From Alphaproteobacteria bacterium (lineage in GTDB: Bacteria; Pseudomonadota; Alphaproteobacteria; UBA8366; GCA-2717185), in NCBI GenBank assembly GCA_040905865.1, contig JBBDQU010000051.1, forward strand, positions 1 through 64,000: a stretch of 64,000 bases of DNA. Reading direction: 5' to 3'. Below, one piece after another: positions 1 through 64,000 of the stretch (position 1 is the stretch's first letter; each line of letters starts with the position of its first letter). The notes below the pieces were generated by a model. That model made no database searches. It was not told the DNA's origin and saw nothing but the letters and a program-made list of their open reading frames with translations. A program made the translations under genes and the position numbers.

Positions 1-453
1 CCCGGCTCGTCGATCATGCCGGGCAAGGTCAACCCGACCCAGGCCGAGGCGCTGACGATGCTCTGCGCCCAGGTCATGGGCAACAATGTGACCATCACCA
101 TCGCCGGGGCGAGCGGCCACCTGGAACTGAACGTCTTCAAACCGGTGATGATATACAATCTGCTGCAATCGGTCGGGCTGCTGGCCGATGGCTGCCGCAG
201 TTTCGCCGATAACCTGGTCGCCGGGATCGAACCGGACCGGGCGCGCATCGCGGCGCTGGTGGATGAATCGCTGATGCTGGTAACCGCGCTCAGCCCCCAT
301 ATCGGCTATGACAGCGCCGCGAAAATCGCGAAGAAGGCGCAGGCCGACGGCACCTCGCTGCGTGACGCCGCGCTGGCGCTGGGCCTCGTGACCGAGGAAC
401 AGTTCGCGCAATGGGTCGTGCCGGCCGACATGACCCGCCCCGACGGCTCCTAG
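1..453 (+). CDS. fumC: fumarate hydratase class II, C-terminal part (partial)
   Basis: Cut by the left window edge; the reading frame is open from base 1 and ends at the TAG at 451-453, leaving about 150 residues. The piece opens with the fumarase/aspartase superfamily signature [11 protein letters not shown], whose serine lies on the mobile catalytic loop, and continues with the helical region and the small C-terminal domain ([16 protein letters not shown]). The enzyme reversibly hydrates fumarate to L-malate in the TCA cycle in the cytoplasm. Its stop codon overlaps by four bases that of the convergent RND pump gene. Other superfamily members (aspartase, argininosuccinate lyase) share the signature, but the C-terminal sequence fits FumC best. 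Confidence 0.93.
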
Positions 454-3400
454 TTTCCAGCGATAACATCGCGCTGCGGAGACCGGAAACGCGCATACAG
501 CCGACCGAAATCGCCCTGCACCCGGATCAGCGCCGGCACGACGAACAGCACCAGCAGGGTCGTCACCATCAGCCCGAAGACGAGCGTCACCGCCATCGGG
601 ATCAGGAATTGCGCCTGCAGGCTGCGTTCGAACAGCAGCGGCGTCAGCCCGCCCATGGTCGTGGCCGAGGTCAGGATCACCGCCCGCAACCGGTCCCGCG
701 TGCCGGCCACGATGGCGTGCTCCATATCGTCGCCATCCGCGATGCGTTCGTCGATGCGGCTGACCAGGATGATCGAATCGTTGATGACGATGCCGGACAA
801 CCCGACCAGCGCCATCATGCTGAGGATCGTGAGGTCGTAGTCCAGCAGCCAGTGTCCCAGCGTCGCGCCGACAAAGCCCAGCGGAATGATCGCCAGCACC
901 GCCAGCGGCCGGAAGTAACTGGAAAACACCCAGGCGAGGATGATGTAGATGCCGATCAGCCCGACAATCGCCCCGGCGCGCATGTCGCCCAGGGTTTGCG
1001 CCTGTTCCTCCGCCTTGCCGGCGAAACTGACCGCCACCCCATGGCGCGCGGCGATGTCGCGGATTCCGTCATTCTCCAGCGCCGACAGCACGTCGTCGGT
1101 TGAGGAGACCTGCTCATCGACATCGGCGGTGACGGCGACCTGCCGCACGCCGTCCTCGCGCAGCACCTGGGAAAAGCCGCGCTTGCCGGTCTGCGAGACA
1201 ATCTCCTCCAGCAACACCTCGGCGCCGCCCGGACCGCGCAGGTAGAGCCCGTCGAGACTCGCCGTTTCGGCGCCGCCGCGCGGGAAACGGACCCGGATCG
1301 TGACTTCCTCGTCGCCGCGCGCGAACCGCTTGGCGACCGCGCCTTCAAAGGCGTCGCGCACCTGCCGGCCGACGGTTTCGGTCGTGAAGCCGAGCGCCCG
1401 GCCGGCCGGCGTGACCTCCAGCACGGTTTCCGGTTTGCCATAGGGCAGGTTGTCGGAAATCGACTCGACGCCGGGATATTCCGCCAGCAGCGCCCGGGTT
1501 TCCTTCGACGCCGCCTTGAGCGACTCCAGGTCGTTGCCGGAGAGACGGACATCCACCTCCCGCCCCGGCGGGCCGCCCTGCGCCGAGCGGATGGTCAGGA
1601 ATTCCAGCGCCGGCAGCGCCACCGCCCGCGCGCGCCAGGCCTCGACGATCGCGCTGGTGCGGATTTCGCGCTGGTCAGACGCCGCCAGTTCGACCGCCAC
1701 GCTGCCCACATGATCGCCGCTGGCGGGAAACCCCGCGCCCTGCTCGCCGCTGGGCGCGCCGACCTTTAGCAGCACCATGCGGACCAGCCCGCCCCTGCCG
1801 CCGGACAGATCCTGTTCCGCTTCCAGCAGGCTTTGTTCCAGCCCTTCCAGCATTTCCAGCGTGCGTTCGCGTGGTGAGCCGGCGGTGAACTGGACATTGG
1901 CGTAGATCGTATCCGCCTCGGGCGAGGGAAAGAAGGTAAAGCCGACGCGGCCGCCGGCGACCAGCCCGATACTGAGCAGCAGCCCGCCGACGGCGCACGC
2001 CAGGGTTACATACCGCCAGTTGACCGCCAGTTGCACCCAGGACCGGAACGGCCCGTCCCGGAAGCGGTCGAAATTGCGGTTGAACCACAGCCGCGCGCGC
2101 CACGGGCGGGCGCGGCCCGGTTTCAGCGCGCCGCGCATATGGCCCGGCAGCACGAAGAAACATTCGACCAGACTGGCCACGATCACGGCGATGATCACCA
2201 GCGGGATCGCCTGGATGATCTGGCCGATAATGTCCGATATCACCAGCAGCGGGATGAAGGCGGCGATGGTGGTCAGCGACGAGCTGAAGACCGGCGCCGC
2301 CATGCGCTGCGCGCCCGTCACGGCGGCTTCCAGCGGTTCCATGCCGTCGCCGGCGCGGGCGGCCGAATGTTCGCCGACCACGATGGCGTCGTCGACGACG
2401 ATACCCAGCGCCATGATCAGCCCGAACAGGCTGATCATGTTGATCGACTGCCCCGTCATGTGCATGACCGCCATGGTCGCGAACAGCGATGTGGGGATGC
2501 CCATCGCGACCCAGAACGCCGTCGGCGTGTTCAGGAAGATGAACAGGATGGCCAGCACGAGGATCAGCCCGCCGCCGCCATTGACCAGCAGCAGGTCGAT
2601 GCGGCCGCGGATCAGTTCCGCCTGCACATCGTATTGCTCCACCTTCAGGTTGGGCGGCAGGGTCGGCAGGATTTCCGCCAGGTAGTCGTCCACTGTTTTC
2701 GCCACCACCAGCGCATCGGCGGTGGTCGACCGCTGGACATTGAGGTCGATTGCCTGAAAGCCGCGCCGCCAGGCGGTCTCGCCGCCATCCTCGAAGCGTT
2801 CGCTGACCTGCGCGATGTCGCGCAGCAGGATCTTCTGCCCGTTTTCCAGCGCCCGCACCTCGATCCGGCCCAGCCCCCGCGCGTCCTTTCGTTCGCCGAC
2901 GCTGCGAATCTGCCGTTCCGCCGACCCGGTCGTGTCGCCCGAAGGCAGGTCCTGCGAGGTCTCGCGGATGCGCGCCGCGACATCCCCCAGGGTCAGGTCG
3001 GTCTCCAGCAGAATTTCCGGCGGGATTTCGACCCAGATCTCGTCGTCCCGCGCGCCGAACAGGGTGATCTTGTCGATGCCCCGCGCCAGCAGATCGTCGC
3101 GCATGCGCTTGGCGATGGCCTTCAGCGACGCTTCCGAATAGGGACCGGAAATCGACAGACGCGAAATCAGATCGTAGCGGACCGCGTTATTGATGACCGG
3201 GCTCTCGCTGTCTTCCGGCAGGGTCGTCACCTGCCCCACGGCGGTTTCCACATTCGACAACGCCGATTGCATGTCGGCGCCCGGGTTGAATTCGATCAGG
3301 ATGCGCGCGCGCCCTTCGGTGGAGGAGGACCGCACCCGCTTGACGCCGTCGAGAAAACGGACTTCCGATTCGACCGCCTGGACGATATTGGCGTCCACAT

Positions 3401-3608
3401 CCTCCGCGCTGGCGCCACGCCAGTCGACGCTGATATTGACGAAATCCAGACCGAAATCGGGAAAAAACTGAACGTTCATCTGGCGCAGCGAATACAGCCC
3501 GCTGACGATCATGATCAGCATCAGCAGGTTCGCCGCTGTCCGGTGGCTGGCGAACAGCCGGATCAGCGAGAACCGGCGGCCGGTGTCGCCGGGCGTATTG
3601 TCCGTCAT
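450..3608 (-). CDS. RND-family efflux transporter, inner-membrane permease
   Basis: A 1052-residue inner-membrane proton antiporter, full length for the AcrB/MexB superfamily. The first membrane helix is near residues 25-43, followed by a large periplasmic porter domain. The VDDAIVV segment at 405-411 in TM4 holds the paired Asp residues of the proton relay. A second helix bundle ([10 protein letters not shown], then [15 protein letters not shown] near the end) shows the duplicated architecture. The start overlaps the adaptor stop by four bases (ATGA), so the two are translationally coupled. No outer-membrane factor lies in the window, so the pump probably borrows a TolC-like channel encoded elsewhere. 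The substrate cannot be read from sequence; with a TetR regulator, drug, bile-salt or solvent export is plausible. Confidence 0.93.
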
Positions 3609-4843
3609 CGCTGCGAGACCAGGACGCCGGCGCCGACTTCGGGAAAGCGGGTCACCAGCACCGCCTCGCCGTCCGCCAGCCCGCCGCGCAGCACCACGTC
3701 CGATCCCAGACGCGCCACCACTTCGGTCCGGCGCGCCGCCAGCCGGTCATCCACCACGACATAGACCGTATCGTCGCCATGCAACGCCGATTCCGGCAAT
3801 CGAACCACATCCCTGTATTCCGGCCCCGGCATCTCGATCCGCACGAAAGCGCCCGGCCGGAGGCTGGTATCCGGCCCGATGTTCAGCAGGCTGGCGTACA
3901 GGCTGACGCCGCCGCTGTCCGCCTGGATTTCGCTGCCCTCGCGCACCAGCCATGCTTCCAGCGGATTGGCCGGATCGCCGCCGCGCCAGTAGACCCTGGC
4001 CTTCCGGCCCCGGAACCCGCCATCGGCATTGAGGGCGGAAAATTGTGCATTGCCGATATTGAACCGGACTTCAAGCCGCGATGAATCGATCACGGTCGCG
4101 ACCCGGTCGCCGGTGCCGAGCCGCTTGCCGATCGCTGCTTCCACATCCAGCACGAAGCCGTCGAACGGCGCCAGCAGGCGGGTTTCCTCCAGGTCCCGCT
4201 GTGCGCGGCGCAGGGCGACTTCCATCCGGGCGACGGTCGCCTCCTGCTGCGCCACTTTCGCCTGCCAGGTGGCGATGGCGCGCTCGCGATCGGCAAGTTC
4301 CTGCTCGGCCTGGCTGAGCGCGAGGCGGGCATCGTCCAGCGCCTTGTCCGACGACGCGCCAGACCCGCGCAGCTTTTCGCGCCGCGCCACGTCCCGGCGA
4401 CGGATGTCCCGCTGCGTCCTGTCATGGGGCAGTTGCGCCTTCACCCCTTCATATTCGGCGCGGATTTCGCGCAGCCGCGCCTGCGCCTCCTCAAGCTGCG
4501 CCGTCGTCTCGGCGACGGCGGCGCGGTATTCGAACGGGTCAATCGCCACCAGCAGATCCGCGCGCCGGACAATGCCGCCATCGCGGAAATTATCGCCGAC
4601 CGCCACAATCCGCCCGGCGACCAGCGGACGCAGTTCCACTTTCCGGCCCGCCACAACCTCGCCGAACAGCTTGAGGTCCGGCTGGATATCGGCGATACGG
4701 GCAGGAACGGTTTCGACGACCCATGACCGTTCCTGTACCGCATTGCGCACCGGTTCAGGTTTGGAACCGATCAGCGCATAAACGCCGCCTGTCGCGCCGG
4801 CAAGCACCACAGCCGCCAGGAAGATGTGCAGGCCGACCCGCAT
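3605..4843 (-). CDS. RND efflux periplasmic adaptor subunit (HlyD/MFP family)
   Basis: A 412-residue membrane-fusion protein linking the RND permease to an outer-membrane channel. An N-terminal signal anchor lies near residues 5-25. A first lipoyl half follows (PLVAGRIVAVGDNFRDGG), then a long coiled-coil hairpin of about 110 residues rich in Arg, Glu and Ala (roughly 105-215). The second lipoyl half comes next (LLAPFDGFVLDVEAAIGKRL), and beta-barrel and membrane-proximal domains complete the protein. The gene starts 2 bp after the TetR stop and overlaps the permease by 4 bp, so tetR-adaptor-permease form one minus-strand operon. Confidence 0.92.
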   Translation of the reverse strand: MRVGLHIFLAAVVLAGATGGVYALIGSKPEPVRNAVQERSWVVETVPARIADIQPDLKLFGEVVAGRKVELRPLVAGRIVAVGDNFRDGGIVRRADLLVAIDPFEYRAAVAETTAQLEEAQARLREIRAEYEGVKAQLPHDRTQRDIRRRDVARREKLRGSGASSDKALDDARLALSQAEQELADRERAIATWQAKVAQQEATVARMEVALRRAQRDLEETRLLAPFDGFVLDVEAAIGKRLGTGDRVATVIDSSRLEVRFNIGNAQFSALNADGGFRGRKARVYWRGGDPANPLEAWLVREGSEIQADSGGVSLYASLLNIGPDTSLRPGAFVRIEMPGPEYRDVVRLPESALHGDDTVYVVVDDRLAARRTEVVARLGSDVVLRGGLADGEAVLVTRFPEVGAGVLVSQR

Positions 4844-4845
4844 GG

Positions 4846-5601
4846 TCAGCTTTCCTCTCCGTTCGGTCCCACCGGCAACGGCAGGCCCAGCGACCCCAGA
4901 ATCGACGGAATGACCGTGTCGGCGACGAGCGCGATACGCGCCGGGGTGTATTCGTCCCAGCCCAGCCGCGCGAACACGATTGCCCGGCAGGCGCCGAACG
5001 ACATGATCTGACCGATAAACGCATGAACCCGGATCGTGATTTCGGGATCCTGCTTGTCCCGGCCGAGCGCCGCGGCCACCAGCGACGCCACGGCGTCATG
5101 CATGGGATTGATGCGGTCCGCCAGAATCATGGCGAACTCCCTGGATGGCTGGTGGAATTCGCGCAGCAGGAAGGGCATCTGCCATTGCAGCACCCGCCCC
5201 CCCAGCACAGCAACATAAAGGGCGCGGACAAAGCGCGCCGTACAGGCCGCGAGTTTTTCCCGGTCGCCGCCCGCCGCCGCCACGTCTTCACGCAATTGCC
5301 GGATGATGGGGCCGAAATGGGGCCCGATATCGTCGATCAGCCGCCTGACGGTTTCCTGATACAGGCTGCGCTTGCCGCCGAAATGGTAGTTGACCGCGCC
5401 CAGGTTGACCTTTGCCGCCGTCGCCAGGTCGCGCATCGACACGCCGTTATAGCCGCGTTCGGCGAAAAGCCGGCCCGCATTGTCCAGGATCCGGTCGCGG
5501 CTGTCGGCGCCGCCGGGCCGGCCACGGGCCCGGGATTCGCCGCCGGAGTCCGGTTCGGGATTCGCGCTGACCGGTGTTTGCCTATCGAGCGTATCGTCCA
5601 T
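4846..5601 (-). CDS. TetR/AcrR-family transcriptional regulator of the RND operon
   Basis: A 251-residue one-component repressor and first gene of the efflux operon. The N-terminal TetR DNA-binding domain covers about residues 33-80, with recognition helix region VNLGAVNYHFGGKRSLY at 65-81. The C-terminal ligand domain resembles the CerR/YbiH (DUF1956) type, with LREFHQPS and a segment ending ADRINPMHDAV. The N-terminal 30 residues are Gly/Ser/Pro-rich and probably disordered. A perfect palindrome sits in the promoter spacer just upstream, so autorepression with relief by a pump substrate is the likely circuit. The Shine-Dalgarno is weak. Confidence 0.9.
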   Translation of the reverse strand: MDDTLDRQTPVSANPEPDSGGESRARGRPGGADSRDRILDNAGRLFAERGYNGVSMRDLATAAKVNLGAVNYHFGGKRSLYQETVRRLIDDIGPHFGPIIRQLREDVAAAGGDREKLAACTARFVRALYVAVLGGRVLQWQMPFLLREFHQPSREFAMILADRINPMHDAVASLVAAALGRDKQDPEITIRVHAFIGQIMSFGACRAIVFARLGWDEYTPARIALVADTVIPSILGSLGLPLPVGPNGEES

Positions 5602-5639
5602 TCTATCCGACGGTTCTGTCCTGCAAATGCTGCGCCGGC

Positions 5640-5668
5640 ATTATTTGGTCAAACGTTTGAATAATCAA
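5640..5668 (-). promoter_or_regulatory. promoter and embedded operator of the tetR-RND operon
   Basis: On the minus strand a -35 box TTGATT (5668-5663), a 17-base spacer and a -10 box AATAAT (5645-5640) match sigma70 promoters well. The spacer contains the perfect 12-bp palindrome TCAAACGTTTGA (5649-5660), where a TetR dimer would block RNA polymerase. The predicted transcript start lies about 30 bases before the TetR start codon. Box and palindrome are seen directly; that this TetR binds them is inferred from position. Confidence 0.7.
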
Positions 5669-5865
5669 GGTGCAGTTTTTGCGCAATTCAGCCATGCGTT
5701 AAATGCATATCGATGTACACAAACAGCCGCACCGCGCAGCAATCTTGACCGCTGCCATGCGGCGTGTAAAAAAACCACTCCACATTCACGCGGCCGCGCC
5801 ATCGTCGGGAGGCAATGCGACGGTACGGTTGCGTTTTCAGTCCTTATATTGCCTGGGAGTTTCAG

Positions 5866-7353
5866 ATGACAGATACGGATTACGACGTCGTCGTCGTTGG
5901 TGCGGGAAACGCCGCCCTTTGCTCGGCGCTTTCCGCGCAGGAAAGCGGCGCGAAGGTTCTGGTGGTTGAACGCGCCCCGGAAGAGGAAGCCGGCGGCAAC
6001 AGCCGCTATACGGCCGGCGCGATCCGTTTCGCCCATGAAGGGGTCGAAGACCTCAAGACCGTTGTCGACCTGACCGAAGAGGAAATCGGCAACGCGGATT
6101 TCGGCACCTATACCGAAGACCAGTATTACGACGACCTGTTCCGCCTGACCCAGTTCCGCAGCGACCCGGAACTCTCCGAGATGCTCGTCACCAAGAGCCT
6201 CGAGACCGTGCAGTGGATGAAGTCCAAGGGCATCAAGTTCCAGCCGAGCTATGGCCGGCAGGCCTTCAAGGTCGACGGCAAGTTTCGTTTCTGGGGCGGG
6301 CTGTGCGTCGAGACCTGGGGCGGCGGCGAAGGGCTGATCGAACTGGAAACCAAGTCCTGCGGCGAACGCAGCATCGAAATCCAGTACGAAACCCGCGCCA
6401 TGTCGCTGTTGTATGACGAGGAAAAAGTCAACGGCATCAGGGTCAAGCACAAGGGCAAGGTCCGGGATATCCGCGCCAAGGCGGTCGTGCTGGCCAGCGG
6501 CGGCTTCGAGGCCAATGCCGAAATGCGCACCCGCTACCTCGGCCCCGGCTGGGAAATGGCCAAGGTTCGCGGCACCCGCCACAACCAGGGCGAAGGCATC
6601 AAGATGGCGCTCGATATCGGCGCCATGTCCTACGGCAACTGGTCCGGCTGCCATGCGGTGGCCTGGGACGTGAACGCGCCGGAATTCGGCGACCTGACGG
6701 TCGGCGACAATTTCCAGAAGCACAGCTATCCGCTGGGCGTGATGATCAACGCCCACGGCAAGCGCTTCGTCGACGAAGGCGCGGATTTCCGCAATTACAC
6801 CTATGCCAAATATGGCCGCGAAATCCTCAACCAGCCTGGCATGCTGTGCTGGCAGGTCTTCGACCAGAAGGTCACCAGCATGCTGCGGGACGAATACCGC
6901 ATTCGCCGGGTCACCAAGGTCACCGGCAACACGCTGGAGGAACTGGTTGAGAAGATGGAAGGCGTGGAGCCGAAACAGGCGCTGAAGACGCTGAAGGAAT
7001 ACAACGCGGCGGTGGACACGAAAACGCCGTTCAATCCGGCTGTTCTGGACGGCCGTGGCACGCCCGGCCTCGAAATTCCGAAAACTAACTGGGCGAACAC
7101 CCTCGACGAGGGCCCGTTCGAAGCCTATGGCCTTGGCTGCGGCATCACCTTCACCTTCGGCGGCTTGCGGATCAATCCGGAAACCGGCGGTGTCGTCGAT
7201 ACCGACCTGCAGGAAATTCCGGGCCTGTATGCGGCCGGCGAACTGGTCGGCGGCCTGTTCTACTTCAACTATCCGGGCGGCACGGGGCTGATGTCCGGCG
7301 CCATCTTCGGCAAGCTGGCGGGCGGTTCCGCCGGCCGGAGCGCGATGGGCTGA
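5866..7353 (+). CDS. FAD-dependent oxidoreductase, tricarballylate dehydrogenase (TcuA)-like
   Basis: A 495-residue flavoprotein of the fumarate reductase/succinate dehydrogenase flavoprotein family. The Rossmann motif VVVVGAGNAAL sits at the N terminus, followed by the flavin-binding stretch GGNSRYTAGAIRFA. The C terminus carries the usual GLYAAGELVGG and a GTGLMSGAIFG flavin motif. The start is the ATG at 5866, placed after GGGAG (5855-5859) and directly before the Rossmann fold; an in-frame upstream ATG at 5815 would add a non-homologous extension. TcuA oxidises tricarballylate to cis-aconitate and normally passes electrons to TcuB. No tcuB is present here, so the true substrate and acceptor are unknown. 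A strong terminator follows. Confidence 0.8.
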   Translation: MTDTDYDVVVVGAGNAALCSALSAQESGAKVLVVERAPEEEAGGNSRYTAGAIRFAHEGVEDLKTVVDLTEEEIGNADFGTYTEDQYYDDLFRLTQFRSDPELSEMLVTKSLETVQWMKSKGIKFQPSYGRQAFKVDGKFRFWGGLCVETWGGGEGLIELETKSCGERSIEIQYETRAMSLLYDEEKVNGIRVKHKGKVRDIRAKAVVLASGGFEANAEMRTRYLGPGWEMAKVRGTRHNQGEGIKMALDIGAMSYGNWSGCHAVAWDVNAPEFGDLTVGDNFQKHSYPLGVMINAHGKRFVDEGADFRNYTYAKYGREILNQPGMLCWQVFDQKVTSMLRDEYRIRRVTKVTGNTLEELVEKMEGVEPKQALKTLKEYNAAVDTKTPFNPAVLDGRGTPGLEIPKTNWANTLDEGPFEAYGLGCGITFTFGGLRINPETGGVVDTDLQEIPGLYAAGELVGGLFYFNYPGGTGLMSGAIFGKLAGGSAGRSAMG

Positions 7354-7382
7354 CCCGCCGCCGCGCACAAGCGACACAGAAT

Positions 7383-7414
7383 CGCCGGCTGCATTGTCTT
7401 GCAGCCGGCGTTTT
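7383..7414 (+). terminator. rho-independent terminator after the TcuA-like gene
   Basis: A perfect 11-bp inverted repeat (7383-7393 with 7400-7410, arm CGCCGGCTGCA) around a 6-base loop is followed by TTTT. It lies 30 bases after the TcuA-like stop and 16 bases before the end of the convergent TRAP permease gene, so it may serve both directions. Confidence 0.85.
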
Positions 7415-7429
7415 CATGTCCGGGCGGGG

Positions 7430-9478
7430 TCAGGCCAGCGCGGGCGCCTGCTTCCGCGCCACAAACCCCGTGGCGACGCCGATAGCCAGCAGGATTCCGG
7501 AAACCGTCGCCAGTTCCCAGTTGGTCACGCCCAGCACCTCATTGCCCGGCGTCGCCAGCGTGATACCGCCGATGCCGAGCGCCGCCCGACTGATCCAGCC
7601 GGTGACGCCGCCGCCGAGATTGCCCAGCAGGACGAGATAGCCCTGCAGCGCGCCGGAAACGAACACGATGCCGATCATCGCCTTGGCGAAGACCAGCGCC
7701 GTCTGTTCCAGCGGCCCCTGCCAGATGAAGGCCGGGTCGAAGACGAAAAAGAACGGGATGAAGTAGATGATGCTGCCAAGCCGCATCGCCTCGAACCCGA
7801 CCGACATCGGCGCCGCCCTGGCGATGGGCGCCGCCGCATAGGCGCCAAGGGCCACCGGCGGGGTGATGAAACTCAGCATGCCCCAGTAGAAGATGAACAT
7901 ATGCACCGACATCGGGTTCATGCCGCCCTGGATCAGCGCCGGCGCCAGGGCAATGGCCAGGAAGACATAGGCCGCCGTGACGGTCATGCCGATCCCCAGC
8001 ACGAAGCTGGTGAACGCCCCCATCAGCAGCAGGATCACGTTGGATCCCCCGGCTATGGACAGCAGGTCGCTGGCCAGGTTGCCGATCTTGCCGGTGACTT
8101 CCAGTGCGCCGACAATGATGCCGATCCCCGCCAGCAGCGCCGCCAGTTCGGCAAACAGTTTTACCGTCGAGGTGATGAAATCGACCAGTTTCGCCCGGTT
8201 CCAGCGGTAATAGGGAAAGACCTGGTTCAGGACAATCAGCAGGACTGTCGCGTAATACGGCGCAATGGTTTCCTGGTTCAGGAAGACCAGCATCCAGACC
8301 AGCAGTGCAAAGACGGCAATGAAATACCAGCCCTTCTTCATGGTCTCCTTCAGGCTCGGCATTTCCGCCGGCGGCAGGCCGCGCAGATTGTGACGGGCCG
8401 CATAGGCGTCGATCTGCATGAACAGCCCGAAGAAATACATCGCCGAGGGGATAATCGCCGCGAGCGCCACGTCGCGGTAGGGCACCTCAAGGAACAGCGC
8501 CATGACGAAAGCCGTCGCGCCCATGATCGGCGGCATCAGCACCCCGCCCGTGGACGCGCAGGCCTCGACCCCGCCGGCATAGGCGGGCCGGAATCCGACC
8601 CGCTTCATCGTCGGGATGGTCATCACGCCGGTGGTCAGCACATTGGTGACCACGCTGCCGCTCATCGAGCCCATCAACCCGCTGGCGAAGATCGCGACCT
8701 TCGCCGGCCCGCCCCGGACATGGCCGAGCAGCGCGAAGGCGAGGTTGAGGAAGAAGCTGCCGCCGCCGGTATGCTGCAGGGCGACGCCGAAGATCAGGAA
8801 ACCGATGACGATATTGCCGAAGGCGCGCATCGGGATGCCGAAGATCGCCTCCTCGCCCATCGCGAAGCGTGTGCCGACTTCCTGCCAGTCCGGCGACGAC
8901 GCAAGCAGGATTCCCGGAAGCTGGTCTGCCACGAAAGGATAGATTGAAAAAATCGCGACGACCGAAACGATGGCGTAGCCCCCGACCCGGCGCGTCGCGT
9001 CCAGCACCAGCGCCCAGAGGACATAGGCGAGATAAACCGCCTCGATGTTTTCCGCCGGGACCTCATATTCCCAGCCTTCGTCGAGGATCCGGCCGCCGTT
9101 CCAGACGAAATACAGGCCGACCCCGATGGTCGTGACGAACAGCACGACATCATACCAGGGCACGCTGTTCTTTGGCGCGCCGCCGTATGCGGGCCAGTAA
9201 ATGAAAACAAAGGGCAGCAGGGTCAGCAGCAGCAGATAAAGATACTGGAGGCCCAGCAGATTGAAATTGAATCCGAGATCCTGACTGAACCGCCAGGGAA
9301 TCCCGCCCAGGAAATCGCTGTCCGACATCAGCCGCCCGATACTGAACAGCTGATAGACCGAAAGCCCGATGGACAGGAACGCCGCGGTCAGCAGCGCGTA
9401 ATGCCAGAATCCGGCAAGCTGGCGATGGCGCGAAATTTCCGCCACCGCCGCCTTGCCTTCGGGTGCGCGCAGGCTCAT
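7430..9478 (-). CDS. TRAP transporter fused permease (DctQM type, TAXI-associated)
   Basis: A 682-residue polytopic inner-membrane protein in which the small (Q) and large (M) TRAP subunits are fused, as is usual for TAXI-type systems. The N-terminal third carries about four to five helices. The remainder is the DctM-like domain, with GLMGSMSGSVVTNVLTTG and GGVLMPPIMGATAF motifs typical of the family and many further helices. It uses a cation gradient to import a solute delivered by the periplasmic TAXI protein encoded 28 bp upstream on the same strand. The substrate is unknown; facing a TcuA-like gene suggests a carboxylate, but that is only context. Confidence 0.93.
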   Translation of the reverse strand: MSLRAPEGKAAVAEISRHRQLAGFWHYALLTAAFLSIGLSVYQLFSIGRLMSDSDFLGGIPWRFSQDLGFNFNLLGLQYLYLLLLTLLPFVFIYWPAYGGAPKNSVPWYDVVLFVTTIGVGLYFVWNGGRILDEGWEYEVPAENIEAVYLAYVLWALVLDATRRVGGYAIVSVVAIFSIYPFVADQLPGILLASSPDWQEVGTRFAMGEEAIFGIPMRAFGNIVIGFLIFGVALQHTGGGSFFLNLAFALLGHVRGGPAKVAIFASGLMGSMSGSVVTNVLTTGVMTIPTMKRVGFRPAYAGGVEACASTGGVLMPPIMGATAFVMALFLEVPYRDVALAAIIPSAMYFFGLFMQIDAYAARHNLRGLPPAEMPSLKETMKKGWYFIAVFALLVWMLVFLNQETIAPYYATVLLIVLNQVFPYYRWNRAKLVDFITSTVKLFAELAALLAGIGIIVGALEVTGKIGNLASDLLSIAGGSNVILLLMGAFTSFVLGIGMTVTAAYVFLAIALAPALIQGGMNPMSVHMFIFYWGMLSFITPPVALGAYAAAPIARAAPMSVGFEAMRLGSIIYFIPFFFVFDPAFIWQGPLEQTALVFAKAMIGIVFVSGALQGYLVLLGNLGGGVTGWISRAALGIGGITLATPGNEVLGVTNWELATVSGILLAIGVATGFVARKQAPALA

Positions 9479-9506
9479 GGCCTGTCTTTGAGTCCGTCGG
9501 TTCCCG

Positions 9507-10649
9507 TCAGTCGAAAACGACGGCCATGCCCATCGCGTTCAGCGCCGCCGCCCGTGCTTCGAGCCAACCGGCCTCGAAATCCGCAGCAGGATTCGCCGAA
9601 TACGCCTTCCAGGCATCAGTCAGCGTTTTTTGCCTTTTCACGGCCTGGGCCTGGTGCGCTTCCATATCCGCGGTCCAGACGCCGGCTTCCTTCCAGTATT
9701 TCACCGCGCCGTCATGCCAGGGAATGACCCACTGAAACCCCTGCCGATCTCGCGCCCAGCCGTCGACGCCCGGCGCCGCTGTCTTGAAATCGTCATAGCT
9801 CGTATCGATGGCCTTGACCAGGCTGTAGACCGTCGCCGAATCGTAATCGTCATTGGTCAGCAGCACCGGATAGAAATAGCCGGAGCCCTCCCATGGGTTC
9901 TCCCTGGACATGCCGGGCCCCTGCGTGGCCATATGCCGCTGCATCCAGGGCGCCGCGCCCTGCAGGCGCTTCCAGCCCTCGGTATCCTTGTGGTCCATCC
10001 GCAGGTAGGCCACACCGCGCGGTGACGCGTCGATACGTGAAATATGCGGCGAGACCGTGGAGGACGCGGCCGCGTCGACCTGACCGTTGATGATACCGTC
10101 CAGCGACGCCTGGAACCCGCCAAACTCGACCTTCTTCACGTCGTCCCAGGTCAGCCCGCCGAAGCGCAGCGCCGAGGTGGCATTCTGGTTCAGCGCCGGC
10201 GCGCTTCGCACCCAGGCAACGCGCTTGCCCTTCAGGTCCTTGTAGTGGGCGACCCCGATATCCTTCGCCACGGCGAGGCCGATTCCGGCGCCGCCGATGG
10301 AGGCGAAGACCATGCGGATGGGTTGCGGCCCCCAGGTCTTGGCGCCGAATTCGTAAACCCCTTCCTGGGCGAAATAGAGGGCGATCCCGCAGGCGCAGAA
10401 ATCGGCCTTGCGGCCCTTGATCGGCAGCATGCGGGCGATGTCGTTCTTGCCCGTCTTGATGTTGACCTGCGAATTGAACTTCGATTTCAGCATATTACCG
10501 AGCGCAACAGACTGCTGATATCCGGTCGAGGTCGTGCCATAGGCCGTCCACGTCATCTGCGCCGGCAGCTTTACATCATCCGCCTGCGCAGCGGCTGCGC
10601 CGAGCGCCATAACGGCGCCGAATCCGAGATTCCTGATAATTTCGTACAT
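9507..10649 (-). CDS. TAXI-family TRAP transporter solute-binding protein
   Basis: A 380-residue periplasmic binding protein with an N-terminal signal peptide (GFGAVMALGAAAAQA, cleavage near residue 23). The mature part starts with a TAXI-like segment (TAYGTTSTGYQQSVALGNML) and contains DLKGKRVAW and a C-terminal KYWKEAGVW helix region. It captures the solute for the fused TRAP permease downstream. Translation starts at the ATG preceded by a very good Shine-Dalgarno (GGGAGGTAAC). The gene is divergent from the M81 peptidase gene, with 201 bp between them holding both promoters. Confidence 0.92.
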   Translation of the reverse strand: MYEIIRNLGFGAVMALGAAAAQADDVKLPAQMTWTAYGTTSTGYQQSVALGNMLKSKFNSQVNIKTGKNDIARMLPIKGRKADFCACGIALYFAQEGVYEFGAKTWGPQPIRMVFASIGGAGIGLAVAKDIGVAHYKDLKGKRVAWVRSAPALNQNATSALRFGGLTWDDVKKVEFGGFQASLDGIINGQVDAAASSTVSPHISRIDASPRGVAYLRMDHKDTEGWKRLQGAAPWMQRHMATQGPGMSRENPWEGSGYFYPVLLTNDDYDSATVYSLVKAIDTSYDDFKTAAPGVDGWARDRQGFQWVIPWHDGAVKYWKEAGVWTADMEAHQAQAVKRQKTLTDAWKAYSANPAADFEAGWLEARAAALNAMGMAVVFD

Positions 10650-10730
10650 GTTACCTCCCTAGGGTTCCAGGTCCGTCAAGCGGACATTTGGCGGGCCCGC
10701 TGTTCGACGGACCCATTCGCTTTTTGCGAT

Positions 10731-10750
10731 ATTACTGTAACGTTATATGC
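10731..10750. promoter_or_regulatory. small palindrome in the divergent taxI / M81 peptidase intergenic region
   Basis: An AT-rich patch within the 201-bp divergent spacer (10650-10850) holds the perfect 8-bp palindrome TAACGTTA (10738-10745). A loose plus-strand promoter, TTGCGA then TATGCA with a 16-base spacer, overlaps it. This could be an operator shared by both genes, but no regulator gene lies adjacent and the match is weak. Confidence 0.25.
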
Positions 10751-10850
10751 AAAGTTCCGGTTGCTGCAACCGTTCATGGTGTCAGGGGGCCGGCACACTA
10801 TACGAACAGGCCATACAGACGATGATACCGCCACCGAAAGGAACACGACC

Positions 10851-12365
10851 ATGACCCGACGGTTCGTAACCGCGCTCATGCGGCATGAGACCAATACCTT
10901 TTCGCCGGTGCCGACTCCGGTGCGGGATTTCGGGCGGATCGGCCCCACTGACGGGCCGGCGCGCGGCGACGAGGCGCTGCGGGTCTATCGCGGCACCAAC
11001 AACCCGGTCGCCGCCTATATCGACCTCGCGGCGGCGGAAGGCGCGGAGCTTGTCTTCCCCATCGCCGCCAATGCCCATCCCAGCGCCCCCGCCCCCGGCG
11101 AGATCGTCGATATCTGCGCCGAAGCGATCTGCGAGGCCGTGGCAAAGGGCTGCGACGCGCTGTTCCTCGACCTGCACGGCGCAATGGTCACGCAGGACCA
11201 TGATGACGGCGAGGGCGCGTTGCTGCGCCGCATCCGCGCCGTCGCCCCCGACCTGCCCATCGCGGTGGCGCTCGATTTCCACACCAACCTGTCCGCCGCG
11301 ATGGTCGACAACGCCACGGTCATCGCCGGCTACCGCACCTATCCGCATATCGACATGCATGAAACCGGGGCGCGCGCCGGACGCACCCTGATCCGCGCGC
11401 TGAACGGCGAGGTCGACCCGGTCATGGTCTGGCACTCGCTACCCGTCCTCACCCATATGAACCGGCACGCCCCCTCCATGCAGCCGATGCGCGACATGTA
11501 TGCGAAGGCCATCGCGGCGGAATCGTCGGGCGCCGTGCTGAACGCCTCGGTCTTCGGCTGCTTCCCGCTGGCCGACATCCCGCATGTGGGGCTGAGCGCC
11601 ATTGTCGTCGCCGACGGATCGCGCGACGACGGCGAGCGGCTGCTCTACGATATCCTGCGCGAGGGCTGGGACCGGCGCGACGAATTCGTCTTCAATGTCG
11701 AGCCCGTGGCCGATTCCATCGCGAAGGCGAAGGCGCTGGACGACGGCCCGGTGCTGCTGATCGACCATGGCGACAATACCGGTTCCGGCGGCAACCAGGA
11801 TGTCATGGCGGTGCTGGCGGAGGTCATGCGCCAGGGGCTGGAAAACGTCTGCGCCGGACCTTTCTGCGACCCGCAATCGGTCGCGCGGATGATCGACGCC
11901 GGCGTCGGCGCGACCGTCACGATCCGGCTTGGCGGCAAGGTGGACATGCCCGCCATGGGGCTGCGCGGCGAACCGCTGGAAGTCACCGGTATCGTGCGGC
12001 GCATCACCGACGGGCAGTTCACCGTGACCGGGCCGATGTTTACCGGCGTGGCGCTGAATATCGGGCGCTGCGCGGTGCTGGATACCGGCAGTGTCGAAAT
12101 CCTGGTCAGCGAGGGCCGCTACGAACCCTTCGACACCGGCGCCTTCACCCATGCGGGCATCGATCCCGCGCGGAAGAAATACGTGCTGCTGAAATCCCGC
12201 CAGCATTTCCGCGCCGGGTTCGAACCGCTGGCCCGGCACATCGTCATGGTCTCCGGCCCCGGCGCCTGCACCTCGGATTACAGCCTGTTCCCCTGGAAGA
12301 ACCTGCGCCGGCCGATCTACCCGCTCGACCCCGGGACGGAATCCAACCTGCCGACGCAGAGCTGA
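10851..12365 (+). CDS. M81-family metallopeptidase (MlrC, microcystinase C type)
   Basis: A 504-residue enzyme with the MlrC N-terminal domain (MRHETNTFSP at 9-18, DLHGAM, DFHTNLS, YPHIDMHETG) and C-terminal domain (DHGDNTGSGGNQD). These hold the His/Asp residues expected to bind zinc. The start is the ATG at 10851 after AAAGGA; open frame continues upstream but without family sequence. MlrC cleaves the linear tetrapeptide of microcystin, yet most M81 homologues lie in soil and marine bacteria without known microcystin use, so hydrolysis of some small peptide or amide is the safer reading. It is transcribed away from the TAXI gene. Confidence 0.88.
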   Translation: MTRRFVTALMRHETNTFSPVPTPVRDFGRIGPTDGPARGDEALRVYRGTNNPVAAYIDLAAAEGAELVFPIAANAHPSAPAPGEIVDICAEAICEAVAKGCDALFLDLHGAMVTQDHDDGEGALLRRIRAVAPDLPIAVALDFHTNLSAAMVDNATVIAGYRTYPHIDMHETGARAGRTLIRALNGEVDPVMVWHSLPVLTHMNRHAPSMQPMRDMYAKAIAAESSGAVLNASVFGCFPLADIPHVGLSAIVVADGSRDDGERLLYDILREGWDRRDEFVFNVEPVADSIAKAKALDDGPVLLIDHGDNTGSGGNQDVMAVLAEVMRQGLENVCAGPFCDPQSVARMIDAGVGATVTIRLGGKVDMPAMGLRGEPLEVTGIVRRITDGQFTVTGPMFTGVALNIGRCAVLDTGSVEILVSEGRYEPFDTGAFTHAGIDPARKKYVLLKSRQHFRAGFEPLARHIVMVSGPGACTSDYSLFPWKNLRRPIYPLDPGTESNLPTQS

Positions 12366-12414
12366 GCAAGACGATTGCGGGCACGGTTCACGCGGATAAC
12401 CGGCCCTCCCCTGG

Positions 12415-13338
12415 TCAGAGGTGCTTCACCACCTTCTCGCTGAGGATTTCCAGCGCTTCCTCGAAGCTGGGCAGGCTGGCATCCGAGGGCGCCACGCCGG
12501 CGTCCACCGTGCGGGCGTGGGATTCGCGGGTGCGTTCGCTCATCAGCGGCCGGATGCCCAGTTCGACCAGATTCTCCTGCGCCTTGTCCATTTCCTCCAT
12601 GCGCCGCCTGGCGTGCACCAAATGGGTCGTGGTCAGCGACTTCACCATGCCGGCGAAGGTGCGTTCGTCGATATCGGAGAAACAGGCCAGCACCTCGTCC
12701 ACCAGCCCGGCGCGATGCGCCGCGACCATGCATTCGACGCCCAGCGCCTCCATCCCCTTCACCATGACCGAGCGGATGATCTTGACCGAGGAGGCGTCGC
12801 CGGCGCGGTCGCTCATCACCTCGACATTGAAGCCGAAGGGTTTCAGGAACGCCGCCGCCCGTTCGGCCGCCGGGCCCGAGACGACGAAGGGCACCCTGTG
12901 CCCCGACGCGGCGAATCCGCCCATCGCGGCGAAATCCACATAGTCGATCCCGGCCTTGTACATTTCCTCGGCGATGGCGACCGTCTGCGGCCCGGTCAGC
13001 GTGTTGACGTCGAAGAACAGCGTGCCCGGTTTCAGCACCTCGCGTGCCGACAGCGCCGCGTCCTTCGCATCGACCCCGGTCACAACCGAAAATACCGCCC
13101 CCGCATCGGCCAGCCTGCTGGTGTAGCTGCCCTCGATCTCGACGCCGATGGCGCGCGCGCGGTCGTTGATCGCGGCGCCCCGCACATTGTCGCCCAGCGC
13201 GGTGTCGACCGACAGGATGCGCCGCGCCGGATTACCCTTGCGCCAGACCTTCGCCAGCCCGGTCGTCAGCGCCGTTCCCGCCTCGCCGAGGCCCAGGGTG
13301 GCAATAGCCGTTATGCTGTCGATATCGTTATTCGCCAT
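12415..13338 (-). CDS. NAD(P)-dependent oxidoreductase with DUF1932 C-terminal domain
   Basis: A 307-residue member of the beta-hydroxyacid dehydrogenase/6-phosphogluconate dehydrogenase-like superfamily. The N-terminal Rossmann motif LGLGEAGTALTTGLA lies near residues 15-29. A middle segment (FDVNTLTGPQTVAIAEEM, DFAAMGG) corresponds to the substrate-binding region. The C-terminal helical domain (SSVKIIRSVMVKGMEALGVE and on) fits DUF1932. It probably oxidises a 2- or 3-hydroxyacid; the exact substrate is unknown. It ends convergently with the M81 peptidase gene, 49 bp apart. The amidohydrolase upstream on the same strand (110-bp gap) may be co-transcribed. Confidence 0.85.
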   Translation of the reverse strand: MANNDIDSITAIATLGLGEAGTALTTGLAKVWRKGNPARRILSVDTALGDNVRGAAINDRARAIGVEIEGSYTSRLADAGAVFSVVTGVDAKDAALSAREVLKPGTLFFDVNTLTGPQTVAIAEEMYKAGIDYVDFAAMGGFAASGHRVPFVVSGPAAERAAAFLKPFGFNVEVMSDRAGDASSVKIIRSVMVKGMEALGVECMVAAHRAGLVDEVLACFSDIDERTFAGMVKSLTTTHLVHARRRMEEMDKAQENLVELGIRPLMSERTRESHARTVDAGVAPSDASLPSFEEALEILSEKVVKHL

Positions 13339-13448
13339 TGCCTTGTTTCCTCCTGGATGTTGCGTATGCGGCGCGTCAGTTATTTTTGGCGCGGCAAGAT
13401 ACGCCCGTTACCGCGGCGCTGACAATATGACCCCGCCCGCCGCGCGGA

Positions 13449-14291
13449 TTACCCCGGTGATGGCGCCCAGCCGTATATCCGTTGCAGGGTCCCACCCATC
13501 AGCGCCGCGCGTTCGCCATCGGTGATCCGGTCGGTCAGGCGGAAAGGCTCCACCCCCTGTTCGTAACTGACGAGGTTTATCGCCCTCGTCCAGTCGGTGC
13601 CCCACATGCAGCGGTCGAAGCCGAAAGCGTCGAAGACCCGGCAGAGCGGGTCCCAAAGGTCGTTATAGGGAAACGGTTCATGCGACAGGGTGCAGGCGCC
13701 GCTGATCTTCACCGCGACATTCGGAAACCGCGCCAGTTCCAGCAGCTTCTGTATTTCCGCGAAGGGTTCCGCCGGAACCGGGGGGACGCGCGGCTGTTCC
13801 AGGCCCAGGTGATCGACCACCAGCCGCGTATCCGGGCGCCGCGCGGCCAGGATGGCAACCTGGTCCAGCCGCCCGACGCAGGACAGATTCACCGGCAGCG
13901 AATGGCGCGCCGCTTCGCCCAGCACCAGCCGGATTCCGGGGTCGTCCGGATCCGCCGAGGCCGCCTGACGCAGCATGATGCGGATACCGACCGTGCCGTC
14001 CAGCGCCGCCCATTCGGCGATGGTTTCCGCCACGCCGGGGTCCGACGTATCGACCGGTTTCAGCAGCGCAAAGCGCTTCGGATGCGCCAGCCGCACCAGG
14101 CGCGCGTAACTGTCGTCGAAGCGGTACATGGTGAAAGCCGATACCAGGATCGCGCCGTCGACGCCGACCGCATCCATCGCCGCCACCATGTCGTCGCCGG
14201 TCACCTCCGGCGGTCCCGCCAGCACCCCGTGCCAGGGCCGGCCCGGATGGTCCCGTTCATAGGCATGAACCTGCGCGTCAATCGTCAGCAT
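13449..14291 (-). CDS. amidohydrolase family protein (Amidohydro_2, TIM barrel)
   Basis: A 280-residue metal-dependent hydrolase of the ACMSD/2-pyrone-4,6-dicarboxylate lactonase-like family. It opens with IDAQVHAYERD, where the usual HxH metal motif is reduced to QVH as in many members of this subgroup. LVVDHLGL and CMWGTDW supply the later His and Asp positions. The start is the ATG at 14291, behind a strong GGGGGAGGGG Shine-Dalgarno; a longer frame from 14321 is less likely. Such enzymes hydrolyse lactones or decarboxylate ring-cleavage products. It is divergent from the GMC oxidoreductase across 136 bp. Confidence 0.85.
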   Translation of the reverse strand: MLTIDAQVHAYERDHPGRPWHGVLAGPPEVTGDDMVAAMDAVGVDGAILVSAFTMYRFDDSYARLVRLAHPKRFALLKPVDTSDPGVAETIAEWAALDGTVGIRIMLRQAASADPDDPGIRLVLGEAARHSLPVNLSCVGRLDQVAILAARRPDTRLVVDHLGLEQPRVPPVPAEPFAEIQKLLELARFPNVAVKISGACTLSHEPFPYNDLWDPLCRVFDAFGFDRCMWGTDWTRAINLVSYEQGVEPFRLTDRITDGERAALMGGTLQRIYGWAPSPG

Positions 14292-14427
14292 GAATTCCCC
14301 TCCCCCGTTATTTCCTGTCACAGCCTATCGGTGCGGGGGCCGATGGGGCAATGGCGGGCGGATTGAGTGCGCGGCTCCCGGTGTTTACCCTTGGACGCGG
14401 AACGTTGCGAAAGGGCAAGGCGGAGGC

Positions 14428-16044
14428 ATGGACAGTTTCGATTATGTGATCATCGGCGCGGGGGCGGCGGGCTGCGTGCTGGCCAACCGGTTGAGCGAGG
14501 ACGGCGTGACCAGTGTCTGCGTGCTGGAAGCCGGCGGGAATGATCGCCACCCCTTCATCGCCATTCCGGCCGGATTCGTGAAAACCCTCTATGGCGACCG
14601 CTTCCTGTGGCCCTTCATGACGGAACCTTCGGAATCGCTCGGCGGGCGCAGTCTCGCCATTCCCCAGGGCCGGGTGGTCGGCGGCTCCAGCTCGGTCAAC
14701 GGCATGGTCTACAACCGGGGCCAGGCGGCGGATTTCGATACCTGGGCGCAGATGGGCAATCGCGGCTGGGGGTTCGAGGACCTGCTGCCCTATTTCAAAC
14801 GGTCCGAAACCCGGATCGGCGCGGGCGACGACCGGGTGCGCGGGCGCGGCGGCGAATTGCCCATTACAGACAGCGACTGGATCAACCCGGTCGCCGAAGC
14901 CTTCCTCGATGCCGCCGGGGCCATGGGGATTCCACGCGCGAAGGATTACAATTCCGGCTTCCAGTTCGGGTCCGGCTATTTCCAGCGCTACATCCACGAA
15001 GGCAGGCGCGTCAGCGCGGCCAGGGCCTTCCTGCGCCCGGCCCTGCGCCGCAGGACCGTCTCGCTGCGCATCCGCGCGCAGGTCGTGAACCTGGAAATGG
15101 ACGGCGCCAAAGTCACCGGCGTGCGCTACCGCGACGGGTCCGGCGGCGACCAGGCGGTGCGGGCGCGTCGCGAGGTGATCGTCAGCGCCGGGGCCGCAAA
15201 TTCGCCGAAGCTGCTGCAGATATCCGGCATCGGCCCGGCGAAGCTGCTGGGCGAACTCGGCGTGCCGGTGCGGGCGGCGCTGGACGGCGTCGGCGAGAAC
15301 CTGCGCGACCATTACTCGGTGCGGATGGTGGCGCGGGCGAAAAATGTCCTGACCATCAACGAATACGCCAGATGGCCCCGCCTGCCGCTGGAGGTGATCA
15401 AATGGCTGCGCGGCAAGCCCAGCGTGCTGGCGCTGTGCCCGACCATCGCCTTCGTGCATGCGAAGTCCCACCCTGATCTCGAAGAAGCCGACATGCGCAT
15501 CCTGTTCACGCCCGGCAGCTACCAGGACGGCAAGACCTATGTGCTGGACGATTATCCGGGCATGACCTGCGGCGCCGCCCAGCCGCGTCCGGAAAGCACC
15601 GGCCATGTCCGCGCCCGCTCATCCGATCCGGCCGACCCGCCGGTCATCCAGCCGAATTACCTTTCGGCGGAGGTCGACAGGCAGATCACCCTGGCCGGCC
15701 TGCGCCTCGCCCGCGAGCTGATGAAGAGCCCCCAAATGGCGCCCTATTTCGATGCGGAAACCCTGCCCGGGCCGCAGGCGCAAAGCGACGACGAGTTGCT
15801 CGACTTTGCCCGGCGGCGCGGCAATACCGGCTACCACCTGGTCGGCACCTGCAGCATGGGCCCGGACCCGGCGCGCGGCGCGGTGGTGGACGACGAACTG
15901 CGGGTGCACGGCGTACAGGGGCTGCGCGTCATCGACGCCTCGATCATGCCAAGGCTGCCGTCGGCGAACACGTTCGCATCCACGATCATGATCGCGGAAA
16001 AAGGCGCGGATATGATCCGGGGCCGTCGTGAAGCGCGTGCCTGA
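14428..16044 (+). CDS. GMC-family FAD oxidoreductase (choline dehydrogenase-like)
   Basis: A 538-residue flavoprotein. The N terminus has the FAD dinucleotide motif [20 protein letters not shown], and the GMC signature [20 protein letters not shown] follows around residues 80-100. A second signature ([16 protein letters not shown]) lies mid-protein. The C terminus holds [12 protein letters not shown] and the final [15 protein letters not shown]...SANT block, containing the catalytic His and the Asn of the active site. The start ATG at 14428 is preceded by CGGAGG and sits just before the Rossmann fold. The family oxidises primary alcohols; substrate specificity is not readable. Confidence 0.92.
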
Positions 16045-16058
16045 AGCAGGCGAGTGAG

Positions 16059-16337
16059 CTACCGCTCGTTTCGCTCGCTTTCATGCGCCTCGTAATATGA
16101 TCGCAGGACGGCATTCATGCGGGTCTGGTATCCGCGCCCCTGCGATTTGAACCACGCCACCACATCGCGGTCGAACCGCACCGTAAGACGTTCTTTCGGT
16201 CCGTCCGGGAATACGACTTTCGCCGTCTTCCAGAAATCCGCGCCCAGGGTTTCGCCTTCGGGCGCATTCTCGCGTGTCCGGTCGGGCATGTCCGCCAGAT
16301 CATCCACCGATACGGTTGTCATATGCTTCCCGCTCAT
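16059..16337 (-). CDS. brnA: BrnA-family antitoxin
   Basis: A 92-residue protein. The C-terminal half carries the ribbon-helix-helix-like BrnA domain, with the strand KERLTVRFDRDVVAWFKSQG followed by YQTRMNAVLRSYYEAH. The N-terminal part binds the toxin in the family. It is the second gene of the pair, overlapping the toxin reading frame by 38 bp if translation starts at 16337; an internal ATG at 16322 would shorten the overlap. In known systems the BrnA2-BrnT2 complex neutralises the RNase and represses its own promoter. Confidence 0.9.
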   Translation of the reverse strand: MSGKHMTTVSVDDLADMPDRTRENAPEGETLGADFWKTAKVVFPDGPKERLTVRFDRDVVAWFKSQGRGYQTRMNAVLRSYYEAHESERNER

Positions 16338-16554
16338 GTCGTCCTGCCTTCCACGCCGAAATAATCCGGCGGCTTCCGCCGCGCCAGGTATAAATCACGA
16401 CCATGTAAAATCCGTCCCAGTGACCGACGGCGATCCATCTGGATTCGCTGTAGGGCCCCCGGCTATCGGGCCGTTCCAGAACGGGCCGGACGAAATCAAT
16501 CCCGTGCTTTGCAAGATTGCTGCCGCGCTTGCGCTCATCCCATTCGAAGGGCAT
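16300..16554 (-). CDS. brnT: BrnT-family ribonuclease toxin
   Basis: An 84-residue toxin from the ATG at 16554. It begins with the family pattern FEWDERKRGSNLAKHGIDF, followed by GPYSESRWIAVGHWDGFYMV, VIYTWRGGSRRIISAWKAGR and E-AYDN. These cover the positions of the RelE-like BrnT RNase fold, which cleaves RNA and halts growth when freed from BrnA. A TTG codon at 16572 is in frame, but it lies inside the promoter -10 region, so the ATG is preferred. No Shine-Dalgarno precedes it. Confidence 0.88.
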   Translation of the reverse strand: MPFEWDERKRGSNLAKHGIDFVRPVLERPDSRGPYSESRWIAVGHWDGFYMVVIYTWRGGSRRIISAWKAGRHEREAYDNRIGG

Positions 16555-16559
16555 GATAA

Positions 16560-16588
16560 GTTGTATGTACAAATATATGTTATGTCAA
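16560..16588 (-). promoter_or_regulatory. brnTA promoter with overlapping inverted repeat
   Basis: On the minus strand a consensus -35 TTGACA (16588-16583) is followed, 17 bases later, by -10 TACAAC (16565-16560). The inverted repeat TTGTA-CA-TACAA (16572-16561) overlaps the -10 box, a fitting site for autorepression by the BrnA-BrnT complex. The predicted transcript start falls at or next to the toxin ATG (16554). Confidence 0.6.
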
Positions 16589-16680
16589 TGACGGCGGATA
16601 GCGGGATTGCGCGCGTGTCGGCAGGGACGTTAAATGGCGGCGGTATACGTTCCATGCCCATAAACGGACCCACGACGCCC

Positions 16681-18324
16681 ATGACCACCTCACAGACTCA
16701 CGCCACGCGGACTCCCGTCACGGTCAGCGATACCGACCTCGACGCCATCATCATCGGCGCCGGTATTTCCGGCATGTACCAGCTCTACCGGCTGCGCGAA
16801 CTGGGCATGAAGGTGCGGGTGTTCGAGACCGGCGGCGATGTTGGCGGGACCTGGTACTGGAACCGCTATCCGGGCGCGCGATTCGATTCCGAAAGCTGGT
16901 CCTACGGGTTTTCGTTTTCGAAGGAACTGCTGCAGGAATGGGACTGGCCGGAGCATTTTGCCGCCCAGCCGGATACGCTGCGCTACCTGAACCATGTCGC
17001 CGACAGGTTCGACCTGCGCCGCGAAATGCGCTTCAACAGCCGCGTGCAATCCGCGCATTTCGACGATGACGCCACCCGCTGGACCGTGACGCTGGAAAAC
17101 GGCGAGCAGGCCAGCGCGCCGATCCTGATCACCGGGCTGGGCCCCCTTTCCGCCTATACCCTGCCGAACATTCCGGGGCGCGACGACTTCAGGGGTCGCG
17201 CCTTCCACACCGCCCGCTGGCCGCATGAGCCGGTCGACCTTGCGGGCAAGCGGGTCGGCATCATCGGCACCGGGGCCTGCGCGATCCAGGCGATCCAGAC
17301 CATCGCGAAGGATGTCGGCCACCTGACCGTCTTCCAGCGCACGCCGAACTGGGCGGCGCCGCTGCACAACCGGCCGATCACGCCGGAGGAACAGGCGGAT
17401 ATCAAGTCGCGCTATGACGAAATCTTCGCCCGCTGCCGCGAGACGGTGGCCTGTTTCATCCACAACCCGGACCCGCGCACGACGCTGGAGACACCGCCGG
17501 AGGAGCGCGAGGCCTTCTGGGAGAAGCTGTATTCCGAGCCGGGCTTCGGCATCTGGATGGGCAACTTCCGTGACATGATGATCGACGAGGAAGCCAACGC
17601 GCTGGTCAGCGAATTCGTCGCAAAGAAGATCCGCCAGCGGGTGCATGACCCGAAGATCGCCGACCTGCTGACGCCGAAGAACCACGGCTTCGGCACGCGC
17701 CGCCTGCCGCTGGAGAGCGGCTATTACGAAGTCTACAACCAGGAAAACGTGACCCTGGTGGACATCAACGCGACGCCGATCCGGCGCATCACGGAAAAGG
17801 GCGTGCGGACCAGCGACACGGAACACGAATTCGACATCCTGATCTACGCCACCGGCTTCGACGGCGTCACCGGCCCCTATGACCGCATCGACATCCGCGG
17901 CCCCGGCGGGCGGCGGCTGAAGGACGACTGGCGGGCGACCCCGCGCACGCTGCTGGGCGTGCAGGCGGAGGGCTTCCCCAACCTGTTCATGGTGCTGGGC
18001 CCGCATACCGCGCGCGGCAATATCCCGCGCAATATCGAGGAACTGGTCGACTGGATCACGGGCATGATCCGCTTCATGCGCGAGAACGGCCACACAAGGG
18101 CCGAACCGCGCAAGGAAGCGGTCGACGAATGGGCCGGCGCGGTCGAGCGGGCCAGCGAAAAGCTGCTCTCCAGCAAGATCGCCTCCTGGCAGACCGGCGT
18201 GAACCGGAATGTCGCGGGCAAGCAGGTGCCGCGCGTGCTGGGCTATAACGGCGGCGCCGTGCGCTACCGCAAGAAGGCGGACGCGGTGGCGGAAGGCGGG
18301 TACCGGGAGTTTGAATTCCGGTAG
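16681..18324 (+). CDS. flavin-containing Baeyer-Villiger monooxygenase
   Basis: A 547-residue class B flavoprotein monooxygenase. It has the FAD motif GAGISG (26-31), the Baeyer-Villiger fingerprint FRGRAFHTARWP (170-181) with its conserved His, and the NADPH motif GTGACA (196-201). An ATGFDGVTG segment occurs late in the protein. Together these match cyclohexanone/phenylacetone monooxygenases, which insert oxygen next to a ketone using NADPH and O2 via a flavin peroxide. The start is taken at the ATG at 16681; no good Shine-Dalgarno is visible and in-frame ATGs lie slightly upstream. The 3' end abuts relics of secretion genes. Confidence 0.9.
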   Translation: MTTSQTHATRTPVTVSDTDLDAIIIGAGISGMYQLYRLRELGMKVRVFETGGDVGGTWYWNRYPGARFDSESWSYGFSFSKELLQEWDWPEHFAAQPDTLRYLNHVADRFDLRREMRFNSRVQSAHFDDDATRWTVTLENGEQASAPILITGLGPLSAYTLPNIPGRDDFRGRAFHTARWPHEPVDLAGKRVGIIGTGACAIQAIQTIAKDVGHLTVFQRTPNWAAPLHNRPITPEEQADIKSRYDEIFARCRETVACFIHNPDPRTTLETPPEEREAFWEKLYSEPGFGIWMGNFRDMMIDEEANALVSEFVAKKIRQRVHDPKIADLLTPKNHGFGTRRLPLESGYYEVYNQENVTLVDINATPIRRITEKGVRTSDTEHEFDILIYATGFDGVTGPYDRIDIRGPGGRRLKDDWRATPRTLLGVQAEGFPNLFMVLGPHTARGNIPRNIEELVDWITGMIRFMRENGHTRAEPRKEAVDEWAGAVERASEKLLSSKIASWQTGVNRNVAGKQVPRVLGYNGGAVRYRKKADAVAEGGYREFEFR

Positions 18325-18325
18325 A

Positions 18326-18517
18326 CGCTATACCGCGCAGCAGGAAGCCGTTACCGGCAGGCTCGGCGCGATCCGCTTCTACCCCGATGGCAGCGCCACC
18401 GGCGGGCACCTGACCCTGGCGCGGATGGCCGGCGGGGACAATGTCGCGGCGACAACGGGACCGGCCATCAGGGTATCGGTCGACTGGCTGACCGGTCGGG
18501 TCGATGTGGAGGATTAG
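18326..18517 (+). pseudogene. 3' remnant of a GspH-type pseudopilin gene
   Basis: The translated piece contains GRLGAIRFYPDGSATGGHLT and ends VSVDWLTGRVDVED. This is the characteristic C-terminal strand pattern of the type II secretion minor pseudopilin GspH (FxPDGSSTGG ... VDWLTGRV). The prepilin leader and N-terminal helix are missing: upstream sequence is the monooxygenase gene in another frame. Its stop overlaps the start of the GspI-like gene by 14 bp, preserving the normal gspH-gspI junction. It is therefore the tail of an operon broken by deletion or by insertion of the monooxygenase gene. Confidence 0.7.
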
Positions 18518-18926
18518 CCGCCGGCGCCAGCCGGCCCGCCCGCCCCGGCGCGGGACGGAAGGCGGGTTTACGGTGATCGAGGCGCTGGTCGCCTTCGCCA
18601 TCCTGGCGGGGGTGCTGGGCGCCGCCTACGGCATCTACGCGGACGGGCTGCGCCGTACGGCGCGGGTGGCGGGTATTGCCGAGGCAACAGCGGAAGCGGA
18701 GAACCTGCTGGCGCGGCTGGGGGTGGAACTACCGCTGGAAGACGCCGCCGGCAGGACCGCGTCGGGCGGGCGCTGGCGCATCGCGGTGGCGCCCTTTGAC
18801 CCGGACCGCCCCCTGCCGCAAACCGACACCGCCCCGCTCATCCCCTACCGCGTTACGGTCATTGTCTCACCGCCCGGCGGCGGCGAGGTGCGACTGGTCA
18901 GCGTGCGGCTGGGGCGGGTGCGTTAA
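18504..18926 (+). CDS. GspI-like type II secretion minor pseudopilin (orphan)
   Basis: A 140-residue protein with a class III prepilin leader: basic residues, then the cleavage site G|FTVIEALVAFAIL around residue 21, with Glu at mature position 5 and a hydrophobic helix. The rest (AEAENLLARLG, GGRWRIAVAPFDPD, PYRVTVIVSPPGG) follows the GspI plan. It overlaps the GspH remnant, but no gspG, gspJ, gspK, gspE or gspD follows; an Rhs-type locus starts instead. Alone it cannot build a pseudopilus, so it is a relic or works with a system elsewhere. Confidence 0.65.
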   Translation: MWRISRRRQPARPPRRGTEGGFTVIEALVAFAILAGVLGAAYGIYADGLRRTARVAGIAEATAEAENLLARLGVELPLEDAAGRTASGGRWRIAVAPFDPDRPLPQTDTAPLIPYRVTVIVSPPGGGEVRLVSVRLGRVR

Positions 18927-18996
18927 AAAGGTTTATCACGCACAAAACAAGACCTGACCCCGCCCAGTATAAGAATGAGCTACCCCGGCTACACAC

Positions 18997-19302
18997 TTAT
19001 TGTTTCTTTTCTTGAATCACACAGTGCCCGATCACCTGCAATGTACGAGTGTTCGTTGAAACGATTTCAAGTTCTTGTCCAGACTCAAATGGACGCGCTT
19101 TTTCAAGCTCACTCACAAACAGAATTTGGCCATTGAAGGGCGCTCCCTTCTTTGCATCCAGATCGATCTCTGGCCGAATGTAAGCAACCAAGACCTTGCC
19201 TTCAAATCGGATCATTTCACCGGAAGGAATGATTTCACCGCGAGCGTCTCTGGCAAAATGTCGAGGTTCCCTATAGGTAATGATCGCCTGATATTCGCTC
19301 AT
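18997..19302 (-). CDS. small protein next to Rhs toxin tail, candidate immunity protein
   Basis: A 101-residue soluble protein, not recognised with certainty. It begins MSEYQAIITYREPRHFARD behind a strong AGGAAGG Shine-Dalgarno; longer upstream frames lack one. It has no signal peptide or membrane helix. Alternating strands and the ending SGQELEIVSTNTRTLQVIGH faintly recall an EF-Tu C-terminal beta-barrel, but this is only a pattern. The gene lies 19 bp after the stop of the truncated Rhs gene on the same strand, the normal place for an immunity gene. Like the toxin tail it is clearly AT-richer than its surroundings. Confidence 0.65.
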   Translation of the reverse strand: MSEYQAIITYREPRHFARDARGEIIPSGEMIRFEGKVLVAYIRPEIDLDAKKGAPFNGQILFVSELEKARPFESGQELEIVSTNTRTLQVIGHCVIQEKKQ

Positions 19303-19321
19303 ACGTGCCTTCCTATCAGCG

Positions 19322-20652
19322 TCATTGCGGAAGTGGAATGGCGCCCACAATCTGCGCCTTACCCATATATGACAGCAAATTATTTGGGAGAGCAATCGCT
19401 GTCACACGACCCATCGCCGGTATATCTGCAAGTGAAATGAACATGTTATTGTCGAGTAGATTTGACGGAATTTGTGCACTAATAACATGCAGCGGAGGAA
19501 CAAACCATCCCTTCCCGTTGGTTGCAAGACTATTACCGAATGCCGTCGCGGTGACAGGATCCTGCCAAAAATATTTCACCATGGCACCATTCGGACTTGG
19601 CAGCAGCCTCATGTCATTTATCATCAAGGAATTTAACTCCCCCATATCAACCGTTCGGTACAACGTAACGATTGGCGGTGTTGCATCAGTTGCTTGAATC
19701 CCAGCTTGCGCAAACTGTCTATTGGGATTTCTCCTATCTGAACCAGATGGTTGCACTTCTCGACCAGCATCCCTTCTCACTCCTTTTGCCACATGGAACG
19801 CCACGTAAGTAAACGCGCCCGTTATCGCGCCATTCGCAAATTTCCCACCGCCAAGTTCAGCTGCCACGCCACCGGACACCGCGGAGAGCACCGTTCCAAT
19901 AGCCTTGTTTCCTTGTGCGATCTTGCTGGCGACCGGGGCAAATCCCCGCGTGAATGCCGCGGCGGCAAAGCCGGATACAAAACTGCCGCCCTGCAACTCG
20001 CTGCCAATTCCGCCCACAACGCCGCTGGCGACGGTTTGGGCGACGTTTGCCAACTCCCCAAAGGCATCGGCAAACGCCTCCCCCGCAATGGCATCCAGGC
20101 TGCCCGCCGAGAGTGCCCCGATTATCCCCGCCCTGATATCGCCGCCGGACGATATCATCCCCGAGATGAAGCCCGCCGCGAAGGCATTTATCCCTGGAAT
20201 GAAAGCTACACCGATGGACGCCGCCATCCGCACAATCTTGTTCTTGAACACCTTGCTGAACAGCTTCTTGACCGCCTTGAACAGCCCCTTGAAGAAGAAG
20301 CCGGACGGGTCGGTCATCGACAGCGGGTTGTTGAGCACGTAGCTGTAGCGGTTCAGCGCCTGCGGGTTCTGGATCGACTGCACGTGCGGGTCCGCCGACA
20401 GGAAGCGCCCCAGCGTCGGGTCGTAGACCCGGCCCCCCATATGCACCAGCCCCACATCGTCCAGCATCTCATGCCCGGTGAAGCCGCGCTTCGTGGCCGT
20501 CGCCACGACCTGCGATGTGGCGTCCAGCCAGTCCGTCACATAGCGCCGCTTGCCATGCGGATCGTAGGACAGCTCCTCCGCCAGCCCGCCCGACGCATCG
20601 GTGATCGAGGCCGGCGGCAGGGCAACTGCCAGACGGCCCTGCAGGACGGTTG
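19322..20652 (-). pseudogene. 5'-truncated Rhs-family gene: core end plus C-terminal toxin-like domain
   Basis: About 440 residues remain. The retained part starts in the last YD repeats (ITDASGGLAEELSYDPHGKR) and carries the Rhs-associated core motif (GRVYDPTLGRFLSADPHVQS, LNRYSYVLNNPLSMTDPSG). A Gly/Ala-rich linker typical of pre-toxin regions follows. The final ~135-residue domain contains TLYRTVDMGELNSLMIND and KYFWQDPVTATAFGNSLA. It is not recognised; the YR...KYF pattern loosely resembles ADP-ribosyltransferase-like Rhs tips. The N-terminal shell is missing and no credible start codon precedes the repeats; the frame runs into the antisense-free coding region of the neighbouring membrane gene. 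It may be a displaced toxin tip awaiting recombination rather than a functional protein. Confidence 0.75.
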
Positions 20653-21057
20653 TTACCCCAGCCGGTCGCCGCCGAACCCGATATCGCGCCGCGCGGTGGA
20701 GATCGTCACGGTGAATCCCGCGATGACATCGACCAGGGTCAGCAGCACGATCAGGGCGAAGCTGCCGGTGCCCATGGCCGGGACGAGGATGAGTTCCAGC
20801 AGCGCCGCCACGAACAGCGCCATCGACAGGGCGTGGTCGGCGATGGAGGCGCCGGTGGTGCGGGTCGATTTCAGGATCTCGAAGTAGAGCAGGATCAGGC
20901 CCAGCCCGACCAGCGCCTCGCCGGTCGTGATCGTCAGGACCGTATTCGAGGGCAGGCCGAAGGACAGCGCCATCGCATTCAGCGGCGTGCCGGTCATGAA
21001 GACGAGGACATTCCAGATCGCGACGACAATGAACAGCAGCGGGATGGCGCGGAACAT
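20653..21057 (-). CDS. four-helix integral membrane protein, unknown function
   Basis: A 134-residue hydrophobic protein with four predicted membrane helices: about 4-22, 40-62, 75-93 and 98-118. The C terminus is short and polar (ARRDIGFGGDRLG). The start ATG follows AGGAAAGG. No catalytic motif is visible and the family is not recognised. It reads into the truncated Rhs sequence, which begins within a few bases of its TAA stop, so the recombination that removed the Rhs 5' part ended at this gene. A conserved hypothetical role is likely; function unknown. Confidence 0.7.
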   Translation of the reverse strand: MFRAIPLLFIVVAIWNVLVFMTGTPLNAMALSFGLPSNTVLTITTGEALVGLGLILLYFEILKSTRTTGASIADHALSMALFVAALLELILVPAMGTGSFALIVLLTLVDVIAGFTVTISTARRDIGFGGDRLG

Positions 21058-21134
21058 GGCGGAACCTTTCCTGTGAACCGTTAGGCAGGTGACCCGCCAA
21101 TTAAAGGGACAGCATACTTAACCTATATCTCCGC

Positions 21135-22259
21135 TCACCCCGTCTTTTCCAGCAGCGCATCCAGGTGCCGGTGGAAATGCACCGCCGCCGCCTCGTAGCG
21201 CCCGAAGGTGAAGTGGGTATTGGCGTTCGCCGCCATGCCGCGCTGGATGGCGCAGGCGGCGGCGCGGTCCTCGATCACGCCCGTGTCCTTGACGAAATCC
21301 GCGTCGCGGTTCGATTTTTCCACCGCGTCGGGCGCATCGCCCGTCAGCGGCGTCCGCATCCGGTAAATCACCATCTGCGAGGCGCCGGGGCTGACCGGTT
21401 CATGGATGACCATCTGGTAATGGCTGGACAGCATCGACAGCCGCGTGTTGGGGAATATCTGATGGGCATAGGTCACCATGCCCGCGGCGCGGCGTTCCGC
21501 CGCCGGGATGTCGCGCAGCTTGCCGATGCGCCGGAAGGGAAAGGTGACGCGGGCGTTGGGGCCGTCGGTTTCCACGACGTTCAGGTTGTCGAAACCGTAG
21601 GGGTAGAAGCTTTTACTGTGCAGCGACTTGATGTGATACCCCTCCATCCCGGTTTCGAGCAGCAGCTTCCAGTTCGATTCATCGGTGATGGTGACATGCT
21701 CGAACACCTCCTGCCCCGGCACGATCAGGTCCGGCAGGGTTTCCAGCGCGCCGTCCGACAGCGGCGCGTCCTGCGTGATAAAGACCAGCCCGCCGCGCTC
21801 GGTCGCCCTGACCGGGACCAGCCCGTGTTCTTCCATCGCGAGGCCTGGAAAGCCCTGGTCGCCGGGAATATGTTTCAGCCGCCCGTCCAGCCCGTAGGCC
21901 CAGGCGTGATAGGGGCAGACGAAGGCGCGTGCGCTGCCGCTGCCTTCCGCCACTGCCATGCCGCGATGCCGGCAGGCATTGCGGAAGGCGCGGACCACGC
22001 CGTCATCGCCGCGCACCGCGATGAGCGGCGTACCCGCCGAGGTCCGCGCGACGTAGCTGCCGTTTTCCGGCAGCGCGGCGGACGGACAGAAAACCAGCGG
22101 CAGCCGCCGCAGCAGCGCCACTTCCCGGGCGAAGCGTTCCGCCGACCGGTAATTTTCCACCGGCTCGCGCCAGACCTCGTCGCCCAGATCGGTGCTTTTC
22201 GCATCGACATGGTCGAGAACCCGTTGAATGACCTGAGTATCGTCCAGAAACGGCGCCAT
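21135..22259 (-). CDS. Rieske non-haem iron oxygenase, alpha subunit
   Basis: A 374-residue aromatic-ring-hydroxylase-type oxygenase. The Rieske [2Fe-2S] ligands are C96 and H98 (CRHRG) and C115 and H118 (CPYHAW). The mononuclear iron site is around NWKLLLETGMEGYHIKSLH, with H209 and H214 as ligands. The residue bridging the two metal centres, usually Asp (DxYH), is Glu206 here (EGYH), as in carnitine- and glycine-betaine-type oxygenases. No reductase or ferredoxin gene is adjacent. It is the last gene of a run with an ABC importer, separated from the binding-protein gene by a hairpin, suggesting it attacks the imported substrate. Confidence 0.9.
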   Translation of the reverse strand: MAPFLDDTQVIQRVLDHVDAKSTDLGDEVWREPVENYRSAERFAREVALLRRLPLVFCPSAALPENGSYVARTSAGTPLIAVRGDDGVVRAFRNACRHRGMAVAEGSGSARAFVCPYHAWAYGLDGRLKHIPGDQGFPGLAMEEHGLVPVRATERGGLVFITQDAPLSDGALETLPDLIVPGQEVFEHVTITDESNWKLLLETGMEGYHIKSLHSKSFYPYGFDNLNVVETDGPNARVTFPFRRIGKLRDIPAAERRAAGMVTYAHQIFPNTRLSMLSSHYQMVIHEPVSPGASQMVIYRMRTPLTGDAPDAVEKSNRDADFVKDTGVIEDRAAACAIQRGMAANANTHFTFGRYEAAAVHFHRHLDALLEKTG

Positions 22260-22364
22260 CTGATCGCATCTCCCAACAGCCTGAATCAGGTCAGTCTATT
22301 GGCATCGGCAGGCGCGCTCAATACGCGTTGCGCCGCAAGCGAATGGAGTGAAATGGAAAGAACC

Positions 22365-22412
22365 GCATGCGGCGGGTCCCGCTTCCTCCCGAAGCGAAAC
22401 CCGCCGCGATGC
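22365..22412 (-). terminator. intercistronic hairpin between binding protein and oxygenase genes
   Basis: Just after the binding-protein stop, arms 22365-22377 and 22399-22412 (core GCGGCGGGT/ACCCGCCGC) pair with one bulge, and a second inner stem CGCTTC/GAAGCG stacks in the loop. No T-run follows, so it could be a weak terminator or a 3' stabiliser that keeps binding-protein mRNA in excess. Confidence 0.45.
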
Positions 22413-22423
22413 GTAACCCTGCC

Positions 22424-23776
22424 TTACCGGAAGCCTTCGATTTCTTCCGTCGCCCAGGCGATCACTTCCGCCGCTGTCCTGCCCTGCACCATCCGCGCCA
22501 CCATGGACGGATAGATATAGCGGCTCCAAATCTGCACGGCCGTTTCGACCGGCGCATTCGAACCGACGATATAATGGTCAGCCTTGTGATGCGCCTTCAG
22601 CGGGTAGTTGTAGATCGTCCCCTGCGGCGGGCCGATTTCCTTCCAGACGTCGAAGTCCGACATGGAGACGAATGGCGGAATGTCGTAACCGGCCGCCGGT
22701 ACGGAGGTTTTTTCGACGTTTTCACGCTGCATCACGTGGGTCATCAGATCCTTTGCGGCCGACTGGTTGTTCGCCCATTCCCAGACGCCCCACATATACG
22801 GACGATGCGGCACGAGACGGCCCATCTTGCCCTTCGGGTTCGGGAAGTGCCAGCAATCCTCCGCGATTTCCGGCTTGTCGCGCTTGGCCACCGCATAGGC
22901 GCTTGGCGGGTTCCAGATCATCGAGGCCTGACCGGAAATCAGCGCGCGATTGTTGGCGCCGTCGTCATAGCTGATCTGTTCCGCCGGCAGGTACGGGATA
23001 ATCCGCGCGACATAATCCAGCACCTCTTTCACCGGGTCGGAATCGACCGTGGGATTACCGTCGGCATCGGTCAGATGGGCGCCAAAGGCGCCAAAGGTCG
23101 CGCCCCAGGTCTGGTTGGCGTCGGTGCTGTTCGAGCCGCAACCGAGCGCAAGGGGCTGGCCGCCGGCGTGACAGGCCTTGGCGATTTCCAGCATCTTTTC
23201 ATAGGTCCACTCTTCCGAACCCGCGGTCGTCTCGTCCCTGGCCGGATACCATTCGGTCACGTCCACATTCGCGTATTTCTTGAGCAGCGAAATGCGGGCG
23301 ACGACCGGCAACGGCGCCGAACCCCACGCCACCGGAACGCCTTTCCATTCGCCATCGACGATGCCGAGATATTCGGTGGCCTTGCTGACGGGGCCATATT
23401 GCTTGATCAGTCCCTTGACCACATCGTCGACGTTGATCAGCTTGTCCGCGTATTGATGCGTGTTGTACTGATCGAAGGCCATGATGTCGTGGCCGGCCCG
23501 GGCCTGCGCTTCCGCCGCCTGGGTCAGGATCATCTTGTTGCCTGCGGAAGGGATAAAATCGAGCTGGATTTCAACCTTGTTCTTCGCGCCCCACTCATCC
23601 ATGATTTCCTTCATGAACGGGTTGGTTTCCTTGACCCAGTGATCCCAGATACCGACTTTCAGTGTGCCGGCCGCATGGGACGTCTGCATATGCACCAGCG
23701 GTAATGACGCCGCGCCAACGGCGCCGGCCGTGGCTTTCAAGGCAGTCCGTCGGGTGATTTTTTTCATTTTTGACAT
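22424..23776 (-). CDS. ABC transporter extracellular solute-binding protein (family 1)
   Basis: A 450-residue periplasmic protein with a Tat-like signal (ITRRTALKATAGAVGAASLP), implying export in folded form. The mature protein (GTLKVGIWDHWVKETNPFMK) has the sugar-binding-protein layout, including PVAWGSAPLPVVARISLLKK and a WTYEKMLEIAKACHAGG segment. It delivers the ligand to the two permeases encoded upstream in the run. The start ATG follows AGGGAGGTAACGTT. The ligand is unknown; despite the sugar-type family, the adjacent Rieske oxygenase argues for something other than a simple sugar. Confidence 0.9.
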   Translation of the reverse strand: MSKMKKITRRTALKATAGAVGAASLPLVHMQTSHAAGTLKVGIWDHWVKETNPFMKEIMDEWGAKNKVEIQLDFIPSAGNKMILTQAAEAQARAGHDIMAFDQYNTHQYADKLINVDDVVKGLIKQYGPVSKATEYLGIVDGEWKGVPVAWGSAPLPVVARISLLKKYANVDVTEWYPARDETTAGSEEWTYEKMLEIAKACHAGGQPLALGCGSNSTDANQTWGATFGAFGAHLTDADGNPTVDSDPVKEVLDYVARIIPYLPAEQISYDDGANNRALISGQASMIWNPPSAYAVAKRDKPEIAEDCWHFPNPKGKMGRLVPHRPYMWGVWEWANNQSAAKDLMTHVMQRENVEKTSVPAAGYDIPPFVSMSDFDVWKEIGPPQGTIYNYPLKAHHKADHYIVGSNAPVETAVQIWSRYIYPSMVARMVQGRTAAEVIAWATEEIEGFR

Positions 23777-23983
23777 AACGTTACCTCCCTAAAATAGACA
23801 ATGTTTTCAACTTCTGATCGTCGATCACCGACCGGATGACCTCGCCGGTTCGCGGAGATCCGGATACTGTTGTCGCACGGCTCTCTTGCGGAGCCTGTTT
23901 CTGCCGTTCCAGCCAACCGGACATCCGCCCGACATCGCCTTTTCCTGACATAACCAGCGGACGGACGATCCGACCGCCCAATA

Positions 23984-25084
23984 TCAAACCACGTCGCCCG
24001 AAGCCGGATCGATCAGGTGCATGTTGTTCATGTCCACATGGAGCGGCAGCATTGCATTTGCCTTGGCGGGCGTATTCGGCTCGACCCGCGCGCACATGGC
24101 GTCACGACCGATCATGAAATGCACCATGGTCTCCATGCCCATGGGCTCGACCACATCCACCTTGACGTCCAACGACGTCACACCCGGTTTCGGATTGGCC
24201 TTCACCTCGGTCATGTGTTCGGGGCGCAGGCCAATCGTCATTTCCTTGTCCAAATATGGCGAATAGCGTTCGCGTCGTTCCTCGGGAATCGCCAATGAGA
24301 CGGATTCACTGAGCTGCGCGGTGATCCCGCTGCCGTTCCGCACGATGCGGCAGGGAATGAAATTCATCGCCGGCGAGCCGATGAACCCGGCCACGAACCG
24401 GGTCTTGGGATTATGATACAGTTCCTGCGGCGGTCCCACCTGCTCAATGGTGCCGTGGTTCATCACGACGACCCGGTCCGCAAGCGTCATCGCCTCGACC
24501 TGATCATGGGTCACATAGACCGTGGTCGTGTTGACCTTCTGGTGGACCAGCTTGATTTCGGTGCGCATCTGCACGCGAAGCTTGGCGTCAAGGTTGGACA
24601 GCGGTTCGTCGAACAGGAAAACCTGGGGGTTGCGCACGATCGCCCGGCCCATCGCCACGCGCTGGCGCTGCCCACCGGACAGGGCCTTGGGCTTGCGTTC
24701 GAGCAGCGATTCGATATCGAGAATACGCGCCGCCTCGTCCACCCGCTTCTTGATCTCGTCCTTGGAGAACTTCCGCAGCTTGAGGCCGAAGGCCATGTTC
24801 TCGAAGACACTGAAATGGGGATACAGCGCATAATTCTGGAAAACCATCGCGATGTCGCGATTACGCGGCGGCACGTCGTTGACGATGCGGTCGCCGATCA
24901 GGATGTCGCCGGCGGAGATATCCTCCAGCCCGGCGATCATGCGCAGGGTCGTGGACTTGCCGCAGCCCGAGGGACCCACAAGGACGACAAATTCATGGTC
25001 CTCGATCTCAAGATCAATTCCCTTAACCGCCTGCACATCGCCTTCATAGAGTTTGAAGATTTTGCGGATCGAAACCTGGGCCAT
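23984..25084 (-). CDS. ABC transporter ATP-binding protein (MalK/UgpC type)
   Basis: A 366-residue ATPase. Walker A is GPSGCGKSTT (38-47), the signature is LSGGQRQRVAMGRAI and Walker B is VFLFDEPLSNLDAK; the switch His follows in YVTHDQVEAMTLADR. The C-terminal third is the TOBE/OB regulatory domain (GLRPEHM) found in sugar-type importers. It energises the two permeases encoded directly upstream. A 207-bp gap separates it from the binding-protein gene, enough for a separate promoter, though none is obvious. Confidence 0.93.
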   Translation of the reverse strand: MAQVSIRKIFKLYEGDVQAVKGIDLEIEDHEFVVLVGPSGCGKSTTLRMIAGLEDISAGDILIGDRIVNDVPPRNRDIAMVFQNYALYPHFSVFENMAFGLKLRKFSKDEIKKRVDEAARILDIESLLERKPKALSGGQRQRVAMGRAIVRNPQVFLFDEPLSNLDAKLRVQMRTEIKLVHQKVNTTTVYVTHDQVEAMTLADRVVVMNHGTIEQVGPPQELYHNPKTRFVAGFIGSPAMNFIPCRIVRNGSGITAQLSESVSLAIPEERRERYSPYLDKEMTIGLRPEHMTEVKANPKPGVTSLDVKVDVVEPMGMETMVHFMIGRDAMCARVEPNTPAKANAMLPLHVDMNNMHLIDPASGDVV

Positions 25085-25196
25085 CCTGTGCTTCCCTGTC
25101 TACTGTTTGTCTATATGCCGTTTCCCGTTAAGTTGTTTACGCACGTTTCTTTTCTTTAATTTTTCTGCTTTTTCCAAGCCGCGCAGCGTTGCGGCA

Positions 25197-26099
25197 TCAG
25201 CCCTTGGTCGCGCCGGATGTCAGCCCGGAAATGTAGTAGTCCATCAGGAAGGCGTAGATGATCACCGGCGGCAGCGATGCGATCAACGAACCCGCCATCA
25301 GCTTGCCCCAGGCAAAAACGTCGCCGCGGATCAGTTCGGTGACGATGCCGACCGTCAGCACCATCTGGTCCGAACTGAACAGGAAGGCCAGCGGGTAGAG
25401 GAACTGCCCCCAGCTGACCGTGAACGCGAAGATCGTCGCCGCGATAATGCCCGGCAGGGCGACCGGAATGAATATCTTGATCAGCATCTGCGGGTAACTG
25501 GCGCCGTCGATCAGCGCGGCCTCGTCGAGTTCCTTCGGGATCGAACTGAAATACCCGATCATGATCCAGGTGCAGAACGGTACCGTCAGCGTCGGATACA
25601 GCAGCATCAGCGACCAGGTGTTGTTCATCATGCCGATCGCGCCGATGATCTTGAACATGGGAATGAACAGCAGGCTCTCGGGCACCAGATAGGTCAGAAA
25701 GACGCCCGTCGCCAGCGCCGCGCTACCCCAGAACCGCATTCGGGCCAGCGCAAAGGCCGCCATGATCGAAATGACCATGCTCACCACCACCACAACCGCG
25801 GTGATCTTGACGGAATTCCAGATGAAAACCTGGAAATGGTCATCCGTAAGCAGTTCCACAAAATTCTGCAGGGTCGGATTCTTGATCAGCCACGGATTGC
25901 CATCGCGCGAGGACACTTCCTCCGAGGTCTTGAGGCTGGTGGTGACCGTGTAGATCGGCGGGATCAGGAACATGAAGGTAAAGAGGGTCAGCGCGGCGTA
26001 GCTGCCCCAAAGCGCCCAGCGCCGTTCGTTCTTCAGACTCTTCCCGCCCATGTTACGGGTGATTTCGGCGTCCGCGACTGCTGCTGTTGTGACCGTCAT
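25197..26099 (-). CDS. ABC transporter permease, MalG type
   Basis: A 300-residue inner-membrane permease with six predicted helices, the first near residues 32-52. The EAA loop that docks to the ATPase is ELDEAALIDGASYPQMLIKI followed by a PVALPG stretch. It pairs with the MalF-type permease encoded 2 bp upstream. The gene ends 112 bp before the ATPase gene. The N terminus contains a short Ala-rich cytoplasmic tail. Confidence 0.92.
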   Translation of the reverse strand: MTVTTAAVADAEITRNMGGKSLKNERRWALWGSYAALTLFTFMFLIPPIYTVTTSLKTSEEVSSRDGNPWLIKNPTLQNFVELLTDDHFQVFIWNSVKITAVVVVVSMVISIMAAFALARMRFWGSAALATGVFLTYLVPESLLFIPMFKIIGAIGMMNNTWSLMLLYPTLTVPFCTWIMIGYFSSIPKELDEAALIDGASYPQMLIKIFIPVALPGIIAATIFAFTVSWGQFLYPLAFLFSSDQMVLTVGIVTELIRGDVFAWGKLMAGSLIASLPPVIIYAFLMDYYISGLTSGATKG

Positions 26100-26101
26100 G
26101 A

Positions 26102-27049
26102 CTACAACTCTTCCTTGGTCCGCTTGGTGACGTCGTTCAGTATGAAGTATGCGAAGAGTGCGAGGATCGGCAGCATGAACAGGCTCACCGCGGCGCCAAG
26201 CGGTATGTCACCCGACTGGATGCCGACCTGGAAGGCATAGGTCGAAAACAGGTGCGTCGTATCCTGTGGACCGCCATTAGTCAGGATTCGGACGATGTCG
26301 AAATTGGCGAATGTCAGGATCAGGCTGAACAGCACCGTGATGGAAATGATATTCCGCATCATCGGCAGCGTGACATGGATCAGCTTCTGCCAGGCAGAGG
26401 CGCCGTCGATGGACGCGGCTTCATAAAGCTGCTCCGGCACGGATTTCAGCGCCGCCAGGTACATGATCATGAAGAACGGCGTGCCGACCCAGACATTGAC
26501 CGTGATGACCGCGATACGCGCCCACCAGGTTTCGCCCAGCCACGGAATGGTCGGCCCGCCGAACACGTTCAGCGCCCAGTTGAACGCCGAATAGGACGGA
26601 TCGAACAGCCACCACCAGGTCAGGGTCGACATGGCCGGCGGGATGACCCAGGGCAGCAGCAGCAAGCCGCGATAGACGCGCTGTTTCTTGCCGGGCACGT
26701 TGTGCATCAGATGGGCCAGGATGAAACCGAAAAAGGCCTTGAAGATGACCGCGACGACGGCAAAGAAGCAGGTCTGGAAGATGATCATCTGGAACGTCGA
26801 ACGTTTCAGAAGGAACGTGAAATTGTCGATCCCGACAAAGGCCGTCATCTTCTTGTTCAACATCGACAGGAAGACCGAATATACGGACGGATACGCGACA
26901 AGCCCGACGATCACCAGGATCAGCGGCAAGGTCATCAAAAATGCGATTGTCGACTTTCGGCGCAGAATTTTCCGTAATCCGCCGATGCTGCCCTCATCGG
27001 AATACTTGGCCGGATCATACCCGGCCTGTGCTTCGGTGGCCTGCGCCAT
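26102..27049 (-). CDS. ABC transporter permease, MalF type
   Basis: A 315-residue permease with six predicted helices and a conserved EAA loop (QLYEAASIDGASAWQKLIHV, then TLPMM). Translation is placed at the ATG at 27049, behind GAGGTG; an in-frame upstream start at 27103 has no homology or ribosome site. It is the first gene of the importer run (malF-type, malG-type, ATPase, binding protein, Rieske oxygenase) on the minus strand. Confidence 0.92.
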   Translation of the reverse strand: MAQATEAQAGYDPAKYSDEGSIGGLRKILRRKSTIAFLMTLPLILVIVGLVAYPSVYSVFLSMLNKKMTAFVGIDNFTFLLKRSTFQMIIFQTCFFAVVAVIFKAFFGFILAHLMHNVPGKKQRVYRGLLLLPWVIPPAMSTLTWWWLFDPSYSAFNWALNVFGGPTIPWLGETWWARIAVITVNVWVGTPFFMIMYLAALKSVPEQLYEAASIDGASAWQKLIHVTLPMMRNIISITVLFSLILTFANFDIVRILTNGGPQDTTHLFSTYAFQVGIQSGDIPLGAAVSLFMLPILALFAYFILNDVTKRTKEEL

Positions 27050-27350
27050 AAGCGAACACCTCAATTGCTGTGCCCAACAGCCGGTCAAGGCTTCGAGCAC
27101 CAAACAATAACCTGTCCAAATCGGCGTTTATTTTTCCCCGCCGAACGTCAGCAAGGCTCGCCCTATTTCTGCAAGGATAAGCATACTCCCCCACCCTTGG
27201 CAACACTCATTGACGATCAAATGACCGGCGCCTCCCTCATTTGTAATGCGGCAATTTGTCCGGGTTGCCATCCCTGCGCCACTGGCGACTGGAAATGAAC
27301 CTTTATAAGGCTATAGCGCCGGACGGATCGCGCCGCGGCGCCACGCGCCT
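27050..27350. other. 301-bp gene-free stretch upstream of the ABC importer run
   Basis: This segment lies between the asparaginase stop and the first permease start on the minus strand. It is AT-richer than its surroundings and must hold the importer promoter. I see no convincing -35/-10 pair, palindrome or gene in it. Confidence 0.5.
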
Positions 27351-28355
27351 TCAATATTCGTCGAACATCCGCTGGATCTCGGCCGGGTCGGCTGTCGCCG
27401 TCAGCGCCAGCATCAGCAGGACTCGCGCTTTCTGCGGCGAGAGGTTATCCGCCAGCACCGCGCCCGGCGCGCGCCTGGAGGGAATGTCGGCGACCCTGCC
27501 GCTACCCGCACGGGTACTCTGGGCGATAACGACGCCTTTTCCGGCGGCGGCGCAGAGCGATTCGAATTCCGCCGGCGTGCTGGATCCGGGCGCCATCGTC
27601 GCGGCGACAATGCCCCTCGCCCCCGCGGCGACCAACGCGTCGATCACGGTCCCGTCGGCCCCCGCATAGGACAGCGCGATATCGACCCGGGGCAGCACTG
27701 TCAGGCCGCGCGCATCGAATTCGGTGTCCGGCATGCGCCGCCGTTCAGGCATCCGGTACCATGCGATCCGGTCGAAATCCGCGTGTCCCAGCAGGCCGAA
27801 ATCCGGGCTCCGGAATGTCTGCAGGCGCAGGGTCGAAGTCTTGGTGACCTCGCGGGCGCAGTGGATTTCATCGTTGAGCAGCGCCAGTACGCCCCGGCCC
27901 CGCGCGGCGGGATCGGCGGCCGTGCGGATCGCGTTGACCAGATTCATTCCCGCATCGGTGCTCAGGCCTGAGGCCGGCCGCTGCGCCCCGACCAGCACGA
28001 CCGGCAGGTCGGCCTTGACCGTGAGGTTCAGGAAATAGGCGGTTTCCTCCAGCGTCGCCGTGCCGTGGGTGACGACGATCCCGGCCAGCGTGGGATCGTC
28101 CGCCGCCAGTTCATGAATCTTCGCATTGATGGCCAGCCAGTCCGACGGGCCGACTGCCGTGCTGGGAATCGCGCGCAGACGCACCGGCACGACATCCGCC
28201 TGTTCCAGCGTTTCGGGGAAGGCGTTCAGCAGTTCGTCGACCTCGTAGATCTTCCTGTTTTCGCCGTAGCGAACGATGTCCAGAGCATTTCGCCCGACGG
28301 ACGAAATCGTCCCGCCCGTCCCGATCACCGCCACCCGTGGTTTGCCGTTGCTCAT
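27351..28355 (-). CDS. L-asparaginase/glutaminase family (type II-like)
   Basis: A 334-residue amidohydrolase. The first catalytic Thr is in GTGGTI (12-17) and the second catalytic block is VVTHGTATLEETAYFL, with Thr, Asp/Glu and the charge-relay Lys region (VVLVGAQRPASGLSTDAGMN). It hydrolyses asparagine (and perhaps glutamine) to aspartate and ammonia. The start is the ATG at 28355 behind AGGAAAGG; no signal peptide is visible, so a cytoplasmic location is likely even though the sequence is type II-like. It lies upstream of the importer run on the same strand but 301 bp away. Confidence 0.9.
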   Translation of the reverse strand: MSNGKPRVAVIGTGGTISSVGRNALDIVRYGENRKIYEVDELLNAFPETLEQADVVPVRLRAIPSTAVGPSDWLAINAKIHELAADDPTLAGIVVTHGTATLEETAYFLNLTVKADLPVVLVGAQRPASGLSTDAGMNLVNAIRTAADPAARGRGVLALLNDEIHCAREVTKTSTLRLQTFRSPDFGLLGHADFDRIAWYRMPERRRMPDTEFDARGLTVLPRVDIALSYAGADGTVIDALVAAGARGIVAATMAPGSSTPAEFESLCAAAGKGVVIAQSTRAGSGRVADIPSRRAPGAVLADNLSPQKARVLLMLALTATADPAEIQRMFDEY

Positions 28356-28681
28356 GTTCGATCCTTTCCTGTTACGATGGGATTTCGCTACTGACCTGCA
28401 CGCTGATCGCGGCGCCATGCGCCGGCGGAAATATCAGGCAGTCGATTGAAGCGCGGCCGGGCGGGGCAAAGGTTCCCTTGGCCGATAACCGTTCAGTCAG
28501 CAATTTGCGCTCCGGCACCCTGAGCGCCTGCCGAACCGTATCGCGGGCGACGACGTTTTCCTTCAACAGGACACCGATGGTCGAAATCCGTTCCCCGGCC
28601 AGCCTTTCGCCGGTTTCGATCCGGCATCGCGGCCTAGGATGAAGGCAATGATACAGGCGGCAACGCTGAACCCGCACCGCT
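28356..28681. other. 326-bp spacer with possible short degenerate coding remnant
   Basis: The spacer lies between the asparaginase start and the TPR-protein stop. A minus-strand open frame (28372-28677, 101 codons) ends AKGTFAPPGRASIDCLIFPP followed by AAISVQVSSE. This faintly recalls the C-terminal half of RidA/YjgF proteins (PxRxxxxxxxxP, then an alternating strand). There is no clear start or Shine-Dalgarno and no N-terminal half. It is a possible relic, otherwise unexplained DNA. Confidence 0.25.
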
Positions 28682-30589
28682 TCATCGGAGTGATTCGCCG
28701 CTTCGGTCCGGCACCAGGTCGAACGATACTGTCACCCGTTCGCCGTCCCGGCGGATCGGAATGGTGTGGTGATAGAGCGACGAGGGGAACAACACGATCT
28801 CCCCGCGCTGCGGGCGATGCAACAGGCGCGGATAATCCGGGTTGATCAGAGGATAATGATCCCTGTACTGCCCGAAGACGATGGCGCCGTCGTCGGGATC
28901 CGGGGCATCCACCAGTTCGACGTAGATCACGCCGCTCAGCCAGCCGGACGGGTGAATATGCGCCCGCTGGTGACCGTTCCGATGCAGCCGGACCGACCAG
29001 CCCGTCAGAGCAGGTTGCTCCGGCCACATGTCAAGAAACAGACAGCTTCGATTATCGTACCGTTTGCGATAGAGCGCGATTTCACGCTCGATAATCCGCT
29101 GCAGTACTGCGACAGACTCCTTGCCTCTGGAAAAAAGATTGCCATGCGTCTGGAAGCCATAACGCGTAGTGCGGGAATCAGGCGTCCATAACGCCGGAAC
29201 CTCGCGCAATTCCCTGGCTAACGCCCTCAGGTAAGATTCCAGGTCATCCACGTGATCGCCGAGTTGCCCGACACTCACGAATTCAAGGGGGTCGGGACAG
29301 AAAGGGTGAGGATCCTCCTGGCCGATCTGGCCGTATATATGCCCGCACGCGGCTGCAACGCTAAGGTTCAGCTTGTCTCTGTCCAGGGTTTCCCGGACGC
29401 GCCTGTCGAACTCGTCATAGCGCTGCTGTGCGTAGAGGCATGTCAGCGCCTCCGCCCGCGCCTTCCGGCTATCCGCCTGATCGAAGCTGCGCCGCGCCTC
29501 TTCGTATCGCTTCAGATGGACCAAAACCGATGCAAGGTTTTCATGCGTGTTCGTATCATCGGGGCGGAGTCGGAGCGCGTCACGATAGCTCGAAATGGCT
29601 TGCTCGAATTCTCCCTTGCCACGCAGCGCATCGCCCAGGTTCCTATGAGCCTCGGCAAATCCCGGATTAATCGCCAGCGCCTTGCGGTAACTGGAGATCG
29701 CCGAATCCAACTTATGCCCTTCCGCCAGAATTTCGCCCAATGCATTGTTAAAGTCCGCATTGTCCGGATGCCATTTCAGCAGTTCCCGATAGCTGGCTCC
29801 AGCGTCGTCGAGATCACCGTTGGCATAGAGAGCGTTCCGCAGGGCAATGTTTGCATCGAGGGAATCCGGATTGATCTCCAGCGCCCGGCGCGCACAGGAG
29901 ACGGCTCCTTCAAGGTCGCCACGCGCGCCCAATACCAGGCCCAGATTGTTATGGGCGTCGGCGAAATGAGGATCATGTTCTACGGCCAAGCGAAAAATTG
30001 CCTCAGCCGCATCGAGGTCACCCTGACTGTGGTGGATGATGCCTATGTTGTTGTATGCGGCGGCGAGGCCAGGCATTAGCGTAAGAGCCTGCCTGTAGCT
30101 GGCGGCGGCACCGTCCAAATCGCCCTTCTCTTTTTTAGCGACACCCAGATTGTTGTGGAACTCGCCGTTCCCGGGCTCAATGCGCACAGCATCGCGTAAA
30201 TTGGCGATGGCGCCATCCAAATCACCGCCGGCCAGAAGCGCATTGCCCAGATTGTTGCGAGCGGCGGCAAAACGGGGATTCAGCGCGACGGATTTTCTGC
30301 CGGTCTCGATGGCTTCATCCGTTCTACCGGCTTCTTTCAGGCAGTTGCACAGGTTGGAGAGAATCGTCGCGTCATCGGGCTTTTTTTCGGAAGCCGCCGT
30401 CAGTTCACGGATCGCAGCATCCAGTTTTCCGCCGGATGCGTACACAACCCCGAGCAATCCCTGGATGGTGCCGAGATCCTGCGGCTTCAGCGGTTCCGCG
30501 AGAAGGCGCCGGAGCTTTTTTTCCGCGTCCGCAAACCGCGCGGCGCGCGCGTCCTGCAGCGCGGAATCGAGCATTTCCTGTATACGCAT
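28682..30589 (-). CDS. TPR-repeat protein with C-terminal 2OG-Fe(II) oxygenase domain
   Basis: A 635-residue fusion. Residues about 5-390 are a long run of some eleven TPR units (for example GDLDGAIANLRDAVRIEPGN and AAYNNIGIIHHSQGDLDAAE). The last ~180 residues form a putative 2-oxoglutarate/Fe(II) oxygenase of the PF13759 type. It has HIHPSGWLSGVIYVEL supplying the first iron ligands, RGEIVLFPSSLYHHTIPI the distal His, and a following Arg for 2-oxoglutarate. No signal peptide is visible. Such proteins are thought to hydroxylate a protein or small-molecule partner recruited by the TPRs; no partner gene is adjacent. The repeat region is AT-richer than the rest. Confidence 0.85.
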   Translation of the reverse strand: MRIQEMLDSALQDARAARFADAEKKLRRLLAEPLKPQDLGTIQGLLGVVYASGGKLDAAIRELTAASEKKPDDATILSNLCNCLKEAGRTDEAIETGRKSVALNPRFAAARNNLGNALLAGGDLDGAIANLRDAVRIEPGNGEFHNNLGVAKKEKGDLDGAAASYRQALTLMPGLAAAYNNIGIIHHSQGDLDAAEAIFRLAVEHDPHFADAHNNLGLVLGARGDLEGAVSCARRALEINPDSLDANIALRNALYANGDLDDAGASYRELLKWHPDNADFNNALGEILAEGHKLDSAISSYRKALAINPGFAEAHRNLGDALRGKGEFEQAISSYRDALRLRPDDTNTHENLASVLVHLKRYEEARRSFDQADSRKARAEALTCLYAQQRYDEFDRRVRETLDRDKLNLSVAAACGHIYGQIGQEDPHPFCPDPLEFVSVGQLGDHVDDLESYLRALARELREVPALWTPDSRTTRYGFQTHGNLFSRGKESVAVLQRIIEREIALYRKRYDNRSCLFLDMWPEQPALTGWSVRLHRNGHQRAHIHPSGWLSGVIYVELVDAPDPDDGAIVFGQYRDHYPLINPDYPRLLHRPQRGEIVLFPSSLYHHTIPIRRDGERVTVSFDLVPDRSGESLR

Positions 30590-30824
30590 TAATAGCCTCT
30601 AGTAGCTTTACGTTTTCGCCCAATGCGACGACAGCCCTGACGGGTCACGTTTTAGCACCGCCGCCGGACCGCGAACAGACCGGCCGGGGCAAGGCGCGAC
30701 GGTCGGCGGGTCCGCCTTACTTGCCAACCCGCCGGGATGGGGTCACAGTAATCGGCAGACTACCGCGCCGCACAGGCCATAGCGGCGCGCAATATCCGGT
30801 TTCAGCGATGGGGGAGAAATAAGG

Positions 30825-32538
30825 ATGAGTTACGATCTGATTGTCAAAAACGGCATGGTAATCGACGGTTCCGGCGGCCAGCGCTATCGCGCGGATGTCG
30901 GCGTCAAGGATGGAAAGATCGCGACCATCGGCCGGATCAACGCCCCCGCGGACGAGGTGATCGACGCCGAAGGCCATGTCGTGACTCCCGGCTTCGTCGA
31001 CGGCCATACCCATATGGACGCGCAGATTTTCTGGGATTCGCTGGGTTCGTGCTCCTGCTATCACGGCGTCACCAGCGTGGTGATGGGCAATTGCGGCTTC
31101 ACCCTGGCGCCCTGCCGCGAGGAAGAGGTCGATTATGTCTTCCGCAACCTGGAACGCGCCGAGGATATCAGCCGCGACGCCATGCTGGCCGGCATCAAAT
31201 GGCAGTGGGAGACCTATCCGGAATACCTGGATGTGATCGACAGGCTGCCCAAGGGCATGAACTACGCCGGCTATGTCGGCCATTCGGCGCTGCGCACCTA
31301 TGTGATGGGCGAGCGCGCCTTCGACGAGCAGGCCACCGAGGACGACCTGAAGGCGATGATCGCCAATGTGCAGGATTCGGTGCGCGCCGGCGCGATCGGA
31401 TTTTCCACCTCGCGCAGCCCGGCGCATCTGCGCCCCGATGACCGCCCGGTCGCCAGCCGGACGGCCGACTTCTCCGAGGTCCAGGCCATCGTCAACGGCA
31501 TGGGCGATGCCGGGGGCGGCATTTTCCAGCTTGCCATGGAGCGCGGCACCATGGACGAACAGAAGGCGTTCTATCAGTCGCTCATGGACCTCTCGCGGGA
31601 AAGCGGCTGTCCGATCACCTTCGGCTCGCTGACCCGCCGCGAAAGCCCCGGCCTGTGGCGCGACCTGTACGAGATCATCGCCAGGGGCAACCGGACCGGC
31701 TCGCGCATCTGGACCCAGGTGCAGGTGCGCGAGATCAACACCGTGCTGTCCTTTGAAACCCAGCTTCCCTATGACGGCTGGCCGGTCTGGCGCGACATCC
31801 GCAAGCTGCCGCTGGCCGAACAGAAGAAGGCGCTGCAGGATCCGGCGACGCGGGCGAAGCTGGTGGACGCCGCCAAAAGCGCCGCGCCGAACAAGACGGT
31901 CACCGGCGGCGAGGCCCGGCCGCCCGAATGGGACTGGTTCTATTACATGGACAGGGCGATGTACCCGCACCGCACGCTGGCGGATATCGCGCGCGAGCGG
32001 GGGGGGGCGGGGGGTCGACCCGGTCGACGCCTTCATCGACATCTGCCTGGAAACCGACCTGAAGGCGTTCTTCCGCCAGCCCATCGCCAACGAACTGGAA
32101 TCCGACGCGCTGGAGATCATGAAGGACCCGAACTCGGTCGTGACGTTCTCCGATTCCGGCGCCCATGTTTCGCAGATCATGGACAGTTCGCTGCAGACGC
32201 ACCTGCTCAGCTACTGGGTCCGGGAGAAGCAGGAATTCTCATTGGAGCAGGCGGTGAAGATGATCACCTACGACACCGCCACCGCCTGGGGCTTCCACGA
32301 TCGCGGGCTGCTGCGCCAGGGCATGGCCGCCGATATCGTCGTCTTCGACCCGGAAAAGATCGAACCGCAGATGCCGACCATCGAATACGACCTGCCGTCC
32401 GGCGCCCAGCGACTGAAGCAGATGGCCGACGGCATCGCCGCCACGGTCATCAACGGCCAGACCGTGCTGCGCAACAACCAGCACACGGGCGCCCTGCCCG
32501 GCCAGTTGCTGCGCGGGCCGCTGGCGAAAGCCTCGTAA
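30825..32538 (+). pseudogene. N-acyl-D-amino-acid deacylase family amidohydrolase, frameshifted
   Basis: The gene encodes a D-aminoacylase-family enzyme of about 570 residues: YDLIVKNGMVIDGSGG at the start, metal site GFVDGHTHMDAQI, then YHGVTSVVMGNCG. At 31999-32014 a run of nine G, one C and six G shifts the frame. Upstream the frame reads TLADIARERG; the rest (VDPVDAFIDICLETDLKAFF to GALPGQLLRGPLAKAS) is in the next frame. Removing one G restores the reading. The paralogue at 35202-36908 is uninterrupted through this point. It may be a true mutation, a phase-variable tract or a sequencing error. The downstream acyl-CoA-dehydrogenase-like gene follows by 27 bp. Confidence 0.8.
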
Positions 32539-32565
32539 CGAAAGAGGGCGGCCGGAGGGATTCCC

Positions 32566-33726
32566 ATGGCCAACGGAACCGATCCGGTGGCGCGCGCCCG
32601 CGCGCTTGCCGGCGATATCGCCGCCGCGGCCGATGAAATCGAGCAGACGCGCCGCCTGCCCGCCGCCCTGCTGGCCCGGCTGCATGGGGCGCGCATGGCC
32701 CGCATGCTGCTGCCGCGCGCCTTCGGCGGCGACGAGGTCGAACCGGGCGTCTATCTGCGGGCGATCGAGGAAGTGGCGCGCGCCGACGCCTCGGTCGCCT
32801 GGAACCTGTTCGTCGCCAACAGCGCGGCCCTCCTGGCGCCGCATCTGGAGCCGGATACCGCGCGCACCGTCTTCGGCCCCGAAGATGCCCTTGTCGCCTG
32901 GGGGCCGCCGAACGCAACCGTCGCCGCGATCGAACCCGGCGGCTACCGGGTCAGCGGGCGCTGGGACTTCGCCAGCGGCTGCCGCAGCGCGACCTGGATG
33001 GGCGTGCACTGCATGGTGGCCGAACCCGGCGGCGCGCCCCGGCTGAACCGGTTCGGCAGGCCCGCGATCCATACCCTGCTGTTTCCCGCCGAACAGTCGA
33101 CCCTGATCGACACCTGGGACACGATAGGGCTGCGCGGCACGGCTTCCGATTCCTATTCGGTCGAGGACCTGTTCGTCGCCGACGCCTTCACCGGCACGCG
33201 CGAGGAACCCGAAGCGCGGCGCGATCCGGGGCGGCTCTATGCCTTCCCGATGCAGGCCCTTTACGCCGTCGGCGTGGCCGGGGTCGCGCTGGGCGCGGCG
33301 GATGCGATGCTGGAGGCCTTCAAACAGCTTGCCGCCGACAAGACCCCGCGCGGGTTGAGCCGCCTGGCCGACAGCGCCGCCATCCAGAGCGGCGTCGCAC
33401 TGGCCGAGGTCCGGCTTGGCGCGGCGCGCGCCTATGCGCTGGAAGTGCTGGCGGATGTATACGCCCGCGCGCCGTCGCAGGGCGCCATCGGGGTCGAGGA
33501 CCGGGCCCGGGTGCGGCTGGCCGCCAGCAACGCCATACACGGCGCCATCGAGGTGGCCGACTGGGTCTATAAACGCGCCGGGGTCAGCGCGATCTTCCGG
33601 GGCGGGCCGTTCCAGCGCCAGTTCCGCGACATCCACACCCTGTCGCAGCAGATCCAGTCCCGCGACGCGCATTTCGAAACCATCGGCCAGGTGCTGCTCG
33701 GCAACCCGCCCGAGGTGTTCTTCTGA
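32566..33726 (+). CDS. acyl-CoA dehydrogenase-like flavoprotein (HsaA/DszC group)
   Basis: A 386-residue protein of the acyl-CoA dehydrogenase fold. The N-terminal helical domain (ALLARLHGARMARMLLPRAF, then GGDEVEP), middle beta domain (YRVSGRWDFASGC) and C-terminal helical domain (NAIHGAIEVADWVYKRAG, IFRGGPFQRQFRDIHTLSQQ) match the flavin-dependent monooxygenase branch (HsaA, DszC and HpaB-like) better than true dehydrogenases. The usual catalytic Glu context is absent, and the RDIH ending is typical of this branch. It would use reduced flavin from a separate reductase. It is likely co-transcribed with the frameshifted amidohydrolase upstream. Confidence 0.82.
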   Translation: MANGTDPVARARALAGDIAAAADEIEQTRRLPAALLARLHGARMARMLLPRAFGGDEVEPGVYLRAIEEVARADASVAWNLFVANSAALLAPHLEPDTARTVFGPEDALVAWGPPNATVAAIEPGGYRVSGRWDFASGCRSATWMGVHCMVAEPGGAPRLNRFGRPAIHTLLFPAEQSTLIDTWDTIGLRGTASDSYSVEDLFVADAFTGTREEPEARRDPGRLYAFPMQALYAVGVAGVALGAADAMLEAFKQLAADKTPRGLSRLADSAAIQSGVALAEVRLGAARAYALEVLADVYARAPSQGAIGVEDRARVRLAASNAIHGAIEVADWVYKRAGVSAIFRGGPFQRQFRDIHTLSQQIQSRDAHFETIGQVLLGNPPEVFF

Positions 33727-33836
33727 GATTCAGCGGTAGCCCCGGTGACGATCACGCCGCGTTTCGTGGCGGCGTCCTTAGCCACGGAATCGACGCCGAT
33801 CCCGTGGCGCGAAACGATCGACAGGTTCGGCGGGAC
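33724..33836 (-). pseudogene. fragment of a D-2-hydroxyacid dehydrogenase gene
   Basis: On the minus strand this gap translates to PPNLSIVSRHGIGVDSVA followed by AATKRGVIVTG. This is the well-known N-terminal pattern of D-isomer-specific 2-hydroxyacid dehydrogenases (LKVIARHGVGVDNVD, AATKRGIVVTN in SerA-like enzymes). Neither the start nor the catalytic and Rossmann domains are present: the piece runs into the end of the flavoprotein gene on one side and the DUF6641-like gene on the other. It is about 37 codons of a deleted gene. Confidence 0.7.
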
Positions 33837-33848
33837 GTGGCGATGCGA

Positions 33849-34262
33849 TCAGGGCCGGGACTTCCGGGAGGCCGCCTCGATGGCCTGGTCCAGTTCCCCC
33901 GCCTTTACCGCCCGGATGACGTGACGATACGCGGCCGGGAGATTCTTCAGGCTCTTCACCTCAATCGCCGTACCGCGCCGTGCGAGTTTCAGCGGAACCT
34001 TGTTGTAGAAGATCTGGGTATAGAATGTTCCTTCGGGAACCTGCTTCCACCATAGCCGCGGCCGCACCGGCACAACATTGTGGCCGCGCTTGCGTTTAAG
34101 CTGAAGCGGCTTCCCTTCCAGCGCCAGCGACGCCAGTTCGATCTGTTCCTCGATGCTTGCGATCAGTTTCTCGCGGCGGTATTCGACTGTGTCGCGCCGG
34201 TGTCGCGGCCGCGCCGCGACGATAACCCGGTTTGTGATATTGAGTTTGTCGAGATGTGCCAT
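33849..34262 (-). CDS. DUF6641-like hypothetical protein
   Basis: A 137-residue basic protein of unknown function. The pattern EKLIASIEEQIELASLALEG, a Lys/Arg-rich stretch, PRLWWKQVPEG, LKLARRGTAIEVKSL and VIRAVKAGELDQAI fits the small alphaproteobacterial family I know as DUF6641. No catalytic residues or membrane helices are evident. The final ~10 residues are basic. It stands alone between relic DNA and a TauD-type gene transcribed the same way. Confidence 0.6.
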   Translation of the reverse strand: MAHLDKLNITNRVIVAARPRHRRDTVEYRREKLIASIEEQIELASLALEGKPLQLKRKRGHNVVPVRPRLWWKQVPEGTFYTQIFYNKVPLKLARRGTAIEVKSLKNLPAAYRHVIRAVKAGELDQAIEAASRKSRP

Positions 34263-34330
34263 GTCCTTTCAGTTTAACACATTTCGCAAAAAATTGTTCC
34301 GCGCGCCTGACAGGGACGCAGCGGCGGCCG

Positions 34331-35179
34331 TTACACTGGCGGTTGCGTCGCCGCGAAGGTCGTGCGGTACATCAGGCGTCGCAGGGGCAGGTCGTAATCC
34401 TGGATCGCCATATGCTGCACGGTGCAATTGTCCCACAGCAGCACATCGCCGGGCTCCCAGCGGTGACGGTAGATGTATTCCGGCCGGGTGATGTGGTCGG
34501 CCAGCGCCGCGATCAGTTGCTGCGCCTCGCCGTCGTCCATGCCCTCGATTCCGGTGCAGTCGTCGCGCATGACATAGAGGCACTTCCGTCCGGTAAACGG
34601 GTGGGTCCGGGCCAGCGGATGGATGACCGGCGGGAATGCGGCGCGCTGCGCCGGGGTCACCGGCACCGCGCGGACCCTGCCGGCGAAATCGAACACGGCG
34701 CGCAACCCGTCGATCCGCTGCTTCATGGCGTCCGGCAGGTCGTCAAACGCGGCATGGGTGGCCGCAAAGCAGGTGTCGCCGAGGGTCAGCCCGTCCTGCA
34801 CCGGCACTTCATGGGCGCACAGGATTGTCCCGCGCGGCGGGTTCGCCGTGTAGCACATGTCGCTGTGCCAGCGCTCGCCCGCCCGCTTCACCCCGATATC
34901 GCGGCCGCCCTGTTCGATATTGGAGACGACCACCACGCCGGGATGCCCCGGCACGCCATGCGTTTCGGAAAAGGTGTTGAGCGCCTGTTCGCCGAAATGG
35001 CCGGTGAAATCGAGCAGTTGTTCCGGCGACAGGAACTGGCGGCGGAAGAAGACGACGCCGTGCTCGTTGAACAGCCGCTCTATTTCGGCAAAAGCCGCCG
35101 GACCCAGCGGCGCGGCAAGGTCGACGCCGCGAATTTCAGCGCCGACAGGGGCGGATGTACGGACAACTTCGAACGGCAT
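34331..35179 (-). CDS. TauD/TfdA-family 2-oxoglutarate-dependent dioxygenase
   Basis: A 282-residue Fe(II)/2-oxoglutarate dioxygenase. The facial triad is the HxD of WHSDMCY and the distal His of DNCTVQHMA; the 2-oxoglutarate Arg is in LMYRTTF. The N terminus (GAEIRGVDLAAPL) is typical of TauD/TfdA. The start is the ATG at 35179, behind GGGAGG. The family hydroxylates sulfonates, aryloxyacids or related acids next to the leaving group; the substrate is unknown here. It follows the D-aminoacylase-family gene by 22 bp on the same strand and is probably co-transcribed. Confidence 0.9.
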   Translation of the reverse strand: MPFEVVRTSAPVGAEIRGVDLAAPLGPAAFAEIERLFNEHGVVFFRRQFLSPEQLLDFTGHFGEQALNTFSETHGVPGHPGVVVVSNIEQGGRDIGVKRAGERWHSDMCYTANPPRGTILCAHEVPVQDGLTLGDTCFAATHAAFDDLPDAMKQRIDGLRAVFDFAGRVRAVPVTPAQRAAFPPVIHPLARTHPFTGRKCLYVMRDDCTGIEGMDDGEAQQLIAALADHITRPEYIYRHRWEPGDVLLWDNCTVQHMAIQDYDLPLRRLMYRTTFAATQPPV

Positions 35180-35201
35180 GCGTACCAGCCCTCCCACTGC
35201 C

Positions 35202-36908
35202 TCAGTTGCGCGGATTCGCCTGGTAACGGGTGTTGCGCAGCAGCCGGCCGGGCAGCGCGCCCACATGCTTCCCGTCCTCCATCAGGACCCTGCCGTTGAC
35301 GATGGTCATGCGGATGCCTTCCGCCGGCTGGCGCATGCGCATGGCGCCGCCGGGGAAATCGTGCACCACTTCGTTCGGCAGCGGCCGCACCGTATCCGGG
35401 TCGAAGATCACGATATCCGCGACCTTGCCCGGCTGCAGCAGCCCGCGGTCGTGCAGCCCGAAGATATTGGCCGATTCGAAGGTCAGCCGCTTGATCGCGG
35501 TTTCCAGCGACATGGCCTTTTTCTCGCGCACCCACTCGGCCAGCAGCCTGGTGCTGTAGCCGAAGCCGGCCTGGAACTGCACATGCGCGCCGCCGTCGGA
35601 CAGGCCGATCAGCGCATTCGGATAGTTCAGGATTTCGGCGACCGCCGCCTCGTCCGCGTTGACCTCGCTCTGCAGGAAATCGGTGTCCAGGTTTTCCTCG
35701 ATGGCGAGGTCGAGCAGCGCGTCGATGACGCCCTTGCCCTGCGCCGCCGCAATCTCGCCGATGGTCTTGCCTTCCAGCCCCTTGTTCTTCGGCAGCACCG
35801 CGTTCGCCACGGCGATGTGGTCCCACCATTTCCTGGATATGCCGGTCGGGGTGAAGTCGATCTTGAACTCGACCGCCTCTTCATGAAGCTTCTTGCGGAT
35901 TTCCGGGTCCGCATAGGCGCGCAGCTTTTCCGCGTCCGACGCGATCAGGATCGGGTGCCAGGTCGGCAGCCCCCGGAAGGACTGGCAGTTGTGCATGTTG
36001 AAGAAATCGGTGATGGCGTTCGGCGTGCACATGGGATAGGCGCGGATGCCCCTGGCCACGGTCTCGTCGATCTTCTTCATCTGCTCCTTCCACTGCCCCG
36101 GATATTTCAGGTTGTGCAGCAGCGTGTTGTAGACGACGGGGCGCCCGGTGGCTTCCGACAGGCGGCTCATCAGGCCCGTCTTCACCTCCGACCCGTTGCC
36201 GCCGCCGCTCTGGATGATGCCGGTGCCCAGTTCGCGCAGCACGTCGCAGATGGCGAAAATTTCCTTTTCTTCCGCCCACAACGCCGGCACGGGTACGCCC
36301 TGCGGATCGAAATGCCCCGCATTGCGTGAAATCGACAGGCCCAGCGCGCCCGCCAGCATGCCGTCGCGGACGATGGTGCGCATCTGTTCGATCTCGTCAT
36401 CGGTCGCCGCGCGTTCCTGCGCCGCGTCGCCCATGACGTAGTAGCGGATGGCCGAGTGCCCCATCAGGTTGCCGACATTGACGCCGAGCCTGTTGTCCAG
36501 CACGTCCATGTATTCCGATACGCTTTCCCAGGAGATATCGACCTTGTTCAGCACGTCCATCGGGATCGCTTCGACATAGGACAGGAAGCCGGACAGTTTT
36601 TCCCGCGTGCCGGGCCGCACCGGCGCCAGCGATAGCGAGCAGTTGCCCAGGATGACCGAGGTGGCGCCGTGGTCGCAGGAATTGGAGCATAGCGGATCCC
36701 AGGTTACCTGCGCGTCGAAATGGGTGTGGTTGTCGATGAAGCCCGGCGCGACCACCAGCCCCTCGGCGTCGATTACCCGCTCAGCCGCGCCGCCCAGCTT
36801 GCCGATTTCGGCGATCTTGCCGTCCTTGATGGAAATGTCGCCGCGATACCCGGGCATGCCGGAGCCATCGATGATACGGCCATTGCGGATCAGGAGATCA
36901 TACGCCAT
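35202..36908 (-). CDS. N-acyl-D-amino-acid deacylase family amidohydrolase
   Basis: A 568-residue zinc-type amidohydrolase. It has the N-terminal beta segment YDLLIRNGRIIDGSG, metal motif GFIDNHTHFDAQVTWDPL, DHGATSVILGNCSLSLAPV, a late Asp in GLSDGGAHVQFQ and a C-terminal GALPGRLLRN. It is a close paralogue of the broken gene at 30825-32538. The start is the ATG at 36908 with GAAAGGA upstream; longer frames add unrelated sequence. D-aminoacylases hydrolyse N-acyl-D-amino acids, but this branch also contains enzymes of unknown amide or ureide substrates. Confidence 0.88.
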   Translation of the reverse strand: MAYDLLIRNGRIIDGSGMPGYRGDISIKDGKIAEIGKLGGAAERVIDAEGLVVAPGFIDNHTHFDAQVTWDPLCSNSCDHGATSVILGNCSLSLAPVRPGTREKLSGFLSYVEAIPMDVLNKVDISWESVSEYMDVLDNRLGVNVGNLMGHSAIRYYVMGDAAQERAATDDEIEQMRTIVRDGMLAGALGLSISRNAGHFDPQGVPVPALWAEEKEIFAICDVLRELGTGIIQSGGGNGSEVKTGLMSRLSEATGRPVVYNTLLHNLKYPGQWKEQMKKIDETVARGIRAYPMCTPNAITDFFNMHNCQSFRGLPTWHPILIASDAEKLRAYADPEIRKKLHEEAVEFKIDFTPTGISRKWWDHIAVANAVLPKNKGLEGKTIGEIAAAQGKGVIDALLDLAIEENLDTDFLQSEVNADEAAVAEILNYPNALIGLSDGGAHVQFQAGFGYSTRLLAEWVREKKAMSLETAIKRLTFESANIFGLHDRGLLQPGKVADIVIFDPDTVRPLPNEVVHDFPGGAMRMRQPAEGIRMTIVNGRVLMEDGKHVGALPGRLLRNTRYQANPRN

Positions 36909-37033
36909 CGGTTTTCCTTTCGATATGGAACACGCAACGCGAGCAGGTCGCCCGACCGGGCCGACCTGCATATTCAGCGCATAGCGCCCCGCGTCTGTCC
37001 AGCCCCCCAACGGACGGGGATCGACGGGACCCG

Positions 37034-37057
37034 AATCAGAAGCAGAATCAGAAGCAG
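37034..37057 (+). repeat. tandem 12-bp duplication at a stop codon
   Basis: AATCAGAAGCAG occurs twice in a row. The right copy covers the stop codon of the quinone oxidoreductase gene, so the duplication recreates its last codons and a second in-frame stop just downstream. Confidence 0.8.
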
Positions 37058-37986
37058 ATGACGAGCCGCCCTCGCGTGCCTCCGGCCTCGAGCCGCCGGT
37101 GCGCCTCGCCGGCGCGTTCCGGCGGGTAGGTCTCGGCCACGCGCAGGGTCAGCACTCCGGCTTCCGCCTGTTGCCGCAGCGTATCCAGCTTTTCCCATTC
37201 GCCGTCGTAATTGCGCACCTGGGTCGGCGCGAAGCGGATGCCGCGCTGGCCATCGCCCGTGAACCCCCGCACGGCCGTGAAGGCGCCGCCGTCGCGTACC
37301 GCCGGGATCGCCTTTTCGTTCAGCACCGCGCCATCCGCCAGCCCGTCGACCCCGTCGGGGAAATGGGCGCGGATACGCTCGGCCACGTCATCGCCACGGC
37401 GCACCACGATATCGGCGCCGAGCGATTTGACGAGCGCTTCATCGGCTTCCGAGGCATCGGCGATCACGGTCAGCCCCTCCGCCTTCGCCAGTTGAACGAC
37501 ATAGCCGCCATAGGCCCCCGCCGCCCCGGTCACCGCCAGCACCTGTCCCGGCTTCAGCGCCAGCAGGTCGAGCGACTGCCGCGCGGTCAGCCCGTTCATC
37601 GGCAGCGTGCAGGCCTGGACCGTCGTCGTACCCGCCGGAATACGGGTCACCGAGCGGGCATTCAGGACGATCTGCTCCCGGTACCCGCCATGATCGGCTT
37701 TCGGGACCACGATCGCCATGACCGCGTCGCCGACCTTCACGCCGGTATCGACGCCGTCGCCGACCTCGTCGACGATTCCGGCCACGTCCATGCCCGGCAC
37801 ATAGGGCGGCGGGTCGACCTTTTGCACTTCGGCGCGCGACCCGTTGCGGGCCAGCGTATCGGTCGGATTCACCGCCGCCGCCTGGACCCGGATACGCACT
37901 TGTCCGGGCCCCGCATGGGTCTCCGGCACCTCGACGACTTTCAGGACTTCGGGACCGCCATGGGTCATCAATCCAACTGCGCGCAT
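37048..37986 (-). CDS. zinc-independent quinone oxidoreductase (MDR family)
   Basis: A 312-residue NADPH-dependent reductase of the quinone oxidoreductase branch. The N-terminal GroES-like domain ([33 protein letters not shown]) lacks the zinc-binding cysteines of alcohol dehydrogenases. The Rossmann domain has [20 protein letters not shown], where GxxGxxG binds NADPH. It probably reduces quinones or enones to limit one-electron cycling. It is upstream of, and on the same strand as, the D-aminoacylase-family gene, 139 bp away. Confidence 0.88.
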
Positions 37987-38054
37987 CAGGATATCCTTTC
38001 GTTGGTGCAGAGGCCGACAGTCAATGACGCGGCGGCGCAGGCGTCAAGCCGGGC

Positions 38055-38153
38055 ACGGATCCCGCATGAAGTGCGGGATGACAGGTTATGTCGATTTTCC
38101 AGATGGTGGCAACTCTCGCCAACTGTCACCCCGCACCCGATGCGGGGTCCAGG
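38055..38153. repeat. REP-like palindromic doublet, left copy
   Basis: Two palindromic units face each other. Unit 1 has stem CCCGCA/TGCGGG (38061-38077) followed by ATGACAGG. Unit 2 is its inverted relative with stem CCCCGCA/TGCGGGG (38129-38147) flanked by TGTCA and TCCAGG. Their centres are 69 bp apart. It lies just 3' of the GIY-YIG gene and shares geometry and sequence with the right copy. Confidence 0.85.
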
Positions 38154-38176
38154 CACGTCTTTAGCGCGCCCGGCCG

Positions 38177-38464
38177 TCAGGCCGACAGTCCGCCGTACAG
38201 ATCCTTCCAGCCCGGATTTTCTCGTTCGATCAGTGCAACTTTCCACGCGCGACGCCAGCGTTTGATTTTCTTCTCCCGCAGAATGGCGTCCTCTATACGG
38301 CCATGCGTTTCGAAATAGACGAGATTCTTGACGCCATGTATTTGGGTAAAGCCCGCGACGAGGCCTTCGCGGTGTTCATAAACCCGACGGATGATGTCGT
38401 TGGTTACACCGGTGTACAGGGTACCGTATTTGCGGCTGGCGAGAATGTAGACGTAATAAGGCAT
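38177..38464 (-). CDS. GIY-YIG nuclease domain protein (small, URI-type)
   Basis: A 95-residue single-domain endonuclease-like protein. The two half-motifs are YYVYILAS (GIY position) and GTLYTGVTN (YIG position), followed by the catalytic Arg region DIIRRVYEHREG, the conserved KNLVYFE strand and a basic REKKIKRWRRAWKVALIERE helix. Such stand-alone domains are common in Alphaproteobacteria, with no settled role. The gene is bracketed by two matching REP-like doublets, and the tail of a second copy lies upstream, so it may be part of a dispersed repeat unit. Confidence 0.88.
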   Translation of the reverse strand: MPYYVYILASRKYGTLYTGVTNDIIRRVYEHREGLVAGFTQIHGVKNLVYFETHGRIEDAILREKKIKRWRRAWKVALIERENPGWKDLYGGLSA

Positions 38465-38504
38465 GGCAAGTGCCGTCCCTTATGGAACCTGGTGCGGTTG
38501 GACG

Positions 38505-38604
38505 CTGGATCCCGCATCGGGTGCGGGATGACAGGCATCGGAGACTGGCACCGGCCCGCGATACTTTCCAGACCCGTCACCCCGCACCCGATGCGGGGTC
38601 CAGG
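38505..38604. repeat. REP-like palindromic doublet, right copy
   Basis: It has the same layout as the left copy. Unit 1 has stem CCCGCA/TGCGGG (38511-38527) plus ATGACAGG; unit 2 has stem CCCCGCA/TGCGGGG (38580-38598) plus TCCAGG. The centres are 70 bp apart. The five-base loops TCGGG and CCCGA are complementary between units. The spacer sequence differs from that of the left copy, so only the palindromes and geometry are conserved. Confidence 0.85.
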
Positions 38605-38655
38605 CGCATCAACGGTGCGCCCGGCCGAGGTACACCGCCATACAGACCAGTCTTT
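38605..38655 (-). pseudogene. 3' tail remnant of a second GIY-YIG gene
   Basis: Next to the right doublet the minus strand reads CTGTATGGCGG, then GGCCGGGCGC. The intact gene's 3' end beside the left doublet reads CTGTACGGCGG (codons for LYGG), then GGCCGGGCGC. The order tail-then-doublet is the same in both places. The similarity is short (about 45 bp, imperfect), so this is suggestive rather than certain. Confidence 0.45.
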
Positions 38656-38663
38656 ACTCTTTT

Positions 38664-39704
38664 CTAAAACGTCAGTTCCTTCTCCCCCAGCGGCGCGAAA
38701 TACCCGTCCACCATCGCGTCGCTCACCTCGCCCAGCGTCGCGGGCTGCCATTGCGGCTTCTTGTCCTTGTCGACCAGCAGGGCGCGGACGCCTTCGAAGA
38801 AATCGTGGCCGGCCATGCAGTGCTGGCTGAGGCGGTATTCCATCATCATGCAGGCGTCGAAATCCAGCGATGCGCCCTCGCGCAGCTGGCGCATCGCGAT
38901 CTTCTGGCAGAGCGGGGATTTGTCCGCCATATGGTGCCGCATCCGGACGGCCCAGTCGGTGCCCTCGGCCGCCAGAGCGGCTTCGATTTCCTCGACACTA
39001 TTCTTCGAAAAGCAGCGGTCGATGGCTTCGCGCTCCGCTTCCAGCGCCGAGGGGCCCGGTTCGGCCGCGCGGGCAGCAAAGGCCATGTCGAGATCGGCGC
39101 CGCCGCGCAGATCGTCGATCAGGGAGTCGTGTTCGGCCACCGGAATCAGGCTGTCGGCGATGCCCGCATAGAGGCAGTCCGCCGCGTTCAGTCGCGCGCC
39201 GGTCAGCGCCAGATACAGCCCGATGGCGCCGGGACAGCGAGGCAGGAAATGCGAGCCGCCGACATCCGGGAACAGCCCGATACCGGTTTCCGGCATGGCC
39301 AGCATCGTCCGTTCGGTGACGACGCGGCAATGGCCGTGCACGGACAGCCCGACCCCGCCGCCCATCGTCACCCCGTGCATCAGCGCGATATAGGGCTTGG
39401 GGAAATGATGGATCAGCCGGTTCATCCGGTATTCGGTGCGGAAGAAATCCTCGCGCAGTGTATTGCCGGGTTCGTTGCGGGATTCGGCCACGGCCACCAC
39501 ATCGCCGCCGGCGCAGAAGGCGCGGTCTCCCGCCCCGCGGATGACCACCGCGCGGACGGATTCATCCACCGCCCATTCGGCCATCCGGTCATACAGCGTA
39601 TCGACCATGGCCATGGTCAGCGCGTTCAGCGCCTGCGGCCGGTTCAGGGTGATGACGGCGATGCCGTCGCGATTGTCGAAAAGGACGTCGGTGTTCCGGT
39701 TCAT
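38664..39704 (-). CDS. 3-hydroxyisobutyryl-CoA hydrolase (enoyl-CoA hydratase superfamily)
   Basis: A 346-residue crotonase-fold protein. The first oxyanion-hole block is [14 protein letters not shown] and the second is [37 protein letters not shown] contains the catalytic Glu and Asp typical of HIBCH rather than hydratases, and [15 protein letters not shown] near the C terminus is an HIBCH hallmark. It releases 3-hydroxyisobutyrate from its CoA ester in valine breakdown. Its start overlaps the upstream acyl-CoA dehydrogenase stop by four bases (ATGA). Confidence 0.92.
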
Positions 39705-40849
39705 TCCTGCAGCAACCTTCTGGCTATGATGACACGCATGATTTCGTTGGTTCCTTCAAGGACCTGATGAACCCGCAGGTCGCGCACATGGCGTTCGACC
39801 GGGCAATCCCGCAGATAGCCGTAGCCGCCATGGATCTGCAGCGCTTCGTTGCAGATGGCGAAGCCGGCGTCGGTGGCGAAGCGCTTGGCCATGGCGCAGT
39901 ATTGCGTCGCGTCCGGGTCGCCCGCGTCCAGCGCGGCGGCGGCCTTGCGGATCATCAGCCGGGCGGCTTCCAGTTCGGTCGCCATGTCGGCCAGCTTGAA
40001 CTGCAGCGCCTGGAAATCCGCCAGCGGTCTGCCGAACTGTTTGCGCGATTTCAGGTGCTCCCGCGCGAGGTCGAGGCAGACCCCCGCCCCGCCCAGCGAA
40101 CAGGCGCCGATATTGAGCCGTCCGCCATCCAGTCCCTGCATGGCGATGCGGAACCCCTCGCCTTCCCCGCCGATACGGTTGGATACCGGCACGCGGCAAT
40201 CCTCGAAGATCACGGCGGCGGTTGGCTGGCTGTTCCAGCCCATCTTGCGTTCCTGCGCTCCGAAGCTGAGCCCCGGCGCATCCTTTTCCACCACGACGCA
40301 GGATATGCCCTTCGGCCCCGCTTCCCCGGTGCGCACCATGCAGAGATACAGGTCGGACGCCCCGCTGCCGGAAATGAACGCCTTGGACCCGTTGATCACA
40401 TAGTGGTCGCCGTCGTGCACCGCCCTGGTCCGCAGCGAGGCGGCGTCGGAACCGGCGCCGGGTTCGGTGAGGCAGTAGCTGGCGAACAGGTCCATCCGCG
40501 TCAGCCGGGGCAGGAATTTCGCGCGCTGGTCGTCGTTGCCGAAGCGGTCGATCATCCAGCTCACCATGTTATGGATCGACAGATAGGCCGCGGTGGAAAC
40601 GCAGCCGCCGGACAGCGCCTCGAACACCACCGCGGAATCCAGCCGCGACAGGCCCGAACCGCCATGTTCCTCACCCACATAAATGCCCGCCAGCCCCAGC
40701 GCCGCCGCCCGGCGCAGCGCGTCCTTCGGGAAAATCCGCTGCTCGTCCCATTCGGCGGCATGCGGCGCCAGTTCGGCGGCGGCGAAATTCCGCGCCATTT
40801 CCTGCACGGCGCGCTGGTCTTCGTCGAGGTCGCGGTCGGCGAGCGTCAT
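39701..40849 (-). CDS. acyl-CoA dehydrogenase, isobutyryl-CoA dehydrogenase type
   Basis: A 382-residue FAD enzyme with the family signatures [18 protein letters not shown] and [40 protein letters not shown] carries the catalytic Glu in the EGTNE motif. The start ATG (40849) has GGGAAGGAACACC upstream. Translational coupling to a 3-hydroxyisobutyryl-CoA hydrolase points to oxidation of isobutyryl-CoA to methacrylyl-CoA in valine catabolism. The enoyl-CoA hydratase between these two steps is not in the window. It is divergent from hemB. Confidence 0.92.
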
Positions 40850-40924
40850 GGTGTTCCTTCCCCCGGGGCTTGAGGCAATTCGAACCGGCGTTGCGGCATT
40901 GTAACCCCAACTCCCGCCCCGTAA

Positions 40925-41953
<1,029 letters not shown>

Positions 41954-41964
41954 CGGTGCATTCG

Positions 41965-43188
41965 ATGACAGTCACGATGGACGACATCCGCCAGGCCGCC
42001 GCGACGCTGGAGGGCGAGGTTGTCCGCACGCCGACCGTACATTCGCCCTCCCTGTCCGCCCTGACGGGCGCCGACGTCTTCCTGAAACTGGAAACGCTGC
42101 AGCGGACCGGTTCCTTCAAGGACCGGGGATCGCTGGTCAAGCTGAAGAGCCTGGACGCGGAACAGACCGCCCGCGGCGTCATCGCGGTATCCGCCGGCAA
42201 CCACGCGCAGGGCGTCGCCTATCACGCGCAGCGGCTGGGCATTCCGGCCACCATTGTGATGCCCGAAGGCACGCCGTTCACGAAGATCCGCCGTACCCGG
42301 GAGTTCGGCGCAGAGGTGCTGCTGCACGGGGACAGCGTCAATGCGGCGGAACCCTTCGCCAACGACCTGGCCGCCGAGCGGCGCCTGACATTCGTCCATC
42401 CCTATAACGACCCGAAAATCATTGCCGGGCAAGGCACAATCGGCATGGAAATTCTGGCCGATATGCCGGATCCGGACACGATCGTCGTGCCGGTCGGCGG
42501 CGGCGGAATCATTTCCGGGATCGCGATAGCCGCGAAACATATCCGCCCCGCTACCGAGGTCGTCGGCGTCGAGGCCGAACTTTACCCGTCCATGTACAAT
42601 ATGCTGCACGCGCTGGAGCCGCCGGTCGGCGGAGTCAGCCTCGCCGACGGCATTTCCGTCAAATCGCCCGGCGCCCTGACCCTTGCCATCGTGCGGGAAC
42701 TGGCCGCGGACATCCTGATCGTCAACGAGGCGGAAATCGAAACCGCCGTGCAGACCATGCTGACAACCGGCCGGACCGTCGCCGAAGGGGCCGGCGCCAC
42801 GCCGCTGGCCGCGCTCTGCGCCAATCCGGAACGTTTCACCGGGAAGCGGGTCTGTCTGGTCGTTACCGGCGCCAATATCGACGCGCGGCTGCTGGCATCC
42901 GCCCTGATGCGCGGCCTGGCCCGTTCCGGCCATATGGCGCGGCTGCGGGTCACAATTTCCGATCAGCCGGGCACCCTGGCGCGGGTCACCGGCGAGATCG
43001 CCCGCGCCGGCGGCAATATCGTCGAAATCCTGCACCAGCGCATGTTCTATGACGTGCCGCTGAAACTGGCCGAACTGGACGCCGTCGTCGAAACCCGGGA
43101 CGACGCCCATGCGCAGGAAATCATTGCGAAGCTCGAGGCCGCCGGCTTCCCGACCCGGCGGTTGCTGGATACCAATCGCCAGGGCTGA
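41965..43188 (+). CDS. threonine ammonia-lyase with C-terminal ACT domain
   Basis: A 407-residue PLP enzyme. The PLP lysine is in TGSFKDRG, the Gly-rich phosphate loop is [11 protein letters not shown], and [17 protein letters not shown] is the substrate loop. After about residue 325 an ACT-like domain ([20 protein letters not shown]) suggests allosteric control, as in the catabolic/biosynthetic hybrid family often annotated IlvA/TdcB. It deaminates threonine (or serine) to 2-oxobutyrate. The start is the ATG at 41965; a GTG at 41956 is also in frame. Probably co-transcribed with hemB. Confidence 0.92.
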
Positions 43189-43320
43189 ACCGGCACACGC
43201 GCTGTAAACACGCGAAATTGGCTGAAAGGGAACAGAATATTAACCATTTAGCGTATACTGTGCAGGCTGCGTTAACCATAACAGAACATTCGGGCTGTAA
43301 TCTCGCGGAACGGGGCGTAA

Positions 43321-44181
43321 ATGACTGTCATTGTCGGTATTCTTGTCGTAATCGGCTGCGTTGTCGGCGGATATATGGGCGCGGGCGGCCATATGGACGT
43401 GCTCTGGCAGCCGCTGGAATTCGTTATCATTGGCGGTGCGGGCATCGGCGGCCTGGTTATTTCCAATCCGCCCCATGTTCTCAAAGGCGTCGTCGCCGGT
43501 TATGGCAAGCTGTTCAAGGGCCCCAAATACAAGAAAGACGACTACCTGGAACTGATGACCATGCAGTATCAGGTCTTCCGCATGGCGCGCACCAAGGGCA
43601 TGCTGGCGCTGGAGCAACATGTGGAAAACCCGCATGAGAGCACGGTGTTCCAGGCGTTTCCAGGATTTCACGGCGACCATCACGCGGTCGATTTCCTGTG
43701 CGATTACCTGCGGCTGATGACGCTGGGCACCGATAACCCGCATGAAGTCGAAAACCTGATCGACGCCGAACTGGAACTTCACCATCACGAGGCGGAACAC
43801 GTTTCGCATGCAATGAACGCGATGGCGGAAAGCTTTCCGGGTCTGGGCATCGTCGCCGCCGTGCTGGGCGTCATTCATACCATGGGCTCGATCACGGAGC
43901 CGCCGGAAGTGCTCGGTCACCTGATCGGCGCGGCGCTGGTCGGCACCTTCGCCGGCATTCTGCTGTGCTACGGCTTCTTCGGCCCCATGGCGGCGGCGAT
44001 GAAGGGGATCCATGATGACGAGCATGTGTATTTCTCCTGCATAAAGGCGGGGCTGATCGCCCATCTGCAGGGCTATGCCCCGGCGGTAAGCATCGAATTC
44101 GCGCGAAAGGTATTATTGTCGCACCAGCGGCCGAGTTTCGCCGAAGTCGAGGAAGCCTGTGGCGAACTGCCGCCCGTATAG
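43321..44181 (+). CDS. motA: flagellar motor stator protein MotA
   Basis: A 286-residue inner-membrane protein with four helices: two near the N terminus (VIVGILVVIGCVVGGYMGAG; EFVIIGGAGIGGLVI) and two near residues 178-200 and 205-225 (FPGLGIVAAVLGVIHTMGSI; GTFAGILLCYGFFGPMA). The cytoplasmic loop between them is rich in His and acidic residues and carries the rotor-contacting Arg/Glu region. With MotB it forms the proton-driven stator unit. It is first in a motA-motB-motB cluster; a 132-bp leader precedes it. Confidence 0.93.
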   Translation: MTVIVGILVVIGCVVGGYMGAGGHMDVLWQPLEFVIIGGAGIGGLVISNPPHVLKGVVAGYGKLFKGPKYKKDDYLELMTMQYQVFRMARTKGMLALEQHVENPHESTVFQAFPGFHGDHHAVDFLCDYLRLMTLGTDNPHEVENLIDAELELHHHEAEHVSHAMNAMAESFPGLGIVAAVLGVIHTMGSITEPPEVLGHLIGAALVGTFAGILLCYGFFGPMAAAMKGIHDDEHVYFSCIKAGLIAHLQGYAPAVSIEFARKVLLSHQRPSFAEVEEACGELPPV

Positions 44182-44211
44182 TCCGGAAACGAGACCTGAA
44201 CGAACCTGACG

Positions 44212-45117
44212 ATGGCCGACGAAAAAGCACTCGAACCGATCTACATCAAGAAGAAGCTGAAGGCGAACCATGCGCCGCATGGGGGCGCGTGGAAGGTTGC
44301 CTATGCGGATTTCGTGACGGCGATGATGGCGTTCTTCCTGCTGCTGTGGCTGCTCAATGCCACCACCGACGAACAGCGCCAGGGCATCTCCAATTATTTC
44401 GAACCCGAGACCATCATTTCCGGCGACAAATCCGGTTCAAGCGGCATGTTCGGCGGGCTGGCGATCAACGCGGTGGGCACCCTGCGCTCCGCCGGTTCGC
44501 CGCCCAGCGTCTCCATCCCGCTTCCCACCGCCGGGGGACCGAAGACGCGGCAGGGCCAGGGCGAGGCGGTCCTGGTGTCCGAGGAACCCAACCCCGAAAG
44601 CGTCAATTTCGAGGCCCGCAAGCGCGAGGAGGAGGAATTCAACAAGGCCCAGGCGGACCTGCGGCTCGCCGTCGAACAGAGCGACGAAGCGAGGGCGTTT
44701 CAGGACAGCCTGCTGCTCGACAAGACCCCCGAAGGGCTCCGGATCCAGTTGATCGACCAGGAACGGGTTGCGATGTTCGAGGCCGGCAGCGCCCGGTTCA
44801 CGCCCTATTTCGAGGCTCTGCTCGAGGTCGTGACACGAATTGTCCGGCGGTTCCCCAATCCGGTGGAAATCAGCGGCCATACCGACGCCGAGCCGACGAC
44901 GCCCGACGCGGCCTATACAAGCTGGGAATTGTCCGGCGAACGGGCGAATGCCGCGCGCCGGGTCATGGTCGGCGCCGGCATGAATCCGGATCGTATCGCC
45001 GGCGTCGTCGGCCGCGCCGATTCCGACCCGCTGTTCCCCGCCGATCCGAAATCGCCGCGAAACCGGCGCATCAGCATCCTGCTGGTGCATCAGCAGCCGC
45101 CCGCGACGGACGGCTGA
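44212..45117 (+). CDS. motB: flagellar motor protein MotB, first copy
   Basis: A 301-residue protein. The short N-terminal segment with HGGAWKVAYADFVTAMMAFF contains Asp33, the proton-carrying residue, in a single membrane helix. A plug/linker region follows, and the OmpA-like peptidoglycan-binding domain (EISGHTDAEP, DPKSPRNRRISILL) is at the C terminus. A long charged linker (about residues 125-165) is predicted helical. It starts 30 bp after motA and ends 1 bp before a second motB. Confidence 0.92.
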   Translation: MADEKALEPIYIKKKLKANHAPHGGAWKVAYADFVTAMMAFFLLLWLLNATTDEQRQGISNYFEPETIISGDKSGSSGMFGGLAINAVGTLRSAGSPPSVSIPLPTAGGPKTRQGQGEAVLVSEEPNPESVNFEARKREEEEFNKAQADLRLAVEQSDEARAFQDSLLLDKTPEGLRIQLIDQERVAMFEAGSARFTPYFEALLEVVTRIVRRFPNPVEISGHTDAEPTTPDAAYTSWELSGERANAARRVMVGAGMNPDRIAGVVGRADSDPLFPADPKSPRNRRISILLVHQQPPATDG

Positions 45118-45118
45118 T

Positions 45119-46060
45119 ATGGCGGGCGACGCAAACGGCGGCGACGAAAAACCCGAACTGATCGTCAAGAAGATCAAGCCGCCGGGCCCCGCCCCCCATG
45201 GCGGCGCCTGGAAGGTCGCCTATGCGGATTTCGTGACGGCGATGATGGCCTTTTTCCTGCTGCTGTGGCTGCTGAGTTCCGCCACCGAACAGCAGCTGCA
45301 GGGCATCTCCAACTATTTCAAGCCGATCGGGGCCCGGACCGGTTCAAGCGGCGGCGAGGGCCTGTTCGGCGGCGTGTCCGGCAACGAGGCCGGGCCCATT
45401 CCGGAGCATTTGCAGGCGCCGCAGGTGGCTCTGACCTCCGACGCCACGGTCGGCTCCGAACAGGTCGAGGAAGCGGTGCAGCGACAGGACCTCACGGAAG
45501 ACCTGCCCAATCTCACCAACGTCAAGCGCGAGAATGAGTCGAAGCAGTTCAAGGCCGCCGAAGCGGCCATCCAGCAGGCGCTGGACCAGGTGCCGGAACT
45601 GCGCGACCTGCATGAAGGGGTCAAGATCGAGATCACCGACGAAGGGCTGGAAATCCAGTTGATCGACCAGGACCGGGTTTCCATGTTCAAGGCGGGCGGC
45701 GCGGAGCTGCACGAACATACCCGGCAGCTGCTGCTGCTGATTTCCAGTGTGGTCGAGCGGCTGCCCAACAGGATTTCACTGTCGGGCCATACCGATTCCA
45801 CGCCATTCCGCTCCCCGTCGGGCAAGTCCAACTGGGATCTGTCCATCGACAGGGCCAATGCGGGACGCCGGGAAATGCAGCGGAACGGCATTCCCATCGG
45901 GCGGTTCCAGAAAGTCGCCGGCATGGCGGACAAGGATCCCCTTTTCCCCGACGATCCCGCATCGCCGGGTAATCGCCGTCTGGTCGTCACCCTGCTGCGG
46001 GATCCCGACGACCCGAAGATCAGACTGCCGGAACCGCCGCGTATTTTCGGCGTCCAGTAA
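45119..46060 (+). CDS. motB: flagellar motor protein MotB, second copy
   Basis: A 313-residue MotB paralogue with the same membrane segment (HGGAWKVAYADFVTAMMAFF, proton Asp at residue 37) and OmpA-like domain (SLSGHTDSTP, DPASPGNRRLVVTLL). The linkers differ strongly: this copy has an acidic VEEAVQRQDLTEDLP stretch. Both copies look intact, so the cell may assemble stators with two MotB types or a mixed dimer. Confidence 0.92.
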   Translation: MAGDANGGDEKPELIVKKIKPPGPAPHGGAWKVAYADFVTAMMAFFLLLWLLSSATEQQLQGISNYFKPIGARTGSSGGEGLFGGVSGNEAGPIPEHLQAPQVALTSDATVGSEQVEEAVQRQDLTEDLPNLTNVKRENESKQFKAAEAAIQQALDQVPELRDLHEGVKIEITDEGLEIQLIDQDRVSMFKAGGAELHEHTRQLLLLISSVVERLPNRISLSGHTDSTPFRSPSGKSNWDLSIDRANAGRREMQRNGIPIGRFQKVAGMADKDPLFPDDPASPGNRRLVVTLLRDPDDPKIRLPEPPRIFGVQ

Positions 46061-46107
46061 CCCTTGTCGCCGGCAGCGGCAGGGCCAATCTAAGGTATCT
46101 GACAGAG

Positions 46108-46617
46108 ATGACCGGACCGGAGAACGACAACGTGAAACCGCCAGTACTATCCGATGCCCGACTGGACTGGCGGAGCGCCGGCAAGTTCGGCATGAATATC
46201 GACCGGGACGAGCTTTATGAAGGCGTGGTCTGGCGGCGGGTCGTGGCGTATCTGATCGATGTCATGATCATGCTGGTCGTGTTCGCCGCGCTGTGGTTCG
46301 TTGTCTTCCTGTCATTCGGCATTCTGTCCGGCCTGATGGTTCTGGCGCCCCTCGTGCCGCTTTGCTACCACAGCCTGATGATCGCCGGCCCCCGTTCCGC
46401 CACCCTGGGGATGCAGTTCATGTCGCTCGAAGTCCGCGGCCAGGCGGGGCAGCGCCCTGAACTGCTGCAGGCCTTCGTAATGGTCGCACTGTTCTACCTG
46501 TCGGTCGCGTTCACCAGCTGGCTGATCCTGATCGCGGCGCTGTTCAACGACCGGCGCCATTGCGTGCATGACTATCTGTCCGGCACGGTCGTCATCAGAA
46601 CAGACGACGGCGAATAG
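46108..46617 (+). CDS. RDD-family membrane protein
   Basis: A 169-residue protein with the RDD signature at the first helix (VVWRRVVAYLIDVMIMLVVF) and two further hydrophobic segments (about 68-90 and 108-135). FNDRRHCVHDYLSGTVV near the end is the family's second conserved block. RDD proteins are small multi-helix membrane proteins, some linked to transport or Na+/H+ exchange; the role here is unknown. It stands between motB and bpt on the same strand. Confidence 0.85.
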   Translation: MTGPENDNVKPPVLSDARLDWRSAGKFGMNIDRDELYEGVVWRRVVAYLIDVMIMLVVFAALWFVVFLSFGILSGLMVLAPLVPLCYHSLMIAGPRSATLGMQFMSLEVRGQAGQRPELLQAFVMVALFYLSVAFTSWLILIAALFNDRRHCVHDYLSGTVVIRTDDGE

Positions 46618-46679
46618 GCCATGAGCCAGGGCGGCGACGAATTGCGCGCACGACGAAAATTCAGTAGATTTTTCCGACG

Positions 46680-47414
46680 ATGACATCGCAGGAAAAGCCG
46701 AATCCGCTGACCTTCTATCGCTCGGGCCCCGTCCCGTGCCCCTACCTGCCCGGCCGCGTCGAACAACAGCTGTTTACCGAACTTTCCGGACCCGATGCGC
46801 GGGAACGGTACGATACCCTGTCGCAGGGCGGGTTCCGCCGCAGCCACCATATCGCCTACCGCCCGTCCTGCCGCGGCTGCAACGCCTGCATCCCGGTCCG
46901 GATCGCCGCGTCCGAATTCCGGACCAGCCAGCGCTGGCGGCGCATCCTGCGCAACAACGCGGACCTTCGCTGGTACGACAGGGGAACGCGCACCAGCGAC
47001 GAACAGTACGCACTGTTCCAGCGCTACATGGGATCGCGCCACGGCAGCGGCGACATGGCCCGCATGACCCGGCAGGATTATGCGGAGATGGTGGCGTCCA
47101 GTCCGATCGATACGGCGATCATCGAGTATCGCGACGGCGAGGGAGAGCTTGTCGCAGCCTGCCTCACCGACCGCACCGCCGACGGGTTCTCGGCGGTCTA
47201 CAGCTTCTTTGACCCGGAACAGAAAAAGCGGAGCCTGGGCAGCTTCATCATCCTGTCCCTGATAGACCAGGCGCGCATCGAACGCCTGCCCTATGTCTAT
47301 CTCGGCTACTGGATCGAGGAATCCCGCAAGATGTCCTACAAGAGCAAATTCGAACCGATCGAGGGTTACGGCCCCGCCGGCTGGCGTCCGCTCGACGAAT
47401 TCAGGACCCTGTAG
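46680..47414 (+). CDS. bpt: aspartate/glutamate leucyltransferase (N-end rule)
   Basis: A 244-residue aminoacyl-tRNA-protein transferase of the Bpt/Ate1 family. The N-terminal block CPYLPGRVEQQLFTEL and the CRGCNACIPVRI cysteines belong to the ATE N domain, and the GNAT-like C domain has YSFFDPEQKKRSLGSF and LGYWIEESRKMSYKSKFEP. It moves leucine from Leu-tRNA to N-terminal Asp or Glu of proteins, marking them for ClpS/ClpAP. It ends only 4 bp from the convergent parC stop. Confidence 0.92.
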   Translation: MTSQEKPNPLTFYRSGPVPCPYLPGRVEQQLFTELSGPDARERYDTLSQGGFRRSHHIAYRPSCRGCNACIPVRIAASEFRTSQRWRRILRNNADLRWYDRGTRTSDEQYALFQRYMGSRHGSGDMARMTRQDYAEMVASSPIDTAIIEYRDGEGELVAACLTDRTADGFSAVYSFFDPEQKKRSLGSFIILSLIDQARIERLPYVYLGYWIEESRKMSYKSKFEPIEGYGPAGWRPLDEFRTL

Positions 47415-47418
47415 GCCG

Positions 47419-49641
47419 CTATTTGAATTTATTGTTCTTCGGGAAGCCGCGCGGCGGCAGCCGGCCGGCCTGCGCCCGTTTGCCCATCCATTCGCGCAGA
47501 TCCGTTTCGGTCCGCGTCCGCTCGCCGCTTTGCCAAGTCAGCCCCGATTCGCTTTTGAACACAATGGCGTCCGCCAGCCCTCCGTCGCGATAGCGCTGCA
47601 GCAAAACCCCGCGGCCGCGCGCCATTTCCGGCAGTTCCGCCGCGTCGAACAGCAGCAGTTTCCGGTTTTCGCCGATCACGGCAACCGTATCGCCGTCCAC
47701 GGGCGTACAGATCCTGGCCTCGACATCGCCGGAGACGTTCAGCACCTGACGGCCCGCCCGGGTCTGCGCGAACACCGCCCGTTCCTGCACCACGAAGCCC
47801 CGGCCATCGCTGGAGGCAACCAGCAGCTTCCGGTCCGGATTATAGAGGGACAGCGAAACGATATCGTGGCCCTGCGCCAGATCGAGCATCAGCCGAAGCG
47901 GTTCGCCAAAACCGCGGCCGCCCGGCAGCTTGTCGACGCCGAGCGTGTAGAACCGGCCGTCCGTCGCGAAGACCAGCACCTTGTCCGTTGTTTCCGCATG
48001 CAACACGAAACGTTCCTGGTCGCCTTCCTTGTAGCGGACGTCGCTCGTGTCCTGCAGGTGGCCGCGCGCGGCGCGAATCCAGCCGTTCCTGGAACACAGC
48101 ACGGTCACCGGTTCGCGGTCGATCATGGCTTCCAGCGGCACGACCACATCGGACGGGACGTCGCCGATATCCGTGCGCCGGGCGCCCAGCGCCGATTTCG
48201 GCCCGTAATCCTTGCGCAGCGCGGAAATCTGCTCGGCTATCGCCTTCCAGCGCAGGTCCTCGCTGCCGAGCAGTTCGGTCAGTTCGGCCTGTTCCCCGCT
48301 CAGCGCCTTGTGCTCGTTGCGGATTTCCATTTCCTCCAGCTTCCGCAGGCTGCGCAGCCGCATGTTCAGCACGGAATCCGCCTGAAGCTCCGTAAGATCG
48401 AAAGTCGCGATAAGTTCGGCCTTCGGATCGTCCTCCTCGCGCACGATGCGGATGACCTCATCCAGGTTCAGATAGGCAACCAGATAACCGCCGAGGATTT
48501 CCAGCCGCCGCTCGATATTGGCGAGCCGGTGCCGCGTCCGCCGCATCAGCACGTCCTGGCGATGCGCCAGAAATGCGCCCAGAACTTCGCGCAGGTCCAT
48601 CACGCGCGGCACCTGGTCCGCGTCGAGCACGTTCATGTTCAGCGATGCGCGGGTTTCCAGATCCGTCTGCCGGAACAGCGATTCCATCATCACGGTGGCG
48701 TCGATATTGCGGCTTTTCGGCTCCAGCACCAGGCGCACTTCGGTCGTGGATTCGTCCTGGATATCCCCCAGCATGGTCAGCTTGCGGTTGTTCAGAAGCT
48801 CCGCGACCTTTTCGATCAGCTTCGATTTCTGCACCTGGTAGGGGATTTCCGTCACCACGACGACATAGCCGCCGCCCCGGGTCTTTTCCGTATGCCAGCG
48901 CGCCCGCAGGCGGAACCCGCCGCGCCCGGTCCGATACGCCTCCAATACGTTCTCCCGGCTTTCCACCAGCACGCCGCCGGTCGGAAAATCGGGCCCCGGG
49001 ATGAAGTCCGCCAGCTTGTCGATCGAGGCGTTCGGATGCCTGATCAGATGCAGCAGCGCATTGCAGATTTCGCCCACATTATGCGGCGGAATGCTGGTCG
49101 CCATCCCCACCGCGATCCCCGCCGCGCCATTGGCCAGCAGGTTGGGGAAATTCGCCGGCAGCACGACCGGTTCCGCGCCTTCGCCGTCATAGGTGTCGCG
49201 GAAATCGACCGCGTCCTCGTCGATCCCGTCCAGCAGCGCCTTGGCGATTTCGGTCAGCCGCGCCTCGGTGTAGCGCATCGCCGCCGGGTTATCGCCGTCG
49301 ATATTGCCGAAATTGCCCTGCCCGTCGACCAGCGGATAACGGACGGCGAAATCCTGCGCCAGCCGAACCATCGCATCGTAGATCGCCGCATCCCCATGCG
49401 GATGATACTTGCCCATCACATCGCCGACGATGCGGGCGCATTTCTTGAAACCGGTCGTGGGATCGAGGCGCAATTCGCGCATTGCGTAAAGCAGGCGCCG
49501 GTGCACCGGTTTCAGCCCGTCGCGGACATCCGGCAGCGACCGCGACATGATCGTCGACAGCGCATAGGACAGGTAACGCTCGCCGAGCGCCTCGGAAAAA
49601 GGAGCGATCCGGATTTCACCGGCTTCGGAAGACTGGGCCAT
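47419..49641 (-). CDS. parC: DNA topoisomerase IV subunit A
   Basis: A 740-residue type IIA topoisomerase subunit. The quinolone-resistance region [20 protein letters not shown] leads to the catalytic Tyr124 in [10 protein letters not shown]. The C-terminal beta-pinwheel lacks the gyrase GyrA-box (QRRGGKG), so this is ParC rather than GyrA. The start is the ATG at 49641; the extra N-terminal frame is not homologous. With ParE it decatenates daughter chromosomes. It follows recO by 59 bp. Confidence 0.94.
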
Positions 49642-49700
49642 GACAGGAAACTCTAACCAGATAAGGCATTGGACATGCGCAGTATATGCCACATCTGGTA

Positions 49701-50447
49701 TCAATCGTCGAGTTCTGCCGCTCCCTCCCGGAACTTTCTGCGCAATCCTTCGATCAGCCGTTCACGCGAATCGGGCAGGCGCAGGCCCTGCGGCCGATAC
49801 ACGTGCCGTTCGAGGAAATATCCGCTCAGGGCCAGCCCGTCGATGATGTCCCCCGGCCCCGCCGTCCCCCTGCCGGTCAGAAAGGTCGGCAGGGCCAGCA
49901 ACCGGTCGCGGTAGGGTTCGCCGGCCGACAGGGACACCGCGCGGCCGCTGCGGGGCGAAACATAGGAGAGGTCGTCGGTCGTTCCCGTCGCCGCGCAGCA
50001 GGAGAGATCGAGGCCGAAGCCGAGTTCGCCCAGCAGGCCGGTTTCCCAGATTACCAGATGCGCCGCCCAGTCATCGCGATCCAGCGCCTCGATCACCGCG
50101 ACTGTCGCCGCGAACAGCGCCGGATGCGCCTCGCGTTCGGCAAGGCAGACATCCAGCATCCGGCAGACCGTGTTCAGCGCCGCCAGGCGTTCCGCCCGGT
50201 CCAGCAGCCGTGCGGCATGGGCCGTCACGAGTTCGACCGTGAAATTACCGAGATGTTCTTCCAGCCGGGCGCGCCAGACCGCGGACACCAGATTTCCCTG
50301 TTCGAGCACGCCCCGATTGCGGCGCGACTGCCCGCCGCGCACGAGGCCGGAAAACCGGCCATGCATTTCGGTCAGCACGGTCAGAATCACGGACGATTCA
50401 CCATGCCGGCGCGCCGAAAGCACTATGCCCTGATCGGTCCAGTCCAT
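49701..50447 (-). CDS. recO: DNA repair protein RecO
   Basis: A 248-residue protein that helps RecR load RecA in gap repair. The N-terminal OB fold opens [20 protein letters not shown] and contains [19 protein letters not shown]. The helical C-terminal part has the [20 protein letters not shown] segment. In alphaproteobacterial fashion only part of the zinc-finger cysteines is kept. The start is placed at the ATG at 50447, as in homologues. Usually it follows era, but here a plus-strand gene is inserted. Confidence 0.92.
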
Positions 50448-50547
50448 GACGCCGTTATACATCACGCGGATTTCCATATCGAACTGCTTGACGATGAAAC
50501 CGATCGTGCCAGACTGTCGGCGATCATACCGAATGGAGGATGCCGGC

Positions 50548-51363
50548 ATGGAAGCGACAGTCACCGCCCTGGCGCAACAGGCGGACAATCCCGGGCATGC
50601 GGCGCGGCTTGCGATCCGCGGCGGTGCGCACCGCACCCATACGGCGGGGCTCGCGCCCGGATACGTCCAGGCGAACCTCGCCATCATGCCGGCGTCGGAT
50701 GCGCAGGCGTTCCAGACGTTCTGCCAGCTGAATCCCAAACCCTGCCCCATGCTGGCCATCGGCGCGCCGGGCGACACGAGCCTGCCCTCGCTGGGCAAGG
50801 ATATCGACCTGCGCACCGACCTTTCGGGATACCGGGTTTTCCGGGACGGCCGGGAAATCGACGTGACCGACGATATCACCGGATACTGGCGCGACGACCT
50901 GGTATCGTTTCCGCTCGGCTGTTCATTTTCCTTCGAGGAGGCCCTGCTGCTGGACGATATCCCGCTGCGCCATGTCGAACGCAACGAATGCGTCGCCATG
51001 TACCGCACGAATATCGACACCGTCCCGTCCGGAAAGTTCGGCGGCAAACTCGTGGTTTCCATGCGGCCGATGAAACCGGCCGACGCCATCCGCGCGATCC
51101 AGATCACCAGCCGCTTTCCGAACGTGCATGGCGCGCCGATCCATATCGGCCTGCCCGAAGCCATCGGCGTGACGGATATCGAAAACCCGGCCTTCGGCGG
51201 CGCGCCGCCCCGCATGAAGGGCGATGAAATCCCGGTTTTCTGGGCCTGCGGGGTCACGCCGCAGGTTGCCATCGAACATGCCAGGCCGTCCTTCTGCATC
51301 ACGCACCTGCCGGGGCACATGCTGATTACCGATCTGAAGAACAGCCACCTTTCGGTGATCTGA
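50548..51363 (+). CDS. YcsI/DUF1445-family putative hydro-lyase (D-glutamate cyclase-like)
   Basis: A 271-residue protein of the DUF1445 family. It has the motifs [20 protein letters not shown], then [26 protein letters not shown], then FSFEEALL and [20 protein letters not shown]. The [21 protein letters not shown] and [13 protein letters not shown] blocks near the end are typical. Relatives are annotated as hydro-lyases, and a mammalian relative of this fold is a D-glutamate cyclase; the reaction here is unproven. The start is the ATG at 50548, seven bases after GGAGGA. It lies on the opposite strand inside the conserved era-recO interval. Confidence 0.88.
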
Positions 51364-51383
51364 CGCCGGAACGGGCGTCCGGA

Positions 51384-52292
51384 TTAACCCTTGGGAAAGT
51401 CGAGCCCCATCACGCTGTAATGTTCCGCCCTGTCCTTCCAGTCGCGGCGCACCTTGACGTGCAGGAACAGGTGGATACGGTCGCCGAACATTTTCTCCAG
51501 TTCGAACCGGGCCGCCTCGCCGACCGCCTTGATGCGGCTGCCGCCCTTGCCCAGGACCATGCCTTTCTGGCTGTCGCGTTCGATAATGATCACCGCTGAC
51601 ACCTTGTGGCTGCCGTCCTTCAGCGTTTCCCAGGCTTCCGTTTCCACGGTCAGCGCATAGGGCAGTTCCTGATGCAGTTGCAGGAACAGCTGTTCGCGCA
51701 CCGCCTCCGCCGCCATCATCCGCATCGGCATGTCGGATATCTGGTCCTCGGGAAACATCCAGGGGCCTTCCGGCACGTTGTCGGCGAAATACTGCGCCAG
51801 ATCGTCGACGCCATCGCCATCCAAAGCCGAAATCATGAACGTATCGCGAATTTTGCCGCTGGCGTTGATTTCGTCCGCCAGGATCAGCAGCCGGGTGCGC
51901 GCGATCCGGTCGATCTTGTTCAGGATCAGCAGCGCACCGCCAGCCGGCAGGGCTTCGGCTTCGACGATCCGCCGTGTATTGGCGTCGTAGCCGCGCTCGC
52001 TGTCGACGACCAGCGCGATAATGTCCGCATCGGCGGCGCCCTTCCAGGCGGCCTCGACCATCGCACGGTCCAGCCGCCGCTTCGGTTCGAAAATTCCCGG
52101 CGTATCGACGAAGACGATCTGGGTCTGGCCGCGGATGGCGATACCCAATACCCGCGCCCGCGTGGTTTGCACCTTGGGCGAAACGATAGAGACCTTGGCG
52201 CCGACGATCTTGTTCATCAGGGTCGATTTTCCGGCATTCGGCGCACCGAGCACCGCAACGAAACCGAACCGCGTGGCGGGAGATTCAGACAT
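51384..52292 (-). CDS. era: GTPase Era
   Basis: A 302-residue ribosome-assembly GTPase. G1 is GAPNAGKST (16-24), G3 DTPG and G4 NKID. The C-terminal KH domain contains VLGKGGSRIKAVGEAARFEL. It binds 16S rRNA near its 3' end in 30S maturation. Its start overlaps the rnc stop by 8 bp, the usual rnc-era coupling. Confidence 0.95.
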   Translation of the reverse strand: MSESPATRFGFVAVLGAPNAGKSTLMNKIVGAKVSIVSPKVQTTRARVLGIAIRGQTQIVFVDTPGIFEPKRRLDRAMVEAAWKGAADADIIALVVDSERGYDANTRRIVEAEALPAGGALLILNKIDRIARTRLLILADEINASGKIRDTFMISALDGDGVDDLAQYFADNVPEGPWMFPEDQISDMPMRMMAAEAVREQLFLQLHQELPYALTVETEAWETLKDGSHKVSAVIIIERDSQKGMVLGKGGSRIKAVGEAARFELEKMFGDRIHLFLHVKVRRDWKDRAEHYSVMGLDFPKG

Positions 52293-52983
52293 TCGCTTCC
52301 ATTATCTTCAGGAGGGCGGTGGCGGCATTCTGTTCGGCGACGCGGCGGCTGGCGCCGGTACCGACCGCCGCTTTTCCCGATTCGGTGGCGACCTCGATGG
52401 TGAATTCGGGCGCATGATCCGGCCCGGTGCGGTCCACGATCCGGTAAACCGGCAGCGGCCTTCCCCGTCCCTGCAGCCATTCCTGCAACGCGGTTTTCGC
52501 ATCGACCGGCGGTTTCAGCGAACGGGACATCATCGGGGTCCAGTACCGCTTTATGAAGTTTTCGACGACCGGCAGGCCGCCATCCAGGTACAGCGCCGCG
52601 ATTACCGCTTCGCAGACATCCGCCAGCAGGGACGGGTTGTCGCGGCCGCCGGAATCATCCTCGCCGCGGCTGAGAACCAGATGCGCGCCCAGACCGATTT
52701 CCGACGCCACCTCGGCCAGCGCCTCGCGCCGGACCAGCGCCGTGTACCGGCGGGCCAGCTTGCCCTCGGCCTCATCGGGAAACTGCCGGAACAGCAGTTC
52801 CGCGATGACCAGCGACAGGACCCGGTCGCCCAGGAATTCCAGCCGCTCGTAATTATGCCCGTGCTCGTCGCCGGCGCTGCCGTGGGTCAGCGCTTCATAC
52901 AGCAGGCCGGGATCCCGGAAGGTATGCTGGAAGGCCGCCACCAGCCGGTCGGCCGCCCTGGCGCCCGGGTCAGTCGATACCAT
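52285..52983 (-). CDS. rnc: ribonuclease III
   Basis: A 232-residue double-strand RNA nuclease. The signature ERLEFLGDRVLSLVIAELLF and the acidic D/E residues of LLADVCEAVIAALYLDGG form the catalytic site. The C-terminal dsRNA-binding domain is about residues 160-230 (KTALQEWLQGRGRPLPVYRI, RRVAEQNAATALL). The start ATG at 52983 overlaps the lepB stop by 14 bp; the much longer upstream open frame lies antisense-free within lepB but in another frame. It matures rRNA and mRNA. Confidence 0.94.
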   Translation of the reverse strand: MVSTDPGARAADRLVAAFQHTFRDPGLLYEALTHGSAGDEHGHNYERLEFLGDRVLSLVIAELLFRQFPDEAEGKLARRYTALVRREALAEVASEIGLGAHLVLSRGEDDSGGRDNPSLLADVCEAVIAALYLDGGLPVVENFIKRYWTPMMSRSLKPPVDAKTALQEWLQGRGRPLPVYRIVDRTGPDHAPEFTIEVATESGKAAVGTGASRRVAEQNAATALLKIMEANV

Positions 52984-53752
52984 TGAACAGACGACCGTAA
53001 CGTATCGAGACGGGCCATTTCCAGACTTCCCAGATGCGGGCCGCGCCATTGGTCGAGAAAAACAGGAACTGAGCCTTGCCGACCAGGTTTTCCGCCGGAA
53101 TGAAGCCGACCTCGTCGAGCACGCGGCTGTCCTGCGAGTTGTCCCGGTTGTCGCCCATCGCGAAATATTGCCCCGGCGGTACGGTAAACACATCGGTGTC
53201 GTCGAGCCGGCCCGTATCCCCCTGTACTTCGAGGATCTGATAGGCGACGCCGTTCGGCAGCGTTTCCACATAGCGCACGACCATCGGCGGTCCCGGTTCG
53301 CCCAGCGCGAAATCGCCGATGCGGCGCCGTTTTACCGGTACGCCGTTGATATGCAGCACGCCGCTGACCACCTGGATGCGGTCGCCGGGCAGGCCGACGA
53401 TCCGCTTGATGTAATCCGTTTCATTGTCCGTCGGCTTCTTGAACACGGCGACGTCGCCGCGTTCCGGCTCACTTTCAAATATCCGTCCCTTGAACAGCGG
53501 CGGGCTGAACGGGAAGGAATGCCGACTGTAACCATATGAATACTTTGAAACAAACAGATAGTCGCCGACCAGCAGCGTCGGCTTCATCGACCCCGACGGG
53601 ATATTGAAGGGCTCGAAAAGGAAAGTCCGCAGGACCAGGGCGACAAGGATCGCATAAGTAACCGTCTTGATCGTTTCGACGGTTTCGCTGCCCGACTTAG
53701 ACCCCGCCGCAGCCTTGGCTGCCGGGTCATTCTGCGCATTTTTGGACGCCAT
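52970..53752 (-). CDS. lepB: signal peptidase I
   Basis: A 260-residue membrane-anchored leader peptidase. One N-terminal helix (TVTYAILVALVLRTFLFEPF) precedes the nucleophile Ser in SGSMKPTLLVGDYLFVSKYS. The general-base Lys lies in DYIKRIVGLPGD, and FFAMGDNRDNSQDSR-type sequence (YFAMGDNRDNSQDSR) is the third conserved box. It removes signal peptides from exported proteins at the periplasmic face. Confidence 0.95.
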   Translation of the reverse strand: MASKNAQNDPAAKAAAGSKSGSETVETIKTVTYAILVALVLRTFLFEPFNIPSGSMKPTLLVGDYLFVSKYSYGYSRHSFPFSPPLFKGRIFESEPERGDVAVFKKPTDNETDYIKRIVGLPGDRIQVVSGVLHINGVPVKRRRIGDFALGEPGPPMVVRYVETLPNGVAYQILEVQGDTGRLDDTDVFTVPPGQYFAMGDNRDNSQDSRVLDEVGFIPAENLVGKAQFLFFSTNGAARIWEVWKWPVSIRYGRLFNGID

Positions 53753-53779
53753 GGATCGCCTTTTCCGGAAGTGGCCCGT

Positions 53780-54220
53780 TTATGGTGTTCCGCTGCGGCC
53801 AGTGTCAAGGCTCGCCGCGACATCCGGCACTGCAAAAATGATCACGACCGCGTTCGCCAGCCCCGATTCATCGGTCAGCGACACCTCGACATGCGCCCGC
53901 ATGCCGGGCGGCGTCAGCATATCCAGCCGTGCCCGCGCGCCGCCGGTCAGGGACATGGTAGGTTTTCCCGACGGCAGGTGCACGACCTCCATGTCGCGCC
54001 AGAACACCCCCTTGCGGAAACCCGTGCCAAGCGCCTTGGAACACGCCTCCTTGGCGGCGAACATCTGGGCGTAGCGGCCCGCGCGGTTGAACGGCCTGCG
54101 CTCGGCCCGCGCCTGTTCCTGTATGGTGTAAAGGCGCTTTTCGAACCGCCCGGCAAAACGCGTCAGCGTTTCCTCGATCCGGGATATATCGCAGAGGTCG
54201 GTACCCAGCCCGATGATCAT
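53780..54220 (-). CDS. acpS: holo-[acyl-carrier-protein] synthase
   Basis: A 146-residue phosphopantetheinyl transferase. Magnesium-binding Asp and Glu are in [16 protein letters not shown] and [14 protein letters not shown]. It moves 4'-phosphopantetheine from CoA to ACP, activating fatty-acid synthesis. Its start overlaps pdxJ by 4 bp. The C-terminal ~12 residues after the family core are a short non-conserved tail. Confidence 0.93.
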
Positions 54221-54978
54221 GCGCTGCGCGCGCCCTGCGAACCGGCACGCGCCGTATCCATCAGCGACCGCATCCGGCGAATGGCCGAATCCAGCCCGCT
54301 GAATATCGCTTCGCCGATCAGGAAATGGCCGATATTGAGCTCCCGGACGGTGGTAATTTCCGCAATCGGCGCGACATTGTCATAGGTCAGCCCGTGGCCG
54401 ACATGGCATTCCAGGCCGATCGCTTCCGCATGGGCCGCCGCGGCGACGATGCGCGCGAGTTCCGCGTCCCGCGACGCCCCGTCCAGGTCGGCATAGGCGC
54501 CCGCATGCAGTTCGACGACCGGGGCGCCGAGTGCGACCGCGGCATCGAGCTGTTTCGGGTCCGCCTCGACGAACAGCGAGACGCGAATACCCGCATCGGC
54601 CAGTGTCCGGATAACGGGTTGCAGGTGATTGTGGCCGCGAATGGCGTCCAGCCCGCCTTCGGTCGTACGCTCCTCGCGTTTTTCCGGCACGATACACACC
54701 GCATGCGGCAGGTACCGCAACGCGATGGCGACCATTTCCTCCGTCGCCGCCATCTCGAAGTTCAGGGGCGCATCGACCTCTTCGCGGATACGCCGGATAT
54801 CGTCGTCGCGGATATGGCGCCGGTCTTCCCGCAGATGCGCCGTGATTCCGTCCGCGCCGGCGGCGGCGGCCATCCGCGCCGCGCGCACCGGATCGGGATA
54901 ATCGCCTTCACGGGCGTTGCGGATTGTCGCCACGTGATCGATGTTCACGCCGAGGCGCAGTTTCGAATTATTCCGCAT
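54217..54978 (-). CDS. pdxJ: pyridoxine 5'-phosphate synthase
   Basis: A 253-residue TIM-barrel enzyme of the DXP-dependent vitamin B6 route. The opening [19 protein letters not shown], the loop [18 protein letters not shown] and the [10 protein letters not shown] strand match Pdx[10 protein letters not shown] carries the later catalytic His/Glu region. It condenses 3-amino-2-oxopropyl phosphate with DXP to form PNP. Position between rsh and acpS is conserved. Confidence 0.94.
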
Positions 54979-55009
54979 GGCGTTTCAACCTTCCTCGCAA
55001 GCGGGCAAA

Positions 55010-57145
55010 TCAGCCCCGTTCGCGTTCGACGAGACCGACCGCCGGGTCCGCCCGCAGTCCGGCGATGATGTCGCTCAACTGATCGACATTGTTTACTTCA
55101 ACGTCGATCTGCAATTCAAAGAAATCGGTGGAGCGGTCGCTGATTTTCAGGTTGGTGATGTTGCCCTGCCCGCGCCCGATAACACCGGTCAGGGCCGCCA
55201 GCGCACCCGGGCTGTTCGACAGGGTCACCAGAAGACGGCCGACATGTCCGCTGCCATCCCGCGCGCTGGCATCCCAGTGGACGTCCACCCATTGTTCGGG
55301 AACGTCGACGAAATTGGCCAGGGTTTCGCAATCCGTCGTGTGGATCGTCAGCCCCCGGCCCGTCGCGGCAATGCCGACGATCTGGTCGCCGGGCAATGGA
55401 TGGCAGCAGGTGCCCAGATGGACCGCCATGCCCGGGATCAGGCCGCGAATCGGTACGGCGAATTCGTTCGGCTCTCCGCCCCCGGACGGGCCTGCCGCCC
55501 CGTTCGCGCCAAATTCCGATGCCCGGATCTCCGGAAAGGCGGATGTCACGACTTCCCAGCCGGTAATCTGCCCCGCGCCCAGCGCCTCGTACAATTCGCT
55601 CATGGAGCGGCAGGAAAACTTCGGCAGGATGCCCAGGACCGCCTTTTCCTCGAAAACCCGGCCCTCGCGGCGAAACGCCTTTTCGACGATCTCGCGGCCC
55701 AGCTTCATGTATTCCTCGCGCTGCTGCGAGCGGACGTACCGGCGTATGCAGGCCCTGGCCTTGCCGGAAATGACAAAGCTTTCCCAGGCCGGCGACGGCG
55801 TCTGGTCCGCGGAAGTCACGATTTCGACCTGATCGCCATTCTTGAGTTCGGTACGCAGCGGTGCGCGCTCGCCGTTGATCTTCGCGCCAATGCAGGTATT
55901 GCCGATTTCGGTATGGACGGCATAGGCGAAATCCACCGGCGTCGCCCCGCGCGGCAGTTCCTTGAGTTCGCCCTTCGGCGAAAAGCAGAACACCTGGTCG
56001 CTGAACATTTCCAGTTTGGTGTTTTCCAGGAATTCCTCCGGCGCCTCCGCCTGCTCCAGAATCTCCAGCAGTCCCCGGAGCCAGCGGTACTGCCGCCCGT
56101 CCTGCTGCACGCCCTGCTTGAAATGCCAGTGCGCCGCCAGACCGAGTTCCGCCACCTCATGCATTTCACGGGTGCGGATCTGGACTTCGATCCGCTGGTT
56201 TTCCGGTCCCATCACCGTGGTGTGCAGCGACCGGTATTCGTTCGGTTTGGGAATGGAGATATAATCCTTGAACCGGCCGGGCACGACGCGATACCGGCCG
56301 TGGATGATGCCCAAGGCCTGGTAGCACTCTTCCGGGGTTCCCACGACGACGCGGAATCCCATGATGTCCGAGAGCTGTTCGAAGGCGATGTGCTTGCGGC
56401 GCATTTTCCGCCAGATGGAAAACGGCGTCTTCTCCCGGCCCGACACCTCGGCGAGGACATTCCGGCCCGCCAGCGTCTCCTGGAGTTCGGCGCTGACGCG
56501 CCCGACAATATCGCCGCCGCGCTGTTTCAGAAAGCTCAGCCGCTTGGTAATCGATCCCCGGGCATCCGGGTTCAGTTCGGCAAAGGACAGGTCTTCCAGT
56601 TCGTCTTTCCAGTCACGGATGCCGATCCGCTCGGCCAGCGGCGCATAGATATCCATCGTCTCGCTGGCGATACGGTGTCGCTTGGCGTCGCTGCGGATAT
56701 ATTTCAGCGTGCGCATGTTGTGCAGGCGATCCGCCTGCTTGACCAGCAGGACCCGGATGTCCTCCGACATGGCCAGCAGCAGCTTGCGAAAATTCTCCGC
56801 CTGCTTTGCCCTGTCCGACACGGTTTCCAGCTGGCTCAGCTTGGTCACCCCGTCCACCAGCCGCGCGACCTTGTCGCCGAACAGCGAGCGGATATCCTCC
56901 ATTGTGGCGACGGTATCCTCGACCGTATCGTGCAACAGGCCGGTGATGATCGAATCGCAGTCGAGCTTCTTTTCGGAAAGGATGCCCGCGACTTCGACGG
57001 GATGTGAAAAATAGGGGTCGCCGGACTCGCGCAACTGCAATCCGTGCGCCTTCATAGAAAATACATAAGCGCGGTTCAGGGCGCTTTCATCGGCGTCCGG
57101 ATCGTAGCCGAGTACCCGCTCTACGAGCTCATACTGCCGCATCAT
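55010..57145 (-). CDS. bifunctional (p)ppGpp synthetase/hydrolase (RelA/SpoT homologue)
   Basis: A 711-residue stringent-response enzyme, the single Rsh typical of Alphaproteobacteria. The hydrolase HD motif is intact (SHPVEVAGIL, GLLHDTVED), so it can degrade the alarmone. The synthetase domain has KDYISIPKPNEYRSLHTTV. TGS, helical, zinc-finger-like (HLGTCCHPLPGDQIVG) and C-terminal ACT (VTLSNSPGALAALTGVIGRG) domains follow. The start is one of two adjacent ATGs (57145/57142); no strong Shine-Dalgarno precedes them. Confidence 0.95.
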   Translation of the reverse strand: MMRQYELVERVLGYDPDADESALNRAYVFSMKAHGLQLRESGDPYFSHPVEVAGILSEKKLDCDSIITGLLHDTVEDTVATMEDIRSLFGDKVARLVDGVTKLSQLETVSDRAKQAENFRKLLLAMSEDIRVLLVKQADRLHNMRTLKYIRSDAKRHRIASETMDIYAPLAERIGIRDWKDELEDLSFAELNPDARGSITKRLSFLKQRGGDIVGRVSAELQETLAGRNVLAEVSGREKTPFSIWRKMRRKHIAFEQLSDIMGFRVVVGTPEECYQALGIIHGRYRVVPGRFKDYISIPKPNEYRSLHTTVMGPENQRIEVQIRTREMHEVAELGLAAHWHFKQGVQQDGRQYRWLRGLLEILEQAEAPEEFLENTKLEMFSDQVFCFSPKGELKELPRGATPVDFAYAVHTEIGNTCIGAKINGERAPLRTELKNGDQVEIVTSADQTPSPAWESFVISGKARACIRRYVRSQQREEYMKLGREIVEKAFRREGRVFEEKAVLGILPKFSCRSMSELYEALGAGQITGWEVVTSAFPEIRASEFGANGAAGPSGGGEPNEFAVPIRGLIPGMAVHLGTCCHPLPGDQIVGIAATGRGLTIHTTDCETLANFVDVPEQWVDVHWDASARDGSGHVGRLLVTLSNSPGALAALTGVIGRGQGNITNLKISDRSTDFFELQIDVEVNNVDQLSDIIAGLRADPAVGLVERERG

Positions 57146-57201
57146 GCGGCAATGCACCACGAGGCAGGCAGCATCCCGTCAGGATATCCGCCGCGGACCG
57201 G

Positions 57202-57549
57202 TCAATCGTCTGTATCGTCATCTTCATATTTTATCGCTGCCGGCGCGGCCATTTCGCCGGCTTCCGCCATGGCGGCGCCCGCCATGAGTTCGACCGGATC
57301 CTCGTCTTCCGGCTCGTCGATTTCCACGTGCTTTTGCATCCCGCGGATCACCGAGTTTTCCAGTTCCTCGATATCGATGGACTCTTCCGCGATTTCGCGC
57401 AGGGCGATGACCGGATTCTTGTCGTTGTCCCGCTCAACGGAAATCGGTGCGCCGGCGGAAATGCCCCGGCTGCGCTGCGCGGCAAGCACCACCAGTTCGA
57501 ACCTGTTCGGAACCTTAAGAACACAATCTTCAACGGTTACACGAGCCAT
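57202..57549 (-). CDS. rpoZ: RNA polymerase omega subunit
   Basis: A 115-residue subunit. The core [28 protein letters not shown] and [14 protein letters not shown] matches RpoZ, which clamps the beta' subunit and stabilises RNA polymerase. The C-terminal ~50 residues are acidic and Ala-rich, longer than in E. coli but usual in this class. It is located 56 bp upstream of the rsh gene, as in many bacteria. Confidence 0.95.
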
Positions 57550-57809
57550 GGGGAAAATTCTCCAACGTCAGTCTTCAGAGCGGGCGCGGACTATAGGCAT
57601 GTCCAGTCTGCAACACAATAGCTTTGCCTGCCGCAGCCGATTGTCAATATCTTCATGGTGACGACGGCAAACTTTACAGGCGCGCCCTTGCCGAATCGCG
57701 TATTTCAGCATAGATAGATTAAGTTTAGATCCTTGCGGCGCGGCCATTATGCCGGTTGTTGCCGCGAGCAATTCACATATTCGAGTTTATTCCACAAGGT
57801 AAAAAATGA

Positions 57810-58448
57810 ATGACTATAAGAATTTATAACGACGAAAAAGTCGCTCTTTTTATCGATGGCGCGAACCTGTATGCCGCGGCACGGGCACTGGGTTTTGATA
57901 TCGACTACAAACGGCTGCTGGAAGTCTTCAGCAAGAAAGGGCGCCTGATCCGCGCCCTTTATTATACGGCACTGATCGAGGATCAGGAGTATTCGCCGAT
58001 CCGGCCGCTGGTCGACTGGCTGGACTACAACGGCTACACCATGATCACGAAGCCGACCAAGGAATTCACCGACAGCTACGGCCGGCGCAAGATCAAGGGG
58101 AATATGGATATCGAACTGGCCATCGACGTGATGGAGATGTCCGACCAGCTTGACCATATCGTCCTGTTTTCGGGCGATGGCGATTTCCGGCGCCTCGTCG
58201 AGGCCGTGCAGCGCAAGGGGGTCCGGGTAACGGTTGTCAGCACGGTACGCTCGTCGCCGCCGATGGCCGCTGACGAACTGCGCCGCCAGGCGGACCAGTT
58301 CGTGGAACTGATGGATCTCGCGGATGAAATCGGCCGAAAATCCCGCCGTGACAACGCCGTCCCCGACGATGACGACGATGGCGGCTATCTGCCCGATGAT
58401 GACGAATACGAGGACGAGTTCGACGAACCCATCGTTACCCCGGCCTGA
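57810..58448 (+). CDS. NYN-domain protein (LabA/DUF88-like putative nuclease)
   Basis: A 212-residue PIN-like NYN-domain protein. Its N-terminal motif ALFIDGANLYAAARALGFDI carries the first catalytic Asp. NMDIELAIDVMEM and VLFSGDGDFRRLVEAVQRKG carry the others, and KGVRVTVVST completes the fold. The last ~50 residues form an acidic tail rich in Asp and Glu. NYN proteins are predicted RNA-processing nucleases. It is divergent from rpoZ by 260 bp and starts after AAGGT. Confidence 0.88.
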   Translation: MTIRIYNDEKVALFIDGANLYAAARALGFDIDYKRLLEVFSKKGRLIRALYYTALIEDQEYSPIRPLVDWLDYNGYTMITKPTKEFTDSYGRRKIKGNMDIELAIDVMEMSDQLDHIVLFSGDGDFRRLVEAVQRKGVRVTVVSTVRSSPPMAADELRRQADQFVELMDLADEIGRKSRRDNAVPDDDDDGGYLPDDDEYEDEFDEPIVTPA

Positions 58449-58462
58449 ATAGCGGCCCTGAC

Positions 58463-59212
58463 GTGCCCGTTGCCCTGCCCGGCCTGGATTGTCCGAAATG
58501 CCCGCGTCTGGCGGCATTTCGCGCGGAAAACCGGGTTGCCTGGCCCGACTGGCACAATGCGCCCGTATCGAGTTTCGGCCCGGCGGACGCTTCGCTGCTG
58601 ATCGTCGGACTGGCGCCGGGCCTGCGCGGCGCGAACCGGACCGGCCGGCCGTTTACCGGCGACTACGCGGGCCAGCTTCTCTACCCGACCCTGCTGAAAT
58701 TCGGCTTCGCGGCGGGCGCCTACGGGGAGACCGCGGAAGACGGGGTGGCCCTGGTCGATTGCCGGATCACCAACGCGGTGCGATGCGTGCCGCCGCAGAA
58801 CAAGCCGATAGGCGCCGAAATATCGGCCTGCCGCCCCTTTCTGGCCACTGAAATCGCGGGCATGCCGCGGCTTCGGATCGTTCTGGCGCTGGGCACCGTC
58901 GCCCATGCCTCGATCATCCGCGCGCTGGGCCTGCGCATCGCCGACTGGAAATTCGGGCATGGCGCGTTCCACCTGCCGCCCGGCGGCCCGGTTCTGGCGA
59001 ACAGCTATCACTGCTCGCGTTACAACACGAATACGGGGCGGCTCACGGAAGCCATGTTTCACGACGTTTTCCGCGAGATCGCTAGCCGCGGTCGCGCAGG
59101 ACGCGCGCCTTCTGGCGGTCCCACTCGCGGTCTTTCGTCGTCTGCCGCTTGTCGACCTGCCGCTTGCCGCGCGCCAGACCCAGCATCACCTTGGCGATGC
59201 CCCGATCGTTGA
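58463..59212 (+). CDS. uracil-DNA glycosylase, family 5-like
   Basis: A 249-residue glycosylase with motif A LIVGLAPGLRGANRTGRPFT, then GDYAG, and motif B NSYHCSRYNTNTGRLTEAMF. CPKCP and a further Cys likely bind an iron-sulfur cluster, as in families 4 and 5. Family 5 enzymes use an Ala-Pro in place of the usual polar residue and remove uracil and deaminated bases. The final ~43 residues have no family sequence and lie antisense to smpB, so the true folded protein probably ends near the smpB 3' end. Confidence 0.88.
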   Translation: MPVALPGLDCPKCPRLAAFRAENRVAWPDWHNAPVSSFGPADASLLIVGLAPGLRGANRTGRPFTGDYAGQLLYPTLLKFGFAAGAYGETAEDGVALVDCRITNAVRCVPPQNKPIGAEISACRPFLATEIAGMPRLRIVLALGTVAHASIIRALGLRIADWKFGHGAFHLPPGGPVLANSYHCSRYNTNTGRLTEAMFHDVFREIASRGRAGRAPSGGPTRGLSSSAACRPAACRAPDPASPWRCPDR

Positions 59213-59552
59213 AATAGATCGACATGGGGACGATGGTCACGCCCTGCCGCTTGGCCGCCCCCATCAGCTTGTCGACCTGCTTGCGATGCAGCAGCAGCTT
59301 GCGGGGCCGGGTCGGCACATGATTGAAATGCCCGCTGTTGCCGTATTCCGGAATATAACAGTTGTGCAGCCACAATTCGCCGTCGCGGGGGCCGGCCCAT
59401 GATTCCGACAGGCTGGCCTTGCCCTCCCGCAACGCCTTTACCTCCGTCCCCACAAGCATGATGCCCGCTTCGATCTTTTCGTCGATGAAGTAGTCGTATT
59501 GCGCGCGCCGGTTCTGTGCGACCGCCCGGTTGGTAGACGGTTGTTGCGCCAT
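59082..59552 (-). CDS. smpB: SsrA-binding protein SmpB
   Basis: A 156-residue tmRNA partner for rescue of stalled ribosomes. The beta-barrel core begins NRRAQYDYFIDEKIEAGIML and includes GTEVKALREGKASLSESW. The C-terminal tail is rich in Lys/Arg (GLARGKRQVDKRQTTKDREW), as required for ribosome binding. The start is 4 bp from the dapA stop; its 3' end overlaps the glycosylase reading frame by 131 bp on the opposite strand. Confidence 0.95.
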   Translation of the reverse strand: MAQQPSTNRAVAQNRRAQYDYFIDEKIEAGIMLVGTEVKALREGKASLSESWAGPRDGELWLHNCYIPEYGNSGHFNHVPTRPRKLLLHRKQVDKLMGAAKRQGVTIVPMSIYFNDRGIAKVMLGLARGKRQVDKRQTTKDREWDRQKARVLRDRG

Positions 59553-59556
59553 GGCG

Positions 59557-60432
59557 TCAGTTGATCAGCCCGCTCGCCACCAGGGTGCTGCGGACCGTTT
59601 CCTTGCTGCTTTCGGCGATGGGCGCCAGCGGCGGACGGCAGTCCGGCGCGCACTTGCCCATCAGGTGCGCCGCGTATTTCACCGGACCCGGGCTGGTTTC
59701 GCAGAACATGGCGCTGTGCAGCGGCATCAGCCGGTCGCGCATCGTCGCGAAGGTTTCCAGATCCCGCTTCTGCCACGCGACATGCAGTTTCGAGCACATG
59801 CCCGGGGCGATATTGGCCGTCACCGAGATGCAGCCGTCCCCGCCCTGGCCCAGGAAGGCCCCGATCGTGGCATCCTCGCCCGAAAGCTGGCAGAACTTTC
59901 CCTCGATCGCGAGACGCGAGGCCAGCGGCCGCGCCAGATCGTTCGTGGCGTCCTTCACGCCGACGATATTCGGCAGTTTCGCCAGCCGCGCCATGGTCGC
60001 CACCGACATGTCGACAATCGAACGCCCGGGAATATTGTAGATGATGATCGGCAGGTCGACCGCTTCGGCGATCATGCTGTAATGCAGGTATAGGCCTTCC
60101 TGGGTCGGCTTGTTGTAATACGGCGTCACCACCAGGGCGGCATCTGCGCCCGCGTCTTTGGCGTGCTGTGTCAGTTCGATCGCCTCGGCGGTCGAGTTCG
60201 ACCCCGTGCCGGCGATGACGGGGACGCGCCCTTTCGCGACCTCGATACACAATTCGACGACGCGTTTGTGCTCGTCATGGCTCAGCGTCGGCGATTCACC
60301 GGTTGTGCCGGTCGGCACCAGCCCGTGGGTCCCCTCGGCGATCTGCCAGTCGATAAATGCCTGATAAGCGTCTTCGTCGACAGACCCGTTCCTGAAGGGT
60401 GTAATCAACGCCACTAACGATCCGTTAAACAT
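59557..60432 (-). CDS. dapA: 4-hydroxy-tetrahydrodipicolinate synthase
   Basis: A 291-residue TIM-barrel class I aldolase of lysine and meso-diaminopimelate synthesis, condensing pyruvate with aspartate semialdehyde. GTTGESPTLSHDEHKRVVEL, VTPYYNKPTQEGLYLHY with the proton-relay Tyr, and IVGVKDATNDL with the Schiff-base Lys are all present. The start is the ATG at 60432, with AAGGAGA upstream; a longer frame from 60519 lacks homology. It is divergent from the transglycosylase gene. Confidence 0.95.
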   Translation of the reverse strand: MFNGSLVALITPFRNGSVDEDAYQAFIDWQIAEGTHGLVPTGTTGESPTLSHDEHKRVVELCIEVAKGRVPVIAGTGSNSTAEAIELTQHAKDAGADAALVVTPYYNKPTQEGLYLHYSMIAEAVDLPIIIYNIPGRSIVDMSVATMARLAKLPNIVGVKDATNDLARPLASRLAIEGKFCQLSGEDATIGAFLGQGGDGCISVTANIAPGMCSKLHVAWQKRDLETFATMRDRLMPLHSAMFCETSPGPVKYAAHLMGKCAPDCRPPLAPIAESSKETVRSTLVASGLIN

Positions 60433-60528
60433 AATGTTGTCTCCTTGGCCACCTCGGCGGCCGCCTCCCTGAGGGTAACGATTGGCGCAAAGGCAATCGG
60501 TAAATTTGTGCCCGGGCACGCCGTTTGA

Positions 60529-60557
60529 TTGTTGGCGTACAGTGTATCGTGTAAACT
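60529..60557 (+). promoter_or_regulatory. candidate promoter of the lytic transglycosylase gene
   Basis: TTGTTG (60529-60534), a 17-base spacer and TAAACT (60552-60557) lie in the 152-bp divergent spacer. The predicted start site is near 60564, which supports the later ATG (60585) as the translation start. Confidence 0.35.
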
Positions 60558-60584
60558 ACCGGCAATGAAATGCGATTTTTTTGC

Positions 60585-62570
60585 ATGAAACACAAGTCCC
60601 TGGGTTTGATCGTGGCTGTGGCGGGCATCCTCGCCATGTCAGGGACCCTTTTGCCCGCGAGCGAACTGGGCCCCGCGGATCGCGCCGCCTACCGGGACGC
60701 GTTTCGTGACGCGGCCAGGGGCGACTGGGTTTCCGCCATCCGGCATGCCGCGAAAGCCCGGGAAAAACTGCCCGGCAAGGCGCTGAACTGGCTTTATTTC
60801 AAGGAGGCGGAATCAGGCGTCGGGTTCGCGGAAATCGCCGCCTTCGTTGCCGCAAATCCCGACTGGCCCCATATCTACCGCCTGCGCCGCCGGGCCGAAG
60901 AAGCAATGGCGGACACGGATCCCCGCGACGCGATTCTCGGCTGGTTCACGCGGTTCCCGCCCATTACGGCGCCCGGGTCCGCCCGCTACGCCCGCGCCCT
61001 GATCGCGACCGGACAGTCCGAAAAGGCGGCTTCCTTCGTCCGGGACGCCTGGATATCGCTGAACATGACGCCGCTGGAGGAAAGAGGCTTCCGATCGGAT
61101 TTTTCGGATATTCTGCGCCATGACGACCATATCGCGCGCCTGGACCGCCTGATCTGGGACCGGCAGGTGAGCGCCGCGCAGCGGCAGATGCGCCATGTCA
61201 GCGAAGGCTACCGGAACCTTGCCGAAGCCCGGCTCATGTTGATGCAGCGCAAGGGCGGAGTGGATAGCGCCATCGCGCGCATCCCGGACGCGCTGCGCAA
61301 CGATCCCGGCCTCGTCTTTGAGAGACTGCGCTGGCGGCGACTGAAGAATCTGACCGAAAGCGCCATTGAACTGCTGGGAAACCCGAGCGCCGAGGTCGGC
61401 CGGCCGAACCTGTGGTGGGGGGAACGGGTTTACCTGGCGCGCGAGGCGCTTAACAACGGCGACATCACCCTCGCCTATCGCCTGGCGCGCGACCACGGAC
61501 CGATTGACGGGGCCGCCCTCGCCGAAGCCGAATGGCTGGCGGGGTGGATCGCCCTTCGTTTCCTGAACGACAGCGAAATCGCCCTGAAGCATTTCACGAC
61601 CCTGTATGAGAATGTCCGCTATCCGATCAGCCGGGCGCGCGGCGCCTACTGGGCCGGTCGGGCCGCCGAGGCAACCGGCATCCATGCACGGGCGGCGGCG
61701 CAGCAATGGTACGGCGCGGCCGCCACCCATTTCACCACCTATTACGGGCAGCTGGCGCTGAGCCGTCTCGTCACGCGGCCCGCGCCCGTCTGGGAGCCGG
61801 AATCGAAAAAGCAGGATATCCAGGCCTTCCACAACCGGGAAATCGTGCGGCTGACCCGTATGCTGGCGGAACTCGAACAGGACAACCTGGTCGAAGCCTT
61901 TCTGGAAAAGCTGATGGTCGATGCGAAAAGCGGGTCGGAGTGGACCCTGGTAGCCCAATTCGCAATCGCGGTCGGCCGCCAGGACATGTCTGTCAGGGTC
62001 GCCAAACAGGCCATCCGCGACGGTATCGTCCTCACGGAAACGGGATACCCCGCGCTGCCCACGCCGCTCGATATCCCGGCCAACCCGGCCCTGGTCCATG
62101 CAGTCATCCGCCAGGAAAGCGCGTTCGACACAGGGGCAACCAGCAGCGCCGGCGCCCGCGGCCTCATGCAGCTGATGCCGGCCACCGCCAGGGGCCTGGC
62201 GCGGCAGTTGAACGTCAGCCATTCGCACCAGCGGCTGACGACCGATCCGGCGCATAACCTGACCCTTGGCAGCACCTACCTGGCGCAGCTGATCGAAAAA
62301 TTCGACGGCTCTATCGTGCTGGCGCTCGCATCGTATAATGCGGGCCCCAGCCGGGTGTACCGCTGGCTTTCCGAATATGGCGACCCGCGCGACGGGTCGA
62401 TCCATGCCGCCGTGGACTGGGTGGAATCCATTCCGTATCCGGAAACGCGGAATTATGTTCAAAGGGTTCTGGAAAATCTCCCCATCTACGATTATCGGTT
62501 GCAGGAAGAGTTCGATCCCGCAAGGATTGTCGAGGCGCTGACCGGTTCCAACAGGGTCAGCGTTCCCTGA
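60585..62570 (+). CDS. soluble lytic murein transglycosylase (Slt70-like)
   Basis: A 661-residue periplasmic enzyme. The signal peptide KSLGLIVAVAGILAMSG is followed by a large alpha-superhelical (U/L) domain with repeated helices. The C-terminal lysozyme-like SLT domain holds the catalytic Glu in VIRQESAFDTGATSSAGARG, then LMQLMPATARGLA, GSTYLAQLIEKFDG and LASYNAGPSRVYRWLSEYG. It cleaves the glycan backbone to 1,6-anhydro ends in wall turnover. An ATG at 60570 is also in frame, but the later ATG gives a cleaner signal peptide. Confidence 0.92.
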   Translation: MKHKSLGLIVAVAGILAMSGTLLPASELGPADRAAYRDAFRDAARGDWVSAIRHAAKAREKLPGKALNWLYFKEAESGVGFAEIAAFVAANPDWPHIYRLRRRAEEAMADTDPRDAILGWFTRFPPITAPGSARYARALIATGQSEKAASFVRDAWISLNMTPLEERGFRSDFSDILRHDDHIARLDRLIWDRQVSAAQRQMRHVSEGYRNLAEARLMLMQRKGGVDSAIARIPDALRNDPGLVFERLRWRRLKNLTESAIELLGNPSAEVGRPNLWWGERVYLAREALNNGDITLAYRLARDHGPIDGAALAEAEWLAGWIALRFLNDSEIALKHFTTLYENVRYPISRARGAYWAGRAAEATGIHARAAAQQWYGAAATHFTTYYGQLALSRLVTRPAPVWEPESKKQDIQAFHNREIVRLTRMLAELEQDNLVEAFLEKLMVDAKSGSEWTLVAQFAIAVGRQDMSVRVAKQAIRDGIVLTETGYPALPTPLDIPANPALVHAVIRQESAFDTGATSSAGARGLMQLMPATARGLARQLNVSHSHQRLTTDPAHNLTLGSTYLAQLIEKFDGSIVLALASYNAGPSRVYRWLSEYGDPRDGSIHAAVDWVESIPYPETRNYVQRVLENLPIYDYRLQEEFDPARIVEALTGSNRVSVP

Positions 62571-62613
62571 CCCGCTTTCCGGCCCGGCGCCCGGAATCGC
62601 GAGAGGAGATTGC

Positions 62614-62694
62614 ATGTCCGCAAAGCTGGATTGCGCCTGTGCCTTCGATGCCTGTGAGCGGTTGCCCGGCACGCACGGAGCGCAGCCCTCGTGA
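62614..62694 (+). CDS. 26-codon upstream reading frame coupled to the hydrolase gene
   Basis: The frame starts at an ATG behind an excellent GAGAGGAG Shine-Dalgarno and encodes MSAKLDCACAFDACERLPG plus a few residues. Its TGA overlaps the GTG start of the alpha/beta hydrolase in GTGA. The Cys content (three in 15 residues) is unusual. It may only be a coupling leader; the hydrolase itself lacks a strong Shine-Dalgarno. Confidence 0.4.
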   Translation: MSAKLDCACAFDACERLPGTHGAQPS

Positions 62695-63539
62695 GCGGCT
62701 ATCGCGAACACCGATTTACGTCCCAGGATGGGCTGTCGCTGTATTACCGGGCCTATGGCGCGGAGGATGCCGCCGGCATGCCGGTGCTCTGCCTGACCGG
62801 CCTGACGCGCAATTCCCGCGACTTCCACAGGGTGGCGCAGCGCCTGTGCGGGGACCGCCTTGTCCTCTGCCCCGACTACCGCGGCAGGGGGCGGTCCGAC
62901 TACGACCCCGACAGCGGCAATTACCGGCCCGAGACCTATCTGAACGACATTCGGCACCTGCTGGCCGTCGCCGGTATCGGCAGGGTTGCGGTCATCGGCA
63001 CGTCGCTCGGCGGGGTGCTGGCCATGGCGATGGGCGCGGCCATGCCCACCGTGCTGGCGGGCGTCGTCCTGAACGACGTCGGACCGGAAATCGGCGGCCC
63101 GGGACTGGCTCGTATCGTCGAATATATCGGGACCGACCGGCCGCACCGGGACTGGGCCAGCGCGGCGCGGGATCTGGCGGTGATGTTTCCCAACCTGTCG
63201 CTGGATAGCGACGAGGCGTGGGAAGCCGCCGCCCGCGCGACCTGGCGCGAAGGCGACGACGGCATGCTGCATTACGACTGGGACGTCCGCATCGTCGACC
63301 CGCTGCGCGCCGGCGCGCCCCTGCCCGATCTGTGGCCCCTGTATCGCAGCCTGGGGAGCGTCCCCCTGCTGGCGGTACGCGGCGCCCTCTCCGATATCCT
63401 GAGCGCGGAAACCCTCTCCCGAATGGCGGATGAGCATCCGGGCCTGCGGCAGGTCACGGTTGCCGGCGCCGGCCATGTACCGACCCTCGGCGAACCAGAT
63501 ATTGCCGATACGCTCGACGCCTTCATCGCCGCGTTATAG
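62691..63539 (+). CDS. alpha/beta-hydrolase fold protein
   Basis: A 282-residue hydrolase. The oxyanion region is CLTGLTRNSRDFHRVAQRL, the nucleophile elbow is VIGTSLGGVLAM (Ser in GTSLG), and the catalytic His is in VAGAGHVPTLGEPD. The Asp of the triad is probably in the segment after LLAVRGALSDIL. No signal peptide is present. It could cleave an ester, lactone or C-C bond; family context does not fix the substrate. The GTG start at 62691 overlaps a short upstream frame. Confidence 0.88.
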   Translation: MSGYREHRFTSQDGLSLYYRAYGAEDAAGMPVLCLTGLTRNSRDFHRVAQRLCGDRLVLCPDYRGRGRSDYDPDSGNYRPETYLNDIRHLLAVAGIGRVAVIGTSLGGVLAMAMGAAMPTVLAGVVLNDVGPEIGGPGLARIVEYIGTDRPHRDWASAARDLAVMFPNLSLDSDEAWEAAARATWREGDDGMLHYDWDVRIVDPLRAGAPLPDLWPLYRSLGSVPLLAVRGALSDILSAETLSRMADEHPGLRQVTVAGAGHVPTLGEPDIADTLDAFIAAL

Positions 63540-63572
63540 GCTTGCCGCGATTATGCAGCCCGGAGAAAAGCC

Positions 63573-64000
63573 ATGCCCCTCGGCGCCTTCTTTCCCAATC
63601 TCGCCTTCAATAACGATCCCGAGGCGATCCGTGAATGGGCCCAGGCGGTCGAGGCGCTGGGCTACGACTACATCGACGTGCCGGACCACACGGTCGCGGT
63701 CGACCGCGCCAGCCGGCCCGAATTCAGGGGACCCTACGACCTGACCAACCCCTACCACGAAATCTTCGTGACGATGGGCTTCCTGGCCGCCGTCACCCGG
63801 CGGGTGCGGCTGAAATCGTCGGTGCTGATCCTGCCGCAGCGGCAGACGGCGCTGGTCGCCAAGCAGGCGGCGGAAGTCGACGTGCTGTCCGGCGGGCGGC
63901 TGGATCTCGGTATCGGCGTCGGCTGGAACCCCATCGAGTACGAAGCCCTCGGCGAAAACTGGAAAACGCGCGGCCGTCGCCAGGAACAGCAGGTCGAGGC
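63573..64000 (+). CDS. luciferase-like (LLM-class) flavin-dependent oxidoreductase, N-terminal part
   Basis: Cut by the right window edge; 142 codons visible. It begins LGAFFPNLAFNNDPEAIREW, continues with EALGYDYIDVPDHTVAVDR, and RLKSSVLILPQRQTALVAKQ plus SGGRLDLGIGVGWNPIEYEA are the TIM-barrel strands that bind flavin (FMN or F420) in this family. AEVDVLSGGR is the family's best-known block. The start ATG lies 34 bp after the hydrolase stop. Confidence 0.88.
   Translation, partial: MPLGAFFPNLAFNNDPEAIREWAQAVEALGYDYIDVPDHTVAVDRASRPEFRGPYDLTNPYHEIFVTMGFLAAVTRRVRLKSSVLILPQRQTALVAKQAAEVDVLSGGRLDLGIGVGWNPIEYEALGENWKTRGRRQEQQVE

What the first reader, a model, noticed from the sequence alone, without database searches (positions are those of the whole stretch)
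18997..20652. Orphan Rhs C-terminal tip with an unrecognised toxin-like domain and a candidate immunity gene
The Rhs core end (GRVYDPTLGRFLSADPHVQS) is followed by a linker and a ~135-residue terminal domain I cannot assign to a known toxin family; TLYRTVDMGELN and KYFWQDPVTATAFG hint at an ADP-ribosyltransferase-like fold. A 101-residue soluble protein is encoded 19 bp later on the same strand, the canonical place for an immunity gene. Both are AT-richer than all neighbours, suggesting recent transfer. This matches known displaced Rhs/CdiA tips but the toxin and immunity pair may be new.
Basis: partly seen in the sequence, partly recalled or inferred. Interest (0 to 1): 0.72.

Follow-up and report, generated by a model that had tools for sequence, protein, structure and literature searches.

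The report
Stranded Rhs toxin tip with immunity
A bacterium carries the broken-off tip of a large toxin-delivery (Rhs) protein, with what is probably its protective gene; the tip belongs to a small, previously unnamed toxin family, and in two relatives the protective protein resembles a piece of EF-Tu, a core part of the protein-making machinery, which hints at what the toxin may attack.

Summary
Confirmed: the minus strand at 20612-19322 encodes the C-terminal end of an Rhs protein (TIGR03696 core, E 1e-19), a glycine/alanine-rich linker and a ~118-residue tip, followed 19 bp later by a 101-residue ORF with a good Shine-Dalgarno. Tip and ORF are 46-47% GC (GC3 ~0.45); the core is 67% (GC3 0.92). 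The Rhs gene is 5'-truncated, no other Rhs of this kind was found in the genome, and the block abuts a truncated xpsH plus xpsI although no type II secretion ATPase was found. It is therefore most likely a stranded remnant, not a working weapon. The tip matches nothing in Pfam, NCBIfam, PHROGs, PADLOC or PDB. I found three relatives, all at Rhs C-termini and each followed within about 12 bp by a 98-107-residue ORF, so toxin plus immunity is well supported. In two of them (G004; a Pseudomonas plasmid) the partner resembles EF-Tu domain 3. The window's own partner does not score above shuffled sequence, so that link is not shown here. An ART-like fold is possible (invariant Arg in an LYR strand), but no canonical ART triad is conserved and the structure models failed (pLDDT 33 and 43). 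Verdict: new member of a known kind, with one testable idea, EF-Tu-mimic immunity.

The parts
20296..20612 (-). Rhs core end (RHS repeat-associated core, ...GRVYDPTLGRFLSADPHVQS...PLSMTDPSGF), 5'-truncated at about 20612-20652
   Evidence: TIGR03696 E 1.1e-19; 38-53% identity to FG-GAP/Rhs proteins, alignments starting at SITDASGG or ITDASGG in three of four
19691..20295 (-). Gly/Ala-rich linker, shared with Janthinobacterium and Ensifer FG-GAP-Rhs proteins
   Evidence: GC falls from 60% to 54% along it
19322..19690 (-). Toxin-like tip domain (about 118 aa, LYRTVDMGEL...KYFW...), undescribed family
   Evidence: no family match; leave-one-out score 14.6 bits against 3 relatives, 0 of 2000 shuffles and 0 of 1805 background ORFs as high
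18997..19302 (-). Candidate immunity gene, 101 aa (P0001)
   Evidence: 19 bp downstream of the tip stop; upstream ...GATAGGAAGGCACGT-ATG; equivalent ORFs downstream of all three related tips
18504..18926 (+). xpsI-type minor pseudopilin gene, apparently orphan
   Evidence: NF047828 E 1.4e-10; own-genome search with the GspE model gives only a 61-bit partial match, cut-off 630
18330..18517 (+). xpsH remnant, C-terminal part only
   Evidence: NF047827 profile positions 91-139 of 145, E 1.6e-5; lies directly after the monooxygenase stop at 18324
18937..18964 (+). Multi-copy REP-like repeat (CACAAAACAAGACCTGACCCCG) at the seam between xpsI and the immunity gene
   Evidence: dispersed copies in the same genome, several near a Y1/RAYT transposase ORF
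20653..21057 (-). 134-aa membrane-protein gene bounding the block; not part of the Rhs gene

Best explanation
This is a 5'-truncated, stranded C-terminal cassette of an Rhs polymorphic toxin (FG-GAP/SpvB-type Rhs by its nearest core-plus-linker relatives): core end, linker, a toxin tip of an undescribed family and its immunity gene. In the ancestral full-length protein the Rhs cage would have carried the tip out of the cell and into competing bacteria, where the tip acts in the cytoplasm, and the small downstream protein would protect the producer by binding the tip. In this genome the delivery part is gone, so the tip probably cannot be delivered; the immunity gene, with its own ribosome-binding site, may still be made and give passive protection. 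My preferred, unproven mechanism for the tip is a small NAD-using ADP-ribosyltransferase-like enzyme. For the two relatives with an EF-Tu-domain-3-like immunity protein, I infer that the immunity protein imitates the toxin's target or docking partner, EF-Tu. Shown: Rhs core, tip family, conserved tip+ORF arrangement, truncation, foreign GC, EF-Tu likeness of two relatives' partners. Inferred: toxicity, neutralisation, ART chemistry, EF-Tu as target.
For: Rhs core TIGR03696. Tip family of four members, each significant when left out (14.6, 22.8, 24.4 and 32.1 bits; other Rhs tips at most 1.3). All are at Rhs C-termini with a 98-107 aa ORF 7-19 bp downstream. GC3 is 0.92 in the core against 0.46 in the tip and 0.44 in the partner, the mosaic expected of tip exchange. 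Truncation and no second Rhs of this kind. EF-Tu domain 3: Pfam PF03143 E 0.024 for the Pseudomonas partner over its full length; EF-Tu-only HMM gives that partner 15.6 bits (0 of 500 shuffles) and, with the L114 stand-alone homolog added, the G004 partner 21.2 bits (0 of 500); a five-member profile hits only EF-Tu in PDB (59 of 59, best E 1.1e-6), although that profile includes the L114 EF-Tu-like ORF.
Against: No activity data. The window's own partner shows no EF-Tu similarity above shuffles (0.4 bits, 84 of 500 shuffles as high), and neither does the G497 partner. The L107+L113 profile alone reaches EF-Tu only at E 1.5 in PDB. No canonical ART triad: invariant residues are L6 R8 V10 E14 K35 F37 V65 V111, with no Ser motif or conserved C-terminal Glu. 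Structure models are too poor to use. The tip-family link of the window member is the weakest of the four.
Confidence: 0.6

Rival explanations
1. A functional stand-alone toxin-antitoxin or reserve cassette: the tip and immunity gene are transcribed from internal promoters and act inside the cell, as reported for Salmonella orphan rhs (PMC7043789), or wait to recombine into an rhs gene.
For: Open frame over more than 430 codons with no stop; immunity gene has a good Shine-Dalgarno; Salmonella precedent.
Against: No recipient rhs gene found in the genome; no convincing promoter (2 promoter-like sites against 1.1 expected, one of them on this strand and inside the immunity gene); start codons in the frame lack obvious ribosome-binding sites upstream.
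Confidence: 0.2
2. The tip is an NAD(P) glycohydrolase or another non-transferase ART-fold enzyme, like the Tne5 toxin, rather than a transferase acting on EF-Tu or RNA.
For: ART-fold Rhs toxins without a functional canonical Glu exist (Tne5, PMC13285283); this family also lacks a conserved C-terminal Glu.
Against: No sequence match to any NADase or ART family or structure; EF-Tu-like partners in two relatives would be unexplained.
Confidence: 0.2
3. The tip is not an enzyme at all, and the fragment is a decaying Rhs end with an unrelated downstream gene.
For: Truncated neighbours on both sides; weakest family score of the four for the window tip; no fold assigned.
Against: Four independent Rhs proteins with related tips each have a similar-sized ORF directly downstream; tip and partner share the same foreign composition.
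Confidence: 0.12

Closest known systems
Rhs polymorphic toxins and their orphan/displaced C-terminal cassettes (e.g. Salmonella Rhs-orphan, PMC7043789)
   Same: Rhs core end, variable low-GC tip, small ORF directly downstream, lacks the delivery part
   Different: No main rhs gene found in the genome; sits in a scar with type II secretion gene remnants; tip family not described
TreTu/TriTu, Salmonella Rhs ADP-ribosyltransferase acting on EF-Tu (Jurenas 2022, described in PMC10469887)
   Same: Rhs tip of similar size with immunity gene; possible EF-Tu connection through the relatives' partners
   Different: No sequence match of the tip to any Pfam, NCBIfam or PDB entry; canonical triad not found; whether TriTu resembles EF-Tu could not be checked (paper not held)
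Tne5, ART-fold Rhs NAD(P) glycohydrolase (PMC13285283)
   Same: Rhs tip with downstream immunity gene, ART-like fold proposed, non-canonical catalytic residues
   Different: No detectable sequence match; fold of our tip not established
RhsF-CT of Chromobacterium, ART with atypical R-Y-E triad (PMC13324451)
   Same: Rhs tip; Arg on the first strand is a key residue
   Different: Our family has no conserved C-terminal Glu
GTP_EFTU_D3 (PF03143), EF-Tu C-terminal domain
   Same: Partners of two related tips and a stand-alone Spartinivicinus ORF are similar over the whole domain
   Different: The window's own partner is not detectably similar

Membership tests
Rhs polymorphic toxin (C-terminal cassette) | RHS repeat-associated core ending in the DPxG motif, then a variable tip | tested here: met
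   TIGR03696 E 1.1e-19...LSMTDPSG
Rhs polymorphic toxin (C-terminal cassette) | Immunity ORF directly downstream of the tip | tested here: met
   101-aa ORF at 19 bp; same arrangement in three relatives
Rhs polymorphic toxin (C-terminal cassette) | Full-length delivery part in the same gene | tested here: not met
   5'-truncated at about 20612; no other Rhs match in the genome
Rhs polymorphic toxin (C-terminal cassette) | Tip toxic and neutralised by partner | not testable with these tools
   needs expression assay
ADP-ribosyltransferase toxin (R-S-E or H-Y-E) | Catalytic Arg or His on the first strand | tested here: inconclusive
   Arg invariant in an [LF][YF]R strand in four of four members, but fold not established
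ADP-ribosyltransferase toxin (R-S-E or H-Y-E) | Middle Ser/Tyr motif and C-terminal catalytic Glu | tested here: not met
   no such invariant columns in A3; the C-terminal part of the window tip (after WFVPPL) has no Glu
ADP-ribosyltransferase toxin (R-S-E or H-Y-E) | ART split beta-sheet fold | tested here: inconclusive
   AlphaFold2 pLDDT 32.7 (window tip, single sequence) and 42.6 (relative, three sequences); Foldseek E at least 1.1
EF-Tu domain 3-like immunity | Sequence similarity to GTP_EFTU_D3, relatives' partners | tested here: met
   L113 partner E 0.024 in Pfam and 15.6 bits on EF-Tu-only HMM; L107 partner 21.2 bits once L114 is added; the G497 partner does not meet it
EF-Tu domain 3-like immunity | Sequence similarity to GTP_EFTU_D3, the window's own partner | tested here: not met
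   -0.6 to 0.5 bits, not above shuffles

The most novel reading that the evidence does not exclude
The tip belongs to a new antibacterial toxin family that attacks or docks on EF-Tu, and its immunity proteins arose from a copied EF-Tu domain 3 that acts as a decoy; the window's partner would be a diverged member of that lineage.
Probability: 0.2. Interest if true: 0.65.

Novelty: new member of a known kind. Interest (0 to 1): 0.42.

Why it matters
It defines, from four scattered genomes, a toxin-immunity family that current libraries miss, and it suggests a concrete target: partners of two members look like EF-Tu domain 3. If the immunity protein is a copied piece of the target, it would show how immunity can evolve by imitating the victim, and would give a quick route to the toxin's target. 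In this particular genome the cassette is probably a relic, so its value is as a family member rather than as a working system.

Tried and rejected
Tip and partner against Pfam, NCBIfam, PADLOC, PHROGs and PDB sequences: nothing. Tip against order, class and phylum genome samples: the hits L004-L009 are chance matches in unrelated genes or frames with stops. Partner against a phylum sample: only itself. IMG/VR and GTDB peptide-pattern scans with the window tip or partner, and a KYFW...AFG codon-pattern scan (61 genome hits): all unrelated. Plasmid and phage tblastn with the window tip or partner: nothing convincing. Relatives were only reached by reading Rhs loci in the same order and stepping from there. 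L117 was not read further and L118 is a chemotaxis-gene match, rejected. The idea that the window's partner is itself EF-Tu domain 3-like came from reading the sequence and failed three tests. T2SS clusters in three relatives (L105, L106, L110) had no Rhs ORF recognised in the stretches fetched, so the T2SS-Rhs adjacency is not a general rule.

Full report
OBSERVATION. The feature is on the minus strand. Rhs homology begins at about 20612 (window coordinates), runs through the core (GRVYDPTLGRFLSADPHVQS...LSMTDPSG), a Gly/Ala-rich linker, and a tip that starts near LYRTVDMGEL, with the stop at 19322. The core matches TIGR03696 at E 1.1e-19. The neighbouring ORF (P0001, 101 aa) runs 19302..18997 and is preceded by GATAGGAAGGCACGT. 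The 592-aa ORF that a mechanical caller gives is an artefact of an open off-frame reading through a 134-aa membrane-protein gene at 20653..21057.

COMPOSITION. GC is 67.5% in the core, 60.5% and then 54.3% along the linker, 47.2% in the tip and 45.8% in the partner; GC3 is 0.92, 0.59 (linker), 0.46 and 0.44. The core looks native to a high-GC genome, and tip plus partner look imported. Such mosaics are established for Rhs tips (own knowledge).

SETTING. No other Rhs matching this fragment was found in the genome (85 contigs, estimated 100% complete). On the far side of the partner lie xpsI (NF047828 E 1.4e-10) and a C-terminal piece of xpsH (profile positions 91-139 of 145), directly after a monooxygenase gene that stops at 18324. 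The genome has no confident GspE (one partial 61-bit match, cut-off 630), so these pseudopilin genes also look like orphans. A dispersed repeat, CACAAAACAAGACCTGACCCC, lies between xpsI and the partner; other copies in this genome lie near a Y1 transposase ORF. I read 18325-20652 as a scar of two truncated pieces meeting end to end. Full-length relatives of the core plus linker are FG-GAP/Rhs proteins on Janthinobacterium and Ensifer plasmids, and in one Janthinobacterium plasmid such a gene stands next to T2SS genes. In three same-order relatives with T2SS genes I recognised no Rhs ORF in the stretches fetched.

THE TIP FAMILY. The window tip has no match in any library. Reading Rhs loci of the same order turned up a similar tip in G004 (L107:8094-8405). 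That one found a Pseudomonas aeruginosa plasmid FG-GAP/Rhs protein (35.5% identity over 99%, E 7e-7), also present in two IMG/VR contigs. A profile of these three found G497 (L116). Leave-one-out scoring gives 14.6 (window), 22.8, 24.4 and 32.1 bits, while seven other Rhs tips score at most 1.3; for the window tip, none of 2000 shuffles and none of 1805 ORFs reaches 14.6. Invariant residues are L6, R8, V10, E14, K35, F37, V65 and V111. All four tips end an Rhs protein, and each has a 98-107 aa ORF 7-19 bp downstream.

THE PARTNERS. The Pseudomonas partner matches Pfam EF-Tu domain 3 over its full length at E 0.024, below the curated cut-off. Against an HMM of EF-Tu domain 3 alone it scores 15.6 bits with 0 of 500 shuffles as high; the G004 partner scores 4.0 bits (3 of 500), rising to 21.2 (0 of 500) when the stand-alone Spartinivicinus ORF L114 is included (L114 itself E 1.3e-5). 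A profile of five partner-like proteins hits only EF-Tu in PDB, but it contains L114, and the two-member profile without it reaches EF-Tu only at E 1.5. The window's partner and the G497 partner are not above shuffles. So EF-Tu-like immunity is supported for two of four members and is not shown for the window.

FOLD AND CHEMISTRY. An ART-like reading rests on the invariant Arg in an LYR-type strand and the overall size. It is weakened by the absence of a Ser or Tyr motif and of a conserved C-terminal Glu, by no PDB hit with the four-member profile, and by unusable AlphaFold2 models (pLDDT 32.7 and 42.6) whose Foldseek search gave only noise. Atypical ART-fold Rhs toxins without a functional canonical Glu are known (Tne5, PMC13285283), so the reading is not excluded.

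VERDICT. A real, 5'-truncated Rhs tip with a plausible immunity gene; a member of a small undescribed tip family; probably a relic in this genome. The most interesting lead lies in its relatives, whose immunity proteins may imitate EF-Tu.

Noticed in passing
window 18937-18964; L082, L084: Dispersed repeat CACAAAACAAGACCTGACCCC, several copies near a Y1 (IS200-like/RAYT) transposase ORF in the same genome (Pfam E 8.5e-12); one copy sits at the seam of the Rhs scar.
   Followed up: partly
window 16059-16572 (-): BrnT/BrnA type II toxin-antitoxin pair (Pfam E 4e-18 and 6e-18).
   Followed up: yes
window 18330-18926 (+): Truncated xpsH and an intact xpsI pseudopilin gene in a genome where the search found no confident type II secretion ATPase.
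   Followed up: partly
L085 (Janthinobacterium plasmid NZ_CP049829): FG-GAP/Rhs gene pair with a small downstream ORF, followed by type II secretion genes.
   Followed up: partly
L113 (Pseudomonas aeruginosa plasmid CP109682): FG-GAP/Rhs gene with a tip of this family lies beside Mu-like phage genes (GemA, Mor, DUF3164).
   Followed up: no
L114:8851-9243 (Spartinivicinus plasmid): Stand-alone 130-aa EF-Tu domain 3-like protein (Pfam E 1.3e-5), annotated elongation factor Tu, about 6.6 kb from a VgrG gene; could be an orphan immunity gene.
   Followed up: partly
L107:7383-16943 (G004): Row of several Rhs C-terminal cassettes with near-identical core ends, different tips and small downstream ORFs.
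   Followed up: partly
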